Shown here: positions 1 to 64,000 of the stretch, one piece after another
How positions within the stretch are numbered: the stretch's first letter is position 1
Layout: each line of letters starts with the position of its first letter
NCBI RefSeq assembly: GCF_004323635.1
Contig: NZ_CP036516.1
Span: 88,259 to 152,258 of the forward strand
DNA from: Lichenihabitans psoromatis
GTDB taxonomy: Bacteria > Pseudomonadota > Alphaproteobacteria > Rhizobiales > Beijerinckiaceae
Length of the DNA stretch: 64,000 nt
Reading direction: 5' to 3'
The notes under the pieces: generated by a model
The model's database searches: none
What the model saw: only the letters and a program-made list of their open reading frames with translations
Told to the model about the DNA's origin: nothing
Position numbers and translations under genes: made by a program

Positions 1-2795
1 GATCGTCCCGTCACTTCGGCCACGATGTCGGTGCCGAAGCGGTGGACAATCTGATCGAGCGCGCTCTGGACGGGATCGAGCCCGGCCAGATGCTCGATCA
101 TGCGATCACGTCGCGCGATGGCCTCACGGCAGAGCACCGGTTGCCCCTCGTCGAACACGGGTCGCGAGGACAGGTTGCCGCTGTCATCGGTGAACGGCTC
201 AAACAGCTGGACCGGGAACGAGTGCTGCAGGTAGTCGAGGACATATTCCCTGGGCGTGACGTCGACCCGGATATCCGTCCACTCCTCGGTCGGGATGTCG
301 GCAAGCCGGCGTTCGAGCAGGGCCTCGCCGGTCGAGACGATTTGGATGACGGCCGCGTGGCCGGCGGCGAGATCCCGGTCGATGGCGGCGATCAGCGTCG
401 GCGTCTTCATGGCCGTGATGAGATGGCCGAAGAAGCGCTGCTTCGAGCTCTCGAAAGCCGAGAGAGCCGCGGACATGGCCTGGCCATTCAGCGTGCCTTT
501 GGCCGAGCGGATGTTGGACGCCTCCAACGCGGCGCGCAGGTTGTTGTGGATGACCTGGAACGCGCCGGCGTAGGCATCGTAGATGCGTGTCTGATCCTCT
601 GTGAGCTTGTGTTCGATGAGTTCGTACTCGACGCCTTCGTAGGATAGCGAACGCGCCGCGTAGAGTCCGAGGGCCTTTAGGTCCCGGGCCAGCACCTCCA
701 TGGCGGCGACGCCACCCTCCTCGATGGCCGCGACGAACTCGGCGCGGGTCGCGAAGGGGAAGTCCGCGCCGCCCCAAAGGCTGAGACGCTGCGCATAGGC
801 GAGGTTCTCGACCGTGGTCGCGCCGGTTGCAGACACATAGAGGATTCGGGCATCGGGCAGGGCATGCTGAAGCCGAAGCCCGGCTTTGCCCTGCTGCGAG
901 GCGGCCTGATCACCACGCTCTCCCTTGCCACCGCCGGCATTGGCCATGGCGTGCGCTTCGTCGAAGACGATGACGCCATCGAAGTCCCGGCCGAGCCAGT
1001 CGACGAGCTGCTGGACGCGCGAGACTTTCCCCTCGCGTTCCTGCGAGCGGATCGTGGCGTAGGTCGTGAACAGGATGCCCACGTCCAGCCTGATCGGCGT
1101 GCCCTGCCGGAACCGCGATTGCGGGGTGACGAGCAGGCGCTCCTGGCCGAGCGCCGACCAGTCGCGCTGCGCGTCTTCGAGCAGCTTGTCCGACTTCGAC
1201 ACCCAGACGGCGCGACGTCGACCATGCAGCCAGTTGTCGAGGAGAACACCGGCCACCTGCCGACCCTTGCCGGCGCCCGTGCCGTCTCCGAGAAACCAAC
1301 CCCGCCGAAACCGCACGGAACCTTCGGCTTCGTCGGGCGCGGCCGAGACGACGTCGTAGGTTGCATCGACGAGCCATGAACCGTCGAGCTGCCCGGCATG
1401 GGCGTCGCCGGCGTAGATGACGCTCTCGATCTGGGCGTCGGAGAGGAGACCGTCGGCGATGACGGAGGCCGGGAGTTTCGGACGATACTGCGGCTTGGGC
1501 GGGGCGACGGACGCCATGGCGGCGGACTGCACCAGCAAGGTGGGATGCGGATTTGCCGTCGGGATGCGGACGGATTGGAGCGTGTAGCCCTCGTAGATCG
1601 CCTCGGACAGGCTGCCGCGATCACCGGCCATCCAGTCGACCGTCTCGTAGACGAGCTCGACCGCCGGCTGCTCCAGGATGGGAGTGGGGGAGGGGAGGGG
1701 GCTCGTCCGCCGGACCGACCGAAGTCCTGGCCGGCTCGCGACTTTGCCCGGCAGACCAAGCACGGCGGCGACCGGACGTCGAGGCGGCAGCCGATCGAAC
1801 AGCCAGGCGAGAAACGTCTTTGCATCCGGCGCCAGGCCGGGGCAGGGCGGGAAGATCGTCGCATTGTCGGCAGGCACCTTGTCGATGACGGTGAGCCGCG
1901 TCTCGATGGTCGTGCCGTGACGCGAATAGACCTGCCCGGCGATCGGAGCCGAAAAGACGATGTGCCCATGCTCCTGAAGCCGGGTGAAGGGCTCACGCCA
2001 CGCGGCGGCATGCGGGTCCAGACCGCTCCCGGTGACGGCGACGAGCCGGCCGCCATCGGCGAGCCGGGCAAACGCCGAGCGGATGTGCTGAAAGGCGGCA
2101 TCCCGCACCCGACCCTCGACCCCTGCGGCAACCGAGAAGGGTGGGTTCATCAGCAAGACGGTGGGACGGACGGCGGCCGGGAGCCGATCGTCGATCTGCG
2201 CCGCATCGTGGCGGGTCACGGTCTGCGACGGGAAAAGCCGATCCAGCAGGTCGGCGCGGTCGGGCGCGAGTTCATTCAACGCCAGCGTTGCGTAGCCGGC
2301 GACGTGGATCGCGAGCAGCCCGGTGCCGGCCGACGGCTCCAAGACGACGTCGCCGTCGACGACGCTGGCCGCGAAGGCTGCGACATATCCCAGGCCGAGC
2401 GGCGTCGAGAATTGCTGAAACCGCTGGCTCTCCTCGGAACGCTTCGTCTGCGTCGGCAGCAGGGTCGCCACACGATCGAGCATCGCGAGCATCGCCGCCG
2501 GGCTCGTCGCTTGACGTCGCATCGCGGCACCGTAGCGGCGCAAGAAGAGAACCTGAGCGACCTCGCAGGCCTCATAGGCGTCGCGCCAAAGCCAGGCGCC
2601 CTCCGCGTCGGAGCCGCCGAATGCTGTTTCCATGCTGCTGCGGAGGGTCTCGGCCGTGACAGGCCGCCCGCGAGCGAGGTGCGGCTGGATCAAAGCCGCG
2701 GCGGCGACGATCTGGGCCGCCTTCGATCGACCTGAAGCCGCGTGAAGGGCATCGGCCGCAGTGAGCGCCGACGAGGAGTGGAGAGGTTGATGCAT
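1..2795 (-). CDS. Strawberry-notch family helicase with N-terminal methyltransferase-like domain (3' end beyond window)
   Basis: Continuous minus-strand frame of 931 codons, still open at base 1. Residues about 145-220 carry an adenine-methyltransferase-like signature: a glycine-rich LEPSAGTG motif I and an NPPF catalytic motif. From about residue 500 there is a Walker A variant (GTGAGKGRQ) and near residue 610 a DEAH box, as in the strawberry-notch NTPase/helicase family. Such fusions are common on alphaproteobacterial plasmids and are thought to act on DNA in the cytoplasm; the substrate is unknown. The start at 2795 was chosen because family-like sequence begins there; no strong ribosome binding site is visible. 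It lies downstream of parB in the same direction but is separated from it by a terminator. Confidence 0.85.
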   Translation of the reverse strand, partial: MHQPLHSSSALTAADALHAASGRSKAAQIVAAAALIQPHLARGRPVTAETLRSSMETAFGGSDAEGAWLWRDAYEACEVAQVLFLRRYGAAMRRQATSPAAMLAMLDRVATLLPTQTKRSEESQRFQQFSTPLGLGYVAAFAASVVDGDVVLEPSAGTGLLAIHVAGYATLALNELAPDRADLLDRLFPSQTVTRHDAAQIDDRLPAAVRPTVLLMNPPFSVAAGVEGRVRDAAFQHIRSAFARLADGGRLVAVTGSGLDPHAAAWREPFTRLQEHGHIVFSAPIAGQVYSRHGTTIETRLTVIDKVPADNATIFPPCPGLAPDAKTFLAWLFDRLPPRRPVAAVLGLPGKVASRPGLRSVRRTSPLPSPTPILEQPAVELVYETVDWMAGDRGSLSEAIYEGYTLQSVRIPTANPHPTLLVQSAAMASVAPPKPQYRPKLPASVIADGLLSDAQIESVIYAGDAHAGQLDGSWLVDATYDVVSAAPDEAEGSVRFRRGWFLGDGTGAGKGRQVAGVLLDNWLHGRRRAVWVSKSDKLLEDAQRDWSALGQERLLVTPQSRFRQGTPIRLDVGILFTTYATIRSQEREGKVSRVQQLVDWLGRDFDGVIVFDEAHAMANAGGGKGERGDQAASQQGKAGLRLQHALPDARILYVSATGATTVENLAYAQRLSLWGGADFPFATRAEFVAAIEEGGVAAMEVLARDLKALGLYAARSLSYEGVEYELIEHKLTEDQTRIYDAYAGAFQVIHNNLRAALEASNIRSAKGTLNGQAMSAALSAFESSKQRFFGHLITAMKTPTLIAAIDRDLAAGHAAVIQIVSTGEALLERRLADIPTEEWTDIRVDVTPREYVLDYLQHSFPVQLFEPFTDDSGNLSSRPVFDEGQPVLCREAIARRDRMIEHLAGLDPVQSALDQIVHRFGTDIVAEVTGR

Positions 2796-2929
2796 GACGG
2801 AACATCCAGGAGAGCAGGGGAGAGGACCCGCCGTTCGCTCTCTCTGGTCCCGGCTGGGCCGCCCCCACCCGGCCCTCCTCTCGCTCTCGGTGTTTCACAC
2901 GACCATCAAAGCCTCGAGCTGCGGCCACG

Positions 2930-2955
2930 AAAAAACCCGGCACTGAGGCCGGGTT
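2930..2955 (-). terminator. Intrinsic terminator after parB
   Basis: Read on the minus strand: an 8-bp stem AACCCGGC / GCCGGGTT around a 6-nt loop, followed by a run of T. It lies 50 bases past the parB stop and would separate parB from the helicase gene. Confidence 0.8.
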
Positions 2956-3005
2956 CGGAAGTGTCTTGGCTCGAAGAGCGGAATACCTATCGACCGTGGC
3001 CCCGC

Positions 3006-5120
3006 CTATTCAGCTGCGAGGAGGTGGGAAGCGTCTCGCTCCTCGTCCTCGGATCGCTCTCCGTCGCCGGCCAGGAACTCCGGCAATGCCTCGGGCTCAT
3101 CCTCGTTATGGTCGAATTCGTCTGTCACAAGTGGCTCGGAGGTCCGCAGCGGCTCGGGAAGCCAGCCACTCCCGGCAAGGAGACGTTCCGCTTCCGCTGC
3201 CATGTCGGCCTTCTTCAGGTGGTCGATCAGCTGCGCCGCGCCGTCGCCCTTTGCCTCGCGCACGGCTTCGAGAATGCGGGCCTTCGGAACCCGGCCGAGA
3301 TAGGTGTCGACCGTCGGCGCCCATCCTGCCGCGGCCATATCGAGCGAGACCGCCTTGGCCAGATGATTGGCGTGCGCCTGCCGTTCCTTGTTCCGGTTCC
3401 ACGGTTCGTGCACGGCGTTGATCGAGAGCGACGCACAATGCGCGAACAGGGCCTGCCGGTCGTCATCGCCCATGTCGGCCAGGGCGGACCACAGGTCGAC
3501 CGAACTCGACGGAAGTCGCTCCTGCCATGCCGCATGACGCTCGGAGATCCGCTTCGCGCATGCCGTGTCCTTGAGGCCGGGCGCCTGTGCCGAGAACGCC
3601 GTGGTCTTGGCGCTGATCTCGAGGCAGGTGTCGTGCGCGAGCCGCCCGAAGGCATTGAGCGCGAGCGCGTGCAGGACGGCGAGGAAGGCCGTTTCGAAAA
3701 CGCACCCGACAGCGTCTCGGAGCGCGACGGTGCGATGCGCGGTCAGCTCGATGACCAGACGTTCGGACAGCGGGCGGATCGTCTCCTCTTCGTCCTCCGC
3801 TGACGACGGTCCCTGGTGATCAGGCTCGCCGCCGATCATGATGACGGCGCGTTGCACCACGCCATAAACGCGTCCCCCGACGTCGGACGGCGCGGATCCC
3901 TCGACCGCGCTCGCTGAGGGGTGATCCACCGCGGGTTCGTCTTCGGGCCGGACGAAGCCGCGCTCGATCTCCAGCGACCCGTTGGCGTCGAGGCTGACGA
4001 ACACTCCGGCACGCCCGATCTCGGCTGCGTCGAACCGCAAGGGTCGATTGTCGAAGGCCGCGATGGCGGTCTCCAACTCGCCGAGACGCTCGTCGACCTC
4101 CTCCGGCAGTTCGTCGGCGCTGTCATACTGCTCGTTCAGCGCGTCGAATTCCGCCTTCAGCACCTGATACGCCGCCTCTTCATCTGCGCTTCGATCGAGC
4201 GGCTCACCCCGCAGGCGCCGGAACCCATTGGTATGGCCGTACTTGAAGTCGAGCGCAGCCGAGACCCAGAGCCAGCCTTCACCGGCGATCGCCTGGGCCT
4301 CGATCTTCAGCTTTTCGTCGACCAGTCGCTCGAGCAGCGCCGGATCCTGCAGCCAGCCACCCCGGTCGTCGGTGAAGAGGTCGCGCATCACGATGCCGCC
4401 GGCCGCCTCATAGGCGGCGATTCCCACGAACTGGGCGCGACGGTCGTCGACCCGCACAGCGCTCTCGGTAAGCAGGCGACGGATATAGTAGGCTTCCTTG
4501 TTGTAGGAGCGGGACAGGCCCTCCCAGACCTGCTCCTGTCGGGCATGATCGCCCGAGACGCTGAAGGCTGTTAGCTGGTCGAGCGTCATGCCTTCATCCG
4601 CATAGACCGCCAGGAGCTTCTCCGACACCGTCGTCAGCCGGAGCCGCTGCTTGACGACATTGACCGACACGAAGAAGCGGGCCGCGATCTCCTCCTCTGA
4701 CAGGCCCTGATCCACCAGCGTCTTGAAGCTGCGGTACTGGTCGAGAGGATGCAGCGCCTGGCGCTGCACGTTCTCGGCGAGCGAGTCCTCCTCGGCCGAC
4801 ACGCCGTCCCCGCCGTTTCGCACAACACACGGGACCATCGCGGTCTTGGCGAGCCGCTTCTGCTTCACCAGCAGCTCGAGCGCCCGGAACCGTCGTCCGC
4901 CGGCCGGCACCTCGAACACGCCGGTCTCGACGCCATCGGCGCCGACGATGGGCCGGACGCTGAGGCTCTGCAGCAGGGTCCGCCTCGCGATATCCTCGGC
5001 AAGTTCCTCGATCGTCACGCCGGTCTTGATGCGCCGGACGTTCGACTGGCTGAGGACGAGCTTATTGAAGGGAATGTCCCGCGCGCCGCTGAGGACAAGC
5101 TTGGGCTGGGTGGTTGGCAT
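3006..5120 (-). CDS. ParB/Spo0J-like nuclease-domain protein, 704 aa
   Basis: The N-terminus has the ParB/sulfiredoxin-like fold signature: GGRRFRA near residue 70 and EDSLAENVQRQ near residue 115, then a helix-turn-helix (about 140-165, beginning LSEEEIAARF). The remaining 500 residues are a poorly characterised, acidic extension typical of large plasmid ParB-like proteins. Canonical ParB is about 300 aa, and no parA is adjacent, so a role in partition is uncertain; a DNA-binding or regulatory role on the mobile element fits as well. ATG 5120 is preceded by GGAG at 8 nt. The frame is open upstream to 5489, but that part overlaps the conserved leader and structured RNA region and is not considered coding. 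Confidence 0.85.
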   Translation of the reverse strand: MPTTQPKLVLSGARDIPFNKLVLSQSNVRRIKTGVTIEELAEDIARRTLLQSLSVRPIVGADGVETGVFEVPAGGRRFRALELLVKQKRLAKTAMVPCVVRNGGDGVSAEEDSLAENVQRQALHPLDQYRSFKTLVDQGLSEEEIAARFFVSVNVVKQRLRLTTVSEKLLAVYADEGMTLDQLTAFSVSGDHARQEQVWEGLSRSYNKEAYYIRRLLTESAVRVDDRRAQFVGIAAYEAAGGIVMRDLFTDDRGGWLQDPALLERLVDEKLKIEAQAIAGEGWLWVSAALDFKYGHTNGFRRLRGEPLDRSADEEAAYQVLKAEFDALNEQYDSADELPEEVDERLGELETAIAAFDNRPLRFDAAEIGRAGVFVSLDANGSLEIERGFVRPEDEPAVDHPSASAVEGSAPSDVGGRVYGVVQRAVIMIGGEPDHQGPSSAEDEEETIRPLSERLVIELTAHRTVALRDAVGCVFETAFLAVLHALALNAFGRLAHDTCLEISAKTTAFSAQAPGLKDTACAKRISERHAAWQERLPSSSVDLWSALADMGDDDRQALFAHCASLSINAVHEPWNRNKERQAHANHLAKAVSLDMAAAGWAPTVDTYLGRVPKARILEAVREAKGDGAAQLIDHLKKADMAAEAERLLAGSGWLPEPLRTSEPLVTDEFDHNEDEPEALPEFLAGDGERSEDEERDASHLLAAE

Positions 5121-5215
5121 GTGAGCATCTCCGTGACGGATCGGCCGAGAGCCTCTCTCCCGACCTCCTTCCGTCACGCAGTGACCGGCCCCTCTCTCCC
5201 TCTCATTCCGGCGCC
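5121..5215 (-). promoter_or_regulatory. Structured 5' leader of parB (copy 1 of 3)
   Basis: Minus-strand leader next to the parB start. The outer helix pairs 5178-5170 with 5140-5132 (9 bp, GTGACGGA-type core). The inner hairpin pairs 5162-5157 with 5151-5146 around an AGAGG loop. The ribosome binding site GGAG begins at the foot of the outer helix. The same architecture with compensatory base changes precedes both ardC genes (8000-8049 and 56462-56511). Function is inferred only: translational control, or a hairpin promoter active on single-stranded transferred DNA. Confidence 0.65.
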
Positions 5216-5270
5216 GATCTCCCGCGCCGAAGCTCTGGCGAGACGCCTCGCGACGCGATATCACTGCTGC

Positions 5271-5509
5271 GGGGCGGTACGCGCTGCCCTGGGGCGTGGA
5301 AACCTCGAGCTTACCGGTTTGGTGCCGGCCGTTACGGCACCTTTCTCCTAGACCTTCTGGTCGGGGAGCCTGCGACGTATGTCCAGGCGCCCCGGTGCTA
5401 AAGGTCGTAGGAGCCGGGTAAGCTCGGTTTTCCAACTCCCCGACTACGGGTGGTCTAGGCTTGTTTGCGGGGGCGCACCGCAGACACAAGCCTCAAGGGA
5501 AACGGGTCG
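5271..5509 (+). ncRNA. Conserved structured RNA-like element, copy 1 (5' region of the small ORF at 5510)
   Basis: Seen in sequence: hairpin 5272-5277/5284-5289; long-range helix 5306-5315/5417-5426; inside it hairpins 5321-5327/5335-5341, 5351-5354/5359-5362 and 5368-5372/5384-5388; then a CCCG-ACTA-CGGG hairpin at 5439-5450 and a long terminal hairpin 5457-5464/5486-5493 enclosing TGCGG/CCGCA. A diverged copy at 54721-54958 keeps every helix; the long-range helix has changed on both arms (GCTTAC/GTAAGC against CGTAGT/ACTATG), which is strong covariation. The terminal hairpin ends 16 nt before the ATG of the ORF, just upstream of its ribosome binding site. I cannot match it to a known riboswitch or ribozyme by eye. 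Confidence 0.7.
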
Positions 5510-5755
5510 ATGGCCGACCCCGCCGACAAAGCGGACGCTCTCGAAGTTCGAACGATCGCGGCGCACCTTGCCTATATCGATGCGCTGACCGCATGGGAGC
5601 GCTTAGTCGAGGCGAGCGAGGCGGAGACCGGCGTCGAGCACGAGCGAGCGTGCGCCGACGCAGAAGCGCGGAAAGAAGAGCGCCGGGTCGCGTTTCGGGA
5701 TCTGCTCGACGAGCTCGGATACCTGCCGAGCTTGAACGGGTCCTCGATCCCCTGA
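5510..5755 (+). CDS. Small conserved protein (81 aa) downstream of the structured RNA
   Basis: ATG 5510 follows a GGG-rich ribosome binding site directly after the terminal hairpin of the upstream element. The protein is charged and probably helical, with no signal peptide or membrane segment. It is homologous to the product of 54959-55210: both begin MADP and share TIAAH.AY.DA.TAWE.LV and, near the C-terminus, AFRDL.D.LG..P. The pairing of this ORF family with the same RNA-like element at two loci suggests the element controls it, or that the two form one functional unit. No function is recognised. Confidence 0.7.
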   Translation: MADPADKADALEVRTIAAHLAYIDALTAWERLVEASEAETGVEHERACADAEARKEERRVAFRDLLDELGYLPSLNGSSIP

Positions 5756-5943
5756 AGGGCCGCAGATGCCGAGCCAACACTACGGCAGACCCGGAATGTC
5801 CGGAGCGGCGCCGCCTTCTCAGACGGTTTAGTCCGCATATAACCCGAAACCGGGAAGGCCTTATAGCCAACCTCACTAGGGTTCGAATTGCCAAAGCTAC
5901 GATCGGCGCTGCGGGCGCGGCAGCTTGAACGGAGCGTCTTAGA

Positions 5944-5965
5944 CATATACACTCGGCATATACAC
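5944..5965 (+). promoter_or_regulatory. Direct-repeat operator candidate upstream of vapBC
   Basis: Two copies of CATATACAC (5944-5952 and 5957-5965) spaced 13 nt start to start, ending just before the AGGAG ribosome binding site of the antitoxin gene. VapB-type antitoxins usually autorepress by binding repeated sites here. The 220 bases between the small ORF and this site show no convincing gene. Confidence 0.5.
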
Positions 5966-5978
5966 AGGAGCTACAACA

Positions 5979-6230
5979 ATGCCGGATGCAGCGCCTCGAC
6001 CCCGCCAGGTCCGACTCTTTCGCAACAATCGGAGCCAGGCCATACGCATCCCTGTCGAGTTCGAGCTGCCGGGCACCGAAGCCGTCATCAGTCGCGATGG
6101 CGACCGGCTCATCATCGCGCCCGTGCACCAGAGCAAGCTCTTGGACCTTCTCGCCGGCTGGCAGCCGCTCGATGACGAATTTCCCGATGTCGATGCAGGC
6201 TTACCGCCGCTTCGCGACGTGACGCTGTGA
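5979..6230 (+). CDS. vapB: VapB-type antitoxin (AbrB-like)
   Basis: 83 aa. The N-terminal half is an AbrB/SpoVT swapped-hairpin domain (RLFRNNRSQAIRIP, then a VISRDGDRLI strand) that binds operator DNA. The C-terminal tail (LLAGWQPLDDEFPDVD) is the part expected to wrap around and inhibit VapC. Good AGGAG ribosome binding site 8 nt upstream. The stop overlaps the toxin start by 4 nt, the usual TA arrangement. A remnant of a homologous antitoxin tail lies at 55249. Confidence 0.9.
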   Translation: MPDAAPRPRQVRLFRNNRSQAIRIPVEFELPGTEAVISRDGDRLIIAPVHQSKLLDLLAGWQPLDDEFPDVDAGLPPLRDVTL

Positions 6231-6631
6231 CCCTCTACATGCTGGACACCAACATCGTGTCCGACATGATGCGCAACCCTCGGGGCAAGGTCGCGGACCA
6301 CATTGCCAGGGTGGGCGAAGAGAACCTCTGCATCAGCATCATCACGGCGGCGGAGCTGCGGTATGGGGCGGCGAAAAGCGGATCGAGCCGCATTCTGGAG
6401 AGGGTCGAAGCCATCCTGGCGCGGGTTCCGGTCCTGCCTCTGGCACCGCCGGCGGATGCGCATTACGGCGGCATTCGTGCCGAGCTCGAAGCCGCGGGCC
6501 GTCCGATCGGACCCAACGACCTTTTGATCGCGGCTCATGCCACCGCGCTGGGCGCCATCATGATCACGGCGAACGTCGCCGAGTTTCGGCGCGTGCGAGG
6601 CCTCGAAGTCCGGGACTGGACGGCCGATTAG
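6227..6631 (+). CDS. vapC: VapC-type PIN-domain ribonuclease toxin
   Basis: 134 aa, GTG start in a GTGA overlap with vapB. PIN-domain acidic residues are present: LDTNIVSD near the N-terminus, the AAELRYG glutamate, and PNDLLIAAHA about two thirds along; the C-terminus RGLEVRDW is typical. Known VapC toxins cut tRNA or rRNA; the target of this one cannot be read from sequence. It probably stabilises the mobile element. Confidence 0.9.
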   Translation: MTLYMLDTNIVSDMMRNPRGKVADHIARVGEENLCISIITAAELRYGAAKSGSSRILERVEAILARVPVLPLAPPADAHYGGIRAELEAAGRPIGPNDLLIAAHATALGAIMITANVAEFRRVRGLEVRDWTAD

Positions 6632-7038
6632 CCATTGGGCTCAGCGGCCGAGGGCATCGCCAGGGTGGTCGCTCGGGATCGATACGCCCTCGCTCGATGC
6701 TTTCGATCAGATCGAGCAGATAGCTGGGATCCGCAGGGTAGGGGCAGGTGGCCCAGACCTCACGGATCCTGGTCTGTAACAAGCGGGGGAGGTCGGCGAG
6801 CCGCTTCCTCGCTCGGCGCCACGTCTGCGCCCGCGCCGATCGGGCCTGCAGCTGGGTGCGAAACCATTTGCTCGGCCCGGCGCGCCATCTCGGTGTCGGC
6901 GCTCGGCTGGGCATTGCCGATGATCGCCGCCAGCAGCGGATGCCGGTCTCGTTGATGTCGCTGGCTTCGCCGCAGGGCAGCACGCTTGCGAGGCGTATCC
7001 TCGAAGGCCGATACGCGCGGCCAGCGTCGGAAGCGCAT
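6564..7038 (-). pseudogene. Conserved hypothetical DUF gene behind ardC, frameshifted
   Basis: Starts at 7038 in a TGATG overlap with the ardC stop, beginning MRFRRWPRVSAFEDTPRKR. Recognisable sequence then changes frame near 6860: the first frame ends in low-quality sequence, while the next frame continues with WRRARKRLADLP and CPYPADPSYLLDLIES before stopping at 6564. The 3' end overlaps vapC convergently. I recall similar small proteins next to ArdC genes in related plasmids but cannot name a function. The break is a one-base shift; true mutation and sequencing error are both possible. Confidence 0.5.
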
Positions 7039-7990
7039 CACTCCACCTCCCGCGTCTCGTCGACCGCTTCCTCCTCCAAGGTTTCGGTGTCCGGCAGGAA
7101 CGCTAGGAGGAAGTCGGCGGCCTTGGAGGCGGCGCTGGCAGCCCGCACGATCGCGCGGTTGTCTTCGCGGACGATGTCGAGCCACGCGCCGAGGTAGTCG
7201 GCATGGCGCACGGTCGGAACGATGCCGAGCGACGCGCAGACGAACGCGGCCGAAAGCTCGGCGACGCATTCCTCCACGAAGTACGGCTTCGAGCCGAACG
7301 ATCCGCTCTGGTCCCGGGCAAGGCGAGTGCTCGCGCCACTCCAGTGCGAGAGTTCGTGCGCCATCGTTCTTGCGAAATTGATGGGCACGAGGAACGCGTC
7401 CGGTCGCGGCACCTGAACATAGTCGTGCGTCACACTGTAGAATGCCTTGCCGCCGCCGATCTTCACCACGGCGCCGCTGGCCTTCACGAGAACGTCGATT
7501 GCCGGGGGACCAGATTGTCCGGCACCGGGGGGAGCGATGCGACCAGCGAATCCGGCACCCCGTCGCACTGGTCCGCATTGAAGACGGTGAAGCGTTTCAG
7601 GAAAGGAATGGCACCGCGCGGCTCGCCTTGGCTCACGGCTCCAGGCTGATGGTCGCCTGGGGTGAACCGGCTGGCGTAGACCACCGTGGTGCCGCGCTCT
7701 CCCTTCCGCACGCTGCCGCCCAAGGCCTGGGCCTGACGAAACGTGAGCCAGTTCTGCGTTCTGAACCCATGCTGGATCACGGTATCCCAGAGGATCAGGA
7801 TGTTGATACCGGAATACCGCCGTCCAGTGAGGGCGTTCTTCGGCATGGCCAGGGGCGCGTTCGCTGCAGCCCAGGGCTGGACCCAAGGAACGCGGCCGGC
7901 CTCCAACTCCGCTATGATGCGGTCCGTGATCTCCTGGTACAGCGACGCCCGGCTCGGGGCAGAGCGGGTGCGTGTGGCGGCTCGGTTCAT
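7038..7990 (-). pseudogene. ardC: ArdC-type antirestriction protein, one-base frameshift (copy 1)
   Basis: The N-terminal ArdC ssDNA-binding domain (LYQEITDRIIAELE, NILILWDT, GTTVVYASRFTPGD) reads from ATG 7990. The C-terminal zincin domain with an HELSH zinc motif reads in another frame down to 7040. The switch is at the G5 run 7504-7508: one extra G would restore PVPDNLVPPAID, as in the second copy. ArdC proteins protect incoming single-stranded plasmid DNA from restriction. GGAG lies 8 nt before the start and a structured leader precedes it. Confidence 0.85.
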
Positions 7991-7999
7991 GGCGGAACT

Positions 8000-8090
8000 C
8001 CGCGACCGGCCGGCCGCGAGCCTCTCTCGCGATCCTCGACCCGTCACGGCCAGCCAGGCCGCCCTCTCACTCTCCTAAAGGCAGCATGCG
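8000..8090 (-). promoter_or_regulatory. Structured 5' leader of ardC copy 1 (copy 2 of 3)
   Basis: Outer helix 8049-8043/8006-8000 (CCGTGAC with GTCGCGG, one G.U pair) encloses hairpin 8031-8026/8020-8015 (CGCGAG/CTCGCG, loop AGAGG). The GGAG ribosome binding site begins in the 3' arm. It has the same architecture as the leaders of parB and ardC copy 2; upstream similarity (GTGAGAG, GGCC hairpin) extends to about 8090. The 250 bases from here to the Xre gene hold no other recognised gene. Confidence 0.65.
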
Positions 8091-8344
8091 CCCTCCGTTT
8101 CGGCGAGGAGGATCGCGCGACCGATCGTGACCGAAGGCGGAGACCTGGAGGGGCTTCGGGCAGCAGGCTGTCCTGCGGAGTAGAGCGGGGTCCGGGTACC
8201 GGACGCGCCATGAAACTCACCGCGATGGGACACCACGTTGAGAATTGGGATCAAGCCCCGGCACCCAGCGACCTCCCACAGCAGGGAACTTGCACGAACG
8301 GTTCTGTCCCGTATATTGACTGTAATCGAGGCGGGGATCAGGAC

Positions 8345-8779
8345 ATGGCGGCGATCAAGCTCAAACCCGTAAAGGGGTCGGCCATTCGATCGGATACGTT
8401 GGGCCCACCGCAAGAGCAACGTGAAGCCCACTTCGTCACGAGCTTCATGGACAAGGGGATCGTCGACGTTGATCGCGTCGCGGAGGCGTTCCGGATGTCC
8501 AAGGGCCAGCTCGCTGAAACCGCCGGGCTTGGCATCGCGTCGGTCTCGAAGGCGAACCGGCGCGTGGCGCCCAAGGCGCAGACCCGTGTCACTGAAATGC
8601 TCGAGATCATCAGCCGGGTGCGCGACTGGTCGGGTGGCGAAGCACAGGCGATGGCCTGGTACCGCTCGCAGCCCATTCCCGCGCTCGACGGCCGCACGCC
8701 CGAGGCACTGGTGAAAGCCGGCCGCGCCAGTGCCGTAAGGGAATACCTCGACCATTTCGCCCTTGGCGGATTTGCTTGA
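8345..8779 (+). CDS. Xre/MbcA/ParS-type antitoxin of a RES toxin
   Basis: 144 aa. Central helix-turn-helix-like region and a C-terminal DUF2384-type segment (RTPEALVKAGRASAVREYL) characteristic of antitoxins that block RES toxins. The stop overlaps the downstream RES start by 4 nt. Start ATG 8345 chosen for the family's normal length; the longer in-frame upstream extension overlaps the ardC leader and is rejected. Likely autorepressor of the pair. Confidence 0.85.
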   Translation: MAAIKLKPVKGSAIRSDTLGPPQEQREAHFVTSFMDKGIVDVDRVAEAFRMSKGQLAETAGLGIASVSKANRRVAPKAQTRVTEMLEIISRVRDWSGGEAQAMAWYRSQPIPALDGRTPEALVKAGRASAVREYLDHFALGGFA

Positions 8780-9309
8780 GATTTGTCGGCCGCTGCTATC
8801 GTGCCCATGATCCGGCCTGGTCGTTCTCGCCGCTTTCAGGTGCGGGTGCAGCAGCGACAGGCGGCCGGTTCAACCGCAAGGGGGAGGCCACGCTCTATCT
8901 GTCGCTGGACGTGATGACGTCGTTCGGCGAATGCACCCAGGGCTTCACCAATCGCCTCCAGCCATTGAGCATGTGCGAGTACGACGTCGACTGTGAGGGT
9001 ATCGCCGATCTTCGCGACGATGCGGCGCGGGCCGCGCACGGTGTCACGCGCGATGAACTGTCCTGCTCCTGGCTCACCTTCCAGCTCGCGGGAAAGGCTG
9101 CGCCCTCCTGGCTGGCCATCGATCGTCTCAGGCCTGCGGGTCACACCGGTATTCTGGTCCCGAGCTTCGTGCCGGGAGCCACGGAGGCGAACATCAACCT
9201 CGTCCTCTGGCGCTGGGGGCCAGATCTCCCGCATAAAGTCGACGTCTTCGATCCGACCGGCCGACTGCCCAAAAACCAGATCTCCTGGCCCGCGGCAATC
9301 CGCCGATGA
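8776..9309 (+). CDS. RES-domain toxin
   Basis: 177 aa with the RES arginine motif (GGRFNRKG) followed by LYLSLD and the downstream Ser-rich core. Characterised RES toxins (MbcT, for example) degrade NAD+ in the cytoplasm. The start is a TTG in a TTGA overlap with the antitoxin, consistent with translational coupling. First of three RES/Xre pairs in the window; the other two belong to different RES subgroups. Confidence 0.85.
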   Translation: MRFVGRCYRAHDPAWSFSPLSGAGAAATGGRFNRKGEATLYLSLDVMTSFGECTQGFTNRLQPLSMCEYDVDCEGIADLRDDAARAAHGVTRDELSCSWLTFQLAGKAAPSWLAIDRLRPAGHTGILVPSFVPGATEANINLVLWRWGPDLPHKVDVFDPTGRLPKNQISWPAAIRR

Positions 9310-9430
9310 CGCTCCGTCGCTGGGGCGACGCCGCAAAGTGGAACTGCCGGGGCTGCTACGCCGAGGGAGCAGGGGAGGGCATACGCAGAGGCGTCGACCT
9401 GCAGGGTGTCGATGATGCTCGTCGTTCGCT

Positions 9431-9475
9431 GAAGGCGGATGACCGCCGGTTCCATACCAGCCCCTATGCGAATCC
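9431..9475 (+). repeat. Hairpin plus conserved tag downstream of the RES gene (copy 1)
   Basis: Hairpin GGCGG-ATGA-CCGCC, then GTTCCATACCAGCC and TATGCGAATCC at 9449-9475. The same tag after another hairpin follows the RES gene of the second module (58141-58191). It may mark the edge of the duplicated module or be a recombination or terminator element. Confidence 0.5.
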
Positions 9476-10109
9476 AGGCTGGATCAGATCCATCGCAACG
9501 CGCTGAAGGCCCGGGTCTGACCCACTCCACGAGCGCCTGGTCGCCCGGCCCGACGAGCATCATCTCGGCCTGGTCACGACAGTTGCGGTGCCATGCAGAT
9601 AAATTGTTCCTGCCAGCGTCATTATCGTGCATCTTCTTCTGCGTCTGCAATCAGGGTGACAGCCGTCAGGTAGCCGCAGCCTCGCCGGAAGCGGTCGGCG
9701 GCGGGACCGTCGTCCACCGGCAACGCCTGAGGAGCTGCCTCGCCACCACTGTTTGACTCTCGGTGGCGCATGATTGCGCCCGCGATCCCCATCGTCCGGA
9801 TCTGGCGGACGACGGTTGACAACCACCGCAACCTTGTCGCCCGTGCGCAGGGACCCGGAGGGTGGCGAAAGCCGGTCGGCGCGTAGAGATGGTCGGCCTC
9901 GCGCACCCATTCGAGATCACCGAAACGCGTACAATCCGCTCCGAGCGGAAGTTCGAGGCCAACCACGTCTCCAGCGCGGCTAGATCGGCTGTCATCGGCA
10001 CCTTTCGTCACGGAGGCCAGGTCGATCAGGATCGTCTGGCCAGTTCTGACCCGAACATTCTCACCGTCCTCAAAACCGTTCGGCAGCCTTCTTCAACACC
10101 CTGCTAGTC
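9476..10109. other. Unassigned region with possible broken ORF on the minus strand
   Basis: Minus-strand frames between 9622 and 10011 look partly coding. A start MPMTADLAALETWLASNF at 10001 appears to switch frame near 9930 into a stretch containing WVREADHLYAPTGFR. I recognise neither piece. The rest shows no gene. It lies between the first TA module and the broken IS701. Confidence 0.3.
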
Positions 10110-11352
10110 TTACTGCGTCATAAAACGAGCTGACGGTTTGTTTTGAGTTGATTGCAGCACGGACATCGGGAGAGACGTTGGACGAGGGCGTGGGTGAGCC
10201 GCCGCCGCATGGTCGTAATGGAGGTGGGCACGTGACGCTCGGGCCGAACCGGCGGAGCCGCGGGGTCGGCGATGACTGGGAAGGTAAGGCGTCGGGCCGC
10301 CCCTGGGGCGAGCTGAAGCTGAGGGGGGAATCGTCCCTTGAAGGGTGATGAGGAATCCATAGGCTGCGATGCAGAGGCTTGCGTGATGGTGGAAGCCGCG
10401 CCATCCGCGCCCCTCGTAATGGCCTAAGCCAAGTTCTTGCTTGAGATCCTGATAGTCGCGTTCGATCCGCCAACGCAACTTAGCTGTTTTGACCAAGTCT
10501 TCGATCGAGGTCTCTGGTGGCATGGTCGAGAGCCAATACTTGATTGGCTCGGCCGCATCCTCCGGCCATTCGATCATCAACCACTCCATAGCGCGCGGCT
10601 CGGAACGATTATAGTCCCTGGAGGCGGGTCGGAGGCGGACAGCAGCGAAGCGGGACGCGAGATCGACGTTGGTCCCTTCGCGCCACGTCATGCTCTGCCA
10701 AGCTTCGGTTGGGAGCTGTTCGGCCAACGCCCTGGCTGAGACAGGCTTGTTGTCAGGGCTGCGGCGCAGCAAGGACGGCGGTCGGCCCTTTCCGCTCCAG
10801 GGTTTGGGAGGCAGCGGCTCTTCGCCGGGGCGCCACACACTGAGCGTCGGTTGCACCCCGACCACATAGGCGAGCCCCAGGGCGGACAGGCCGGCGCGGA
10901 AGCCGCCGTCCGCGCCGTAGCCGGCATCCGCCAGGATCACGCCGGGAGCCACACGCTGGGCCTGCGCCGCCGCGATCTGGTCGAGCGCGATCTGCGGCTT
11001 GGTCTGGAACACGACATCCGGCGGAACCTTGGCCTTGCGGCGCTGCTCGGGATCGTCAGCCCAGGCTTGCGGAAGATAGAGTCGGTAGGCGATCGGCAGG
11101 CTCGCGGCCTCGTTCGCCACCGACAGGCTCACCGCCACTTGGCAGTTGTCCTGTTTGCCGAGCTGACCGCAATACTGCCGCGCCACCCCGACCGAGTGGC
11201 GCCCCTTCTTGGGGAACCCCGTATCGTCGACGATCCAGGCCTTGATCGGCCCCTGTCGCTCGATGACCGGCAGCACGTGATCGCGGACCTGGGCCATCAC
11301 CGCCATGTCCGACCAAGGTGCCTCCCCGACAAGGTGCTGATGGTGCCCTGAA
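10110..11352 (-). pseudogene. IS701-family transposase, truncated and frameshifted
   Basis: Carries IS701 DDE features: IVDDTGFPKKG, ILADAGYG, and RDYQDLKQELGLGHYEGR near the C-terminus. The N-terminal 80 or so residues are missing where the IS3 element begins at 11353; they are not found beyond the far end of that element, so a deletion accompanied the insertion. The last part has shifted frame: the expected FPPQLQLAPG and CPCCNQL tail reads in the neighbouring frame near 10360-10130. Non-functional as it stands. Confidence 0.85.
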
Positions 11353-11368
11353 TTGATGGACACGGGGG

Positions 11369-12229
11369 TTATGCCGCCAGCCTCTCGGCTTGTTCTGGCG
11401 TTTTGTAGCCGAGCGCAGAGTGGATCCGTCGTCGGTTATAATAGCCTTCGATGTAGGCGAACAGGTCGCGTCGGGCCTCGTCGCGTGTCGCCCAGTGACA
11501 TTGGTGGACGAGTTCGACCTTCAGCGTGTGGAAGAAGCTCTCCATCGGGGCGTTGTCGTAACAGCAGCCCGTGCGGCTCATCGACGGCGTCGCCGCCATG
11601 ACGGCCAGCTGCTTTCGGTAGACCTCGGCGGCGTATTGGCTGCCACGATCCGAATGTTGGATGAGCCCGGCCCCTGGGCGTTGACGCTGGGCGGCCATCA
11701 TGAGCGCGGCGAGCGGCAGCTCGGTGCGCATATGATCGCGCATCGCCCAGCCGACGATCTTGCGCGTGGCGAGGTCGAGGACCGCAGCGAGATAGAGCCA
11801 TCCCTCTCCGGTGGCGATATAGGTGATGTCCGCCAGCCAGACGGTGTTCGGAGTTGTTGCCGCGAACACCTGCTTGAGCCGGTTTGGCGCGATCGGAAGA
11901 TCATGGCGGCTGTCCGTTGTGCAAGGCTTGAACCGACGCCCTGCCAGGCCGCGAATCCCGTGGTGGCGCATCAAACGGGCGACGCGTCCCCGGCTCACCG
12001 TCCGGCCTTCAGCACGAAGCGCGGCGTGCATCCTCGGTGAGCCATAGCGGCCACGATGCTCGGCCTCGAGACGCCGGACATCGCCAAGCAGATGACGGTT
12101 GGCGACGAGCCGAGCACTGTCGGGGCGATCCCGCCATGCATAGTAGCCGCTGGCAGAGACCTGCAGCACGCGGCACATGAGCCGGATCGGCCACGTGCCG
12201 ACGTGATCGCGGATGAACGTGAACCTCAT
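11369..12229 (-). CDS. IS3-family transposase OrfB
   Basis: 286 aa with the rve integrase core: catalytic Asp in VWLADITYI, Asp in QHSDRGSQY, and Glu in NAPMESFF, followed by the usual YYNRRRIHSALGYKTP tail. Normally made as an OrfAB fusion by frameshifting from orfA, with which it overlaps by 4 nt. Confidence 0.92.
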   Translation of the reverse strand: MRFTFIRDHVGTWPIRLMCRVLQVSASGYYAWRDRPDSARLVANRHLLGDVRRLEAEHRGRYGSPRMHAALRAEGRTVSRGRVARLMRHHGIRGLAGRRFKPCTTDSRHDLPIAPNRLKQVFAATTPNTVWLADITYIATGEGWLYLAAVLDLATRKIVGWAMRDHMRTELPLAALMMAAQRQRPGAGLIQHSDRGSQYAAEVYRKQLAVMAATPSMSRTGCCYDNAPMESFFHTLKVELVHQCHWATRDEARRDLFAYIEGYYNRRRIHSALGYKTPEQAERLAA

Positions 12230-12540
12230 CTGGGCACCTCCGCGAAGATGCCGATGGCTTTTTTTAGGACGTCGCGCTCCATGCGCGTGCGATCGAGATC
12301 CCGCTTCAGCCGCGCAATCTCGGCAGCCTGGTCGGCCGGGGACGGGAGCTGCGGCACCCCGGCCGCGACCGCTCGCGAACGGGCAGCGCCGGTGTGGATG
12401 GCCGCTCGCCAGTTCCGCAGCATCGACGGCGAGATGCCGACCTCCGTGGCAACCTGCATCAACGGCCGACTGCTACTTTCAAGCAGCGCAACAGCCTCTC
12501 GTTTAAACTCGGGAGCGAACTCCCGCCTCGTTTTGGGCAT
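12226..12540 (-). CDS. IS3-family OrfA
   Basis: 104 aa from MPKTRREFAPEFKREAV: helix-turn-helix (VATEVGISPSMLRNW) and a C-terminal leucine-zipper-like segment (IARLKRDLDRTRMERDVL) for multimerisation and binding of the IS ends. An in-frame ATG seven codons upstream (12561) is an alternative start. Confidence 0.88.
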   Translation of the reverse strand: MPKTRREFAPEFKREAVALLESSSRPLMQVATEVGISPSMLRNWRAAIHTGAARSRAVAAGVPQLPSPADQAAEIARLKRDLDRTRMERDVLKKAIGIFAEVPR

Positions 12541-12588
12541 CCAAACACCTTTCCCGCTCATCCGAGCGTATCAAAGGTGTCCACCAAT

Positions 12589-13342
12589 GCGAGGGACCAT
12601 CAAAGGCGGCATCGACAAAGTCGCGGACGGGGAGCTGCGTCGCGAGGCCGATCAGTCCCGCGCCGGCGAAGGCGACGGCTTGGGTGAGGCTCTCCCTGCA
12701 CTTGGCCGAAAGCGGCATCGTTTCATCCGTCGGGCGAGAACAGGTGATGGGTGACGTGGTCAAGGCTTCGCGGCACCTTACTGCTTTGGTTTCCGTCTGA
12801 ACAGGAGGCGGCACTTGGTGGGGACCGCGGCGACCGTGACGCGCGCAGAGGTCGCGGCTGCCGAGGGGTTGCCTACGCGGTCATCGACCGCCGCCGAGCC
12901 TTCGCAGGATCCGAGCGTTCCCGGAAGCCGGGAACGCCGGGCGAGACTACAGAAAGCTGAGGAACCTATAGTTGTCGGCGAAGAAAGACATGTCCCGTCC
13001 TGGGCGGACCGCGCGCGGCTCGATGGATGATGCTCGCGCGAAGTGGCGCAAAAGCATCAGAGGCATCAGGCGGCGCACGGGATCCTGGCGCTCCGCCGCG
13101 GTTGTGCTCAATACTGCGCGAGGAACGTTGCTTCGAAGCTTTAGCGACTTGTCTGAACAACCTGACACGACGCGAAGGCGAATGTTCGGAGTTTAGGGAG
13201 ATTCTAGCTGGGCGATCAATCGTTGCGTAAACGGCCGTTCTCGCATCGATATAGCAAGTCTTTCGTAATTCTCGGCCGCCTCTCTCAGCGGATTGATGCT
13301 GAACCGTGTTGCGTAATCAGTGTGTCTCTGCGATCGTCTGAC
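12589..13342. other. Intergenic between IS3 and the recombinase gene
   Basis: No convincing gene. A minus-strand frame at 12590-12814 contains FAGAGLIGLATQLPV and runs into the IS end, so it may be the start of a truncated gene. Bases 13203-13342 directly precede the recombinase and are where its res/crossover site would be expected; no clear inverted repeat array could be defined by eye. Confidence 0.3.
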
Positions 13343-13999
13343 ATGGGTTCCGCAACGAAACGGCCTTCGAAAAAGGATGCTGCTGCTTCAGCCTCTCTGC
13401 TGATCGGCTACGCGCGCGTGTCCACGGAAGATCAGAAGCTGGATCTGCAGAAAGATGCGCTGGTGAGCGCAGGGTGCGATCGGATTTTTGAGGACCGGGC
13501 ATCGGGAGCGCGACCAGAGAGGCCCGGCCTCCGCGAGGCTCTTTCGCATCTACGACGCGGCGACACTTTGGTTGTCTGGAAGCTCGACCGACTCGGGCGG
13601 ACGACCCACCAGCTCGTGGGCCTGCTCGAACAATTTGAGCAGGATGGTGTCAAACTTCGATCGCTGCAGGACGGGATCGATCCATCGACCACCATGGGAA
13701 AAGCCATGCTGCAGATCGGTGCTGTCTTTGCAGAGATGGAGCGCAACCTGATCCGCGAACGGACACGCGCCGGGCTGGCTGCAGCGCGGGCCCGCGGACG
13801 ACTGGGAGGGCGAAAGCCAAAGATTGGCAAGGACGCCGTAGATACGGCCAGACGGCTGATGAAGGATCCTGATCTGACGATGTCTGAGATCGCTCAACGT
13901 CTCGGAGTCAATCGCGTCACACTCTATCGCACGTTGGAACGTGAGGCTGATTTTCGGCCTCGAGCGCCCGGACGCAAACCCGGGGGAAAACGGGTCTGA
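13343..13999 (+). CDS. Serine recombinase (resolvase/invertase family)
   Basis: 218 aa. N-terminal resolvase domain with the catalytic serine in IGYARVSTEDQ, the DRASGARPERPGL and LVVWKLDRLGR motifs, and AEMERNLIRERTRAG leading into helix E. A C-terminal Hin-like helix-turn-helix (MSEIAQRLGVNRVTLYRTL) completes it. Full length for the Tn3-resolvase/DNA-invertase group. ATG 13343 is preferred over the 40-codon upstream extension, which lacks family sequence. Probably left by a transposon or acts in multimer resolution. Confidence 0.9.
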   Translation: MGSATKRPSKKDAAASASLLIGYARVSTEDQKLDLQKDALVSAGCDRIFEDRASGARPERPGLREALSHLRRGDTLVVWKLDRLGRTTHQLVGLLEQFEQDGVKLRSLQDGIDPSTTMGKAMLQIGAVFAEMERNLIRERTRAGLAAARARGRLGGRKPKIGKDAVDTARRLMKDPDLTMSEIAQRLGVNRVTLYRTLEREADFRPRAPGRKPGGKRV

Positions 14000-14517
14000 C
14001 CCTCCGGCCCTCTATTAAAGGAATGCGGAAGACCCCTCTTTCGGCACTTCGCATCGACGCTATCTGGCCGTGAGCAGAATGGCCGCTTTCCGCCGTAATA
14101 ATCTCAAATTTGCTGTTCGTCGGCTCCGTACTGCCAGCCATTGGAGCTCGATACTTGGGGTGGTTGTGGGCTACAGCGGTCGAGTCCTCTGGGGGTAAAG
14201 GGAGCAACTACCGACCAGACCAACTTGAATGTCTACCAGGTCACGGCGATCGTCGGAACGCGCATGGTGGAGGTCAGGGCCATCCCGCAAGCCGACGCGA
14301 GCACGGGGTGGGAGGCGTGTGTGACGGGCAAGGCGATGCCGGCCCTCGATGCCTTTACGGGCGAGCCACTACGGCGCCGCGTCGACGGTCGACGCCGGTC
14401 CGTGCGAATCGATGATTGCAGGACGGCTCTCGTTTGGGACGGGCGCCCAAAGGCCTGGACTGCCTATGCATGACGGGATCGGAAGCGAGCAAAGCGGCAT
14501 CGCAGGAGGATACGGAC
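14000..14517. other. Non-coding or decayed stretch
   Basis: A plus-strand frame 14141-14473 (containing YQVTAIVGTRMVEVRAIPQ) could be a small hypothetical gene, but there is no clear ribosome binding site or family match. Nothing else is seen. Confidence 0.25.
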
Positions 14518-14979
14518 ATGCCGCGAACGGTCGATGCGGACGGGGGTCACGGCGGGATCTGTGCGTTTTGGGGGACGCTGGTAAGACCCGATTACATCAC
14601 GTGCACGGGGTGCGGGGCCACATGGCGGCACCGCATCACCGCGTGGGGGCTACTGATGATCAGGGGCGCGTGGCCGTCCGGTCTGTTCCTCGGCCTAGTC
14701 TCTGTTAGTCCATTGACGTTTCGCGTAGCCAAAGTCTTCACGTCCTCGCAAGCGGTGTCAGCCCCCCGGGTGGCAAGCGGCCCCGTCGCACGGTCAGCAC
14801 GATTTGGATCGCGACGACGGATCCGTAAACCGCGAGCAGGAGGTATAGGCTCATGCGGTCAACCTGCCAGTCGTGCCAGAGCAGCAGACCGAGGCTGGCG
14901 GTGGCGAGAAGTCCGCCGGCGAGCGGGATCGACGGCGACAACCCGATGCGCCCCGAAAGCCGCAAGGCGGAAAAGTTGA
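14518..14979 (+). CDS. Small hypothetical protein with a CxxC pair, 3' end doubtful
   Basis: ATG 14518 has a good GGAGG ribosome binding site 8 nt upstream. The first 70 residues include ITCTGCGATW, a half zinc-ribbon pattern, then a hydrophobic segment. After about 14738 the frame runs antisense over the permease 3' end, so the native C-terminus has probably been lost. Function unknown. Confidence 0.35.
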   Translation: MPRTVDADGGHGGICAFWGTLVRPDYITCTGCGATWRHRITAWGLLMIRGAWPSGLFLGLVSVSPLTFRVAKVFTSSQAVSAPRVASGPVARSARFGSRRRIRKPRAGGIGSCGQPASRARAADRGWRWREVRRRAGSTATTRCAPKAARRKS

Positions 14980-16057
14980 CGGCGGCAAAGATGACGAGGA
15001 ACGTCGCGCTCGCGAAGCCCGAGATCGCCGGCAGCGGGACCAGTAGCGCGAAGGCGAGCGACAGGACGGTGAGGGCGAGCAGCGAGACATAGGGAACTGG
15101 ACGGATGCGCTCCTGGAGGGCAAAAACCTGGGGAAGCGCATGTTCCTCGGCCATCACCATGGCAAGCCGTGCGGCGCCGAACAACGTCGCGTTGATGGCG
15201 GACGCGGTTGAGAGCAGCGCGGCGATGCCGATCAGCACGAATCCGGCCTCGCCCAAGGTCGGCCGCGCGGCCACCGCGAGCACGTATTCCTGGTCCTGCT
15301 GGATCTGCGCCGGAGTAAGGTTGCCGAGTGCCGCGACGGCGACGACGATGTAGATGATCGTGGTAAGGACGATCGCGATGACGATGGCGCGGCGCAGGTT
15401 GTGTTCCGGATCCGCCATCTCGTCGATCGCGTTGGGAATGAGTTCAAACCCCTCATAGGCCACGAATATCAAGGCAACCGCGACCAGGGGCGAAGCGATG
15501 CCGCGATCGAAAAGCGGTACGAAATGGGCGGTTTTGATGCCGATGAAGCCGGCGGCGGCGAACACGGCGAGGATAAGCAGCTTGATGGCAACGACGCCGA
15601 GCTCGACGCTGCCCGACGTGCGCGCGCCACGGAGGTTGATGCCGAGAAACCCAACCAGCACCAGCCCCGCCAACACTGCCGTGGCCGGCCGTGCGCCGCC
15701 CAGACCGAACAGCGTCGCACCATAATCGCCGAACGCCGTCGCGTAGAGCGCGAGCGTTCCGACGTAGCCGACGACCAAGAGCCAGCCGGCGCAGCCCGCG
15801 ACCAAGGGAGAGGCGAAGGCCTTATCGATGTAGGTGAAGCTGCCGCCGTCGCCGCGAAAGTGAAGGCCGAGATGGGCGTAGGAGAGGCCTGTCAGCAGGG
15901 CGATCACACCACCGCCCGCAAGCGTCAGGACAACGGCGTGTCCCGCGGTGGCGATGGCTAGGCCAAGCACCGCGAAGATACCCCCGCCGATCATGCCGCC
16001 GATGCCGATCGCGCTGACCTCGGCGAGATTCAGCTTGTCCTTGTCGACCCTTGCCAT
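14738..16057 (-). CDS. APC-superfamily amino acid/polyamine permease
   Basis: 439 aa, about 12 hydrophobic segments. The first contains the signature IGIGGMIGGGIFAVLG of APC transporters (unwound TM1 substrate site). Integral inner-membrane protein expected to import amino acids or related amines; the substrate cannot be assigned. It lies 103 nt downstream of the metallophosphoesterase gene on the same strand and may be co-transcribed. Length is typical. It appears to be cargo rather than part of the transfer machinery. Confidence 0.85.
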   Translation of the reverse strand: MARVDKDKLNLAEVSAIGIGGMIGGGIFAVLGLAIATAGHAVVLTLAGGGVIALLTGLSYAHLGLHFRGDGGSFTYIDKAFASPLVAGCAGWLLVVGYVGTLALYATAFGDYGATLFGLGGARPATAVLAGLVLVGFLGINLRGARTSGSVELGVVAIKLLILAVFAAAGFIGIKTAHFVPLFDRGIASPLVAVALIFVAYEGFELIPNAIDEMADPEHNLRRAIVIAIVLTTIIYIVVAVAALGNLTPAQIQQDQEYVLAVAARPTLGEAGFVLIGIAALLSTASAINATLFGAARLAMVMAEEHALPQVFALQERIRPVPYVSLLALTVLSLAFALLVPLPAISGFASATFLVIFAAVNFSALRLSGRIGLSPSIPLAGGLLATASLGLLLWHDWQVDRMSLYLLLAVYGSVVAIQIVLTVRRGRLPPGGLTPLART

Positions 16058-16159
16058 GCTTCGGTTTCCTGGCTGCGGCCGGCGACGGCGCGATCACGTC
16101 GATCGGGGAGCGACATCGATGCGCCCAGGCGGGTTTCTTGTCGACGAGGACGATCGGCG

Positions 16160-17257
16160 TCACGCGACCCGACGCCGCGTAATGCGAGTGAGTTCCGGCG
16201 GGCGCCCCAACCGTAGCGCGAAACCGGGCCACAGGGCGCTGCCGTTGTTGACGTAGAGCGTCATTCCGTCGACGTCGTAGCGCCCCGACACGAACCCGTC
16301 GTTCATGCGCGCGACGAGGCGGTCCAGGCCCCGGATCATGCCGCCGTGCGTATGCCCGGACAGTTGCAGCGAGACGCCACGCGCGGCGGCCTCCTTGGCC
16401 TTTCTCGGCTGATGGTCGAGCAGCACGATCGGGACGCCCTCGGGGGCTCCGGCGAGCGCGGCGGTCAGGTCGGGCTCGGGGTTGCCCGTCCCCGCCGCGG
16501 ATCGGTCCGTCACCCCGGCGAGAATAAATCGCCCCTCACGCCGCTTCAGGACCACATGGTCGTTGAGGAGCATGGTCATTCCCATCCCGGCGAGGTGCCC
16601 CATCCACTCGCGGTAGCCGAAGTAATATTCGTGGTTGCCCTGGATCGCGTAGACGCCGTCCGGCGCGTGGAGACCGCGCAGCGGCTCGACGTCCGCCCGT
16701 CGCTTGGCGAGGGTGCCGTCGATGAAATCCCCGGTCACGACGATCAAGTCAACGCCCAGCGCGTTGGACCGCTCGACCAGCGTGCGGGTCCAGGACGCCG
16801 GGAACAGGCGGCTGATGTGCAGGTCGGTCAATTGGAGGATGCGATAGTCGTCGAACGCCGATGGCAGCCCGTGGATTTCGACCGTCACGTCCTTCAGGGG
16901 CGGTACCCGGACCGCCGCATGCACGCCGACCGCGGCGAGCAGCGAGGCGACGCTCGCCAGGGCGTATCTGACGCCATCCGGGACCGTCCCGTGCTCGCCC
17001 CGCACCAGCGTCATCGGCACCTTGACCGCACCGAGCGCTACGAGCAGTACGGCGAGGAACGCGATCGCGCCGAACGCCCACGTGAACAGGATCACGATGG
17101 GACGCGGGAACTCCGGCGACAGGACGGATCCCGACGAGAGACGGCTGACCAGATGATATTGCGACCCGACGAGCAGGAGCACCGCCAAGATGCCCTTGAC
17201 CCATAGGGGTACCGCGAGCGGCATCACGATCCCGAACAGGACCAGCAGGAACGGCAA
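16160..17257 (-). CDS. Membrane-anchored metallophosphoesterase (YkuE-like)
   Basis: 365 aa. Four hydrophobic N-terminal segments (residues about 1-115) precede a calcineurin-like phosphoesterase domain with all metal motifs: DLHISR, GDFIDG, GNHE and GHTHGG. Proteins of this layout hydrolyse phosphoesters such as UDP-linked lipid intermediates at the membrane; the substrate here is unknown. First gene of a probable two-gene unit with the permease. Confidence 0.88.
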   Translation of the reverse strand: MPFLLVLFGIVMPLAVPLWVKGILAVLLLVGSQYHLVSRLSSGSVLSPEFPRPIVILFTWAFGAIAFLAVLLVALGAVKVPMTLVRGEHGTVPDGVRYALASVASLLAAVGVHAAVRVPPLKDVTVEIHGLPSAFDDYRILQLTDLHISRLFPASWTRTLVERSNALGVDLIVVTGDFIDGTLAKRRADVEPLRGLHAPDGVYAIQGNHEYYFGYREWMGHLAGMGMTMLLNDHVVLKRREGRFILAGVTDRSAAGTGNPEPDLTAALAGAPEGVPIVLLDHQPRKAKEAAARGVSLQLSGHTHGGMIRGLDRLVARMNDGFVSGRYDVDGMTLYVNNGSALWPGFALRLGRPPELTRITRRRVA

Positions 17258-17647
17258 ACCGAGGACGAGATGGAAGATGGTCCGCTCTCCGACGACGCCG
17301 TCCCAGAACCGGCGACGGAAAGCTCCAGGTACGTGGAACGAGCCGGTCCCGCAAATTCAGGGTACCCCGTAGCCGAGGCTTCCGGCTCGTCCACGGGCCC
17401 GCGCCTCACGGCCTCGTCGACCTGCTGACCTGACCACAGGACGGCTTCGCCTCGTCGCCTTGCCGCAACGGCGCCGTCCGACCTTCTTCCCCTGCGTTCC
17501 GCATTCCTCGCGAGGCAAGAACACCGGCCGACCCCGTCCTCCACTGCGTTGCGGTCCACAAGCGGATGCGGCGTCGATCGCCTCCGGTCCCTGGATTGCC
17601 ATCGAGGACGCGACGGCGCGGGCCCGAACGGGAAGCAGGAGAGCAAC
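17258..17647. other. No gene seen
   Basis: Long frames here on both strands are composition-driven and show no family motif. The final 15 bases hold the AGGAG ribosome binding site of the DUF736 stub. Confidence 0.4.
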
Positions 17648-17734
17648 ATGGCTACCATCGGAACCTTCAAGGCCAACGGCACCGAGTTCACCGGCGATCG
17701 CTCCGGTTTCGCACTGGAGTTTCGCACAAGCTAA
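17648..17734 (+). pseudogene. DUF736 protein, 5' stub only
   Basis: Begins MATIGTFKANGTEFTG, the characteristic N-terminus of the roughly 100-aa DUF736 family found on rhizobial and sphingomonad plasmids, with a proper AGGAG site. It terminates after 28 codons in unrelated sequence. A deletion or insertion removed the remainder. Confidence 0.7.
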
Positions 17735-17970
17735 GCGGCTGATCCAATTAGGCCCCGCCGGGTCATGCGAAATGTATGGTTTCTGCAGAATGCGGAATGG
17801 CCGCTTTGGAGACCGGCTAGAAACGCATGGAACGTTCGGGATGGGCGCAAAGTCGAACATCCGAAATGTTCCGGTCGGCATCGACGTTCTCCGACGCATC
17901 TGTACCGGCCGGACCCCGGCGGACAAACTTCAGAGACGCGGGCGCTGTCGCGCCAGCGTCTTTGGATGGC

Positions 17971-18141
17971 TCACACTCCGAATGGATCGTACTCGTGAAT
18001 GATCGATCCGGCATCGCCGTCGAACTCATCCGAGGGCAGCACACCGAAACCATTCTCGCCCCGGAAGAGAACGACGCAGACCATGAGCGTTTTGGCGAGG
18101 TTCCAGGCGTGGTTCTGCGCGAGGGTGAGGTTCTTCGACAT
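17971..18141 (-). CDS. Small conserved plasmid protein, 56 aa
   Basis: Starts MSKNLTLAQNHAWNLAKTL and ends with EFDGDAGSIIHEYDPFGV. GGGAG ribosome binding site 9 nt before ATG 18141. I recognise the pattern (short, ending IIHEYDPF) from small ORFs accompanying DUF736 and helicase genes on alphaproteobacterial plasmids, but no function is known to me. No membrane segment. Confidence 0.7.
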   Translation of the reverse strand: MSKNLTLAQNHAWNLAKTLMVCVVLFRGENGFGVLPSDEFDGDAGSIIHEYDPFGV

Positions 18142-18487
18142 CGGTTCAGCTCCCGTCTTGCGGCGGGGGCCATCCCCGCTCGACAGGCGCCCGAAGCGTC
18201 TGGGGCGTGGCCATGATCACGTCGAGGCGCAGCCGAAGAGGCCGCATGCTGGCATAGCGGACCCCTTGCGGGTTGATCGTCAGTCCGCGGCCCAGACCAA
18301 GGAGATGCGCCAACCAGAGCGAGATGGATCACGACGTTGCGAGTGTCCGAAGGACGAAGCCTTTCATCCCTCCGACCACGCAAAACCTTCGAGCTTCTCG
18401 CAATGCATCAGCACTGTGAATCCGAGCTGCCTGATTGATTCAGTCTTTGCGTTGGACGTCGACGCTGCGCGGGTGGACCATCATCGA
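18142..18487. other. No gene seen
   Basis: Open frames here lack ribosome binding sites and recognisable motifs. The last part overlaps the promoter region of the WGR gene. Confidence 0.35.
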
Positions 18488-18757
18488 ATGCCCGCAGCAC
18501 CACCGGCGTCGACCGCGTCCGTCCAGCTCCTCGTCCTCGACCGCATCGACGATGCCAGCAACATGGCGCGCTGCTACGTGCTGTCGGTCGAGCAGACGAT
18601 GTTCGGCGACACCGCGCTCGTCCGCGAGTGGGGCCGCATCGGGGTGAGCTGCCGTCGCAGCCTCGACCTTTACGAGCATGATGCCACCGCGAAGGTTGCG
18701 CTCAGCGCCTGGCTCAAGCGCAAGGCCCGGCGGGGCTACGTCGTACGTCCGGACTAG
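18488..18757 (+). CDS. WGR-domain protein
   Basis: 89 aa, almost entirely one WGR domain: ARCYVLSVEQTMFGDTALV, then REWGRIG carrying the Trp-Gly-Arg signature, and a C-terminal helix. WGR domains occur in PARPs and bind nucleic acid ends; stand-alone versions on plasmids are uncharacterised. The start at 18488 is one of several possible, as the frame is open upstream. Confidence 0.75.
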   Translation: MPAAPPASTASVQLLVLDRIDDASNMARCYVLSVEQTMFGDTALVREWGRIGVSCRRSLDLYEHDATAKVALSAWLKRKARRGYVVRPD

Positions 18758-18910
18758 CAGGCCACCCAGCCGGTTCGTTGTATTCTCCCCCAACGCGGCC
18801 CGTCAGACCGACCATCGATTGTCACAACTGGGAGTGGGCATTTCTACCCATACCGTGGCCCGCCCCTCTGTGGCTTTTTCCTCCTCAGGCAACACGTCGA
18901 GGAGGTTTCG

Positions 18911-19537
18911 ATGCTCAAAGTCATACACGGGTCCGAGGTCAGCGCACATCAGGAGCTGATGGATCGGGTCTTCCGGTTCCGGCACGGTGTCTTCGTGGAC
19001 GAGAAGGGCTGGGAGGATCTCCGCCAACCTGATGCGCGGGAGCGCGACCAGTTCGACGATGCGCATGCGATCCATCAGGTCTGCCTGCGCGACGAAGAGA
19101 TCGTCGGCTATCAGCGGCTCCTACCGACGACGCGGCGACACCTCTTGACCGACGTGCTGGGAGACCTCTGCCGGACCAAGCCACCCCGAGGGCCGCGGGT
19201 CTTCGAATGGACCCGCTTCTGCGTGGCGCCAAGCCACCGCGAGGTCCGGCCACGGGCGAACGGCGCGTTCCTGGAACTGGCGCAGGGCGTCGTCGAAGGG
19301 GGAATGGCCAACCGCGTCGACACCGTCACGGTAGCCATCGATTGGCGATTGATGGTTATCGCGATGCAGCTCCGCTTCTTCGTTCGACCTCTCGGTTTCC
19401 CGAAGAAGATCGGCCGCGACGAAGTCGTCGCCCTTCGCATGTCGTTCACGGGCGAGACCCTCACGACCATCCGCCAGGCACGCGGCTGCGACGGACCGGT
19501 GTTGGAGCGCCCTGAGCGGCAGAGCTCGGCCGCCTGA
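18911..19537 (+). CDS. Acyl-homoserine-lactone synthase (LuxI/TraI family)
   Basis: 208 aa. Shows the LuxI invariants: two arginines in FRFRHGVFV, Trp 35, the acidic ERDQFDD, GYQRLLPT with its arginine, and EWTRFCV near residue 100. It would make an N-acyl-homoserine lactone from S-adenosylmethionine and an acyl carrier. GGAGG ribosome binding site 5 nt upstream. In rhizobial plasmids such genes control conjugation by quorum sensing. No LuxR-type regulator was found in the window. Confidence 0.9.
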   Translation: MLKVIHGSEVSAHQELMDRVFRFRHGVFVDEKGWEDLRQPDARERDQFDDAHAIHQVCLRDEEIVGYQRLLPTTRRHLLTDVLGDLCRTKPPRGPRVFEWTRFCVAPSHREVRPRANGAFLELAQGVVEGGMANRVDTVTVAIDWRLMVIAMQLRFFVRPLGFPKKIGRDEVVALRMSFTGETLTTIRQARGCDGPVLERPERQSSAA

Positions 19538-19563
19538 GCACCCTGACAACCGGAGTTGGACCT

Positions 19564-19809
19564 TTGATCCGTATGAAAGACGCGAAGCTTGTCGCGCAGG
19601 AAGTGCACGCGCGCTACGAGCCGATCCGCGCCGTGGTGTTGATCAGCCGTTCGTTGCAAAAGGCTCTGTTCGCCGGCCGGTCGGACGATGTCGTCTTCTG
19701 GGCCCTCGTCTACGCATATTATCGAGGCGGCGAGCTCTGCGAGGCGACGCAGGAGCAGCTGGCCGCCTTCCGCCTGCTTATCCTGCCGGACACGGGTAAC
19801 GGCGCATAG
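19564..19809 (+). CDS. Hypothetical protein after the AHL synthase, 81 aa
   Basis: Starts at TTG 19564 or ATG 19573 (MKDAKLVAQEVHARYE) 26 nt or more after the luxI-type stop, so probably co-transcribed. Mostly helical, one mildly hydrophobic stretch (DDVVFWALVYAYY). It does not resemble the antiactivator TraM. A regulator of the synthase or its product is possible from position only. Confidence 0.55.
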   Translation: MIRMKDAKLVAQEVHARYEPIRAVVLISRSLQKALFAGRSDDVVFWALVYAYYRGGELCEATQEQLAAFRLLILPDTGNGA

Positions 19810-20150
19810 CGCCAGATGCCATTTGCACCGTGTGCCCTCGGCAGAGGATGGGGTTCGACACGATGGGCTTTCCTCGAACCCGTCGGGTCGGGGCGGCCGA
19901 GACCGCCCGACCCAACTCGCTTCAAGCGGCGAAGCGGTGGGACGATACGGTTGCCGATCGGTGTGGATCGGCGCGTATCTGCCATGTGGTTGCGGGACTG
20001 TCGTGCACAAACGCACCATGCCATATCCATGGTGCATCGCACGCGAAGCATGCCCTTCTTGGGCGTTTCCTCCCTTAGACTTGGACCGCCCGCGAAAAGT
20101 GAGGCGGCCTTTTCTTTTGCGGCGGAGAGAGGCTCGCCTCCGGTCCCTAG
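19810..20150. other. Convergent intergenic region, possible terminator
   Basis: No gene. Two GC-rich hairpins on the plus strand at about 20052-20064 and 20083-20110, the latter followed by CCTTTTCTTTT. They could end transcription of the luxI-type operon before the oppositely oriented exported-protein operon. Confidence 0.35.
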
Positions 20151-20882
20151 TCAGACCTCGGACGACGACACGATGATCGAAGCCGACGCCGCACTCGGCG
20201 GATTGGCCGCGACACCGGTCGTGGTGGGATAGTCTCCCGGTCCCGCCGGGCCGCACGTCCCCTGGCCGTTCTGGCAGTTGGGATCGGCCAGGCTTCGGGC
20301 ATTCTTGGCCATGCCGCAGATCGTCGTGCCGTTGATGTCGGAGAAGCCCGAGCATTTGCCGGAAGCCACCATCTTCTGGCAGTTGCCGGTGCCGAGCTGA
20401 ATGCAGGCCGCGATGAGGCTCGCGTCGACGGGCTGCCCGTCGAACGTCGACATCGAGGCGAGCTGGCGCACCGCGGACGAATTGTACCCGTCGTTGGTGA
20501 GATTCGCCCAGGCGTCGGTCTGCTGCTGCAGCGACTCGCAACCGTAGCCCGCCCGGTCCGTCCCGGCATATTTCTGGATGTTGGCGTTGTTCAGCTGAAA
20601 AATGCCGGTGCAGCAGCTGCCGTTGTAGACGCCCTTGTTGCCGCCCGACTCGAAGCGGCCAAGGCCGCCGAGGGAACACGACGTTGCTTTGAGATCGTCG
20701 CGTAGCGAGGAGTTCTGGACTGCATCGGTGATCTCTTGGGCCGAATAATTGGTCCGCTCGCAATATTGCGCACCCGCCGCGGTCACCGGGACGGTGCCGA
20801 TCGGCAGAAAAGCGGACGACAGCAGGATGAGGGCGGCCGCGACGAAGCCACGGCGCCCGGCAGCGGGCCGGAGAGCGGTCAC
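20151..20882 (-). CDS. Exported Cys-rich lysozyme/transglycosylase-like protein
   Basis: 243 aa. N-terminal signal peptide (about 35 residues). The middle has a lysozyme-fold pattern, FESGG then GIFQLNNANIQKY, where a catalytic glutamate is followed by the Gly-Ile-Phe-Gln-Leu strand. At least eight cysteines suggest disulphides in the periplasm. Last gene of a seven-gene minus-strand operon divergent from the T4SS; start overlaps the preceding stop by 4 nt. It may cut peptidoglycan to make room for the apparatus, alongside VirB1. Confidence 0.6.
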   Translation of the reverse strand: MTALRPAAGRRGFVAAALILLSSAFLPIGTVPVTAAGAQYCERTNYSAQEITDAVQNSSLRDDLKATSCSLGGLGRFESGGNKGVYNGSCCTGIFQLNNANIQKYAGTDRAGYGCESLQQQTDAWANLTNDGYNSSAVRQLASMSTFDGQPVDASLIAACIQLGTGNCQKMVASGKCSGFSDINGTTICGMAKNARSLADPNCQNGQGTCGPAGPGDYPTTTGVAANPPSAASASIIVSSSEV

Positions 20883-21442
20883 TTGATCGACACCGTCCGG
20901 TTGCAGGACGGGACGATCTTCCCGCCCACCGTTGTTCTAAGCTGCACGGTGCCGGATGCCGGATCGAAGCGCGCAAAGGTGTCGTCGCTGCGGTTCTTCG
21001 CCGGGAGGTCGGGATCGGCATGGTCGGCGTAACAGCCGGTTACGGTTTTGATCGACAGGAGCTTGGCACCGTCGAAAGTCGCGATCCGCACCGGGCAGGT
21101 GGAGGGCTCGATCCCGGCGTTCTTGTCGTTGGCGCCGCTGTCGCATTGGCGCGACAAGGCGATGCTGACCATCACGGTGCGGCCGCCGTCGTTGTAGGTG
21201 GCCGAGAGCGCCGTCACGAGGGCGTTCTTGCCGTCCAAAGGTCGCTTGAGCTCCGTCGTGACATAGGCGTTCGCCTCCCGGATCACGTCCGGCCAGACCA
21301 GCGTCTGCAGCGGATCGGTCGTCGAGGGCGTCCGGAAATCGTGGAAGGCCATCGGTTGCCAAGCGCCCGGAGAGGACTGTGCAGCGGAAATCCCGACGAC
21401 GGCGAGTGGGGCGAGGGCAAAGGTCAGGAAACGAAGTCGCAT
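20879..21442 (-). CDS. Exported conserved protein, paralogue 1
   Basis: 187 aa, signal peptide ending near AAQS. Shares AW.PM...D......W.D.I...NAYV-type sequence, a central GCY and a late Cys with the product of 21488-22177, so the two are paralogues. Four or more cysteines. No known domain recognised. Its ATG overlap with the downstream gene points to translational coupling. Confidence 0.65.
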   Translation of the reverse strand: MRLRFLTFALAPLAVVGISAAQSSPGAWQPMAFHDFRTPSTTDPLQTLVWPDVIREANAYVTTELKRPLDGKNALVTALSATYNDGGRTVMVSIALSRQCDSGANDKNAGIEPSTCPVRIATFDGAKLLSIKTVTGCYADHADPDLPAKNRSDDTFARFDPASGTVQLRTTVGGKIVPSCNRTVSIK

Positions 21443-21487
21443 GCGAGGTCCTGGTGGTGTCGTGCGGTCTGGAGGCTGCGTCGCCGA

Positions 21488-22177
21488 TCATGACGGGGGC
21501 AGGGGGATGGCCTGGGAGCAGCCCTCGACAGGGCGGTGGTCGACGACGAAGCCGGTGCGGATGGTCCGCGTCGTGGGCTCGTACGACGCGTAGGCTGCGG
21601 CGATGTCGGCGTCCGGCGTCTCGCCCAGCGCCGCGGCCGATCGTTCGAGATAGCAGCCCCGGCCGCCATCGAGGGTATGGACGACGACACCTTCGTAGAC
21701 GGCCAGCCGCATGGGGCACATCCTGATCGTTGCGTGGACGGATGCCCGCACCTCTTTCAGGGTGCACGCGGTCGCCGTGTCGAGGACACTGAGGACGATG
21801 GACTTCCGGGGGCTCCAGATCACGAAATGCGCTTCCGTCACCGGCGCATTGCCGTCAGCGAAACGCCGGTCACCGCGATCCACATAGGCGCGATTGTTTT
21901 GGTCGATCGCATCCTTCCAGATGTCGGCATAGGTGCCCGTGGCGGCTGTCGGCCATTGCAGATCGGCGTAGGACATCGGCCGCCATGCGGTCGGATCCGG
22001 CGTGGGTGTCTGCGCAATACCGCTGCCGCACGTCGCGGCGAAGAGGGCGGTTCCGACCGCGAGTCGGACGCCGCAACGCTCAACCGTGGCCGCGACGGAA
22101 CTCCTCGCGTTCCGACTAACATCCATTCTGATGTACGCGCAAAACCGGCTTCGCCGAATTCGCCGGGCGCTATTCAT
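21488..22177 (-). CDS. Exported conserved protein, paralogue 2
   Basis: 229 aa from ATG 22177, which sits within the stop region of the lipoprotein gene. A start at MDVSRNARSS (22123) would give a more normal signal peptide. After the cleavage region it aligns with paralogue 1: AWRPMSYADLQWP, the W.DAI...NRAYV helix, and a GCYLERS motif. Function unknown; expected in the periplasm. Confidence 0.6.
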   Translation of the reverse strand: MNSARRIRRSRFCAYIRMDVSRNARSSVAATVERCGVRLAVGTALFAATCGSGIAQTPTPDPTAWRPMSYADLQWPTAATGTYADIWKDAIDQNNRAYVDRGDRRFADGNAPVTEAHFVIWSPRKSIVLSVLDTATACTLKEVRASVHATIRMCPMRLAVYEGVVVHTLDGGRGCYLERSAAALGETPDADIAAAYASYEPTTRTIRTGFVVDHRPVEGCSQAIPLPPS

Positions 22178-22715
22178 AACGGTCCCGCCCCGGCACCCAG
22201 CTCCAGGGATCCTTGGGCGAGCCCTCCCGGCCACGCCACGGCACGGCGGTCCGCGGCGGATCGACGGGCTGCATCTGCCAGATCGCGCCGTCGTAGGCGA
22301 AGTTGATCGTCTGGCGATCGAGACGCCGGCCGGCCGGATCAAGGAGGTCCGTCGCGCAATGGACGACCGGACCACGGAACCGGACGATGCGGGCCGTCCG
22401 TTGATTCAGCGCCCCCGGCTTGCATCCGAAGAGCCATACGGATGAGGGCCCGGCGCGCACCGCAACGGTGTCGACGAGGCGCCGCCGGAAGGCGTCATTC
22501 GCCTGATCCTGCGTGGGGTAGGAGACGCGCTCCGTCAAGATCGGCGCGAAGGTCGACCCGTCCGGCGTGTATTCCAGTCGCCCCGGAATAACCCGCTGCG
22601 GGGCGTAGAGCGGCTCCTGGCTTGGAAGCGTGATGACCGCGACGGGTGTCGGGGGCGGAGGCGCACAGCCGCTTGCGGCCAGCAGAGCCGGAAGGAGCAG
22701 GACCGCGCGCTTCAA
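22170..22715 (-). CDS. Exported lipoprotein of the T4SS-linked operon
   Basis: 181 aa. Signal peptide with lipobox LAASGC, so lipid-anchored, probably to the outer membrane. Followed by a proline-rich linker and an uncharacterised domain. Overlaps both neighbours by a few bases within the operon. May be an accessory structural or exclusion factor of the transfer apparatus. Confidence 0.7.
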   Translation of the reverse strand: MKRAVLLLPALLAASGCAPPPPTPVAVITLPSQEPLYAPQRVIPGRLEYTPDGSTFAPILTERVSYPTQDQANDAFRRRLVDTVAVRAGPSSVWLFGCKPGALNQRTARIVRFRGPVVHCATDLLDPAGRRLDRQTINFAYDGAIWQMQPVDPPRTAVPWRGREGSPKDPWSWVPGRDRYE

Positions 22716-23314
22716 TGGTCCGCCTCCGGGAGTTTGATGGCTGCAGCGTCATGAGCAATCCGCACGCGGTAGTCCCATGGCATTTCGAAACTGCTGGCCC
22801 AGAGGCCGCGATAAGCCTTGCGGGCTTCGCGCTCGGCCGAGGTGTAGGCGCGGATGGAAGGATCCTGCTCCGTCGGCGGCAGTGTGACGGCGATGCCGTC
22901 TCGGAGCATTGCGGCGATGAGGTCGGCATGGTCGGCGGAGGCGCACCGCGCCAGATGCTCGCCGGCCTCGTCGCGAAGCGTCGCGCAGGACAGCCATTTG
23001 CCGAGAGTCGCGGTGACCAGCCAGGCCGTCGCCATGGTGCCGCAAGGCCAGGGCTGACGGCCGAGGTGGGCGTCCTGGCCCGGCATGCAGGTTGCGATCC
23101 CGTAGAGACGATAGACGGCGCCGGTCTCGATCTCGCGGAGCCGCGTTCCGTCGAGGACCTCGACCCGGAGCGGCGTCGCTTGTGGGACGCTCCCTGGTTC
23201 GTAAAGGCCGCCGCGAACCGGCACGGTAGACGCTGCGGTCGCGGCCGTCCCGAGGCCAGCGATGCCGATCGAGGTCGCCAGCATCGTGATCGCCGAGCGC
23301 TCAGGCTTCCGCAT
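22712..23314 (-). CDS. Exported SNase-like protein with degenerate active site (1)
   Basis: 200 aa, signal peptide at residues 1-30. The domain follows staphylococcal nuclease: LRVEVLDGTRLRE, then YRLYGI, and a final helix with EREARKAYRGLW. The catalytic DAPE-type acids after RLYGI are replaced by ATCMPGQ, and the late arginine region is altered, so nuclease activity looks lost. Start 23314 overlaps the SSB 3' end. A second such protein is at 23669. Confidence 0.65.
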   Translation of the reverse strand: MRKPERSAITMLATSIGIAGLGTAATAASTVPVRGGLYEPGSVPQATPLRVEVLDGTRLREIETGAVYRLYGIATCMPGQDAHLGRQPWPCGTMATAWLVTATLGKWLSCATLRDEAGEHLARCASADHADLIAAMLRDGIAVTLPPTEQDPSIRAYTSAEREARKAYRGLWASSFEMPWDYRVRIAHDAAAIKLPEADH

Positions 23315-23639
23315 CGTCCCGCGCGCCGAGATCGAGCTTGTGGAATGCGTTGGCGATGATGTCGGTCGTATAGACCGTCTCACCGTCCTTCTTGTAGGAG
23401 CCGTCGGCGACACGGCATTCGGCGTAGATGCCATCGCCCTTGCGGACGTTCGCGAGCGCCCAGGCGGCGACCTTCTCGTTCAGCAAGGTCACCGTGACCC
23501 AGTCGGTCTCCTCCTGCCGCTTGCCCTCAGTGTCGGTCCGGAAGCGATCCGTCGCGACATTGACCTTGGCCGCCTTGCCGAAAGCCTTGGGCGCCTGGCC
23601 GACCCGGCCACGGAGGATGAACAGATTCGTGGTTCGCAT
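23301..23639 (-). CDS. ssb: Single-stranded DNA-binding protein (SSB/PriB-like OB fold)
   Basis: 112 aa, single OB-fold domain: NLFILRGRVGQAPK, ETDWVTVTLLNEKVA, GDGIYAECRVADGSY. It lacks the acidic C-terminal tail of chromosomal SSB. The only cytoplasmic product in an operon of exported proteins, consistent with handling ssDNA during conjugation. Confidence 0.8.
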   Translation of the reverse strand: MRTTNLFILRGRVGQAPKAFGKAAKVNVATDRFRTDTEGKRQEETDWVTVTLLNEKVAAWALANVRKGDGIYAECRVADGSYKKDGETVYTTDIIANAFHKLDLGARDDAEA

Positions 23640-23668
23640 GGATCTTCGGCTCGCGTTTCGATGAGAGG

Positions 23669-24298
23669 TCAGGGTGTCGGGGTGGATGGCGTCGCCGGCG
23701 ATGGGACGCCGGACCCGGCTGCGCGCTGCTTGCCAAGCGCCCGCAGGATGATCGCATTGGGGTCCGGCAGGTCGGCGAAGGCCCAGAGACCGGCATGGGT
23801 CCGCTGGGCGACGAGCTCGGCGACCAGGTAGGGCGGGTGGATCGGCTGACCGTCGGGGCCGAGGGCCGCGAAGGCAAAGCCGGTCGCGATCAGGGCGGTG
23901 CCAAGATCGATGCGAGATCCCGCTCCGGCGCCGGCGGTCGGCTGGGCGATGCAGAAGACAAGGACCGTGCTCGAGCGCGGTGTCTTGCCGGCGTCGATGC
24001 ATTGCGGATGCAGGTCGCGGATCAGGGCGACCAGCATGGCGAGGGAGGTCTCGCCACAATCTCGGACCTGCCCATGCGCGTTCGTGAAGGTCGTGCCGCG
24101 CAGGCAGGATTGAACGCCGTAGAGCCGATAGGTGAGGCCATGATCCGTCCAGCTGTCGCCGGTCTGATAGGCGGCAGAAGCGGCGACGGGCGCCCAAGCC
24201 GGCGCGGCGGACTGCCCAGCGGCGGGCCACGCGACCAGGAGAGAACCAATCAAGAGACCGGCCGCGAGCCGCCAGGTCTCAGGCCACCTCCGCGGCAT
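23669..24298 (-). CDS. Exported SNase-like protein with degenerate active site (2)
   Basis: 209 aa from ATG 24298; an in-frame ATG at 24397 is possible but would overlap the promoter/operator. Signal peptide at residues 1-25. Contains YRLYGVQSCLRG, parallel to YRLYGIATC of the other SNase-like protein, again without the catalytic aspartate/glutamate, and a terminal HAGLWAF motif. First gene of the operon. Confidence 0.6.
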   Translation of the reverse strand: MPRRWPETWRLAAGLLIGSLLVAWPAAGQSAAPAWAPVAASAAYQTGDSWTDHGLTYRLYGVQSCLRGTTFTNAHGQVRDCGETSLAMLVALIRDLHPQCIDAGKTPRSSTVLVFCIAQPTAGAGAGSRIDLGTALIATGFAFAALGPDGQPIHPPYLVAELVAQRTHAGLWAFADLPDPNAIILRALGKQRAAGSGVPSPATPSTPTP

Positions 24299-24382
24299 CT
24301 CGGTCTGTTGCGCTTCGGTCACGGTCTCGACTTGTCCTCGTCCAATTGCCCGGATGCTGGCTGAAACAGCATCGCAGGTCTG

Positions 24383-24422
24383 TTGCGAGATTAACAATGT
24401 CTGTTATAATGTCCATAACGGA
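24383..24422 (+). promoter_or_regulatory. T4SS promoter with palindromic operator over the -10
   Basis: TTGCGA (24383-24388), 16-nt spacer, TATAAT (24405-24410), then the GGAGG site of virB1. The -10 lies inside an inverted repeat TCTGTTAT-N7-ATAACGGA (24400-24422; one mismatch between arms). It is positioned between two divergent operons, so one repressor could control both. Confidence 0.65.
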
Positions 24423-24439
24423 TTTGATCGGGAGGACAT

Positions 24440-25174
24440 ATGAGGGTCTGTTTGGCGGTCGGGATTGCTTTGGCGGCAACACAGGTGGTCTGTGGCGGGG
24501 ATAGCGCGGCGCGTGCGGCATCGACCATCCTTGCCTCGGTCGATGCCGCCGGACATATCGTCCCCGCCCGGGCCGCGGCGACTGAAGCCGACACGCCTGC
24601 CAAGGCGCCGGGCAGACTATGCCGTGATGCCGTGTCGCTGCCCCCTGACACAGCCAAGACGCTCGTCGCCCGGATCGCCATAGAGGAAGGGTTCTTCCCC
24701 GACTTTGTGATCTCAGTCGCCAAGATCGAGAGCCACTTCAAGTCGACCGACCTGTCCGAAAAGGGCGCCTACGGTCTCATGCAACTGATGCCCGAGACGG
24801 CGCAGCGGTTCGGGGTCGACCTCTGCGATCCCGCCGGTAACATCCGGGGCGGCATCCGGCTCTTGCGCATGCTGCACGACCGCTACCGGAATCCCTTCTT
24901 TATCCTGGCCGCCTACAACGCCGGCGAAGAGGCGCTTCTCAAGAACCGAGGCGTCCCGCCGTTTCCCGAGACCGTCCGCTTCGTCGCCGACGTCATCAAC
25001 GATTTTTACGCCTGGCCGGCGACCGCGCCCTCAGCGCGAGCCCGTGACGTGACGGCGGCGGCCGCCGCTCCGGGCATCGTCGAGGTCGCGCCCGAAACCG
25101 GCGCCTCCACTTCATCCGCAAAGCCAAATGCCGCTCCGCCCTGGAGCGATGGCTTCGTCATGCATGTCGATTGA
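24440..25174 (+). CDS. virB1: VirB1-like lytic transglycosylase
   Basis: 244 aa. Signal peptide, then an SLT domain: catalytic glutamate in VAKIESHFK (about residue 98), GAYGLMQLMPETAQRFG, and FILAAYNAGE. It opens peptidoglycan for assembly of the secretion channel. GGAGG 4 nt upstream of the ATG. First gene of the virB operon. Confidence 0.92.
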   Translation: MRVCLAVGIALAATQVVCGGDSAARAASTILASVDAAGHIVPARAAATEADTPAKAPGRLCRDAVSLPPDTAKTLVARIAIEEGFFPDFVISVAKIESHFKSTDLSEKGAYGLMQLMPETAQRFGVDLCDPAGNIRGGIRLLRMLHDRYRNPFFILAAYNAGEEALLKNRGVPPFPETVRFVADVINDFYAWPATAPSARARDVTAAAAAPGIVEVAPETGASTSSAKPNAAPPWSDGFVMHVD

Positions 25175-25187
25175 AAGGTCGGATTTG

Positions 25188-25490
25188 ATGCCATTCTTGT
25201 TTCCCCGTCTGCTGGTCCCAGTCTGCGCCCTGCTGCTCGGCATCGACGCCGCCAGTGCCCAATCGAGCGGGTCGTTGCAGCCGGTCCAATCGACCCTCAC
25301 GACCCTGGTGTCGACCCTCACCGGATCCATCGCGACCGCGCTTGCCACCCTGGCCGTGATCGCCTGCGGGTTCTTCGCTTGGTCGGGCCGCCTGACCTGG
25401 GGCATCGCCGGCAGCGTCATCTTCGGCATCGTGCTGGTGTTCGGCTCTGCCCAGATCGTCCAGTTCTTCCAGTCGGCGGTCGGCCAGTGA
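25188..25490 (+). CDS. virB2: VirB2-like pilin
   Basis: 100 aa. Signal peptide ending at ASAQS, then two hydrophobic segments separated by a short polar loop (WSGRLTWG), the standard VirB2/TrbC propilin layout. Start chosen at ATG 25188 rather than upstream ATGs inside virB1. Major T-pilus subunit. Confidence 0.88.
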   Translation: MPFLFPRLLVPVCALLLGIDAASAQSSGSLQPVQSTLTTLVSTLTGSIATALATLAVIACGFFAWSGRLTWGIAGSVIFGIVLVFGSAQIVQFFQSAVGQ

Positions 25491-25783
25491 CGGAGCGCGA
25501 TCTCGAAGAGCCGCTGATCACTCCGCTGGTGAAAGCGCTCACGCGGGCGCCGACCCTGATGGGCGTCCCGTACGTGTATTTCATGTTCAACGGCGTGGCG
25601 TCGTCGGTCTGCTTCCTGCTGTCTCACAACCTGTTTCTGCTGCTGGTCGCGATCCCACTGCACCTGTTCGGCTATGTGATGACGCTGCGCGACGACCGCA
25701 TCTTCGAAATCCTATTCGTCAGGACCACCCGCTGCCCGCCCCGCACGCGCGGCGTCTGGGCCGCCGACAGTTACTGCGCCTGA
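25487..25783 (+). CDS. virB3: VirB3-like inner-membrane protein
   Basis: 98 aa, GTG start overlapping the virB2 stop. ITPLVKALTRAPTLMGVP followed by two closely spaced transmembrane segments and DDRIFEILFVR, all typical of VirB3. It anchors the VirB4 ATPase at the membrane. Confidence 0.9.
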   Translation: MTERDLEEPLITPLVKALTRAPTLMGVPYVYFMFNGVASSVCFLLSHNLFLLLVAIPLHLFGYVMTLRDDRIFEILFVRTTRCPPRTRGVWAADSYCA

Positions 25784-25792
25784 GGTTTCGGC

Positions 25793-28204
25793 ATGGTAGC
25801 CCGCGCCCTTCTCGATGAGCTGACCTTTGGCGCCGTGTCGCGCCGCGAACGGCCGGTCAGCACGCACATCCCCTACACAAGGCATGTCGACGACCACGTC
25901 ATCCGGACGCGGGACGGGCTGGTCATGACCGTGCTGAAGCTCGAAGGCTATTCCTTCGAGACTGCCGACATGAGCGAGGTCAACGCCCGCCTGCTCGCCC
26001 GCAACGACGTCGTGCGGACCCTCGCGAACTCCCGCTTCGCCATCGCGAGCCACATCGTCCGTCGCGAGGTGCAGCCCGTCATCGCCTCGACCTTCGACAA
26101 TGCGCTCTGCCGCGAGATCGACGAGCGCTACGACGCGGCGCTCTCCAAGCGGAAGATGTTCGTCAACGACCTCTACGTGACGATCGTCCGGCGGCGCCTG
26201 CAGGGACAGGCCGGCACCTTCGACACGGCACTCACCAAGCTGCTTGGCCGCAAGGATGAGGCCGGGGATTCCGTGGCCGAACAGACCGCGCTGACCGAGC
26301 TGCGCGATGCGGCGACGGCCGTGCGCGAGAACCTCGCTGCCTACGGCGCGCGGCAGCTCGGCGTCGTCAAGCGGGACGGGGTCTGGTTCTCCGAGCCGCT
26401 CGAATTCCTAGTGCAGCTCGTCAATGGCGGGTTGCCGCGGCCGATGCACCTGCCGCGGATGGCACTTGCCGATGCGCTGGCGCAAAAACGCATCTTCTTC
26501 GGCAAGAACGCCATCGAGATCCGCGGCGCCGGGCCGGACGACACGCGTTTCGCGGCCATGGTGTCGATCCGCGAATATCCGGCCCAGACCGGCCCGGGCT
26601 CATTCGACAATCTGCTGCGCGTCCCGCACGCCTTCATCGCGACCCAGACTTTCGCCATCGTCGACCGGCCGGAAGCCGCCCGCCAGATCGACCGCGTGTC
26701 GCGCCAGGTCGACATGTCGGACGAGGCCGGCTCGATCGTCGCCGAGCACTTGGACGAGGCCCGCGACGAGCTGCTCGCCTCCGAGGCGATCTACGGCGAG
26801 CACCACATGTCGGTGATGTGCCTTGGCCGGAGCTTGGCGGAGGTCGCGGCCAGCGTCACCGTCGTCGGCGCCGCGCTGACCGACCGCTCCGTCATCTGGA
26901 CGCGCGAGGACCTCAATTGCGAGCCGGCCTTCTGGGCCCAGCTCCCGGGAAACTTCGCCTATATCGCGCGCAAGGCGGTCATCTCGTCGAAGAATTTCGC
27001 CGGCTTCACGTCCCTGCATAATTACCCGAGCGGGCGGCCGGACGGAAACCATTGGGGTCCCGCCATCTCAGTCTTCGAGACGACCTCGCAGACCGCCTAC
27101 TACTACAACCACCACGTCCGCGACCTCGGCAATTTTACGGTCGTCGGCCCGTCCGGAAGCGGCAAGACTGTCTTCCTCTCCTTCATCTCCGCGCAGTCCC
27201 AGCGGGTTCTGCCGCGTCCAAAGCTGCTTTTCGTCGACAAGGACAGGGGCGCGGAGATCTTCATCCGCGCCATGGGCGGCCATTACGAGATCCTGGTGCC
27301 CGGCGAGCCAACGGGGTTCAACCCGCTGTCACTTCCCGACACCGCGCGCACCCGCGAGTTCCTGTTCCAGTTGTTGGGCTTCATGCTCCGGCCAGCCAAT
27401 GGCGGCGAGCTCTCGGCCTCCGAGGAGCAGGTGATCCGCAACGCCGTGCAGGCCGTGCTCGGGGGCGGACCGGAAGGGCGGACGCTGAAGGCCTTCTCGA
27501 CCCTGCTGCGCGGACGCATCCGGGCCGGGGAGGGGGATCTGCTGGCGCGGCTCGAGAGCTGGATGCGCCCGGACCAGCGCGGCTGGCTCTTCAACAACGA
27601 GACCGACCAGTTCTCCGTCTCCAGCATCTTCGGGTTCGACATGACCCGGGTGCTCGACGATCCCGTCATCCGCACCGCGGCGCTCATGTACATCTTCCAT
27701 CGCACCGAGGAGCTGCTGACGGGCGACCCCGTCATGATCTTTTTGGACGAGGGCTGGCGGCTGCTCGATGATCCGGTCTTCGCCTTCTTCATCAAGGACA
27801 AGCTGAAGACCATCCGCAAGCAGAACGGAATCATCGGCTTCGGCACGCAATCGGCCGCCGACATCGTTCGCTCGAGCTCGGCCAGCACGCTGATCGAGCA
27901 GACCGCGACCAACGTCTTCTTCCCCAATCCGAAAGCGGACGACGAGAGCTATGGCCGCGCCTTCCGGCTGTCGTCGCGGGAGGTCGAATGGATCCGCAGC
28001 ACGGTGCCGGAAAGCCGGTCGTTCCTGATCAAGCACGGCCGCGACAGCGTGATCGCGCGCCTGAACCTCGCCGGCATGCCGGACCTCATCAAGGTTCTGT
28101 CAGGGCGCACCGAGACCGTGGCCGAGCTCGACGCGTTACGCGCCCAATTTGGAGATGATCCGGCCGCCTGGTTGCCGATCTTCATGGGACGGGCCGCGGC
28201 ATGA
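25793..28204 (+). CDS. virB4: VirB4 ATPase
   Basis: 803 aa, full length. N-terminal CagE/TrbE/VirB domain; Walker A GPSGSGKT near residue 452 and Walker B VMIFLDEGW near residue 647. Powers pilus biogenesis and substrate transfer from the inner membrane. The stop overlaps the next start by 4 nt. Confidence 0.95.
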   Translation: MVARALLDELTFGAVSRRERPVSTHIPYTRHVDDHVIRTRDGLVMTVLKLEGYSFETADMSEVNARLLARNDVVRTLANSRFAIASHIVRREVQPVIASTFDNALCREIDERYDAALSKRKMFVNDLYVTIVRRRLQGQAGTFDTALTKLLGRKDEAGDSVAEQTALTELRDAATAVRENLAAYGARQLGVVKRDGVWFSEPLEFLVQLVNGGLPRPMHLPRMALADALAQKRIFFGKNAIEIRGAGPDDTRFAAMVSIREYPAQTGPGSFDNLLRVPHAFIATQTFAIVDRPEAARQIDRVSRQVDMSDEAGSIVAEHLDEARDELLASEAIYGEHHMSVMCLGRSLAEVAASVTVVGAALTDRSVIWTREDLNCEPAFWAQLPGNFAYIARKAVISSKNFAGFTSLHNYPSGRPDGNHWGPAISVFETTSQTAYYYNHHVRDLGNFTVVGPSGSGKTVFLSFISAQSQRVLPRPKLLFVDKDRGAEIFIRAMGGHYEILVPGEPTGFNPLSLPDTARTREFLFQLLGFMLRPANGGELSASEEQVIRNAVQAVLGGGPEGRTLKAFSTLLRGRIRAGEGDLLARLESWMRPDQRGWLFNNETDQFSVSSIFGFDMTRVLDDPVIRTAALMYIFHRTEELLTGDPVMIFLDEGWRLLDDPVFAFFIKDKLKTIRKQNGIIGFGTQSAADIVRSSSASTLIEQTATNVFFPNPKADDESYGRAFRLSSREVEWIRSTVPESRSFLIKHGRDSVIARLNLAGMPDLIKVLSGRTETVAELDALRAQFGDDPAAWLPIFMGRAAA

Positions 28205-29025
28205 GAGCGATCCGCCTCGGCGTCCTGTCCACCATCACCTGTCTCTGCGCAGGCAGCGCCGCCGCGTCGATCCCGACCATCGACGCCGCTGAGCTGACCC
28301 AGCACGCCCGCACCTCGTCGTCGACCGTGCAGCTCGTGCCGATCACGACCAAGCGCAAGGATGCCAACCAGGGCGTTCATTGCGCCGTAACGACTGGCAA
28401 GAAAGCCAGCGTCGCCGATCCCGCCGTCCAGCCACAGGCCGGCGCGGGCAGCGGCATGATTCAATCCTACGCGCCGGACATGCCGGCTGCTCCCGTTGCC
28501 GGCAGTCAAGGGGCCGCGCTCAACAGCCAGACCCTGTTCAAGTCGACGGGTGATGTCGCGGCCGGGCTCGAGGCGAGCCACACCACGCTCGCGGCCGCGC
28601 TCTCCTCGTTCCAGGCCGCGAGCCGGCAGGTCGGGACGGGATCGACCGTTACGGCGGCGCTCGACATGAACTCGGCGGCCCGGCTGCAGAACGGCATCGC
28701 CTGGAACAGCGTCATCGGCTCGGCCAATTTTTGGGTCCAGGCCCTGAACGCGCTCAATCTTGCCGCAACCAGCGATGCGAGCCGGGCCGCCATCGGCATG
28801 CGGACCAGCGTCACCGCCGCGCCGAGCACCGTCTTCCCGGTCTGCCCGGTCGGCTTTGGCGGGACGGGGACGGTCGCCGATCCGTGCCGATCGTCGTCCT
28901 GCCCGAGCACGGCGTCGAGCACCGCGGGCTGCGTCGCCGGCAGCCTCGACGAGGGAGCTGGTGCCACCCTTTCCATCGTCGCGCCAGCCAGCGTGCTGGC
29001 AACCCTTCAATCCAGCGCCCGATAG
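28201..29025 (+). CDS. Exported T4SS-associated protein, VirB5-related N-terminus
   Basis: 274 aa. Signal peptide, then SIPTIDAAELTQHA, recalling the IPVIDAANL start of mature VirB5/TrbJ proteins, and a Cys-containing C-terminal region. It lies between virB4 and a clearer virB5, so it may be a second minor pilin or adhesin, or a DUF-type accessory. Overlaps virB4 by 4 nt. Confidence 0.55.
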   Translation: MRAIRLGVLSTITCLCAGSAAASIPTIDAAELTQHARTSSSTVQLVPITTKRKDANQGVHCAVTTGKKASVADPAVQPQAGAGSGMIQSYAPDMPAAPVAGSQGAALNSQTLFKSTGDVAAGLEASHTTLAAALSSFQAASRQVGTGSTVTAALDMNSAARLQNGIAWNSVIGSANFWVQALNALNLAATSDASRAAIGMRTSVTAAPSTVFPVCPVGFGGTGTVADPCRSSSCPSTASSTAGCVAGSLDEGAGATLSIVAPASVLATLQSSAR

Positions 29026-29034
29026 GAGATCGGC

Positions 29035-29754
29035 ATGCCATCCATCCGGCTCACCGCCGTCGCTCTGACCCTCGGCAGCCTCCTCGTACCGTTCGAGGCG
29101 TGGGCCTTGATGCCGGTCATTGACAACGCCAACCTTGCAAAAGCCCAGGAGATCGCGACCAACACGCAAGCGATCTTGAACGCCGATCAGCAGATCATGA
29201 CGTTCACCCAAAAAACGCTGGCGGCGGTCACCGGCGATCGCAGCTCGCAGGCCCAGGGGAGCCTCGCCCAGATGGCGCTTGGCAGCGGCTTCACCATGGC
29301 GCAGGCGCCATCGCTCGGGTCGGTCATCTCCGGCGGCGCATTGTCCTTCGCCGGCATGGGAGCGACCTCCCAGAACATCGTCTCGACGCTGATCAACGGG
29401 CTGCAGCTCGTCCAGTCACTGACGGGGCTCGCGACCGGCACCAGCCATCCTGTCGATACCGCCTATCGCAACGCCGTGAATGTCGCGGCGACGCTGTCGG
29501 GCCTCATCACCTCGACCCAGGGCGCGATCCAGCAGCGCTCCTCGGCCTTCACGCAGGGCGGCCAGCAGATCGGGCAGGCGCCCGATCTCAAGGGCAGCGT
29601 CGACCAGAACACGCAGGTTCAGATCCAGACCGGCCAGACCATCAACGAGCTCAACGGCGTCGTGAACAACGCCGCCACGGCCGCCAACCAGGCGAACCTC
29701 GACCGGATCGCCGCCGAGTCCGCCGTGGCGCGCGCCATGAAGTTCACGCAGTAG
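29035..29754 (+). CDS. virB5: VirB5-like minor pilin
   Basis: 239 aa, signal peptide to AWA, mature start LMPVIDNANLAKAQEIA, mostly helical with coiled-coil tendency at the C-terminus. Matches the VirB5 family in size, start and operon position. Tip component of the pilus. Confidence 0.75.
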   Translation: MPSIRLTAVALTLGSLLVPFEAWALMPVIDNANLAKAQEIATNTQAILNADQQIMTFTQKTLAAVTGDRSSQAQGSLAQMALGSGFTMAQAPSLGSVISGGALSFAGMGATSQNIVSTLINGLQLVQSLTGLATGTSHPVDTAYRNAVNVAATLSGLITSTQGAIQQRSSAFTQGGQQIGQAPDLKGSVDQNTQVQIQTGQTINELNGVVNNAATAANQANLDRIAAESAVARAMKFTQ

Positions 29755-29756
29755 GA

Positions 29757-29951
29757 TTGCCTGTGCTGAAACCCAAACCTCTGATCGCCGCCGTGCTCGC
29801 CCTGGGCATCGCGATCCTGATTGGCGTCGCATTGTTCCGGCCCGGCCCGCAGCCACAGGCCCCTGCGCCTTCGGCCGCCACGACTGCGGAGCCGGACAGC
29901 GGCCTGTCGCGAGCGATGACCTTCACGACCCCCGCCGAACCGAAGAAATGA
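29757..29951 (+). CDS. Small single-pass membrane protein between virB5 and virB7
   Basis: About 64 aa from TTG 29757 (or GTG 29763). One transmembrane helix (LIAAVLALGIAILIGVALF), then a Pro/Ala-rich tail. Stop overlaps the virB7 start. Small ORFs here in related operons are sometimes entry-exclusion factors; no motif supports that for this one. Confidence 0.55.
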   Translation: MPVLKPKPLIAAVLALGIAILIGVALFRPGPQPQAPAPSAATTAEPDSGLSRAMTFTTPAEPKK

Positions 29952-30136
29952 TCGCGCGCGCGTTGCTCGTCATAGTGGCCGCCCTGGCGGTGTCCGGCTG
30001 TGCCTACAAGCCCCTCAAGGCGCCCTGCGCGCCGGACGAGGGCGGCGCTCCGCTCGCCTACGCCCCGGCACCCTCGAACACGACGCCCGAACCATTCCGC
30101 TCCTTCGACCGGTGCGGTCCGATGCGGCGGATCTGA
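29948..30136 (+). CDS. virB7: VirB7-like lipoprotein
   Basis: 62 aa with lipobox AVSGC and a second pair of cysteines downstream. Would stabilise VirB9 in the outer-membrane core complex. Called from size, lipobox and position; primary sequence of VirB7 is poorly conserved. Confidence 0.75.
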   Translation: MIARALLVIVAALAVSGCAYKPLKAPCAPDEGGAPLAYAPAPSNTTPEPFRSFDRCGPMRRI

Positions 30137-30142
30137 GGGCGC

Positions 30143-31255
30143 ATGGCCACCTTCAGCATCACGACCCTGCTCCAGACGGTCGATCATCTCGGCGAGAACT
30201 ATGTCTCGACCGCCTACAAAGCGCTGTCGAATGCGATGACATCGGGCGGGGCTGTCGGCGTCGCAGGGCTGCTGCTGACGCTCTATGTCATCGTCTGGGG
30301 CATTGGCATCTGGCAGGGCACCGCCACGGGCGGCCCCGCCGATCATGCCTTCCGCCTGTTCCGGGCCTTTCTCATCTACGCCCTCGCGACCACTTGGGCG
30401 GATTTTCAGACTTTCGCCTACACGTTCCTGAACGAGGGGCCTTCGGCGATCGGCAACGCCCTGCTCGATGCCGTCACCAGCGCCAACGGGACCGGCACCT
30501 CCGCGAACCTTACCTCCGTCAACGGGGTCCAGTCCGCGCTGCAGAACATGTGGGACACCACCAACAATGCGACCCAGGCCTTTCTGCAGAATGCCGGCCT
30601 GACCAACTGGGGTCCGTACATCTTCGCCGCCGTCTTCTACGTCGTCATGGCGCTTCTGATCGGCTTCGCGATCTTTCTCATCATCCTGTCGAAACTGTTC
30701 ATGTGGCTTCTGCTCGCGCTGGCGCCGATCTTCATCATACTGCTGCTGTTCGGCGTGACGGCCCGGTTCTTCTCCGGATGGCTCGGGGCGCTGCTGCAGT
30801 ATTTCCTGGTGCAGGTCCTCGTCTACGCGTTCCTCGCCTTCTACGTGTCGCTGATCCAGCAATCGATCGACACGCTGAATGGCGTCGCCAACACCCGCAC
30901 CGCGAGCTGGGCCACCATCGGTCCCGTGGTGCTGCTCGCCATCATCGGGGTGCTGCTGCTCAGCCAGATCAACAATGTCGCCGCCGCGATCGCCGGCGGC
31001 GTCCCGATCTCCGGATCGCGCATCGGCGCGGTGCTGGCGACCGTCTCGGGCTTCCGTCTCGGGGCCGCCGCCAATCGCATGCGTCTGGCCGTTCGCAATC
31101 CGCTGAACCCCGCCTCCATCTCGCGCCGGGAAGAGCTCGCATCCCGCCAGCGCGTCCGCGTAGGCCTGCGTGCTGCTGCCTGGTCGCAGTCCGCGGAGTT
31201 CAGGCGGCTCGCGGACCAGATCAAGAATCCCGGCCAAAACCGGGGAAGGAGTTGA
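30143..31255 (+). CDS. virB6: VirB6-like polytopic membrane protein
   Basis: 370 aa, six or more transmembrane segments, including the long cluster around residues 165-265, with a polar, arginine-rich C-terminal tail. Family VirB6/TrbL; forms part of the inner-membrane channel. It follows virB7 rather than preceding it, an order often seen in Hyphomicrobiales. Confidence 0.9.
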   Translation: MATFSITTLLQTVDHLGENYVSTAYKALSNAMTSGGAVGVAGLLLTLYVIVWGIGIWQGTATGGPADHAFRLFRAFLIYALATTWADFQTFAYTFLNEGPSAIGNALLDAVTSANGTGTSANLTSVNGVQSALQNMWDTTNNATQAFLQNAGLTNWGPYIFAAVFYVVMALLIGFAIFLIILSKLFMWLLLALAPIFIILLLFGVTARFFSGWLGALLQYFLVQVLVYAFLAFYVSLIQQSIDTLNGVANTRTASWATIGPVVLLAIIGVLLLSQINNVAAAIAGGVPISGSRIGAVLATVSGFRLGAAANRMRLAVRNPLNPASISRREELASRQRVRVGLRAAAWSQSAEFRRLADQIKNPGQNRGRS

Positions 31256-31257
31256 GT

Positions 31258-31971
31258 GTGACCGACATCCGGATCGACGGGCCACTGCTGATCGACCCGC
31301 GCTACTACGCGGACGGCGCCACCTGGGAGCACGACATCGCGCGGCGCAATCGCAACTCGCGCGCCTTCGCCTGGATCGTCGCCAGCGTCATGAGCGTCGT
31401 TGCCGTCGGCTCCCTCGGGACTCTGGCACTGCTCGTGCCGCTCAAGACCTACGAGCCCTACATGGTCGTGGTCGACAAGACCTCGGGCTTCGTCGAGGTC
31501 AAGCGGCCGATGGCCGAGGGGCCGCTCAGCCAGGACGAGGCGGTCACGACCTTCAACGTCGTGCGCTACGTCAAGGCACGCGAGACCTACGACCCGAAGT
31601 CGCTGAAGGACAATTTCGACCTGGCGCAGTTGCTCGCGACCGGCGAAGCCGCGCGAGACCTGAACGACCTCTATGCGCCGTCGAACCCGCAGAACCCCCT
31701 CAAGGTTCTGGGGACCGGCGCCGAGGTGAGCGTCTCGATCAAGTCGGTAACGTTCCCCAACAGCCGCACTGCTCTTGTCCGTTTCTCAACCGAGCTGAAG
31801 ACGGCGACGGACGTCGCCAACCACGATTGGGTGTCACTCGTCCGCTTCCGCTACACCGCGGCGCCGATGCGCAACGAATGGCGCTTCGACAATCCGCTCG
31901 GGTTCCAGGTGGTCGAGTATCGACGCGACCAGGAAACGGCCCCTTCGCCAGGTACGGTGGGGCAACGGTGA
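31258..31971 (+). CDS. virB8: VirB8-like assembly protein
   Basis: 237 aa. GTG start with AAGGAG upstream; single transmembrane helix at about residues 40-65 followed by the VirB8 periplasmic fold (PLKTYEPYMVVVDKTSG). Bitopic scaffold for the channel. Stop overlaps the virB9 ATG by one base. Confidence 0.92.
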   Translation: MTDIRIDGPLLIDPRYYADGATWEHDIARRNRNSRAFAWIVASVMSVVAVGSLGTLALLVPLKTYEPYMVVVDKTSGFVEVKRPMAEGPLSQDEAVTTFNVVRYVKARETYDPKSLKDNFDLAQLLATGEAARDLNDLYAPSNPQNPLKVLGTGAEVSVSIKSVTFPNSRTALVRFSTELKTATDVANHDWVSLVRFRYTAAPMRNEWRFDNPLGFQVVEYRRDQETAPSPGTVGQR

Positions 31972-32809
31972 TGCGTCGTGGTCTGTGCGTTGCCGTGGCT
32001 CTGCTACTCGGCGGGACCGCGGCGTTCGGCGAGGCCCTGCCGCGCCCCGGTCGCCTGGACCCGCGCGTGCGGGACGTCGTCTACAACAAGGACATCGTCC
32101 CGTGCGGGACGTCGTCTACAACAAGGACAACGTCACAGCGATCGACGCGACCTACGGGACCTCGACCATGGTCGAGCTGCAGCCCGACGAGAAGATCGAG
32201 ACCCTGGCGCTCGGCGACAGCCTCGCCTGGAAGGTCGAACCCAACCACAAGGGCGACATCATCTTCGTCAAGCCTGTCGACAAGAACGCGAGCTCGAACC
32301 TCAACGTCGTCACCGACAAGCGCATCTACTCCTTCATGCTGCGCTCGAACACCCGGCCGCCGGGCCAGCAGATCTACGCGGTCCGCTTCCGCTTTCCCGA
32401 TGACGAGGCGAGCGCAGCGCTGCTCGCCGCCGCCAAGGAGCGGGCGGCGAACCCGAACCTGAAAGACCTGAACATCGCTAATGCGAACAGCGACTACGGC
32501 TACAAGGGCGCCTCCGTTAACAAGCCGGTTGCCGTTTTCGACGATGGCATCAAGACCTGGTTCCGCTTCGAGGGCGAGACGCCGGCGATCTACATCGTCG
32601 ACGGCGAACGTAACGAGAGCCTGATCAATTTCCGCACCGAGGGTCCCTTTGTTGTGGTCGACAAGGTCTCGCCGCAGTGGACGCTCCGCAACGGGCCGGA
32701 CTCGACGTGCATCTTCAATCGCCGGCTGACCAACCTGCGCGAGCCGAACGGGCTCGAGCCCTACGCGCCGCAGCGGGTCGGCTTGGCGGCACCCAAGGCC
32801 GGAGGCTGA
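31971..32809 (+). pseudogene. virB9: VirB9-like protein, frame broken by a 35-bp partial duplication
   Basis: Starts with a signal peptide at ATG 31971 and reads to VRDVVYNKDIV. A 29-nt sequence is repeated 35 bp later, which shifts the frame. The rest of VirB9 (CagX domain, VRDVVYNKDNVTAI then IIFVKPVDKNASS) continues in a different frame to 32809. Removing one 35-bp unit restores a normal protein of about 267 aa. Either the outer-membrane core component is lost or this is an assembly artefact. Confidence 0.85.
32066..32129. repeat. Tandem 29-nt repeat, 35-bp period, within virB9
   Basis: CGTGCGGGACGTCGTC and the 13 nt that follow occur at 32066-32094 and again at 32101-32129, separated by TCGTCC. 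Thirty-five is not a multiple of three. Confidence 0.95.
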
Positions 32810-32815
32810 CGCCTG

Positions 32816-34174
32816 ATGCCGACCCTGCAGGACTATCGCAATCTCGAGCTCGAATCCGCGGCGTCGACGAGCGTCGCTCGAGGGACAACGGCGCTGGGCA
32901 CCTGGCTAAAGGCTGGCGTCGCGTTGGGCGCAGTGGCCGTCGCGGCCTGGATGATCCATGGCTCCATGGGACAGGGCCCAAAAAGCCTGACGACGCCGGA
33001 CCGGGAGGAGTTCAACACCACCCAGTTCCCTGCGCCGTCACTGCAGTCGCCGCGGCCGCCAATCGATCCAGGAACAATCGTCATCCCGCCAGCCCCGGTG
33101 GCACCGGTCGACCCGACGCCACTGCCGCCGCCAGCCGCGCCACCGGGCGCACTCCCGGCACCGCCGCCGCCCGAGTCCTCTCTCGGCCTCGCTCCTCCCG
33201 GCGACGACGAAGCCCGTCGCCTTGCCGAACTGGAGCGGCAGCGCCAGGAGGAGGAGCGTCGGCGTTGGGAGCGGCTCCGGGCGCCCCAGGTTATCACCGA
33301 CGGGGCGGCGCCGCCGACCGAGGCAAACGCCGATGCGGAGGCCGTGCGCGGCGCGGGTGGCGTCGACGACGATCCCAACCACCGCTTCCTGACATCGGTC
33401 TCGGCCGCCGGCGTCGAGATCGCCAAGGCAACCAAGAACAACCGGATCGACGCCCTGGTTGCCCAGGGCACCATGATCCGCGGCGTGCTGGAGACGGCCC
33501 TGCAGAGCGACCTGCCCGGCATGGTCCGAGCAGTGACGGCGGAGAACGTCTGGTCCTTCGACGGGCGTCGCATCCTCATCCCGGCCGGGACACGCCTCGT
33601 CGGCGAATACAAGTCCGGCATCGCCCAGGGGCAGACCCGCGTCTTCGTCGTCTGGACGCGTCTGCTCCGATCGGACGGCGTTTCGGTGCAGCTCGGCTCG
33701 AACGGCACCGACGATCTCGGCCGCGCCGGCAATGCCGGCTTCGTCGACAACCACTACATCGAGCGTTTTGGCTCGGCGATCATGCTGTCACTGGTTGGTG
33801 GCGTCTCGCAGTTCCTGAGCAGCTACGGCCAGACCACAGGGAATAACGGGACAGGGACGGTCACGACCACGACCGATCCGCTGACCGGGCTGATCACGAC
33901 GACGCAGAGCGGCACCCAGAACCAACTGAACCTGCACGCGCGCCAGATCGCGGCGCAGAACGTGTCGCAGACGCTGACCAACATCGCCCAGGAAGCCCTC
34001 AAGAACTCGATCAACATCCCGCCGACCATCTATCTCGACCAAGGCTCGCGGATCATCGTCTTTGTCCGGCGCGATCTCGATTTCTCATCCCTCTACCCCG
34101 ATCCCGTCCGGGAAGCGCTGAAGGAGATCAAGCGTGAACGTGGCCTTGCGAAGCCCGACGGTCTTCCTCGATAG
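32816..34174 (+). CDS. virB10: VirB10-like core protein
   Basis: 452 aa: short cytoplasmic N-terminus, transmembrane helix near residues 33-50, proline-rich periplasmic span (about 60-125), charged helix rich in R/E (about 135-155), and the C-terminal TrbI/VirB10 beta-barrel domain (TMIRGVLETALQSDLPG, ILIPAGTRLVGEYK). Spans both membranes and gates the channel. Confidence 0.93.
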   Translation: MPTLQDYRNLELESAASTSVARGTTALGTWLKAGVALGAVAVAAWMIHGSMGQGPKSLTTPDREEFNTTQFPAPSLQSPRPPIDPGTIVIPPAPVAPVDPTPLPPPAAPPGALPAPPPPESSLGLAPPGDDEARRLAELERQRQEEERRRWERLRAPQVITDGAAPPTEANADAEAVRGAGGVDDDPNHRFLTSVSAAGVEIAKATKNNRIDALVAQGTMIRGVLETALQSDLPGMVRAVTAENVWSFDGRRILIPAGTRLVGEYKSGIAQGQTRVFVVWTRLLRSDGVSVQLGSNGTDDLGRAGNAGFVDNHYIERFGSAIMLSLVGGVSQFLSSYGQTTGNNGTGTVTTTTDPLTGLITTTQSGTQNQLNLHARQIAAQNVSQTLTNIAQEALKNSINIPPTIYLDQGSRIIVFVRRDLDFSSLYPDPVREALKEIKRERGLAKPDGLPR

Positions 34175-35243
34175 GGCGCTGGAGCCGATCCGGCCCTGGC
34201 TGCTCGACGACCAGGTCGTCGAGATCTGCGCCAATGGACCCGGCGAAGTCTGGGTCGAGCGGTTCGGTCAAGCCGCGATGGAGCGGCACGACGTCCTCGA
34301 CCTGACCGAGGCCGCGATCCGCCATCTGACCGAGCGCGTCGCCGGTCATTCCGGTCAGAGTGTCAACGAGGAGCATCCGCTGCTCTCGGCCGCGCTGCCG
34401 ACGGGCGAGCGGTTTCAGGGGGTGCTGCCGCCCGCCACAACCGGAGGAGGGGCCTTTGCGATCCGCAAGCAGGTCATCAAGGACATGCGGCTCGACGACT
34501 ACCGGCGGCTCGGCGCTTTCGAGCGTGTCGCGACATTGCCGGGTGGCGCGCTGTCCGAGACCGACCAGCGGCTCTGCGAGCATCTGCATGCCGGGCGCAT
34601 CGAGGACTTCATCCGGCTCGCGGTTCATAGCAGCACGTCGATCCTGCTCTCCGGGGGCACGTCGTCAGGCAAAACGACCTTCCTGAATGCCATCCTGAAG
34701 GAGGTCCCGGCGCACGAGCGGATCATCACCATCGAGGACACGCGGGAGGTCGTGCCCGTTCAGCGCAACTTCTTGCCCCTGGTGGCCTCGAAAGGTGATC
34801 AGGGCGAGGCGCGGGTCACGGTCGAGACCCTGCTGCAAGCGTCGATGCGCCTGCGGCCGGACCGCATCTTCCTCGGCGAAATCCGGGGCCCGGAAGCCTA
34901 TTCTTTCCTGCGCGCCATCAACACCGGCCATCCCGGCAGCATCACCACCGTTCATGCCGACAGCCCCACCGGCGCCTTCGAGCAGCTCGCGTTGATGGTC
35001 ATGCAGGCCGGCCTCGGCCTGCGGCACGACGAGATCATCGGCTACATCAAGGCCGTCCTGCCCATCGTCATTCAGCAGACCAAGATCGGCGGATGGCGCG
35101 GCACCTCGGCAATCTATTTTTCCAAAATGACCGCGTGGCACGCCGCGAGGGAGAGCGCAGGAGACAGCGGCACCATTCAAGCGACGGCCGGGTCATCGGC
35201 GAGCGAGGGGAGGGGGACCCGTGCCGCGCGTCGTCGTCCATAG
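34134..35243 (+). CDS. virB11: VirB11 ATPase
   Basis: 369 aa, overlapping virB10 by 41 nt. Walker A GGTSSGKTT near residue 173, Asp box IITIEDTRE, Walker B/FLGEIRG, and the His box TGHPGSITTVHA. Hexameric traffic ATPase of the inner membrane. The Ser/Gly-rich C-terminal tail overlaps the virD4 start. Confidence 0.94.
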   Translation: MNVALRSPTVFLDRALEPIRPWLLDDQVVEICANGPGEVWVERFGQAAMERHDVLDLTEAAIRHLTERVAGHSGQSVNEEHPLLSAALPTGERFQGVLPPATTGGGAFAIRKQVIKDMRLDDYRRLGAFERVATLPGGALSETDQRLCEHLHAGRIEDFIRLAVHSSTSILLSGGTSSGKTTFLNAILKEVPAHERIITIEDTREVVPVQRNFLPLVASKGDQGEARVTVETLLQASMRLRPDRIFLGEIRGPEAYSFLRAINTGHPGSITTVHADSPTGAFEQLALMVMQAGLGLRHDEIIGYIKAVLPIVIQQTKIGGWRGTSAIYFSKMTAWHAARESAGDSGTIQATAGSSASEGRGTRAARRRP

Positions 35244-37362
35244 GATTGCGATCACGTTTCTCGCACTCCTGGCCTTCTGGCTGCTCTGGAGCCTCGCCTA
35301 CGAGATCGTCGTCGCGTTGCGCTGGGCGCCGTCTCACTTCCCTGGGGAGGGCACGCGGCGTTGGGCGCTCCTCCGGATGCAGAACGCGGATCACTCCCTC
35401 GGCTTCGGCTTGGTGGCTTGGGAGCATTGTTGGGCGCGGCTGACCTATCCGGCGACGCAGACCGAAGCCCTCGTCCGGGCCGGACTGGCCGCGGCCTCGG
35501 TGGTCGGCCTCGGGATTGCCGGGGCCCTGTTCACCTTCATCAACCGGCCGCAGATGCCGTTCGGCGCTGCGCGGTTCGGCACCCTGATGGACGCCACCCG
35601 CCAGGGGCTCACCAGCAAGCAGGGCATCGTGCTCGGCACCATCAACGGCACCACGATCCGCTCGGATGAGCCAGCCCACATTCTCGTCGTCGGGCCGTCG
35701 CGATCGGGAAAAGGGACCGGCTTCGTCCTGCCGAACGGCTATCTCTGGCGGGGGTCGGCCGTCTTCTTCGATCCCAAGCGGGAGAATTTCGAGGCGCTGG
35801 CCAATCACCGCAAGGCGATGGGCAACAAAGTCTTCATGTTCTCACCCGGGTCCAACGACACTCATCGCTACAACCCGCTCGACTTCGTGCGACGCGACGA
35901 GCGGATGGCGACCGACTGCTTGGTCGTCGCCTCCTTCGTCATCCCCGAAAAGTCCGACGACACCTGGGCCGGGGCAGGGCGGCTGCTTCTGTCGGCACTA
36001 ATCGGCTACGTCCTTGCTTCCCCGCTGATCGTCGGTGCCCAGCACATGCGAACCGTCGCCCGGATGACAACCACAGGCCGGGACATCTCGACCGTGCTGC
36101 GCGCCATCGTGAAGACCGAGCGCGCCCACCTGCCTGCCTGGATCACCGACACCTTCAACCAGTACATCGCGCTCGAGCCCGAGACACGGAACTCCGCCGT
36201 GTTCAACGTCAACATGGCCATGTCGCTCTGGAATAACGGCCTGATCGCCGCGGCGACCGCGACATCAGATTTCGACATCCGCGAGCTGCGGCGTCAGCCG
36301 ATGACCATCTTTATCGGCTGCACGATCGCCGAGCTCGCGATCTTCCGGCCCCTGATCCGCATCCTGTTCCAGCAGATCCACGACCTCATGATGGTCAAGA
36401 TCCCGGGACCCGACGAGCCGCACCAGGTTTTGCTCATGCTCGACGAGTTTTACCACGTCGGCCGGATGGACTCGCTCGTCTCCAAGATCACGATCAGTGC
36501 GGGCTATGGCTTCCGGATGGCGATCGTCATGCAGGATATCGCCCAGCTCGACGAGCTCTATGGCAGGAACACCCGCGTCACGACGGTATCCGGGTCGCAG
36601 ATCAAGCTGTTCATCCAGATCAACGATCTCGACACGTCTGAATTCGTGTCGGAGATGCTCGGGGAGACAACGCAGGTCTACAAGACACCGGTCGCGCGGC
36701 CGGGGCAGGGGATCTTCGCGCCGCGGGCCTGGGCCCCGCATTACACGCCGCGACGGCTGCGGAGCCCGCTCGAGTTGCGGGAGATTTCGGCGCGGGTGGC
36801 CATTCTGATGGTGAAGAACTCGCGGTCGTTCCAGCTGACGAAGATCCGGCACTATCGGGATCAGCCGTATCGGCGCCGGTTCGAGGTGGCGAAGGGAACT
36901 CCTCCGGCGCTACCGGCCCTTCCGGGGTGGGAAGACGAAACTCTCGGTGGAGCGCTTGCGCCGATCAAGCCGGCAGAAGACGGCAGTAAGGCGGCCAGCG
37001 CCCTTGGACCTGCGAAAGCGGCCAGGAAGTCTCCTGCTCGCAAGCCAAAGGCCGCAAAGAAAACCCCTACGACAAGGGAACGATCAGAGAGTGAGCTTGA
37101 CCCGCTTTCTGTTTTAATTTCAAAGCCGCCACCAACTCTGTCGAAGCGCACAAAGGCACTGTCCCTGGGCAGTGCGCCGCCGGTGCCTCGGGAAGAGAAC
37201 TGCAACATCCGCGACGTCCTGGACTCCTCAGAGCAGGCGCAGGGGGAGCAGTTTGCGATCGTGCTTGCCACCACTCTTGGCGGCATTCACGACCCAGATG
37301 TCTCCATCGCGACCGAGACGCTTCGCAACCTGCAAGCAGGTTTCGGGGACGTCTCCGTGTGA
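35221..37362 (+). CDS. virD4: VirD4/TraG coupling protein
   Basis: 713 aa. Two N-terminal transmembrane helices, Walker A GPSRSGKG near residue 157, Walker B VLLMLDEF near 403. The final 120 residues are a Lys/Ala/Pro-rich extension that may recognise substrate. Recruits the relaxosome to the T4SS, so the element is probably conjugative, although no relaxase is in view. Last gene of the operon; GTG start. Confidence 0.94.
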   Translation: MPRVVVHRIAITFLALLAFWLLWSLAYEIVVALRWAPSHFPGEGTRRWALLRMQNADHSLGFGLVAWEHCWARLTYPATQTEALVRAGLAAASVVGLGIAGALFTFINRPQMPFGAARFGTLMDATRQGLTSKQGIVLGTINGTTIRSDEPAHILVVGPSRSGKGTGFVLPNGYLWRGSAVFFDPKRENFEALANHRKAMGNKVFMFSPGSNDTHRYNPLDFVRRDERMATDCLVVASFVIPEKSDDTWAGAGRLLLSALIGYVLASPLIVGAQHMRTVARMTTTGRDISTVLRAIVKTERAHLPAWITDTFNQYIALEPETRNSAVFNVNMAMSLWNNGLIAAATATSDFDIRELRRQPMTIFIGCTIAELAIFRPLIRILFQQIHDLMMVKIPGPDEPHQVLLMLDEFYHVGRMDSLVSKITISAGYGFRMAIVMQDIAQLDELYGRNTRVTTVSGSQIKLFIQINDLDTSEFVSEMLGETTQVYKTPVARPGQGIFAPRAWAPHYTPRRLRSPLELREISARVAILMVKNSRSFQLTKIRHYRDQPYRRRFEVAKGTPPALPALPGWEDETLGGALAPIKPAEDGSKAASALGPAKAARKSPARKPKAAKKTPTTRERSESELDPLSVLISKPPPTLSKRTKALSLGSAPPVPREENCNIRDVLDSSEQAQGEQFAIVLATTLGGIHDPDVSIATETLRNLQAGFGDVSV

Positions 37363-37870
37363 AACACGACAGCGCTAACCGTTCGGGCGAACGCCGCGAG
37401 CAGCATACAGGTTGGCTGTGATAGCCACGGCGCGGCCAACTCAGCGGCAGCCAGAGCCGTTCGTCAAACACGAAAGGCCTTGTCGACTCGATTGAAACGC
37501 CGGCTACATCCGCATGGGCGGGATTGATGAGGATGTTGCGCGATTCCGGAACGACAAAGGAGGGAACCTGAAGGAGTGCGGACCGTCCCGACGCGATCCA
37601 CGCATCACCTGCCGCAACAGGATCGCTCGGAATATCAGCAATCACCTCAGGAGTCCGAGCCGGCAGCCTGATTGCAACCAGGACATAGTCGTCGGGAAGG
37701 ATATCCCAGTCGAGGTCGAGATGTACCCGCACTTCCAGCACCGCGAGTGCAGCTGTCTCGGCCGTGTAGATGACCGGGCGGCCTGCCGAATTCCATCGGC
37801 CTCCGTAAAGTCTAGCGCCGTCCCCGGATAAGTCTGAATACGGCTTTCGGCAGATTCGCCATACCAGCAT
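37067..37870 (-). CDS. RES-domain toxin with lost stop codon
   Basis: The first 143 residues are a compact RES protein (RLYGGRWNSAGRPVIYTAE, then FVVPESRNILINPAHAD). In the seen frame translation continues for 124 more residues antisense to the virD4 3' end with no family similarity. A one-base shift near 37445 would create a TGA at 37443-37441, the likely native end. NAD+-degrading toxin by family. TGATG coupling with the antitoxin. Confidence 0.8.
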   Translation of the reverse strand: MLVWRICRKPYSDLSGDGARLYGGRWNSAGRPVIYTAETAALAVLEVRVHLDLDWDILPDDYVLVAIRLPARTPEVIADIPSDPVAAGDAWIASGRSALLQVPSFVVPESRNILINPAHADVAGVSIESTRPFVFDERLWLPLSWPRRGYHSQPVCCSRRSPERLALSCFTRRRPRNLLAGCEASRSRWRHLGRECRQEWWQARSQTAPPAPALRSPGRRGCCSSLPEAPAAHCPGTVPLCASTELVAALKLKQKAGQAHSLIVPLS

Positions 37871-38298
37871 CAGGCCGCTAGACCATGGTCGATCCGGTGC
37901 AGCAGGTTTTCAACCTCCCTATTGCCCTCCGTCGTATCGAGCAACGCCATGGGCGCGTCGCCCTGGAGCGCTTCTGAGGGTCGACGCAACCAGCGGGAAG
38001 CTTTCTCCTGAGAGCCAAATGTATCCTCCGCGGCCGCGATGATGCGGGCCACCCGCAGGAGACGATCCGACTGTTCAGGTGTCAGCGTGCCTATCTTGCG
38101 GCGGTGGCTGAGCGTTTTGCGCGGAAGGATGACCCGGTCGATTTCAGCGATGGTGAGCCGCCCCGAGCTTACGAGGTTTTCAATTCCTGCAATCGGGAAG
38201 CCGCGTCTCGTTGCGTCGATAGCCTCACGTCGGCTCGTCCTTTCCAAACCCGGTCCGGTTTCGACGACTAAAAGTCCGAGTGCTTCAAGTGGTCCCAT
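37870..38298 (-). CDS. Xre/MbcA/ParS-type antitoxin
   Basis: 142 aa with the DUF2384-type antitoxin pattern: N-terminal helices, RRKIGTLTPEQSDRLLRVARI, then ASRWLRRPSEALQGDAPMAL and a final LL.RIDHGL segment. ATG 38298 preferred (AGGAG 9 nt upstream) over 38355, which would start inside the operator. Confidence 0.88.
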   Translation of the reverse strand: MGPLEALGLLVVETGPGLERTSRREAIDATRRGFPIAGIENLVSSGRLTIAEIDRVILPRKTLSHRRKIGTLTPEQSDRLLRVARIIAAAEDTFGSQEKASRWLRRPSEALQGDAPMALLDTTEGNREVENLLHRIDHGLAA

Positions 38299-38311
38299 GT
38301 CAGCGCTCCTG

Positions 38312-38332
38312 GCTATATGCCTACTGTATAGC
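38312..38332 (-). promoter_or_regulatory. Palindromic operator of the RES/Xre pair
   Basis: Perfect inverted repeat GCTATA-N9-TATAGC, 14 nt upstream of the antitoxin start. Probable autoregulation site. The remaining 270 bases up to the IS element show no gene. Confidence 0.55.
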
Positions 38333-38601
38333 AGCGTTTGGCCAGAAGCCATCACTCATGTCTTGGACCTCGCCCGTCTCTTCAGTTGCCAGAGCTGTCG
38401 GTCCAACTCCGCCGATAGGCCGTTCGTGCGCAGCGGCTCCCCTCTACGCCAGCAGCAAAACTGCTGACCTGCCAGGTAACATTGAGGGCGGCGGTCGTGG
38501 TCAAGATCGACGACTCGAAAGACGCTGCAATCCGGAACGCTTTGCAGCAGGACGCCCGAATGACGGGCGAAGCACTCTCCCTGATATGGCTATGATGAAT
38601 C

Positions 38602-38883
38602 TTAGGCGGTGTTGACAAAGTGCCTGACCCACAAGCGGATTGAAGCGACGAGGACGAAGCCGAGGAAGCTGTCGGCTGTCTTGTCGTATCGCGTCGCCAA
38701 TCGTCGGCTGTGTTTGAGCTTTGCGAAGCAGCGCTCGACCGTATTTCTCAGGGCATAGATGTGACCGTCGATAACGGGCTGGACCTTACGGTTGCGCTTG
38801 GCGGGGATGACGGCGGCGACGTCCCTGGCTGCCAGGTCGTGGCGGATGAAGTCGGCGTCGTATCCCTTTTCGGCGAGCAGCAC
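38602..38883 (-). CDS. IS427-type transposase, second frame
   Basis: 93 aa with AEKGYDADFIRHDL and the terminal NTVERCFAKLKHSRRLATRYDK, which supplies the catalytic Glu of the DDE triad. Would be joined to the first frame by -1 frameshifting. Confidence 0.85.
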   Translation of the reverse strand: MLLAEKGYDADFIRHDLAARDVAAVIPAKRNRKVQPVIDGHIYALRNTVERCFAKLKHSRRLATRYDKTADSFLGFVLVASIRLWVRHFVNTA

Positions 38884-39459
38884 GCGGGGTTGTGGCCAGG
38901 TTCGTCCATGACGGGCCTATAGCCTTTCACATCGGAGACCTGACCGCCGCTCAAGGTGATCGCGACGGGGAGGCCCAAGGCGTTGCTGCGGAGATGGATC
39001 TTGGTCGAGAAGCCACCACGAGAACGGCCAAGACCCTGGTCCACATCCCCCTTTTTTAGCGCGCCTACGGCGTGCTGATGGGCCCGGATGACAGTGGAAT
39101 CGATCATCTGAACGCTGTTCTGTCCTGCGCCAGTCTCGTTTAATGCCTCCAGCATCACGTCCCAAATCCCAGCAAGCGTCCAGCGCCGGAACTGCCGATA
39201 GACTGTGTTCCACTTGCCGAAATAGCTGTGCAGGTCACGCCAGGCCGTTCCTGTCCGGGCGATCCAGAATACTCCGTCCAGCACCAGCCGGGGATGGCGA
39301 GGAAGCCGACCCCGTTGCGGTCCCTTCTCGATCACAAACCGCTCGAAGAACGCCCACTCCTCGTCCGACATCAAACCGCGAACCAAGCCACTCTCCCCAG
39401 AGAGCAGCCTTGAATCAGCAATCAGCCGATTTGGGAATCCACTTTGTCCACACCGCCTA
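38603..39459 (-). mobile_element. IS5-family (IS427 group) element, copy 1
   Basis: Ends TAGGCGGTGTTGACAAAGTG and its near-perfect inverse (CACTTTGTCCACACCGCCTA). Nearly identical to 47026-47883 but in opposite orientation; the two bracket 7.6 kb of cargo. Confidence 0.88.
38748..39386 (-). CDS. IS427-type transposase, first frame
   Basis: N-terminal DUF4096-like region (LMSDEEWAFFERFV), then MIDSTVIRAHQHAVGA (first Asp) and GGFSTKIHLRSNALG. An A6G5 run precedes the GDVDQ segment. After EPGHN the reading continues correctly only in the second frame, so the last 50 residues here are not native. Confidence 0.85.
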   Translation of the reverse strand: MVRGLMSDEEWAFFERFVIEKGPQRGRLPRHPRLVLDGVFWIARTGTAWRDLHSYFGKWNTVYRQFRRWTLAGIWDVMLEALNETGAGQNSVQMIDSTVIRAHQHAVGALKKGDVDQGLGRSRGGFSTKIHLRSNALGLPVAITLSGGQVSDVKGYRPVMDEPGHNPACCSPKRDTTPTSSATTWQPGTSPPSSPPSATVRSSPLSTVTSMP

Positions 39460-39676
39460 ACTGTCCACCCCTGTCACACTTGTCTGCAATTTTGATGAGA
39501 GTGGGCTTCAGCAGCTAGCTTTTGGTTAAACCTGATTGCAGTGCGGTGCGGTAATCCATTATGCATACGGTTTGCAGAGCATAGACGAGGTGAATGGTTG
39601 TATGGCATCAATTAGATCGACTGCCTGGCTCGAGTGCGCTGTCACGTAACCAGTATTATGTGGAGCAGAGTTTCTC

Positions 39677-39865
39677 ATGCTAATCGCTGAGGCGGCCATG
39701 GGCCAGCCCGGCACGAAGGTCGGCGAGTTGTGTGCCGAACTGGGCAGCACGCGTAACACACTCTATTGCCCCGAGGAGACTAATGGTGTGCTCAGGATCG
39801 ATGGTACAAGGCTGCTTGGCGGCAAAGCGAGGCCGGCGACGCCGCAGATGAAAGCAATGTCGTGA
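39677..39865 (+). pseudogene. C-terminal remnant of a serine recombinase
   Basis: AMGQPGTKVGELCAELG then TRNTLY matches the C-terminal helix-turn-helix of resolvases, followed by a degenerate tail. The catalytic domain is absent. It lies directly upstream of the hydrolase gene. Bases 39460-39676 hold only AT-rich spacer. Confidence 0.6.
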
Positions 39866-41022
39866 GCTACCGCGTCTGGGGGCCGGTTCTATCTATCGTT
39901 CTTGTCCTGACCTGTTGTGGTGGCTTCCACCAAACTACAGCGCAGTCGGCGCCCGATGCCGCCGTTATCGAAGACTCAAGTAGGCTTCCTGTTGTCATCG
40001 GCGGTCGAGACTATTCACTTGACGCGCTGATTGTTCGCCGCCCCGGGACGGACAAATTGCCTGTCGCCCTCATTACACACGGCTCCAGTCTAGGAGACCC
40101 CCGCGCGGCAACGACCGAGTGGCTGCGAGGTTGGGCACACGATCTAGCAAATCGTGGCTGGCTCGCCGTTGCGGTCATGCGCCGCGGCTACGGAAATTCG
40201 GATGGCAACATCGCCGATGACGCTGGTACATGCAAGGCGCCAGAAGTCGGCCGCTACCTCGACGCACACGGTGATGACCTGGAATCCGCGCTGCGCAGCA
40301 TCGCGAAACGGCCGGATGCAGATATGAGCCGCGTAGTTGCAATAGGTGACTCTGCCGGAGGTGCTGCGGTCATGGATCTCGCCGCGCGCCCGTCCGTGCG
40401 GCTCTCCGCGGTGGTCAACGTCTCGGGTGGTCTTGGCCGCCGCCTGGGGCCATTCCGACCTGATCCGGCCTGCTCGCCTTACGATTCCGACTTGGTGTGG
40501 AACTTTGCACGGTTTGGCTCGACGGCTCACATGCCGTCGCTTTGGCTTTATGCAGAGAACGATAGCTGGTTCCGGCCGGGCTTGGTCGGACGCATGCGCG
40601 CTGCTTTCACCGGCAGTGGCGGCAACACCCACCTAGTGATGCTGCCGCCGTTTCAGGGGGACGGGCATACGATGTTCTTTGCACCAGGTGGAAGACAACT
40701 GCTGTTGCCCGAATTGGACGGCTTCCTCCGCGCGAACGGGCTGCCAACTTGGAACGAGGTAGATTTCGCCCCCCTGCTAGCTCACCTGTCGCCACAAGAC
40801 CGGGAGAGCGTCGAGGCTTACCTTCGCATGCCGACCGAAAAGGCCCTCGCAGTGGGGTCCGAGTCGGGGGCGTATTGGCGTGAAGGCGAACGCACGATCG
40901 GGGATGCCCGAACCAAAGCCTTAGCCTATTGCAGGGAACAAACCAAAACTGAGTGCTCACTCGCGGCGGAAAACTTCGATCCTGTAATTCAACGATATCC
41001 TGAGGTGAGGACAGACCACTGA
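39862..41022 (+). CDS. Exported alpha/beta hydrolase
   Basis: 386 aa, GTG start, signal peptide with a possible lipobox-like VLTCCG. Hydrolase features: oxyanion strand LITHGSSLGDPR, nucleophile elbow GDSAGG, and a late GDGHTMF containing the probable catalytic His. Resembles dienelactone-hydrolase-like esterases. Lower GC than the T4SS region, consistent with separate acquisition within the IS-bounded segment. Substrate unknown. Confidence 0.75.
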   Translation: MSYRVWGPVLSIVLVLTCCGGFHQTTAQSAPDAAVIEDSSRLPVVIGGRDYSLDALIVRRPGTDKLPVALITHGSSLGDPRAATTEWLRGWAHDLANRGWLAVAVMRRGYGNSDGNIADDAGTCKAPEVGRYLDAHGDDLESALRSIAKRPDADMSRVVAIGDSAGGAAVMDLAARPSVRLSAVVNVSGGLGRRLGPFRPDPACSPYDSDLVWNFARFGSTAHMPSLWLYAENDSWFRPGLVGRMRAAFTGSGGNTHLVMLPPFQGDGHTMFFAPGGRQLLLPELDGFLRANGLPTWNEVDFAPLLAHLSPQDRESVEAYLRMPTEKALAVGSESGAYWREGERTIGDARTKALAYCREQTKTECSLAAENFDPVIQRYPEVRTDH

Positions 41023-41067
41023 AGTTGTCTTTGACGCACCGCTGAAGCCGACTTTGGTAATAACAGA

Positions 41068-41159
41068 CTGGCCTGCCCCCTGAAAAGTGGTCCTCCGTGA
41101 AGTAGGCTTTTGAGCCTTTGGAGGGCCTTTGATGCCGCAGAAGAAGCACAAACCCGAAG
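41068..41159 (+). mobile_element. Left-end fragment of another IS3-family element
   Basis: CTGCCCCCTGAAAAGTGGTCC followed by a start codon at 41132 encoding MPQKKHKPEE, the beginning of a typical IS3 OrfA. It is cut off by the IS element at 41160. Confidence 0.6.
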
Positions 41160-41243
41160 AGAGGTGGCTCGGCAAATCTGCACAGCGGGCTGAGTGGATT
41201 GTCTGCCTGAAGGCGGCCAGGATGGCTGCGATCAGGAGAGACG

Positions 41244-41558
41244 ATGACGAAGAGACCCAGGCGGAATCACAGCCCTGCCTTCAAGGCGAAGGTGGCGTTG
41301 GCGGCTGTGCGTGGCGAGAAGACGCTGGCGGAGTTAGCGCAGCAGTTCGACGTGCATCCCAATCAGATCACGCAGTGGCGCTCGCAGCTTCTGGACGGGG
41401 CTGCCGGCGTCTTTGGATCGGAGCCGAGCGCCGCGTCCGCAACGCCGGTGATCGACGTGAAGACACTCCACGCCAAAATCGGGGAGCTGACATTGGCCAA
41501 CGATTTTTTGGAAGGCGCGCTCGACAAGGCCGGACTGTTGCCGAGCGCAAGACGATGA
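41244..41558 (+). CDS. IS3-family OrfA (element B)
   Basis: 104 aa. Helix-turn-helix (LAELAQQFDVHPNQITQW) and a C-terminal helix (KIGELTLANDFLEGAL). Its stop overlaps the orfB start. Confidence 0.9.
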   Translation: MTKRPRRNHSPAFKAKVALAAVRGEKTLAELAQQFDVHPNQITQWRSQLLDGAAGVFGSEPSAASATPVIDVKTLHAKIGELTLANDFLEGALDKAGLLPSARR

Positions 41559-42379
41559 TTGACCGCTCGCATGATCTGCCGGTCGCCCGGCAGGCCCGAG
41601 AGCTCGGCATCAGCCGAGGCAGCATCTACTACCTGCCGCGCCCGGTCCCGGCCGCCGATCTCGCGCTGATGCGGCGGATCGACGAGTTGCATCTGGAATA
41701 TCCCTTCGCCGGCAGTCGCATGCTGCGCGACCTCCTGGCCCGCGAAGGCATCACCGTTGGCCGCCTGCACGTCGCGACGCTGATGAAGCGCATGGCGATC
41801 GAGGCGATCTACCGCAGGCCGAACACCTCGAAGCCAGCGCCGGGCCACAAGATCTATCCCTACCTGCTCCGCAAGCTGCCGGTAACGCGGCCGAACCAGG
41901 TCTGGGCGATGGATATTACCTACGTGCCGATGGTCCGGGGCTTCGTCTATCTTGCCGCCGTCGTCGATTGGTTCAGCCGGCGGGTGCTGAGCTGGCGGCT
42001 TTCTATAACGATGCAGGCGGACTTCTGTATCGAGGCGGTCGAGGAGGCCTTAGCCCGCTTCGGGGCGCCGGACATTTTCAACACAGATCAAGGATCGCAG
42101 TTCACGAGCATCGACTTCACGAAAGTCCTGCTGGCCAGGGAGATCAAGATCAGCATGGACGGCAAGGGCGCCTGGCGCGACAACGTCTTTGTCGAGCGGC
42201 TTTGGAGGTCGGTCAAATATGAGGAGGTATATCTCCGGGCCTATGAGACGGTAAGCCATGCCCGGGGGTCGATCGGCCGATACCTCGACTTCTACAACGG
42301 CAGACGCCCGCACTCGAGCCTGGGCCGGAAAACGCCTGACCATGCCTACTTCAACCAGCCGCTTCTCGCAGCGGCATAA
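41555..42379 (+). CDS. IS3-family transposase OrfB (element B)
   Basis: 274 aa. HTH_21-type N-terminus (ELHLEYPFAGSRMLRDLL), then integrase core: VWAMDITYVP, NTDQGSQFTS, and DNVFVERLWRSVKYEEVYL with the final Glu. Ends RRPHSSLGRKTPD. Confidence 0.93.
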   Translation: MIDRSHDLPVARQARELGISRGSIYYLPRPVPAADLALMRRIDELHLEYPFAGSRMLRDLLAREGITVGRLHVATLMKRMAIEAIYRRPNTSKPAPGHKIYPYLLRKLPVTRPNQVWAMDITYVPMVRGFVYLAAVVDWFSRRVLSWRLSITMQADFCIEAVEEALARFGAPDIFNTDQGSQFTSIDFTKVLLAREIKISMDGKGAWRDNVFVERLWRSVKYEEVYLRAYETVSHARGSIGRYLDFYNGRRPHSSLGRKTPDHAYFNQPLLAAA

Positions 42380-42498
42380 ACCCGGCAGACGATCCACTTA
42401 ACAAGCCGGCGAGGCTGTCCAGACGAACCGAGCCACCTCTCGCCGCAGGTCCTGCTGGCCCATCATAGCTAGAAAGTGGCATCGTTGTGGGAGCATTT

Positions 42499-43060
42499 AT
42501 GTCACTGACTAAACTTCTTGTTCCAACCTATAGGAACATGTTGCAAACGCTCGCCGGCCTACTAAAAAGCGGAACAGCAAATGCCCGACCGGGCGGAGGG
42601 CCTGCTCGCGGCACGCTTGACACCAGATATGTAGGCGCTGTCACCCCAAATACGCTTTGGCGCCTTATCAAGCCCAAGAGGCTTCATTCAGGTTGCGCGG
42701 AGAGATCATTCCTTTGTCGCTTGTTGAAGTGGCCGCCTAAGGACGGAGCGCCGGTGGTGTGCCTGGATCGCTCTTAGAAGCCCGCGCTCGGATTGGCGAG
42801 ACGATATCGTTTCTGGATGGCCTTGCAAGCGGCTCGCTTGATGCAGGTTCCGGCCTGCCGATCACGATCGAGCTTCCAGAGGGGGGTCGTTTGATATGAC
42901 CAGCGACGAATACGCGCGAGATTGGGCACTAGCTCAACTCTATTTCCACGTTACCACCGCCTACGCCATCCTGCGGCAGCAAGGCGTCGAGATCGGTAAA
43001 GCCGATTACGTGCCTCACATGTTTGCCCATATCGGACAGGGAACTGTGCCATCAGCATAG
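42499..43060 (+). pseudogene. DUF1993-family protein, internally disrupted
   Basis: The N-terminus MSLTKLLVPTYRNMLQTLAG starts at 42499. Good C-terminal family sequence resumes in another frame from about 42780 (ARIGETISFLDGL, FHVTTAYAILRQQGVEIGKADY) and ends at 43060. The middle (about 42575-42775) is unrelated. Family role unknown. Confidence 0.7.
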
Positions 43061-43309
43061 ACGATGAACGACAGCTAAGATGTCGTTTTGCAGACCACCC
43101 ACCTGCAACATTTGCTGAGGTCCGATAGCTTCCAAATCAGCATTCCCGGAGCCGGACGGCTGCTCTCGACCCATTGCGGACATCCGAACCGGACACTTGA
43201 ACTGACTAACATGCTGCCGGGCTTGGCTCGATGACCCGGTGCGAAATTCTTGAGTTTCGCACTCCACCGGCATGCCCGTGGAGCTGTCGGGCAGCGCTCG
43301 CCCACAAGC

Positions 43310-43813
43310 CTATCTTGTAATCGTTCTCATGAATGCCACGAGACGGATCACATCATTAGGCACAAGCCGTCCAATTGCTCGGCTTGAATAGACGGCGTTG
43401 AGCACGGTTCCATCCGGGGCGAGCACGAAGCCCGTATTCTCAAGGAAATGTTCCCGTACGGGATGGTGGCTTTGATAGGCACCGGTCGCGGCCGCGATCA
43501 ATTCGATATTGGCGGAGTGACCCACCTTGAAGGTGATCTTATGTTTGGCGATAAATTCCTGGGTCGACGCCTCGTCGTCGACCGAGAAGGCCACGACTTT
43601 GATGCCCTCTTTTGTAAGCGCCTCGGTTGCACCAGCAAAAGCCGCCATCTGGTCATTGCAGAATGGGCACCAGTGGCCGCGATACATCAGCAAGACACCG
43701 TAGCTGCCGGCAAGATCGTGGGGCAGATTGAGCACACCACCACCTGTGGCGGGGATTTCAAGGTTCGGAAAGATTTGGTCATTCTCGAGCATAGGCATTG
43801 AGTTGTCCTTCAA
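43310..43813 (-). CDS. Peroxiredoxin-like thioredoxin-fold protein (AhpC/TSA)
   Basis: 167 aa. LLMYRGHWCPFCNDQMAAF holds the CxxC active site; VVAFSVDDEA and the C-terminal GFVLAPDGTVL match redoxin proteins. Reduces peroxides in the cytoplasm. ATG 43813 or 43798. Neighbour of an AhpD-like gene, suggesting an oxidative-stress cargo pair. Confidence 0.85.
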   Translation of the reverse strand: MKDNSMPMLENDQIFPNLEIPATGGGVLNLPHDLAGSYGVLLMYRGHWCPFCNDQMAAFAGATEALTKEGIKVVAFSVDDEASTQEFIAKHKITFKVGHSANIELIAAATGAYQSHHPVREHFLENTGFVLAPDGTVLNAVYSSRAIGRLVPNDVIRLVAFMRTITR

Positions 43814-43849
43814 CTTAGAAGCAGCGGATGAGCACCACTGCCGCGATCA

Positions 43850-44125
43850 CTAGACCGGCCCCGGCTGTGCGGCCGGTAGCGATTGCTGAGGCAGGCGAAC
43901 GCGCCAAACTGATTGAGAGCCAGCGAGCACGAGAAAATCCCGGAGAGAAAACAAACGAACATCATCGCCGCGCCGAGCCGCAACCACCGTCATCACGGCG
44001 ATAATAGAAGCTCCTTGGAGGCCGCCTGTCCAAAGTATTGGCGGTGACGACGCGAAAAACGCCAAAGATGGCGGCGTCAACCGCCAGACGAAGAGCGAGG
44101 CGGCCACAAGCATAAGAGAGGTCAC
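43850..44125 (-). CDS. Small membrane protein or fragment
   Basis: 91 aa with two or three hydrophobic stretches (SLMLVAASLFVWRL, ASIIAVMTVVAA). Upstream sequence to 44290 looks coding but frame-broken, so this may be the tail of a larger transporter. Family not recognised. Confidence 0.3.
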   Translation of the reverse strand: MTSLMLVAASLFVWRLTPPSLAFFASSPPILWTGGLQGASIIAVMTVVAARRGDDVRLFSLRDFLVLAGSQSVWRVRLPQQSLPAAQPGPV

Positions 44126-44411
44126 TCCCGCCGAAATCGCGGCTGACCACAGTATGGTTTCGACCCATATGATCCCATTTCGGCTATAGCGGAAAAATCG
44201 TTGCAGCGGGTGTTCCGAGCAGCTGGGATCGAGTTCGTGAATGGCGAGCAGCCGGGGGTGAGGATCACGGAGCCGACGTGTTCAGATATCGCCCGTACGA
44301 ATCACTGCTATTTCGGCAGATCCTAGAAGACCGTGCTGCATCGTGGCGCTCGTTAATCTCAATTCGATAGGTTGTGCACCTTGGGAACCAGCGCATGCCG
44401 CCGGAAACGGT

Positions 44412-44867
44412 TTATTTTTCAGCGGCAGCGGCTGGCAATACGCGAAAGCTGATCGCCATCCGATTATAGGCATTCATGAGACTGATCGCGAGCGTCAGGT
44501 CGACGAGCTGCTTTTCGGAAAATATTGCCGCCGCTGCCTCATAATCCTTGTCGGATACATGCGTCTCGGCGACACGCGTCACGGATTCGGTAAATGCGAG
44601 CGCGGCTTTTTCTTCCTCTGTGAAAAGCGAAGCCGCTTCATGCCACACCGAAACCAGCAGGAGTTTTTCGAGGTCCATGCCATTCTTGAGGAGATCCCGG
44701 GAATGCATGTCGATGCAATAGGCACAGCCGTTAATTTGCGACGTTCGCAAGAAGGCCAGGTCGATGATACCGATGTCGAGCCCGCATTTGTGAATGTAGG
44801 CATGCACCGAACCCATCGCCTTCAAACCGTCGGGCGCGATCGCATTATAGTCGGGTCTTTGAGACAT
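44412..44867 (-). CDS. Carboxymuconolactone decarboxylase/AhpD-like protein
   Basis: 151 aa. NGCAYCIDMHSRDLLK is the CxxC-containing AhpD/CMD motif. Family members act as alkylhydroperoxidases or decarboxylases. Ends with LMNAYNRMAISFRV, also family-typical. Intact with a normal start. Confidence 0.88.
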   Translation of the reverse strand: MSQRPDYNAIAPDGLKAMGSVHAYIHKCGLDIGIIDLAFLRTSQINGCAYCIDMHSRDLLKNGMDLEKLLLVSVWHEAASLFTEEEKAALAFTESVTRVAETHVSDKDYEAAAAIFSEKQLVDLTLAISLMNAYNRMAISFRVLPAAAAEK

Positions 44868-45009
44868 ATCGTCCTCGCTGAGCCACTCGCTGGAGATCGA
44901 TGGTCCGATCGCACGCCCAGATGGCAGAATGGCGACTCAATTTCGCTAGAAATGTGTAAACGTTCGAGTCGTATCGCGGCATCCTGATTGCGCCATCTGT
45001 TTTCGGAGC

Positions 45010-46155
45010 TTATCGCAGCCTTCTAAAAACCTGTTCCCAATTTGCATTCCCGAAATGACGACGGAAAACAGGAAACTGATCGGTTAGCGTGGGACTCTCA
45101 CGGCTGACAGACAAAAGCCGCACGTCACCGATAAAGCTCTGTAGCGATTGCAGATGCGGCTGCACCGATTTTTGGGATTTGTCGGTCAGCCCAGCCGGCA
45201 CCACAAGCTGCACGCCGGCATTCACCATTTCACCGAACTGCGTTTCGGGAACACCCTCTTGCAACGTCAGCAGATGCTTTGCCGGAATACGATTTGCCTC
45301 GTTAAATATCTGCCGCCATCAGTCCTTGCAGGTCGTCTTAACCGCCAGCACCCGGAGCTGGTCGGGCGGGAACTAGGCTTCATAATAGGCCGCGATCGAC
45401 GGAAACAGGAAGGCAGGCGTCTTACCGTCTTCCGATACGGGCTGGTGGGCGAACTGGGTGCCCTCGCACCAGTCGCTCCTCGAGGATGATTTCGCCAGTG
45501 TGCAGCTCGAGCGATCGTCCGGACCTGGCCTAGCGTCGTGCAGGAGCGTCTGAGCGCGAGCGATGAAGCCGTCCACCGACGTGAAGCCGGCGGTGATGTT
45601 GGGCAGCTCGATAGCCAGCTCGACGCTGCGGAAGATTTCAAATTCGCACTCGCGCCGACGCAACAGGCGGCGATCCGGATAAAGGCTGGCATCGGATCGC
45701 AGCTCGACGGCCTTGCGGATGATATCCGCACCGCTTGGAAATTTGGCGCGCCACGCTGCCGGTATCTCGGCATCGTCCAGCCGGCAGCTCGTCCGCGGGA
45801 CCGGAGTATCTGCAAGCAAAGATGGGAAGACGCCCTGCGACGGCGGCCATATCAACCATTTACCAGGTTCTACCGGGCCAACCCGATCCTCGACAAAATC
45901 TTCCTCGGTTTAATGCCGGCATACCCACACATGGTAATCCGGCACGGCCGGCGCGATCGTCGGCCGAAAGGCAAAGACCGTTAGCGCGCCGGTGCTTTCC
46001 GGGTCCAGCAGCGCCGAAGTGCCGCCCCCGAACCCGTGCCGTCGCACTTGCTCCAGCATCTCTCGCCGCTCGGATGGCAACACATCAACCTGACCGGGGA
46101 CTATCTCTGGACCGACGTCGGCATCCCGGATGGGAATCTGCGCGCCCTGCGTCAT
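45010..46155 (-). pseudogene. EcoRII-type restriction endonuclease, decayed
   Basis: Family segments occur in order across several frames: LPSERREMLEQVRRHGFGGG and TGALTVFAFRPTIAP (46155-45910), IFRSVELAIELPNITAGFTS and FAHQPVSEDGKTP (45855-45375), then VKTTCKD, NEANRIPAKHLLTLQEGV and FIGDVRLLS (45340-45090). In-frame stops follow YYEA and KTTCKD, and there are at least two frame changes. No cognate cytosine methylase is present. Confidence 0.75.
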
Positions 46156-46627
46156 GCTCTCCGCTCGCCAACCTGACGGACCTTACCGTATCTTTCTGCC
46201 CGTTTTATGTAGCGACCCCCAGAAGGCCCACAAGGCGAAAATAGGGGCCGAACTGGCCGACATGATGGTAGCAACCTGGACCATTTCAGTCCCGCGCGAT
46301 GAAGCGGGCATTGAACTCATCGACGCGCGTCAGGAAAGCCGAACTCTCGCGGCGGCTGCACAATGTGACCTGCGGCGTGCGCGCGTCGGCAGCAACGGTG
46401 ACGGCATGTGCGATAGTATCGAGACAATCCAGGTGGCCCGTCGAGGTGCGATTATGGCGGATGACGGCCGAGAACCGGCAAGGCCGTTATGGAGAGGATG
46501 GATGCGGCTAGTGGATGCGTGTGAGGGCCTGCGAGGCATAGACCTGCAATTGTGATGTCTTCAGTCGGGTCAGGACCCGTTGGTGTGAGACGAGTGATCT
46601 GCTTCAGGCCCTGCGAAGGAACCGCGG
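46156..46627. other. No gene seen
   Basis: Both strands carry open frames without motifs. The segment upstream of 46155 may include the lost N-terminus of the endonuclease pseudogene. Confidence 0.3.
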
Positions 46628-46690
46628 ATGAGCGACCTGTACTGGTCGACGGATCAGCAGATGGCGCGCCTGCGGCCGCACCCGCTACGA
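46628..46690 (+). pseudogene. IS5-type transposase N-terminal scrap
   Basis: MSDLYWSTDQQMARLRPHP resembles the first 19 residues of IS5-family transposases, then loses similarity. Confidence 0.5.
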
Positions 46691-46787
46691 TGGCTAACGG
46701 TCTTCCTCTCCGCCATCGCATCGCCCCACTGTCAGCTTCCGGCTTTGATCAGCGAGCCGTGAGCGTAAGGTGCTGGTGGGAGGACGG

Positions 46788-46951
46788 TGCCCGTCGCGGC
46801 CGTGCAGGTGGCGATCACCGTAGGGGCAGCCGGCGGGGGCGCCATCTACGCGCTCACAGGCGTCGCCGGCTTCTTCGTAACAGGCGGCGCCTTGATGCTG
46901 GTGACCTCGCTGGTCGTCTTCACCGGCCTGTTCGGCAGGAGCCGAGCCTGA
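46788..46951 (+). pseudogene. Possible MFS transporter C-terminal remnant
   Basis: VAITVGAAGGGAIYALTGVA then FFVTGGALMLVTSLVVF reads like the last two transmembrane helices of an MFS efflux protein; it stops at 46951. No upstream part remains. Confidence 0.4.
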
Positions 46952-47025
46952 CCTGGAGGTTAATCCGCGCGGCTCCACTGGCTGACCACTCGGATCGCGG
47001 AAGCCCCGCATGGTTGGACACAATT

Positions 47026-47883
47026 CTAGGCGGTGTGGACAAAGTGGATTCCCAAATCGGCTGATTGCTGATTCAAGGCTGCTCTCTGGGGAGAGTGGCT
47101 TGGTTCGCGGTTTGATATCGGACGAGGAGTGGGCGTTCTTCGAGCGGTTTGTGATCGAGAAGGGACCGCAACGGGGTCGGCTTCCTCGCCATCCCCGGCT
47201 GGTGCTGGACGGAGTATTCTGGATCGCCCGGACAGGAACGGCCTGGCGTGACCTGCACAGCTATTTCGGCAAGTGGAACACAGTCTATCGGCAGTTCCGG
47301 CGCTGGACGCTTGCTGGGATTTGGGACGTGATGCTGGAGGCATTAAACGAGACTGGCGCAGGACAGAACAGCGTTCAGATGATCGATTCCACTGTCATCC
47401 GGGCCCATCAGCACGCCGTAGGCGCGCTAAAAAAGGGGATGTGGACCAGGGTCTTGGCCGTTCTTGTGGTGGCTTCTCGACCAAGATCCATCTCCGCAGC
47501 AACGCCTTGGGCCTCCCCGTCGCGATCACCTTGAGCGGCGGTCAGGTCTCCGATGTGAAAGGCTATAGGCCCGTCATGGACGAACCTGGCCACAACCCCG
47601 CGTGCTGCTCGCCGAAAAGGGATACGACGCCGACTTCATCCGCCACGACCTGGCAGCCAGGGACGTCGCCGCCGTCATCCCCGCCAAGCGCAACCGTAAG
47701 GTCCAGCCCGTTATCGACAGTCACATCTATGCCCTGAGAAATACGGTCGAGCGCTGCTTCGCAAAGCTCAAACACAGCCGACGATTGGCGACACGATACG
47801 ACAAGACAGCCGACAGCTTCCTCGACTTCGTCCTCGTCGCTTCAATCCGCTTGTGGGTCAGGCACTTTGTCAACACCGCCTAG
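47026..47883 (+). mobile_element. IS5-family (IS427 group) element, copy 2
   Basis: Inverted ends as in copy 1, with CTAG at both junctions (47026-47029 and 47880-47883), a plausible target duplication. The first transposase frame (start 47101) breaks at an A6G4 run (A6G5 in copy 1), so it diverges after GALKKG; the second frame (47602-47883) is intact. Orientation is opposite to copy 1. Confidence 0.85.
47602..47883 (+). CDS. IS427-type transposase, second frame (copy 2)
   Basis: 93 aa, differing from copy 1 by only a few residues (for example SHIYALRN in place of GHIYALRN). Not functional alone. Confidence 0.8.
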   Translation: MLLAEKGYDADFIRHDLAARDVAAVIPAKRNRKVQPVIDSHIYALRNTVERCFAKLKHSRRLATRYDKTADSFLDFVLVASIRLWVRHFVNTA

Positions 47884-47983
47884 AAATGTTTCCGTTGTTC
47901 TCTGGCTGGGCTTTCATTCGATGTACGCGTCCGGTGAGGGCCGCCTTGCGGGACTGACGGCAGATTATCGAGAACTGTGCGTA

Positions 47984-48388
47984 TGGACAGTCATACGCAC
48001 AGGACCTTGGAGCGGCTTGAGATCGTCGAGATGGCCGGCGGCGGCGCTGGTCTGAGGCCGAGAGGCTCGGATCGTGCTGGAGAGCATGGTCGGCCCGCGG
48101 CTCGTTTCGGCGACGGCTCGCCGTCACGGGATATCCCGAGGTCTGCTGCTGACGTAGCGGCGTGCTTTTCGACCTGAGCAGGTCGAGACGGGCCTGCCGG
48201 CTGGCTTCGTGCCCATGGTTGTGGCGACGGAGGCGCCCGGCACGACAAGGCCGCGTCCAATGAAGGCTCACCGTGATGGTGACGGTCGCATCGAGATCGT
48301 GGTGTCGAAGGGCCGGCGGATCATCGTCGACGCGGATGTTGATCCTGACGCGCTGTCGCGGATCCTGGACGTCCTGGAGCGGCGATGA
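47984..48388 (+). pseudogene. IS66-family TnpA remnant
   Basis: Starts MDSHTHRTLERLE; after a frame change near 48060, typical TnpA sequence EARIVLESMVGPRLVSATAR, then an in-frame TAG, followed by FRPEQVETGLPAGFVPM and a conserved [17 protein letters not shown] end at 48388. Confidence 0.75.
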
Positions 48389-48627
48389 TCCCGATCCCGG
48401 CGGGGGTGCGCGTATGGCTAGCCACCGGGCACACGCATATGCGGAAGGGGTTCTCCAGCCTGGCGCTCATCGTTCAGGAGGTTTTAAAGTGCGACCCGCA
48501 TGCTCTAGACGTTCGCTTTGCTGATCGATCAGCGGATATTCGCACAGCTTTTTCACCAGCCAAGGCACTAAACTTGCTCGCTGCTCATGCAGGTGTAGAT
48601 ATCTTGAGTTTCCAACGTTGGCTCTAG
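48385..48627 (+). pseudogene. IS66-family TnpB, truncated
   Basis: [20 protein letters not shown] then [14 protein letters not shown] is the N-terminal third of IS66 TnpB; from about 48500 the sequence is unrelated. Overlaps tnpA by 4 nt as in intact IS66. Confidence 0.75.
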
Positions 48628-48820
48628 AGCGGCTTCGTTTGGTGCGAAACTCTGGCAGACCGTCTGAAAACTCTTTGGATGAATGATGGTTTGCGCTGTT
48701 CAGTGCCGGAACTCTGTCGGCGACGAGATTTTCCGGATTTCGATGTCCAACGAGCCTGAGAAGGCATGATTGGATGCCTTTTCGCCCCTGTCTGGTTCAA
48801 AAAATGCGTGTGGTGGCCTA

Positions 48821-50266
48821 TCATGCCCTGACAGCGGCGATCAGGCCCGCAACGCCGACAAGAGTGATGGCTCTTTTGATGTTGTAGGCGAGCGCCGTCA
48901 GGCTGAACTCCCCTCGAACGTTTTCCAGGCGCCGCATCAGGAACGCGCCCTGATACATCCATTGTTTTATGGTGCCGAACGGATGTTCGACGCTTTCGCG
49001 CCGTTGGTTCAGGATGTCGGGCCGATCGGTAAGACGCGCTGCCATGCGGTCGAGCACCGCCTCGTTCTCAAGGCGCGACACGCGACGGAAGCTTCTGGTG
49101 CAGCGTTTGCGCAGGCTGCACGCCTTGCAGGCGTCGCGGTTGACGTAGTCGATCTTCACATTGTCGCGGGATTTGCCAAAGTGACGGGGCGAGAGCACCT
49201 GGTCTGCGGGGCAAAGGTAAATGTCCTTGCCTGGATCATAGCGGAATTGCTCTTTGGAGAAGAAACCCTCGGCCACGGCCGGACCGCGGATCGGCTTGGG
49301 TACAAAAGCAGTGATCCCGGCTTTCTCGCAGGCTTCGATGTCCTCGATCTTGAAGTAGCCACGGTCCGCCACCGCCTCGATTTTGTCGACGCCGAGCGTG
49401 TCCATCGCCGCCTCGACCGTCGGCGCAAGAAGCCCCATGTCGAGGACGTGATTGCTGACCTCCTGCTCGGCGATCAGCTTATGCTTTACATCAACGGCAA
49501 GCTGGATGTTGTAGCCGACGCCGACCTTGGTCATGCGCGCCATGGCACGGGCATCCGGATCGGTCAGCGAGATCTGGTCCTCGCCGGTCTTGTCCAGTTC
49601 ATCCAGCAGCGCCTTGTGGCGATCCCGCTTGCCTTGGATCGCCGCGATCTTTTCCGCGAGTTTGCCATCGCCGCGACCGGAGCCGCCGCCATTGCCACCG
49701 GCTTTCTCCTCTTGCGCATCGCCCTCATCGAGCCGCTTCATGTAGTCGGCCAGTTTCTCGTCGGCTTCGTTGATGAACTTGGTCAATGCTCCCCGTGTGA
49801 AGTTGCGATCCTTGTTGTTCACCGCCTTGATGCGCGTGCCATCGACCGCCAGCAATTCCCGTCCGAACAGATCAAGCTGTCGGCACAGGATGACGAATTC
49901 CCGGAATACCTGTTTGAAGGTTGACCGGTTCACGCGGCGGAAATCGGCAATGGTGCGGAAGTCCGGCGTCAGGTGTCGCAGCAGCCAGATGACCTCGATA
50001 TTGCGATGAGCCTCGGCCTCCAGCCGCCGGCTGGATCGCACGCGGTTGAGGTAGCCGTAAACATACAACTTCAGCAAATCGGCCGGATCATAACCCGGAC
50101 GCCCGGTCTCCTTGGCAACCACCCGCACAAAGCCTGCGGCGGCAAGATCGAGGCCATCAATGAACGCCTCGATGAAGCGGACCGGGTTGTCCGGCCCGAC
50201 GTAATCGTCCACCGCTTCGGGCAGAAGCAGCAATTGCGCGCGATCTGTTCCTGAAAGATGTGCCAT
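48821..50266 (-). CDS. IS1182-family transposase
   Basis: 481 aa, intact. N-terminal DUF772 region (PDNPVRFIEAFIDGLDL, PADLLKLYVYGYLNR), DGTRIKAVNNKDRNFT with the first catalytic Asp, ADRGYFKIEDIEACEKAG, and a C-terminal DDE half with cysteines (CKACSLRKRCTR) and VEHPFGTIKQWM. Exact IS ends not determined. Confidence 0.92.
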   Translation of the reverse strand: MAHLSGTDRAQLLLLPEAVDDYVGPDNPVRFIEAFIDGLDLAAAGFVRVVAKETGRPGYDPADLLKLYVYGYLNRVRSSRRLEAEAHRNIEVIWLLRHLTPDFRTIADFRRVNRSTFKQVFREFVILCRQLDLFGRELLAVDGTRIKAVNNKDRNFTRGALTKFINEADEKLADYMKRLDEGDAQEEKAGGNGGGSGRGDGKLAEKIAAIQGKRDRHKALLDELDKTGEDQISLTDPDARAMARMTKVGVGYNIQLAVDVKHKLIAEQEVSNHVLDMGLLAPTVEAAMDTLGVDKIEAVADRGYFKIEDIEACEKAGITAFVPKPIRGPAVAEGFFSKEQFRYDPGKDIYLCPADQVLSPRHFGKSRDNVKIDYVNRDACKACSLRKRCTRSFRRVSRLENEAVLDRMAARLTDRPDILNQRRESVEHPFGTIKQWMYQGAFLMRRLENVRGEFSLTALAYNIKRAITLVGVAGLIAAVRA

Positions 50267-50311
50267 AGCAGAATCTATTACAGCTCGCCGATCCCTGGAA
50301 TTTCAAGATTT

Positions 50312-50758
50312 TTACTTTTCGACAGCAACAAACGTCTTACGCAGCCAAATGCAGGCGTGTCCTGCTGGCAATCCATCAATCCGTCCGAATTCTTCATATC
50401 CGCGAGATCGGTAGAAGCCTGGGGCTTGAAAACTGAAGGTATCAACGTAAGCCCCAATGCAGCCGCGCTCGCGCGCAACTGCTTCTGCCTTATCCATCAA
50501 CAAACTGCCGACGCCGGCGCCTCGAACCGAGTTCGACACCCAAAGCCAATCAATGAACATCCAGGCATAGAAGGTCCTTGCCTTCACTCCGCCCTTTACC
50601 AAACCCTCGCCATCGCGTGCTATGACCCATAGGTCTTCCGCATTGTCGGGGCCGGCCTTGCTGAAATTGTACTCATCCAGGCCTTGGTCGATAATCTGCC
50701 GCGTGGTGCCATCTGGAATGCCCTCGACTTCAACTGCTATCGACAACGGATCCCTCAT
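50312..50758 (-). CDS. GNAT-family N-acetyltransferase
   Basis: 148 aa. SNSVRGAGVGSLLMDKAEA is the acetyl-CoA-binding motif A; FQAPGFYRSRGYEEFGRI is motif B. Single-domain cytoplasmic enzyme; substrate unknown. Adjacent to an IS1182 element, likely cargo. Confidence 0.87.
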   Translation of the reverse strand: MRDPLSIAVEVEGIPDGTTRQIIDQGLDEYNFSKAGPDNAEDLWVIARDGEGLVKGGVKARTFYAWMFIDWLWVSNSVRGAGVGSLLMDKAEAVARERGCIGAYVDTFSFQAPGFYRSRGYEEFGRIDGLPAGHACIWLRKTFVAVEK

Positions 50759-50890
50759 TAAATTGCGCTATTAATGGCAAGTGCTGAGGGCGAGCACCCG
50801 TCCGACAGCGTTGCGTCGAAACAGGATAACTCGAAGGGCCTGGTTCGGCACGACTAAATGTAACCGGAGTTTTTGGACGGTCTGCTGGAG

Positions 50891-51528
50891 TTATGCACAG
50901 TGCAGGCCCGCCAGAAGCGCAGGCGCCTGTCGGACCAAATCTTCAGCAAACCGTTCAATCTCCGGAACCTCGCTGCGTCGCCAACTCGTTTGGTAAAAAA
51001 TCGTAACAGGACCACCGCCTTTATCCTCGATCGGCAGGCTTCGCGCGACGTTAGATGCGATCTTAGACTGGGGAAGGATCGCAGCTCCGATTCCGAGCGC
51101 GGCCCACTCTTGAAGGACGCTGTAGCTCAGAGCCTCTCCCGAATATTCCTTTGGCACGACCTTGTGCCTTTTGAACAGGGAACGCGTAACCCGCGCCAAG
51201 CCACATGCGTCTGGCACCATTACGAACGTTTCCGCTGCAAGGGCGCGCACAGAGATCGTCCGCGACTTCAAGCCCGGAATCGGCGTATCGCCTTTAGGGA
51301 TGAACACTAGCGGTTCGCTGTAAAGCAGTAGATGCCCTCGATCGGGGCCTTTCGGAGCCCGCTCATCGACGGGACCGATCACAAACTCCAGCTGACCGTT
51401 TTCAAGTGACAGATACATCGCGCTCAAGTTCATCTCGCGGAAATAACATCGACGTTGGAGTGGTCGGGAAGGAGTGGCTCGATCAACAAATTGATGAGCC
51501 GAATATTTACGAGCGGCGACACACCAAC
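50891..51528 (-). pseudogene. LysR-family regulator, substrate-binding domain only
   Basis: The reading frame from 51433 (MNLSAMYLSLENGQLEFVIG) covers the second half of a LysR effector domain. Upstream residues (LLIEPLLPDHSNVDV) are in a shifted frame back to 51528, where an IS end begins. The DNA-binding domain is gone. Confidence 0.7.
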
Positions 51529-51640
51529 TGACCTGCCCCCATTAGGTGGCCCGGTTTAAATCTAATGCATTGTGGGCTTGTCTGCCACGGTTGAGCTGGC
51601 CGGCGAGGCGGGTTGGGTTTGCGATGGTGGCCATGGGAGT
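51529..51640 (-). mobile_element. IS3-family right-end scrap
   Basis: TGACCTGCCCCCATTAGGTGG is similar to the end of the IS3 element at 59077 (TGATCGGCCCCCATCGGGTGG). A minus-strand tail RQAHNALDLNRAT ending at 51542 could be an OrfB C-terminus. Confidence 0.45.
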
Positions 51641-52111
51641 CTGTCCTTGCGGTGCGTCGGGGTCCATTCCCCGATGACGACCCAAAGGAAGGGGCCGGAC
51701 GCCGACGTCACCAAGCGCAGCGCAGGGGAACCCCGACCCGGGGTCCCGCGACGCTCGCGTCGTGGGGTGGGTCGCGGGTTGACGGCACAAGGCAGACGAG
51801 CCCCGGACAAAGGCGTCAGAAAGGGGTTGCGCACAGACACCACCCATAAGGCACATCAACACACCAAGCCCACAACTCCCCTGCCCCGGGACTACAGGAC
51901 AAGCCAGACGATCACGCTACTGGCCGTCATCAAGGCCGCCAGACCATGTATTCGCCCCAACCACGAAGATGAGTGCGTCTGTAATCACGCGGCACTAACG
52001 CGAGAGCGGGCGATCCCGATTTCTGCGCCGACGGCTTCGACGATCGTCGGTTTGCTCTCCGTGTCGACCGAACGTCCGAAAGGTTCGCAGTCGCATTTAG
52101 CTACACTGGAG
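51641..52111. other. No gene seen
   Basis: GC-rich, contains a strong GGGAACCCCGACCCGGGGTC-type hairpin near 51728; the long plus-strand frame has no motif. Confidence 0.35.
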
Positions 52112-52546
52112 CTAAGGCAGCATGTAGTGAAGTGCGCCCTTCCCGTTTTTTACTGCCGCTGTCGACAGACGCCGATCCAACGTCGTCAGCACGCCGCCGT
52201 GTGCACCGGCCAAAGCGAGAAGATAGGTGTCCGTCACCTGTGCCGAGGTGAAAATCCGAGCGACATTGATCCGGTCCGAATCCACAAGACTGAGATCGTC
52301 CTTCCAAAAGGAGTGCCCCGGCAGGCCGCGGAGCTTGATGACGATTGCCGCGACGGCCGCCGGTGAGCCGGGCGTGTTCGGGTACCTCGGGTGGCCGACG
52401 ATGCGGATGACGCCGTTCTCGGTCAGAGGGCAGGTGGCCCAGTCGGTGGCCCCTTCCTCTTCGAACCACCGATGCGCGGCATCGTGCGCCACATGCCCCG
52501 GGTCGATCAACGCGACCAGAACATTGACGTCCAGCAGAAAGGTCAC
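52112..52546 (-). CDS. vapC: VapC-type PIN-domain toxin (second system)
   Basis: 144 aa. MTFLLDVNVLVALIDPGH with the first Asp, PLTENGVIRI, and VTDTYLLALAGAHGGVLTTLD carrying later acidic residues. Belongs to a different VapC subgroup from 6227. Overlaps the antitoxin gene by 4 nt. Confidence 0.9.
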   Translation of the reverse strand: MTFLLDVNVLVALIDPGHVAHDAAHRWFEEEGATDWATCPLTENGVIRIVGHPRYPNTPGSPAAVAAIVIKLRGLPGHSFWKDDLSLVDSDRINVARIFTSAQVTDTYLLALAGAHGGVLTTLDRRLSTAAVKNGKGALHYMLP

Positions 52547-52770
52547 GGTACCTCGTCGCGAAGCGCGTTGACGATCTCGAGCGTCACCAGCGGTGCGTCA
52601 GGTTTGACGCGGAGCAGGGGAATTCCGTTCCGCTCGGAACGCGGCTCCGGCCAACCCAGCGACTTGCGCGCCAAGCCCGATATGATCTCGCCGAGGCTTC
52701 GGTTCTGCTGACGCGCCATCGCCTTGGCCGCCACGAGAACGTCATCATCAATCGCCAAGGTCGTTCTCAA
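52543..52770 (-). CDS. vapB: VapB-type ribbon-helix-helix antitoxin
   Basis: 75 aa from a TTG start. MRTTLAIDDDVLVAAKAMAR is a ribbon-helix-helix N-terminus; the C-terminal tail (LLRVKPDAPLVTLEIVNALR) should contact VapC. Three GCATCAC repeats lie just upstream (52783-52803). Confidence 0.85.
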   Translation of the reverse strand: MRTTLAIDDDVLVAAKAMARQQNRSLGEIISGLARKSLGWPEPRSERNGIPLLRVKPDAPLVTLEIVNALRDEVP

Positions 52771-52799
52771 GCTGTTGGCCTCGCATCACGCATCACGCA

Positions 52800-53789
52800 T
52801 CACGCATTAATAGCATCGACTGGTTTGTGCGATAACTTTGTCGGGGGGGGGCAGGGGCGCTTAAGCGCCCCCCCGAACCTCCAGACCGGGATGCCCATCC
52901 CCTTCGCCTTGTCGGCCAGATTGTTCGTGATCCCCGATCCCGGGAAGATGACGACCCCGATCGGCAGCTGCTTGATGAGCTCATCGTTGCGCTTGAACGG
53001 CGCTGCCTTGGCGTGACGGGTCCAGTCGGGCTTGAAAGAAACCTGCGGCACCTTGCGGGCATCGGCCCATTTGGCGGCGATGAGTTCGGCGCCCTTCGGC
53101 GATCCACCGTGCAGGAGAACAATTGCGGTGTGCTTGGCGTGGACCTTGTCGAGAATGTCCCAGACCGCCTGAACGTCGTTGCAGTCGAGACCGCCGGCGA
53201 AGGCCACTTTCGCACCGGCGGGCATCAGGGGCTCGATCTCCGCCCGGCGCTTGGCTGGAAGGAAGTCGCGGCTGTCGATCATTGCCGCGGTGAGATTGCG
53301 GTGGTTGACCTTGGACCCCGTCCGCGGGTGCCACACAGACCCGATGTGCGCCTCGAAGAGTTCGCCGGCCTGATCGCGGAAGAACTCCATCGTGTCACGG
53401 CGCTCGACCATGGTGATGCCCTCAGCGATGAGGCGCTCGAGGTCGACCGACCGAACTTCCGATCCGTCCTGTTCGGCCTGGCTCCTGCGCTGGGCATCCT
53501 CGTTGCGGTCGAGCTCCCGGTCGACCCGGGCAGCCGCCCGGTGGAAGAGATTGACGGTCGACCAGAGCAGGTCCTCGAGGTCGGGCTCGATCCGTGTATC
53601 GCTGAGTGTGGTGACGAGGGCGTCGAAGATGTCGGCCAGGGCTCCCCGGATGCGTCCTTCGTCGGGGAGGGGCCTTGGATCCGGAGCGTCCTGGTGAGGC
53701 CGATACCCTTAGAGCTGGAGTTCCTGGAGCATGCGGCCGGTCTGCGAGGAGGCGAAGGGCTCGTCGTCGTGAAGATGGTCGGTTCCCAT
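52800..53789 (-). pseudogene. DUF2493 (SLOG-like) protein with nonsense codon and 3' frameshift
   Basis: Family sequence starts at ATG 53789 (FASSQTGRMLQELQL), but codon 27 is TAA (53711-53709) where relatives have Tyr. The frame then continues through RIRGALADIFDALV to the DUF2493 core: AGGLDCNDVQAVWDILD, ILLHGGSP-type strand, GVVIFPGSGITNNLADKA. After RFGG the frame runs to 52800; one more G in the run 52868-52874 would give a normal stop at 52861. Predicted nucleotide-binding fold; role unknown. Confidence 0.8.
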
Positions 53790-54123
53790 GATGTGTGTCC
53801 CTGCGGCGGTGGCCGCGCTTATCGCAGCCTTCGCGGCGATCAAGCGGCGGCGGGGACGGGCCTGCATCGCCGGGCGCAGCCCGGCGACCGAAGCATCGCG
53901 GAGGAGGGCAGGGCGGCGGCTGCTTTGCTTCGCGATGCAAAGGGGCGCCCCTTGGGCAGACCCGGCGGAAAACAGTGGACGACCGCTCTTGCCGGCCTGG
54001 ACCGGCTGACGCTCACTCGCCCTCTAGAAGGCCATGGATGCGGCCCACTTCAGCGTAAGGACACAAGCGGGAATAGTCTGCTTATTGACGAGACTTCACA
54101 CCGTGTCGCAGCTTTGACGACAC
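53790..54123. other. No gene seen
   Basis: Spacer between DUF2493 and the TOPRIM gene; no motif or ribosome binding site on either strand. Confidence 0.4.
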
Positions 54124-54720
54124 TCAGCCCGGCAGAAGGCGAGCGACATCGGACGGGACGAGCTGCCCCCCAAGGTGCTTTGCGACCTCATGCTGACCGA
54201 GGCGCCGCAAGTCTTCGTTGAAGTCTCCAAGACATGGGTTCAGCGCGAGCACCTCGATCCCCGCCTGCCGCGCTCGTTCACTCAATCGCGCCAGGCCGCC
54301 GCGCCCTGCCCCGTCACAGTCGACCGCGACGTACAGCCTGCCCAGCGTCGCCGGCAGACGGAACGCTGCCAGGTGGTTGGCGGAAAGCGCCGCAACCGCG
54401 GGGAGGGTGGGCATCACCATGCGCAACGACAGGATGGTCTCCAGTCCTTCGCCGGCCACGAGAACCGGGGCAGGGGAGGGGGGCTCCCCACCGAAGCGGA
54501 CGCCAAAGCCGAATAAGTCTCCCATCGCCCGGCGCGGCGATGGCACGGGCGCCTTCCGTCGCGGGTCCGCCGGGTCGAGCCAGGTCCGATGCACGCCGGT
54601 GATGTGCCCGTCGCCGTTGGTCACCTTCGCGATCAGCGCGGGAAACGCTCGCGTGCGGGCATCAGCCACGCGGATTGCTGGTATCTGGCACCTTCCGCAG
54701 AAATTCGGTAAGAACGGCAC
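54124..54720 (-). pseudogene. TOPRIM-domain (DUF7146-like) protein, N-terminus missing
   Basis: FPALIAKVTNGDGHITGVHRT starts the recognisable family part, then VAGEGLETILSLR (TOPRIM glutamate) and LYVAVDCDGAGRGGL (TOPRIM aspartates). Full relatives have another 80-100 N-terminal residues with a zinc finger; here they are replaced at 54720, exactly where the second structured element begins. Plasmid primase-helicase-like role by family. Confidence 0.75.
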
Positions 54721-54958
54721 GGGGCAGTACGCGCTGCCCTGGGGCGTGGAAACCCCGACGTAGTTGGTAGGGTGCCGACCAGAACGGTGCCGATCCTCGA
54801 CCCTTGCGGTCGGAGAGCCTGTGACGCATGTCCAGGCGCCTCGGTGCTAAAGGTCACAGGGCCGTACTATGTCCGGATTTCCAACTCCCCGACTACGGGT
54901 GGTTCAAGGCTTGTTTGCGGGGGCGCACCGCAGACGCAAGCCTTCCGGGAGCGGGTCA
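54721..54958 (+). ncRNA. Conserved structured RNA-like element, copy 2
   Basis: Helices in the same order as 5271-5509: 54722-54727/54734-54739; long-range 54757-54764/54866-54873 (GACGTAGT/ACTATGTC, one G.U); GGTGCCG/CGGTGCC with two wobble pairs where copy 1 has A-U/G-C; GACC/GGTC with a different loop; CCTG/CAGG; CCCG-ACTA-CGGG; and the terminal AGGCTTG..CAAGCCT hairpin with TGCGG/CCGCA inside. Sequence between helices differs, while the single-stranded blocks GGCGTGGAAACC and GGTGCTAAAGGTC are kept. Confidence 0.7.
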
Positions 54959-55210
54959 ATGGCGGACCCCTTTGTTGATAGGGCAGGTCTGGAGGATCAG
55001 ACGATCGCCGCGCATCGAGCCTATCTCGATGCGCAGACGGCGTGGGAGCAACTGGTAAAGGCCGGCCCGACGGGCTTGGACGAAGACCACGCAGGAGCTT
55101 GCGAAGCGGCCGAGGCTCACAAGGAAACTTGTCGGATCGCGTTCCGTGATCTCGCCGATAAGTTGGGGCACATTCCCCGATCTGACAGATCTTTGATCGG
55201 GCGAGCCTGA
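54959..55210 (+). CDS. Small conserved protein (83 aa), paralogue of 5510-5755
   Basis: ATG preceded by GGGAG after the terminal hairpin. Shares TIAAHRAYLDAQTAWEQLV and AFRDLADKLGHIP with the first copy. No signal peptide or known domain. Confidence 0.7.
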   Translation: MADPFVDRAGLEDQTIAAHRAYLDAQTAWEQLVKAGPTGLDEDHAGACEAAEAHKETCRIAFRDLADKLGHIPRSDRSLIGRA

Positions 55211-55248
55211 GACTATTGCTTGCAATCTTCTACCGAGAGGCCCGATTG

Positions 55249-55455
55249 ATGATCGACGTTGCACAGAATGTGTCTCTACGAAAGTTGCTCGCGAACTGGG
55301 AGCCGCTCGACATCGAATTCCCCGACGTCAGCGCGGAGCTTTTGCCGCTGAGTAATGTGTCTCTTCAGACCGCCTTCGTACGAGCCGATGGGCGATATCA
55401 GCGAGTTTCAGCGTCCGAGGATTGGACGGTCGAGCCACGGACTGTAGACCGATAA
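55249..55455 (+). pseudogene. VapB-VapC fusion remnant
   Basis: The first 35 residues (LLANWEPLDIEFPDVS) match the C-terminal tail of VapB at 5979-6230. The end (RYQRVSASEDWTV) lines up with the last residues of VapC at 6227-6631 (FRRVRGLEVRDWTA). The DNA-binding half of VapB and nearly all of VapC are deleted. It stands where vapBC stands in the first module. Confidence 0.6.
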
Positions 55456-55496
55456 GTAGAACAAGCTCGAACCGCAGCCCTGTCAACCGAACAGCT

Positions 55497-56452
55497 TTAG
55501 GCAGCCTGCGATTCTGCGTCGACGGACCCATCATCGTCCCTCGCTAGATCCTTATCGAGGAAGCCGAGCAGAAAGTCCGCGGCCTTCGAGGAGGCACTCG
55601 CCGCCCGGATGATCGCGCGATTGTCCTCGCGCATGATGTCGAGCCACGCGCCGAGATAGTCAGCATGGCGGACCGTCGGCACGATCCCGAGCGAGGCGCA
55701 GACGAAGGCCGCCGACAGCTCGGCGACGCATTCCTTCACGAAATACGGCTTGGAGCCGAACGAGCCGCTCTGATCGCGGCCAAGACGGGAGGCTGCCCCG
55801 CCCCAGTGCGACAGCTCGTGCGCCAGCGTCCGGGCGAAATTGATCGGGACCAGAAACGCGTCGGGGCGCGGGACCTGCACATAGTCATGGGTGACGCTGT
55901 AGAACGCCTTGTCGCCGCCGATCCGCACGACGGCCCCGCTCGCCTTCACCAAAGCATCGATCGATGGGGGAATCATGTCGTCCGGGACAGGCGGAAGCGG
56001 CGTCGTCAGGGTCTTGGGGAGCCCGTCGCACTGATCGGTGTTGAAGACGGTGAAGCGCTTCAGAAACGGGATGCCCGCGCGGGAGTCTGCCCGGCCTGAC
56101 TCGACGGGCTGGGCGTCGCCCGGCGTGAACCGGCTGGCATAGACCACGGTCGTCCCTCGCTCCCCTTGCGCACGGATCCGCCGAGCGACAGCGCCTGTCG
56201 GAACGTGAGCCAGCTCTGTGTCCCGAAACCCCGCTGGATGACCGTGTCCCAGAGGATCAGGATGTTGACGCCCGAGTAGCGACGACCCGTCAAGGCGTTC
56301 TGCGGCATGGCCAGGGGCGCACTGGCCGCGGCCCAGGGCTGCACCCACGGGACGCGGCCCTCTTCCAGCTCGGCGATGATGCGGTCCGTGATCTCCTGGT
56401 AGAGCGAGGAGCGGCTCGGGGCGGGGCGGGTGCGCGTGTCGGCTCGGCTCAT
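55497..56452 (-). pseudogene. ardC: ArdC-type antirestriction protein, one-base frameshift (copy 2)
   Basis: N-terminal domain from ATG 56452 (LYQEITDRIIAELEEG) to SVRKG; the remainder, GERGTTVVYASRFTPGD through the HELSH zinc motif (AHELSHWGGA) to 55499, is one frame over. One extra G in the run at 56162-56165 (C4 on the plus strand) restores it. Highly similar to copy 1 but not identical. The frameshift sits at a different place, so the two copies broke independently, or both are sequencing errors. Confidence 0.85.
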
Positions 56453-56461
56453 GGTGGCTCT

Positions 56462-56550
56462 CCGTGACCGGCCGCAGGCGAGCCTTTCTCGCCACTCCTC
56501 GACCGTCACGGCCAGACCGGCCGCGCTCTCACTCTTTCCGGCAGTGCGGT
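56462..56550 (-). promoter_or_regulatory. Structured 5' leader of ardC copy 2 (copy 3 of 3)
   Basis: Outer helix 56511-56505/56468-56462 (CCGTGAC/GTCACGG); inner hairpin 56493-56488/56482-56477 (GGCGAG/CTCGCC, loop AAAGG). GGAG follows directly. A GGCC-GGTCT-GGCC hairpin lies upstream. The 270 bases from here to the Xre start contain no recognised gene. Confidence 0.65.
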
Positions 56551-56822
56551 GGTGGCCTCGCTCGACCCGGCTCGCTGCTCGCGCGACCGATCGTGACCGA
56601 AGGCGGAGACCATCGGGCTCCGTGGAGCCGGCGCGCCGGCGGAGTAGAGCGGGGCCCGGCACAGGGCGCGCTATGAATCCATCAGAACTTGCCAAAAACG
56701 CCCAAATTCCAGAATGGGACCGGGGCAAAGCATATCGCACGAGGCCACACCGACTGCCGCGATCAATAGGCGATGTGGACAATCCGTTCAATCAAGCCTA
56801 TCTAGTGGACAGGAGATGTTCC

Positions 56823-57527
56823 ATGAGCCATGCAGCCTTACAGGCGCGATCCGACCAGAACTCCCTCAGCGAAGGCGATGTTCGCGCGGCGCTTCGCAAA
56901 CAGAATCCGACGGCATCGCTCGGCGATGTTCGCACCTTGGCCCGCGTCATGGCGGCGGTGTGGGAGGTCGTTGCCGAACTCCCGGAAGCCGAACGTCGCG
57001 AGATCGCGCAGGGCAAGGACAAGCTTCGCGTAGCGCTTCTCGATGCGTGGCGCAGCCGAAGCGTGCGACCCGATCACAAGAGCGTCGAGGATCCTGGCGG
57101 CGACGTCGAGTTCAGCCGCGGAACCGGGCTTGGCGAGCGGATCCGTGTGGCCGAGGGACGCAAGCGCCTGGATCGATACGCCAAGGCTCGACCGCTGGAA
57201 AGCTGGGCGGGCCCCACAGCGGGGACGGGCGAAATCGAGGAGACCCTCGGCATCCCGCGTTCGACGCTCAGCAGCTGGCAGCAAAACGGGTCCGTCATCG
57301 GTCTGCTCCGTGGCGAGCGCAAACGTGCGTATCCGCTGGAGCAGTTTGTGGACGCGCGTCCCCTCGAGGGAGTTGCCGATATCCTGAAGGTGACCCCTGA
57401 CGCCCGGTCAGCGTGGCTATGGCTTCGACAACCCCACGGTTCTCTGCAGCATCGGCTGCCTTTGGACGTCCTGAAAGAGGGTGGCCGTGAGGCCGTCGTC
57501 CGAGCGGCTGAGCGCGACTTCGTTTAG
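56823..57527 (+). CDS. Xre-type antitoxin of the third RES pair
   Basis: 234 aa with AGGAG 7 nt upstream of ATG 56823. A central helix-turn-helix-like segment (TGEIEETLGIPRSTLSSWQQ) and a C-terminal antitoxin segment (DARSAWLWLRQPHGSL). Longer than the antitoxin in module 1 and only distantly related. Confidence 0.75.
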   Translation: MSHAALQARSDQNSLSEGDVRAALRKQNPTASLGDVRTLARVMAAVWEVVAELPEAERREIAQGKDKLRVALLDAWRSRSVRPDHKSVEDPGGDVEFSRGTGLGERIRVAEGRKRLDRYAKARPLESWAGPTAGTGEIEETLGIPRSTLSSWQQNGSVIGLLRGERKRAYPLEQFVDARPLEGVADILKVTPDARSAWLWLRQPHGSLQHRLPLDVLKEGGREAVVRAAERDFV

Positions 57528-57530
57528 GCG

Positions 57531-58109
57531 ATGCCTCTCGATCCGGCTATCATCGCCTCCCTGACCCGCCGTTTCCAACCCACTGAGTACCTTCGCACGA
57601 CACCGTGGGCGTTCCGTTCGACCCCTCTTGGGATGGGGTTCGGCAAGACACGGTTCGCCAGCCCCGCCGACGCGTTCAAGCTGATCTACGTTGCCGAGGA
57701 TCTTCCGACGAGCATCGCCGAAGCGATCGTTCGAGATCGTTTCGAGGGAAAGACCACGCGCGAGCTTGCGCGGAGCGATGTCGCCGATTGGGGCGTGTGC
57801 GAGGTCAGTGCCAGAGCACCCCTCCGCGTGTTAAACCTTCGCGGCAACGGTTGCTTCGAACTCGGTGTTTCGACGGACATCGTCGGAGCCAAGTCGCAGG
57901 ATGAGGCACGAGACTTCAGCCAGACGGTCCATGACACCACAGACCTCGACGGCATCCTCTACCGGTCGAGGCTGCGCAAAGAGCAGGACTGCGTCGCAGT
58001 TTACGAGAGGGCTGTCTCACCGAAGCTTGCGGCCGGCGCGGTGGTCCAAATGGAAAGCCTCGCCGGATTGATCCCGGCCCTTCGAGCGCTTAAGATCAAG
58101 TTGATCTAA
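57531..58109 (+). CDS. RES-domain toxin (third pair)
   Basis: 192 aa. The RES core reads GFGKTRFASPADAFKLIYVA, with the arginine, then EDLPTSIAEAIVRDRF, and DLDGILYRSRLRKEQDC later. Starts 3 nt after the antitoxin stop. Likely NAD+-depleting toxin by family. Confidence 0.82.
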   Translation: MPLDPAIIASLTRRFQPTEYLRTTPWAFRSTPLGMGFGKTRFASPADAFKLIYVAEDLPTSIAEAIVRDRFEGKTTRELARSDVADWGVCEVSARAPLRVLNLRGNGCFELGVSTDIVGAKSQDEARDFSQTVHDTTDLDGILYRSRLRKEQDCVAVYERAVSPKLAAGAVVQMESLAGLIPALRALKIKLI

Positions 58110-58140
58110 TCGCGGCTACCATCCCGACTCTCTGCAGGCT

Positions 58141-58191
58141 GAGCACCGGAGGACGGTGCTCGTGTTCCATACCAGCCTATTATGCGAATCC
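58141..58191 (+). repeat. Hairpin plus conserved tag downstream of the RES gene (copy 2)
   Basis: Perfect hairpin GAGCACCG-N5-CGGTGCTC, then GTTCCATACCAGCC and TATGCGAATCC (58164-58191), the same tag as at 9449. Confidence 0.5.
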
Positions 58192-58357
58192 GCCGTGTCT
58201 GCCTACGAGATGATCTGCTGGCCGGGCTGCGAACTATTAGGTTTAAACGTCGCGCCACCATCGCCTTTGTGTAACCCCCGATGCCGTCCTGATCGAAGGC
58301 GTGTTCTACGGCGGCCAGGATTTTGAGGCGGCTTTCCAGGAGCCTGGAAAGCGAGCG

Positions 58358-59079
58358 TCATTGCACGAGTGCCCTGAAGTCGACGCCGAACTCGCCTTCC
58401 AGGAACGCCAGCGTTTTGGCTGTCCGTCGAGGGACGCCCGGACGTGGGTGGTCGTGTAGATGCCGGATTTGGCCTTCCACTTGGCTTCGCCGGCATCGAC
58501 GGCCCTGATCCACTCGACCATTGCCACATATTCGCACTTCTCGTCGGATTGCAGGTCGCGGTCCATACCGTTGCTCACAAGCCCAGCATTGAGGAGCGGA
58601 ACGCCGCCGATCGTGACGTGCCGGATAGGGCGAGGCGTCTCCACTATCCGGCCGATGCCGACGAACCCGTTTCCCTTCAGGTAGGCCGCGAGCACGTCGC
58701 CTTTGCGAAACCCCATGATGGAATCCCGCCAGAGCTTCGACCCTCCTGCCGAGATAAATCCGTGCTTCTTGCAGTCGACCCATAGGCGCGTGTCGCCTTG
58801 GCCTACGTTGAAGTAATACACGCTGTTTTCAAAGTCGAAGCCAGTCAACTCGATATGCATCTTGTAGTCTGGTCGGAAGTTCTCACTATAGAAGCCTGTC
58901 GCGATATTCGATAGGTCCTTGCCGAGCTTCCAAAGCAGCGTCTTCTCGACCAGCAGTGCGTCGTGCTCGCTCAAATTCCGGGCGATGACACGGATAATCG
59001 GCTCCTGGCCGTCCGCAAGGATGTTAGCGATCCGCTTGGCCTTGACCGATCCCGAGGTGTCCTTGAGATGCGCCTCTGA
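58358..59079 (-). pseudogene. GIY-YIG nuclease fused to a second domain; 5' truncated, 3' frameshift
   Basis: From the IS boundary at 59079: SEAHLKDTSGSVKAKRIANI and LSEHDALLVEKTLLWKLGK are the C-terminal half of a GIY-YIG-like nuclease domain. Then a domain containing RLWVDCKKHGFISAGGSKLW and GFRKGDVLAAYLKGNGFVG, reminiscent of EVE/PUA-like folds. The final residues (TLAFLEGEFGVDFRALVQ) need a frame change near 58425. The catalytic GIY-YIG motif itself is lost. Confidence 0.6.
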
Positions 59080-59110
59080 TCGGCCCCCATCGGGTGGTCC
59101 GGGTTGATTG

Positions 59111-59983
59111 TTAGTTCATGGTCGGCCTGGGCGCCACCCTGAGCATGGCCGGCGGAGATGGTCGGGGTTTCGCAGCCGGCCATGCGGCGAAGGCGGGCAC
59201 GAAGACCTCCGGCGCCGGGGGCTTGTAGCCGATTGATCCGTGCGGGCGCACAGTATTGTAATGCCTTCTCCAGCTTTCGATGATGACCTGAGCTTCCTTG
59301 AGCGAGTAGAAGATCTCTCCGTCGAGCAGCTCGTCTCGGAAGCGAGCGTTGAACGACTCGACGTAGCCGTTCTCCCACGGGCTGCCTGGGGCAATATAGG
59401 CGGTCTTTGCTCCAACCGCCGTGATCCAGTCTTGCACAGCCTGGGCGATGAACTCGGGGCCGTTGTCCGAACGGATGTGACCAGGCACGCCGCGCAGGAT
59501 GAACAGGTCGGACAGAACGTCAATGACGTCGGTCGAGTTGAGCTTGCGCGCGACCCGGATGGCCAGGCACTCCCGGGTGAACTCGTCGACGACATTGAGG
59601 GTCCTGAACTTGCGGCCGTCATGCGTGCGATCCTCGACAAAGTCGTACGACCAGACGTGATCGCGGTGCTCGGGCCGGAGGCGAATGCAGGAGCCGTCGT
59701 TGAGCCAGAGACGTCCCTTCTTCGGCTGCTTGGCCGGCACCTTCAGCCCTTCGCATCGCCAGATGCGCTCGACCCGCTTGTCGTTTACCAGCCACCCGGC
59801 ATCGCGCAGCAACGCCGCGATCTTGCGATAGCCGTAGCGGCCGTACTGCCGCGCCAGCTCGATGATGTCGCCCGTCAACGCCTCTTCGTCGTCAAAGCCC
59901 CGCGGCGCCTTGCGCTGCGTCGAGCGGTGCTGACCGAGCGCCGCACAGACGCGGCGCTCGGAGACAGGCAAATGCTGTCGCAC
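59111..59983 (-). CDS. IS3-family transposase OrfB (element C)
   Basis: 290 aa. HTH_21-type start, RYGYRKIAALLRDAGW, then integrase core VWSYDFVEDRT, IRSDNGPEFIAQ and GSPWENGYVESFNARFRDEL with the catalytic Glu. IS407/ISRme-type C-terminus. Confidence 0.93.
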   Translation of the reverse strand: MRQHLPVSERRVCAALGQHRSTQRKAPRGFDDEEALTGDIIELARQYGRYGYRKIAALLRDAGWLVNDKRVERIWRCEGLKVPAKQPKKGRLWLNDGSCIRLRPEHRDHVWSYDFVEDRTHDGRKFRTLNVVDEFTRECLAIRVARKLNSTDVIDVLSDLFILRGVPGHIRSDNGPEFIAQAVQDWITAVGAKTAYIAPGSPWENGYVESFNARFRDELLDGEIFYSLKEAQVIIESWRRHYNTVRPHGSIGYKPPAPEVFVPAFAAWPAAKPRPSPPAMLRVAPRPTMN

Positions 59984-60015
59984 ATGCTCGATGCAGACGC
60001 GCCGGCGCGCGGGGC

Positions 60016-60291
60016 TCAGAAGTTTCCCGAGGCCGCCTCCTTCAGAATCAGCTTGTCGAGCGTGAGGTCGGCGATCGCCTTGCGAAGCCGCATGTTCTCC
60101 GTCTCCAGCTCCTTCAGGCGCTTGACCTGGTCAAGCTTCAAGCCGCCGAACTCCTTCCGCCACCGGTAGTAGGTGACCTCGGTCACCCCGATCGAGCGAA
60201 CCGAGTCCGCAACGGTCTTCCCCTGTGAGACCAACACGTCGACCTGACGCAGCTTGCTCACGATCTCTTCAGGCTTCGGTCGTCTTCCCAT
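60016..60291 (-). CDS. IS3-family OrfA (element C)
   Basis: 91 aa from MGRRPKPEEIVSKLRQVDV; helix-turn-helix GVTEVTYYRWRKEFGG and a leucine-zipper-like helix. The in-frame ATG at 60336 is less likely. Confidence 0.9.
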   Translation of the reverse strand: MGRRPKPEEIVSKLRQVDVLVSQGKTVADSVRSIGVTEVTYYRWRKEFGGLKLDQVKRLKELETENMRLRKAIADLTLDKLILKEAASGNF

Positions 60292-60354
60292 CGATCCATC
60301 CTCCAGGCTCGAAAGCCATACATCGGGATGGACCACTTCAAGGGGGGACGATCA

Positions 60355-60573
60355 GGTCGAGAAGCCGACCTTGCCCTCTTCACGCTCGACGACCTGCGGT
60401 TTTCCGGAAGCCACGACCCGATCGCGGCCCTGGTGCTTTGCGGCGCCATCCGGGCCGATCGGGTCATGGTCGCCGGCCGGTGGCGCGTGGTCGACGGCCA
60501 ACCGGTCGGCGTGGATGTCCGCCGGCTGCAGGAGGAGCATTCGCGGATGGCGAAGGAGCTCTTCGCGACATAA
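60355..60573 (+). pseudogene. Amidohydrolase C-terminus (8-oxoguanine/guanine deaminase-like)
   Basis: GREADLALFTLDDLRFSG, then LVLCGAIRADRVMVAGRW, match the last 70 residues of amidohydrolases of the 8-oxoguanine deaminase/AtzB group. The metal-binding barrel is missing, cut by the IS3 element. Confidence 0.75.
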
Positions 60574-60662
60574 CCCCGGCTCGAGGCGGTGTCCGTTGCC
60601 GCCGACCCACTATTCACGCCGTCACCCGCAACCGACCGCCCCTTGATCAGCCAGGAAAACAT

Positions 60663-60920
60663 GTGAGTGACGCAACCACAATCTCGTTCCGCGGCAGGCT
60701 CGATCCAGTGGGCTTCATCGAGTTCGCCGAACACCGCGCCCGGCGCCTCGACCTCGGCGTGCGCTTCGGCGACGTCGGCAGGGAGGCCGTGACCGTGACC
60801 TTGGTGGGAGAACCCGACCTGATCGACGCCTTCGAGATGGCCTGCAGCCTGGGGCCGTTCGATTGCCTCGTGCTCGTCGTCGAACGCTGGGGCCCGGCCT
60901 CGACGGAGGAGACCGAATGA
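60663..60920 (+). CDS. Acylphosphatase-like small protein
   Basis: 85 aa, GTG start. FRGRLDPVGFIEFAEHRAR and a C-terminal FEMACSLGPFDCLVLVVE follow the acylphosphatase fold, but the catalytic Arg of the GVGFR motif is replaced (VGFIE), so enzymatic activity is doubtful. ATGA overlap with the Rieske gene indicates an operon. Confidence 0.6.
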   Translation: MSDATTISFRGRLDPVGFIEFAEHRARRLDLGVRFGDVGREAVTVTLVGEPDLIDAFEMACSLGPFDCLVLVVERWGPASTEETE

Positions 60921-61607
60921 CGCCTCGATCGGGCTGGTTCGCGCTCGGACTGGCGGATGACCTCGAGAGGGGAACCTCGACCGGCGCACGCCTCTTCGGC
61001 CGCGAGATGGTGGTCTGGCGCGACGACGCCGGCCGGTCGCACGTGTGGGAGGACCGCTGCCCGCATCGCGGCACGCGGCTGAGCTTCGGCTTCGTGCGCG
61101 GTAATTACATCGCCTGTCTCTATCACGGGTGGCAGTTCGACGCTGCCGGGCGGTGCCGGTACATCCCGGCCCACCCGAAGCTGGAGGTCGCGGCGACCAT
61201 CGGGGTCGAGCGGTTCGCCTCGGTCGAACGGCTCGGCTTGATCTGGATGTTCCTCGGCGGGGATCCGGCCGAGAGGAGCCCCCCTGGGGCAGTGCCGACA
61301 CCGCGCCGGTCCGCAGCGTGTCCGTGAGCGCGCCCATGGACCGGGTGCTCGCGTTGCTTCAGTCCGGCCCTCCGCCGCTCGAAGGCGCAGAGACCCTTGC
61401 CACCGGACCCGACGGTCCGCTCCTGACATTCGCGGCGGGCGACCACCGCCTGCACGTAGCCGTCCAGCCGACGTCGGCCACCGAAACGATGATGCACCTC
61501 GTCCTCGAATCTGGCGCGGGCGTGGACACCTCGGCCGTCTCGCTCTGGGCGGAAGCCGTGCGGCGCGACATGGAAGCGGCCAGCGGGCCAGCGGGGTCCC
61601 AGCGTGA
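60917..61607 (+). pseudogene. Rieske [2Fe-2S] protein, frameshifted
   Basis: Rieske ligands are present as CPHRG and CLYHGWQF (residues about 45-75). Near 61283 the frame changes (FLGGDPAE to PPWGSADTAPVRS) and continues to about 61600. Resembles oxygenase-type Rieske proteins with a small C-terminal domain. Break possibly technical. Confidence 0.7.
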
Positions 61608-62233
61608 CGAGCCTCATCCTCCACGACTTCGAGCTCGACGAGAATTGCTACAAGGTTCGCCTGCTCCTCGCGGTCCTCGGCCTCCTTACCGGAAGGTGGC
61701 CGTCAACATGGTGCCGGCGGCCGAGCAGACGCGGCCGCCGCTGCTCCTGACAAACCCGCTCGGCACGCTGCCAATCCTCGAGGACGAAGCCGTCGCGATG
61801 CGCGACGCGGAGGCGATCCTGGCCTATCTGGCCGTCCGCCATGAGCCCGCACGGAGCTGGCTGCCGCGGAGCCGGTCGCCTTCGGACAGGTGCTGATGTG
61901 GCTGGTCTTCGCGGCCCGCGACCTCCATGCGGCGGTGCTGGCGCGGCGGCATGCCGTCTTCGACGAGCCGGCTGACGGTCCCGCCGCGTCTGCCGCGGCG
62001 CGCCGCGCCTTCCGGATCATGGACGACCACATGACCGCGCGCCGCCTCGCGGGCGACGCATGGATGGTGGGCAACGGGCCGACGCTGGCCGACCTCGCGC
62101 TCTTCCATCCTTCGCCTTGAGTCGCGACTCCGGCATCGAGCACGACGCCTATCCAGCGCTCAGGCGCTGGGCGCGGCGGATCCGCACCCTTCCCGGCTTC
62201 ATCTCGATGCCGGGCATCCCGGACTACCATTGA
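61604..62233 (+). pseudogene. Glutathione S-transferase-like protein with three one-base gaps
   Basis: GTG 61604: SLILHDFELDENCYKVRLLL (thioredoxin-fold start), NPLGTLPILEDEAVAMRDA (cis-Pro and GSH-binding), then the helical domain WMVGNGPTLADLALF, ending PGFISMPGIPDYH at 62233. Frame changes near 61670, 61868 and 62106; each is repaired by adding one C or G to a short run. Confidence 0.75.
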
Positions 62234-62437
62234 GGTTGCGGCGGCGCCTGCCCGCAACGCGGCAGAGCCGCGACTTGGCCCGCCCGGCGCGAGCATCCCG
62301 CGCGACCAGCCCGCGCGACCAGCCTGTGGGAGGCTGGTCCCAGGCGAGCGGCATCATCCCAACGACCTTGCTCCGGGATCGCGGCGGCTCGAGCAAGACC
62401 AACCACCCGCCGACCACACGGCAATGAGGAGCAATCC

Positions 62438-63548
62438 ATGTTCGATACACGTCATCCGAGCCGACGGGCCTAATGGCGCTCGGCGTCGCCGCCGGAACCT
62501 CCCTGCTGCTTCCAGCGATGCCGCGCCTCGCGCGCGCCGCCGCGCCCCTGCCTGCCATCAAGGAGGAAGAGGCCGTCATCGCCTTCGGCCATGTCGGGCC
62601 GGTGACGGACCAAGGGTGGACCTCGACGCACGACCTCGGCATGAAGGCGTCCAGATGGCCTTCCCACTAGCCAAGACGCTCTTCGTGGAAAACGTGCCCT
62701 ATTCGGCCGATGCCAGCCGGATTTTTCGGCAATTCGTCCAGCAGGGCGCCAACTCGTCTTCGCAACCTCGACTTCGGTGACTTCCTCTCCGACGCGGCCG
62801 CCCAGGCGCCCGGGGTCGGCTTCATGGAATGCGACGGCAGGAACACGGCCGAGAACGTCGGCTGGTACTATGTCGCGCACTGGTATCCGACCTACGTCCT
62901 AGGTGTCGCTGCGGGCCTGATGAGCAAGACGGGAAAGCTGGGCTACATCGCGTCCTTTCCGTGGCATCGGTCTTCTCCGGGACGAACGCTTACCTGATGG
63001 GCGCACGATCGGTGAACCCGAAGGCCAGCCTCCAGGTGATCACGATCAATTCCTGGTTCGACCCGCAAGGCGCGACGCAGGCCGGCACCGCGTTGATCGA
63101 CAACGGCTGCGATTTCGTGTTCGGCATCATGGACGAGGCCGGCTACCTGCAGGTCGCCGAGAAGCGCGGGCGTGCCGGCCGCCATGTGGAACACCGACAT
63201 GCGCGCCTTCGGTCCGAAGTCCTACGTGACCTCGATCGTCTGCGATTGGAACGCCTTCTACGTCGACCAGGTGAGGAAGCGTATCTCCGGCCAGTGGACG
63301 CCGTCGGAAGCCATCCTGCCCATGGGCAAGGGGATCGACGTCGACCGGTGGGGCGAGTCCGTCCCCAAGGACGTGCAGGCGAAGGCGGATGCCGTGCGGA
63401 CCAGGATCCTCGGCGGCTGGTCGCCGTTCACGGGCGAACTCAAGGACAGCAAGGGCAGGTGCGGGTCAAGGCGGGCGAGACGATGACCGAACCCAGCTCT
63501 ACAATTGGGATTGGTCGATCGATGGCGTCCAGGGCCTGGCAGTTGACC
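62438..63548 (+). pseudogene. BMP-family ABC transporter substrate-binding protein, many one-base indels
   Basis: AGGAG before ATG 62438; twin-arginine-like start with hydrophobic signal (LMALGVAAGTSLLLPA). Family sequence continues piecewise: EAVIAFGHVGPVTDQGWTST, FMECDGRNTAENVGWYYV, GYIASFP, GTALIDNGCDFVFGIMDEAG, WNTDMRAFGPKSYVTSI. At least eight frame changes, almost all a missing base in a short homopolymer. Periplasmic binding of nucleosides or purine-like compounds by family. Confidence 0.75.
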
Positions 63549-63607
63549 TCGCCCGCCATATCCGCCGACGCCGCCCCAACGGTTCTGCCAGCAGGCCACA
63601 GCCGGGC

Positions 63608-64000
63608 ATGCCCCCGCCCGTGCTCCTGCGCGGCATCGGCAAGCTGTTCGCCGGGGTGGTTGCCAATGCCGACGTCGACCTCGAGATCCGCGCGGGCGAG
63701 ATCCACGCGCTGCTGGGAGAGAACGGCGCCGGCAATCGACGCTGATGAACATCCTGACCGGCCTCTACCAGCCGGACTCGGGCGAGATCATCCTCAACGG
63801 CTATGCCCGCAGGCGGCCTCGCCGCTCGAGTCGATCGCGGCCGGCATCGGCATGGTGCACCAGCACTTCAAGCTGGTGCAGCCTTCACGGTCGCCGAGAA
63901 CATCCACCTGGGCTGGACGAGACGCCCAGGCGGGCCTCGGCCGAGGTCCTGCAGGCCAGGACAGCCGCACTGGCCGCACGGTTCGACCTTGCGGTCGACC
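63608..64000 (+). pseudogene. ABC transporter ATP-binding protein (5' part, indels, continues beyond window)
   Basis: [20 protein letters not shown], then [19 protein letters not shown] with Walker A interrupted by a missing A (GKST restored by one base), MNILTGLYQPDSGEI, GIGMVHQHFKLVQ (Q-loop). Typical of the ATPase partnering BMP binding proteins. Runs off the right edge. Confidence 0.75.

Follow-up and report, generated by a model that had tools for sequence, protein, structure and literature searches.

A conserved pseudoknotted leader-type RNA without a matching Rfam family precedes TraM-related genes on a plasmid-like contig of Lichenihabitans psoromatis

What are the two similar, apparently structured stretches that stand in front of two small open reading frames (ORFs) on a plasmid-like contig of Lichenihabitans psoromatis? 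The DNA analyzed here, denoted as the window, is a stretch of 64,000 nucleotides of contig NZ_CP036516.1, for which a preliminary description had proposed a two-copy structured RNA-like element with a covarying long-range helix. The two stretches lie at 5272-5482 (copy 1, core fold and hairpin P9) and 54722-54932 (copy 2) on the plus strand, as do the promoters, helices and ORFs given below for the two copies. They are homologues with 81% identity in the pairwise alignment, and scored 210.9 and 201.6 bits, respectively, with the covariance model R1, whose training set includes both. The ORFs start at ATG 5510 and ATG 54959, as had been claimed, and encode 81 residues (5510-5755, with an SD-like AAGGG upstream) and, in the paralogue, 83 residues (54959-55210). 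Each copy is housed in one of two paralogous modules (5272-9309 and 54722-58109), in which the element is followed by the TraM-like ORF, a zincin metallopeptidase gene on the opposite strand, an Xre/MbcA/ParS antitoxin gene and a RES toxin gene. A MazE-like antitoxin and a PIN toxin are encoded behind the first module only, and the second has a short ORF of similar sequence.

The fold was evaluated in alignment A8, which consists of 69 non-redundant copies aligned by MAFFT without structure (69 kept from 116, with seven low-scoring loci and a second copy of locus L097 set aside). It comprises the hairpins P1 and P2, a pseudoknot PK1 between the P2 loop and a distant UUUCNA strand, the long-range helix P3, P4 with a small pseudoknot PK3, P6 lying across P3, P7, P8, P10, and the terminal hairpin P9. 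In copy 1, the P2 loop at 5297-5301 pairs with 5430-5434 to give PK1, P3 joins 5309-5314 with 5418-5423, P6 joins 5361-5368 with 5436-5443 (GGGGAG/CUCCCC) and thereby crosses P3, and P9 (GCGGGGGCGCACCGC) occupies 5467-5481; in copy 2, the family structure places P9 at 54917-54931. The 60-pair structure was paired in 94.6% of the 4095 cells of A8 against 36-46% for slid versions, double-sided changes were present in 43 of the 60 pairs, and none of 500 shuffles matched the structure on any of five measures. In a structure-blind mutual-information scan, the PK1 pair of columns 30 and 189 (99% paired, four pair types) was the strongest, followed by columns 47-175 and then by other P3 pairs, P1, P7, 32-187 and P4. 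The P6 pairs 112-197 and 116-193 ranked lower, with some non-pairing neighbours interspersed; P6 was 98.7% paired in A8. P3 is the long-range helix of the preliminary description, and its positions show five to six standard pair types each in the family alignment. With the common fold, the identity and this family covariation, the two-copy structured element is borne out.

Copy 1 forms all 60 of the family pairs, and copy 2 forms 52 of them in the MAFFT register, the losses being five of the six pairs of P3, two of the three of P10 and, in P6, a single A-C; the long-range helix, with the same strands as first described, was found in the minimum-energy fold of copy 2 itself. Relative to shuffles, the folding energy of copy 1 stands at z -5.5 and that of copy 2 at z -2.0, a level at which 7 of 200 shuffles fold equally well. 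Since folding energy alone is weak for copy 2, covariation carries the case for the fold. P6 and PK1 are absent from model R1, so that their pairing in 78 diverged copies (35 and 43, redundancy kept) is an out-of-sample test. P6 was paired in 264 of 268 cells (98.5%) of the 35 copies and in 342 of 344 (99.4%) of the 43, with slid versions at 37-58% and 38-56%; the corresponding values for PK1 were 156 of 165 (94.5%) and 201 of 215 (93.5%), with slid versions at 25-56% and 15-46%. PK3 (41 of 59 cells, 69%, and 84 of 88, 95%) and P10 (68 of 88, 77%, and 100 of 121, 83%) hold less well in these copies. The P1 row of alignment A7, which was used in this test, stood one column off register (a slide of -1 gave 0.88).

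The paired cells of A8 also tell which strand folds. G-U cells numbered 309 and A-C cells 59, and when two near-constant wobble pairs (112 G-U cells) were removed, the ratio was still 197 to 59; G-U cells thus far exceed A-C cells, and therefore the folding strand has RNA sense, i.e. the sense of the downstream gene. Taken together, the computation shows a conserved multi-pseudoknot fold on the RNA-sense strand. A coding function of the element, the case that the preliminary description had set against a structured RNA, was rejected: any plus frame is open in 28 of 69 copies, spread over the frames as 10, 8 and 12, and all three length remainders occur, so the element is not translated.

The element appears to occupy a fixed place in the transcript. 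A predicted sigma70-type promoter precedes copy 1 at 5235-5264 (CTGGCG at 5235-5240, an 18-nt spacer and TATCAC at 5259-5264), in a position common to the homologues, and another precedes copy 2 at 54685-54714 (CTGGCA at 54685-54690, an 18-nt spacer and TAAGAA at 54709-54714). Upstream of 54 of the 69 copies, the best -10 hexamer begins at -14/-13, compared with about 9% in shuffles, and a TTG/TGG-like peak is located at about -37 to -35 upstream of the 69 copies. On the other side, the ORF start lies 20-35 nt past the model end in 86 of 95 chosen ORFs, with starts sought at 12-60 nt only; L012 (copy 1 itself), truncated L062, L064 and a second L114 match (21 bits) were left out before this survey. 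Twelve of 107 distinct copies have no ORF start 12-60 nt downstream, five of these being followed at about 125 nt by a DUF2285-like ORF, and 8 of 82 copies have no ORF within 140 nt, some of these ending in a terminator. Based on the -10-like box just upstream and the ORF start 20-35 nt downstream, the element is probably the start of mRNAs, i.e. an mRNA leader. In this predicted position it resembles riboswitches, as a conserved structured domain would form the 5' leader of a gene. The earlier proposal of a structured RNA that could be a cis-regulator is supported in structure and position by the covariation in A8, the diverged copies and the promoter position. Of 73 upstream regions, seven, all at TraM-type loci, contain tra-box-like 18-mers between -75 and -53, which amount to about three distinct sequences; they score 13-14 of 18 against a tra-box consensus, a level of 13 being reached by 8 of 1380 shuffles, and one Ti plasmid locus (L006) has no such motif at the level used. 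These motifs agree with the TraR-responsive promoter with a tra box that is ascribed to traM (PMC3907764).

The family extends far beyond the window. The preliminary description had suggested that plasmids and genomes of the order be searched with a covariance model, and homologues were indeed found in both. By blastn against 72,556 plasmid records, 401 records with 485 places were obtained, mainly from Agrobacterium (220 records), Rhizobium (80) and Bradyrhizobium (20), and a pTi version used as a megablast query matched 174 plasmid records. A plasmid of Methylorubrum extorquens DM4 is among those with a copy. A protein-coding feature lay under the match in 2 of the 120 matches listed, among which some records occur twice and some carry no annotation; the feature table of this plasmid collection carries no RNA genes. 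R1, which was built from 11 sequences and lacks P6, PK1, PK3 and P10, found matches within the order in 63 of 397 sampled genomes, within the class in 48 of 385 and within the phylum in 24 of 398, the three samples overlapping in some genomes including our own, and 4 of 297 genomes in the phylum of Granulicella rosea (locus L054), two of which had been found earlier. A pattern scan of species genomes yielded at least 120 stretches; among the 80 matches listed were Sphingopyxis, Sphingomonas, Paracoccus and Acidocella as well as nine Acidobacteria-type records (Acidobacteria, Granulicella, Terriglobus). Because the pattern that supplied these 80 loci (L042-L121) fixed CTAAAGG and P9, the invariance of both in A8 is partly imposed. 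Several genomes have three to six copies, three stretches whose flanking sequence is the same are on viral contigs, and one is in phage records. At L212, L214 and L215, two or three copies stand in tandem about 490-655 bp apart, some of them with terminator hairpins behind and no ORF.

Frpo and ssi elements are hairpin promoters of single-stranded DNA, and a hairpin promoter on single-stranded transferred DNA had been offered as one reading of the element; it would be used when that strand enters a recipient. Its frequency on conjugative plasmids (mobility typing of the 401 records gave 294 conjugative, 105 non-mobilizable and 2 mobilizable) would suit this reading, as would the toprim, zincin-peptidase and toxin-antitoxin genes nearby in the window. 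In Frpo, however, the template strand folds and carries the promoter, whereas here the RNA-sense strand folds, as the G-U excess indicates, and the promoter-like motif is of the double-stranded kind and ends where the element starts. The element is also found in Acidobacteriota, and on three pTi/pAt plasmids (L005-L007) it is located between the traAFBH genes and traM. We therefore rejected the single-stranded promoter in the main and regard it as very improbable.

TraM is the TraR antiactivator of Ti plasmids and a known brake on plasmid transfer. A traM gene is annotated behind the leader on the two pTi plasmids and the pAt plasmid just mentioned and on pLCT2 of Bradyrhizobium (L010). A traR or autoinducer-binding gene is annotated near L005, L007 and L010 and is missing from the L006 stretch; in the unannotated S. 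fredii locus L266, a TraM ORF and a TraR-like ORF were read from translations. A profile search with the window ORF family collected 133 proteins; of the 120 listed, 116 carry a precomputed PF09228.17 assignment, P0079 of the window among them. The window ORFs and TraM relatives have an LG..P C-terminus in common, and the two-helix fold predicted for the window ORF (pLDDT 86.5) presumably resembles that of TraM. The direct profile-profile match to TraM is weak, at 67% probability over 18 columns. Against the Pfam family itself (PF09228), the ORF of copy 1 reached 15.8 bits, below the local cut-off of 22.2 bits and thus the gathering score, and the ORF of copy 2 gave no match at E <= 1. The PF09228 search of our own genome was empty, and the control genomes were likewise without a match. 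The profile of the window ORF family found no convincing match and no TraM among solved structures, while the neighbouring TraM set matched 1rfy, 1upg, 2hjd and 2q0o. The window ORFs, at 81-83 residues, are also shorter than Prok-TraM (about 102 residues), which they resemble in profile and C-terminus but not in their N-terminal part. Judged by these profiles, we class the window ORFs as diverged TraM relatives. On the Afipia plasmid pOC167, about 1.6 kb separates a gene of their family from the AHL synthase gene that it precedes. The 152,258-base contig encodes LuxI (about 18950-19456 of the window), VirB4 (about 26354-26971) and, outside the window, LuxR; with its LuxI-type synthase and VirB4 ATPase, the contig resembles a quorum-sensing conjugative plasmid. 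An Rfam suhB/mmgR RNA (52.8 bits) was also noted on this plasmid-like contig, at 20045-20124.

The association with a small ORF, which the preliminary description had called fixed, stands for the window and is too narrow for the family: the ORF is a TraM relative, and many other genes take its place elsewhere. Among the scanned ORFs of the high-scoring set, TraM was found in 29 of 83 and DUF2285 (RovC_DNA-bd in present Pfam naming) in 24 of 83 at E <= 0.01, and HTH, MarR-type and AraC regulators also follow. The scans covered 83 of 95 high-scoring and 64 of 73 diverged ORFs, the remaining 12 and 9 being omitted by eye as spurious or redundant. Behind the diverged copies are genes for HTH regulators, ECF sigma factors, outer-membrane proteins, nucleases, pilin-like proteins and small membrane proteins, which, unlike those behind most metabolite riboswitches, have no common pathway. 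The genes behind the diverged copies L202-L210, L036, L038 and L221, six of which share a genome, encode small membrane proteins whose start is DYNF..DLL.T.RS..DW.KA-like or related to it. We take the hypothetical gene that diverges from virB on p42d to be rctA; it has about 98 nt of upstream space, and its 49-kb stretch contains no model match; therefore the leader is not general for rctA. The winged-helix/MarR-like genes of L106 and L113 do have the leader. DUF2285 proteins have roles in both activation and antiactivation of ICE transfer (PMC10359603); in the text of this article, no word beginning with 'RNA' or 'untranslated' occurs ('mRNA' would escape this search). DUF2285 genes, the kind that make up the QseM/FseA switch of ICEMlSym, stand behind this leader in the 24 loci counted above. 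Among the open papers searched, titles and abstract beginnings report no such leader of traM or DUF2285 genes.

Whether the element belongs to a known RNA family was the remaining question of identity. No Rfam family exceeded its cut-off on the window's element; in 20 diverged loci only tRNAs did so, and 17 further loci gave one tRNA, two sub-threshold sRNA-Xcc1 matches and one whalefall-1 match outside the element. The earlier statement that no known RNA is recognizable therefore stands as regards matches over cut-off; it needs amending with respect to sRNA-Xcc1 (RF02221), which aligned in 4 of 20 loci tested for it (L009, L013, L120 and L166) at 32.1-36.6 bits against a cut-off of 53 (E 0.0076-0.087). 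In all four, the alignment spans positions 1-87 of 87 with the same order of a closing helix and two inner hairpins. Copy 1 of the window had no sRNA-Xcc1 match at E <= 5, and our own genome had none at E <= 1; as 2 of 14 control genomes also gave sub-threshold matches, such scores are not proof. The sRNA-Xcc1 consensus weakly matched a Nitratidesulfovibrio plasmid (E 0.004), ending 53 nt before a CDS; this stretch (L268, 1501-1618) is near a transposase gene. The likeness lies in the core order of helices P6-P7/P8-P10 and in the place upstream of a gene, which for sRNA-Xcc1 is symE in Xanthomonas integron cassettes (PMC12444791). The difference is that the element has about 90 nt extra on the 5' side (P1-P4, PK1, P3), and plasmid-type copies also have P9. 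We do not file the element as sRNA-Xcc1 and propose a common superfamily in which sRNA-Xcc1 would be the form without the 5' domain.

This relationship bears on the reading that the element is a stand-alone, trans-acting small RNA that lies before genes by chance. The end-to-end alignment of the core with RF02221, though below cut-off, speaks for it, as does the fact that sRNA-Xcc1 of Xanthomonas is a detected RNA of 88 nt (PMC2996969), and some copies do have a strong terminator and no ORF near. Against it stand the ORF starts 20-35 nt downstream in 86 of 95 chosen ORFs, before unrelated genes, and the small number of terminators in plasmid-type copies; given its place upstream of symE (PMC12444791), sRNA-Xcc1, too, may be a terminated leader. 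We hold the small-RNA reading to be improbable. On sequence evidence, we consider it likely that the element is a cis-acting leader RNA on the mRNA of a TraM-type antiactivator gene, and the best reading of the class is a cis-acting, riboswitch-like leader related to sRNA-Xcc1. Alphaproteobacteria have riboswitch and attenuator leaders such as SAM-II and TPP. The element is like these in its predicted place as a 5' leader, in its conserved domain with pseudoknots and in the terminator that follows this domain in some copies; it differs in that no Rfam class is over cut-off and the downstream genes are diverse.

How such a leader would act was judged from what follows the fold. An intrinsic terminator was predicted behind it in 27 of 79 mostly diverged copies (three of the 79, L166, L191 and L241, are high-scoring), 23 of them within 50 nt of the model end; as controls, three shuffles gave 0-3 of 79, the upstream side 7 of 79 and the opposite strand 3 of 79. 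A frequent type of terminator reads GAUCACCAG..CUGGUGAUC followed by a U-run, and GAUC is common to it and the P6 extension. The GGUC before P6 could pair with an upstream GACC in 42 of 69 copies (control 15%) and could alternatively extend P6 in 68 of 69 and 51 of 69. Among the 69 high-scoring copies, a terminator-like site was found in seven, i.e. in five of nine acidobacterial copies, where a U-run follows P9 itself, and in 2 of 60 others. The terminator behind the fold in diverged and acidobacterial copies thus has the predicted anatomy of an attenuator, whereas attenuation is unsupported for the window's type, since only those seven of 69 high-scoring copies, five of them acidobacterial, have a terminator-like site.

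Under the cis-acting leader, transcription would start at the promoter-like motif, where the fold begins, and the fold would end just before the ribosome-binding site and start codon. The folded domain would behave as an aptamer does, its state determining how strongly the downstream gene is expressed, and the signal could be a small molecule, a protein, an RNA or temperature. Some of the diverged and acidobacterial copies would thereby attenuate transcription, since their terminator lies behind the fold and may have bases in common with the end of P6. In plasmid-type copies, including those of the window, the output would be translation or Rho-dependent termination, because P9 is without a U-run, as is seen after P9 of copy 1. 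The leader might instead be constitutive, an mRNA stabilizer, a shield against 5' decay or a device that makes polymerase ignore terminators, with no sensing. A portable cassette of promoter-like motif, fold and gene before unrelated genes would fit this, and so would pseudoknots at the predicted 5' end; yet the loops and the P6 and P9 sequences are conserved beyond the needs of stability (CTAAAGG and P9 being pattern-fixed in many loci), and about a third of the diverged copies have a terminator behind the fold. A purely constitutive role accordingly seems unlikely to us. The lower level of TraM protein in an A. tumefaciens hfq mutant (PMC4201532) fits post-transcriptional control without proving it, and the effect may be indirect.

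In conclusion, the element is a genuine and conserved RNA of leader type to which no Rfam family corresponds. Its role in the window is most likely cis-control of a conjugation brake: on this plasmid, the leader would tune the brake on quorum-sensing-controlled conjugation, and it probably helps decide how much of the TraM-type brake is made. The nature of a signal is hinted at faintly by the neighbours of some copies. The nine acidobacterial loci have downstream one GGDEF gene, two HD_5 genes and three similar uncharacterized proteins of 356-379 residues; GGDEF genes lie behind L045 and L242 (one acidobacterial and one on a viral contig), and the HD_5 genes behind the acidobacterial L051 and L101. 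What these genes faintly point to is cyclic-dinucleotide signalling. More tentatively, at somewhat less than an even chance, the family may be an unrecognized, very widespread class of pseudoknotted leaders that serves as a portable sensor cassette, of which sRNA-Xcc1 would be both a reduced form and the terminated product, and may provide on Ti and symbiotic plasmids an RNA-sensed input, possibly of a cyclic dinucleotide, to the TraM and DUF2285 brakes.

It is surprising that no Rfam family recognizes an element found on hundreds of plasmids, many from Agrobacterium and including Ti plasmids. TraM and QseM-type proteins help set the transfer of Ti, symbiotic and other elements, and in the portions of the literature consulted their control has been discussed in terms of promoters and proteins, to which an unexplained effect of Hfq is added in the case of TraM. 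If the broader proposal is true, sRNA-Xcc1 would turn from a lone trans-acting RNA into a branch of a large leader family, and a leader common to unrelated antiactivator families would mean an RNA-level input in many transfer systems.
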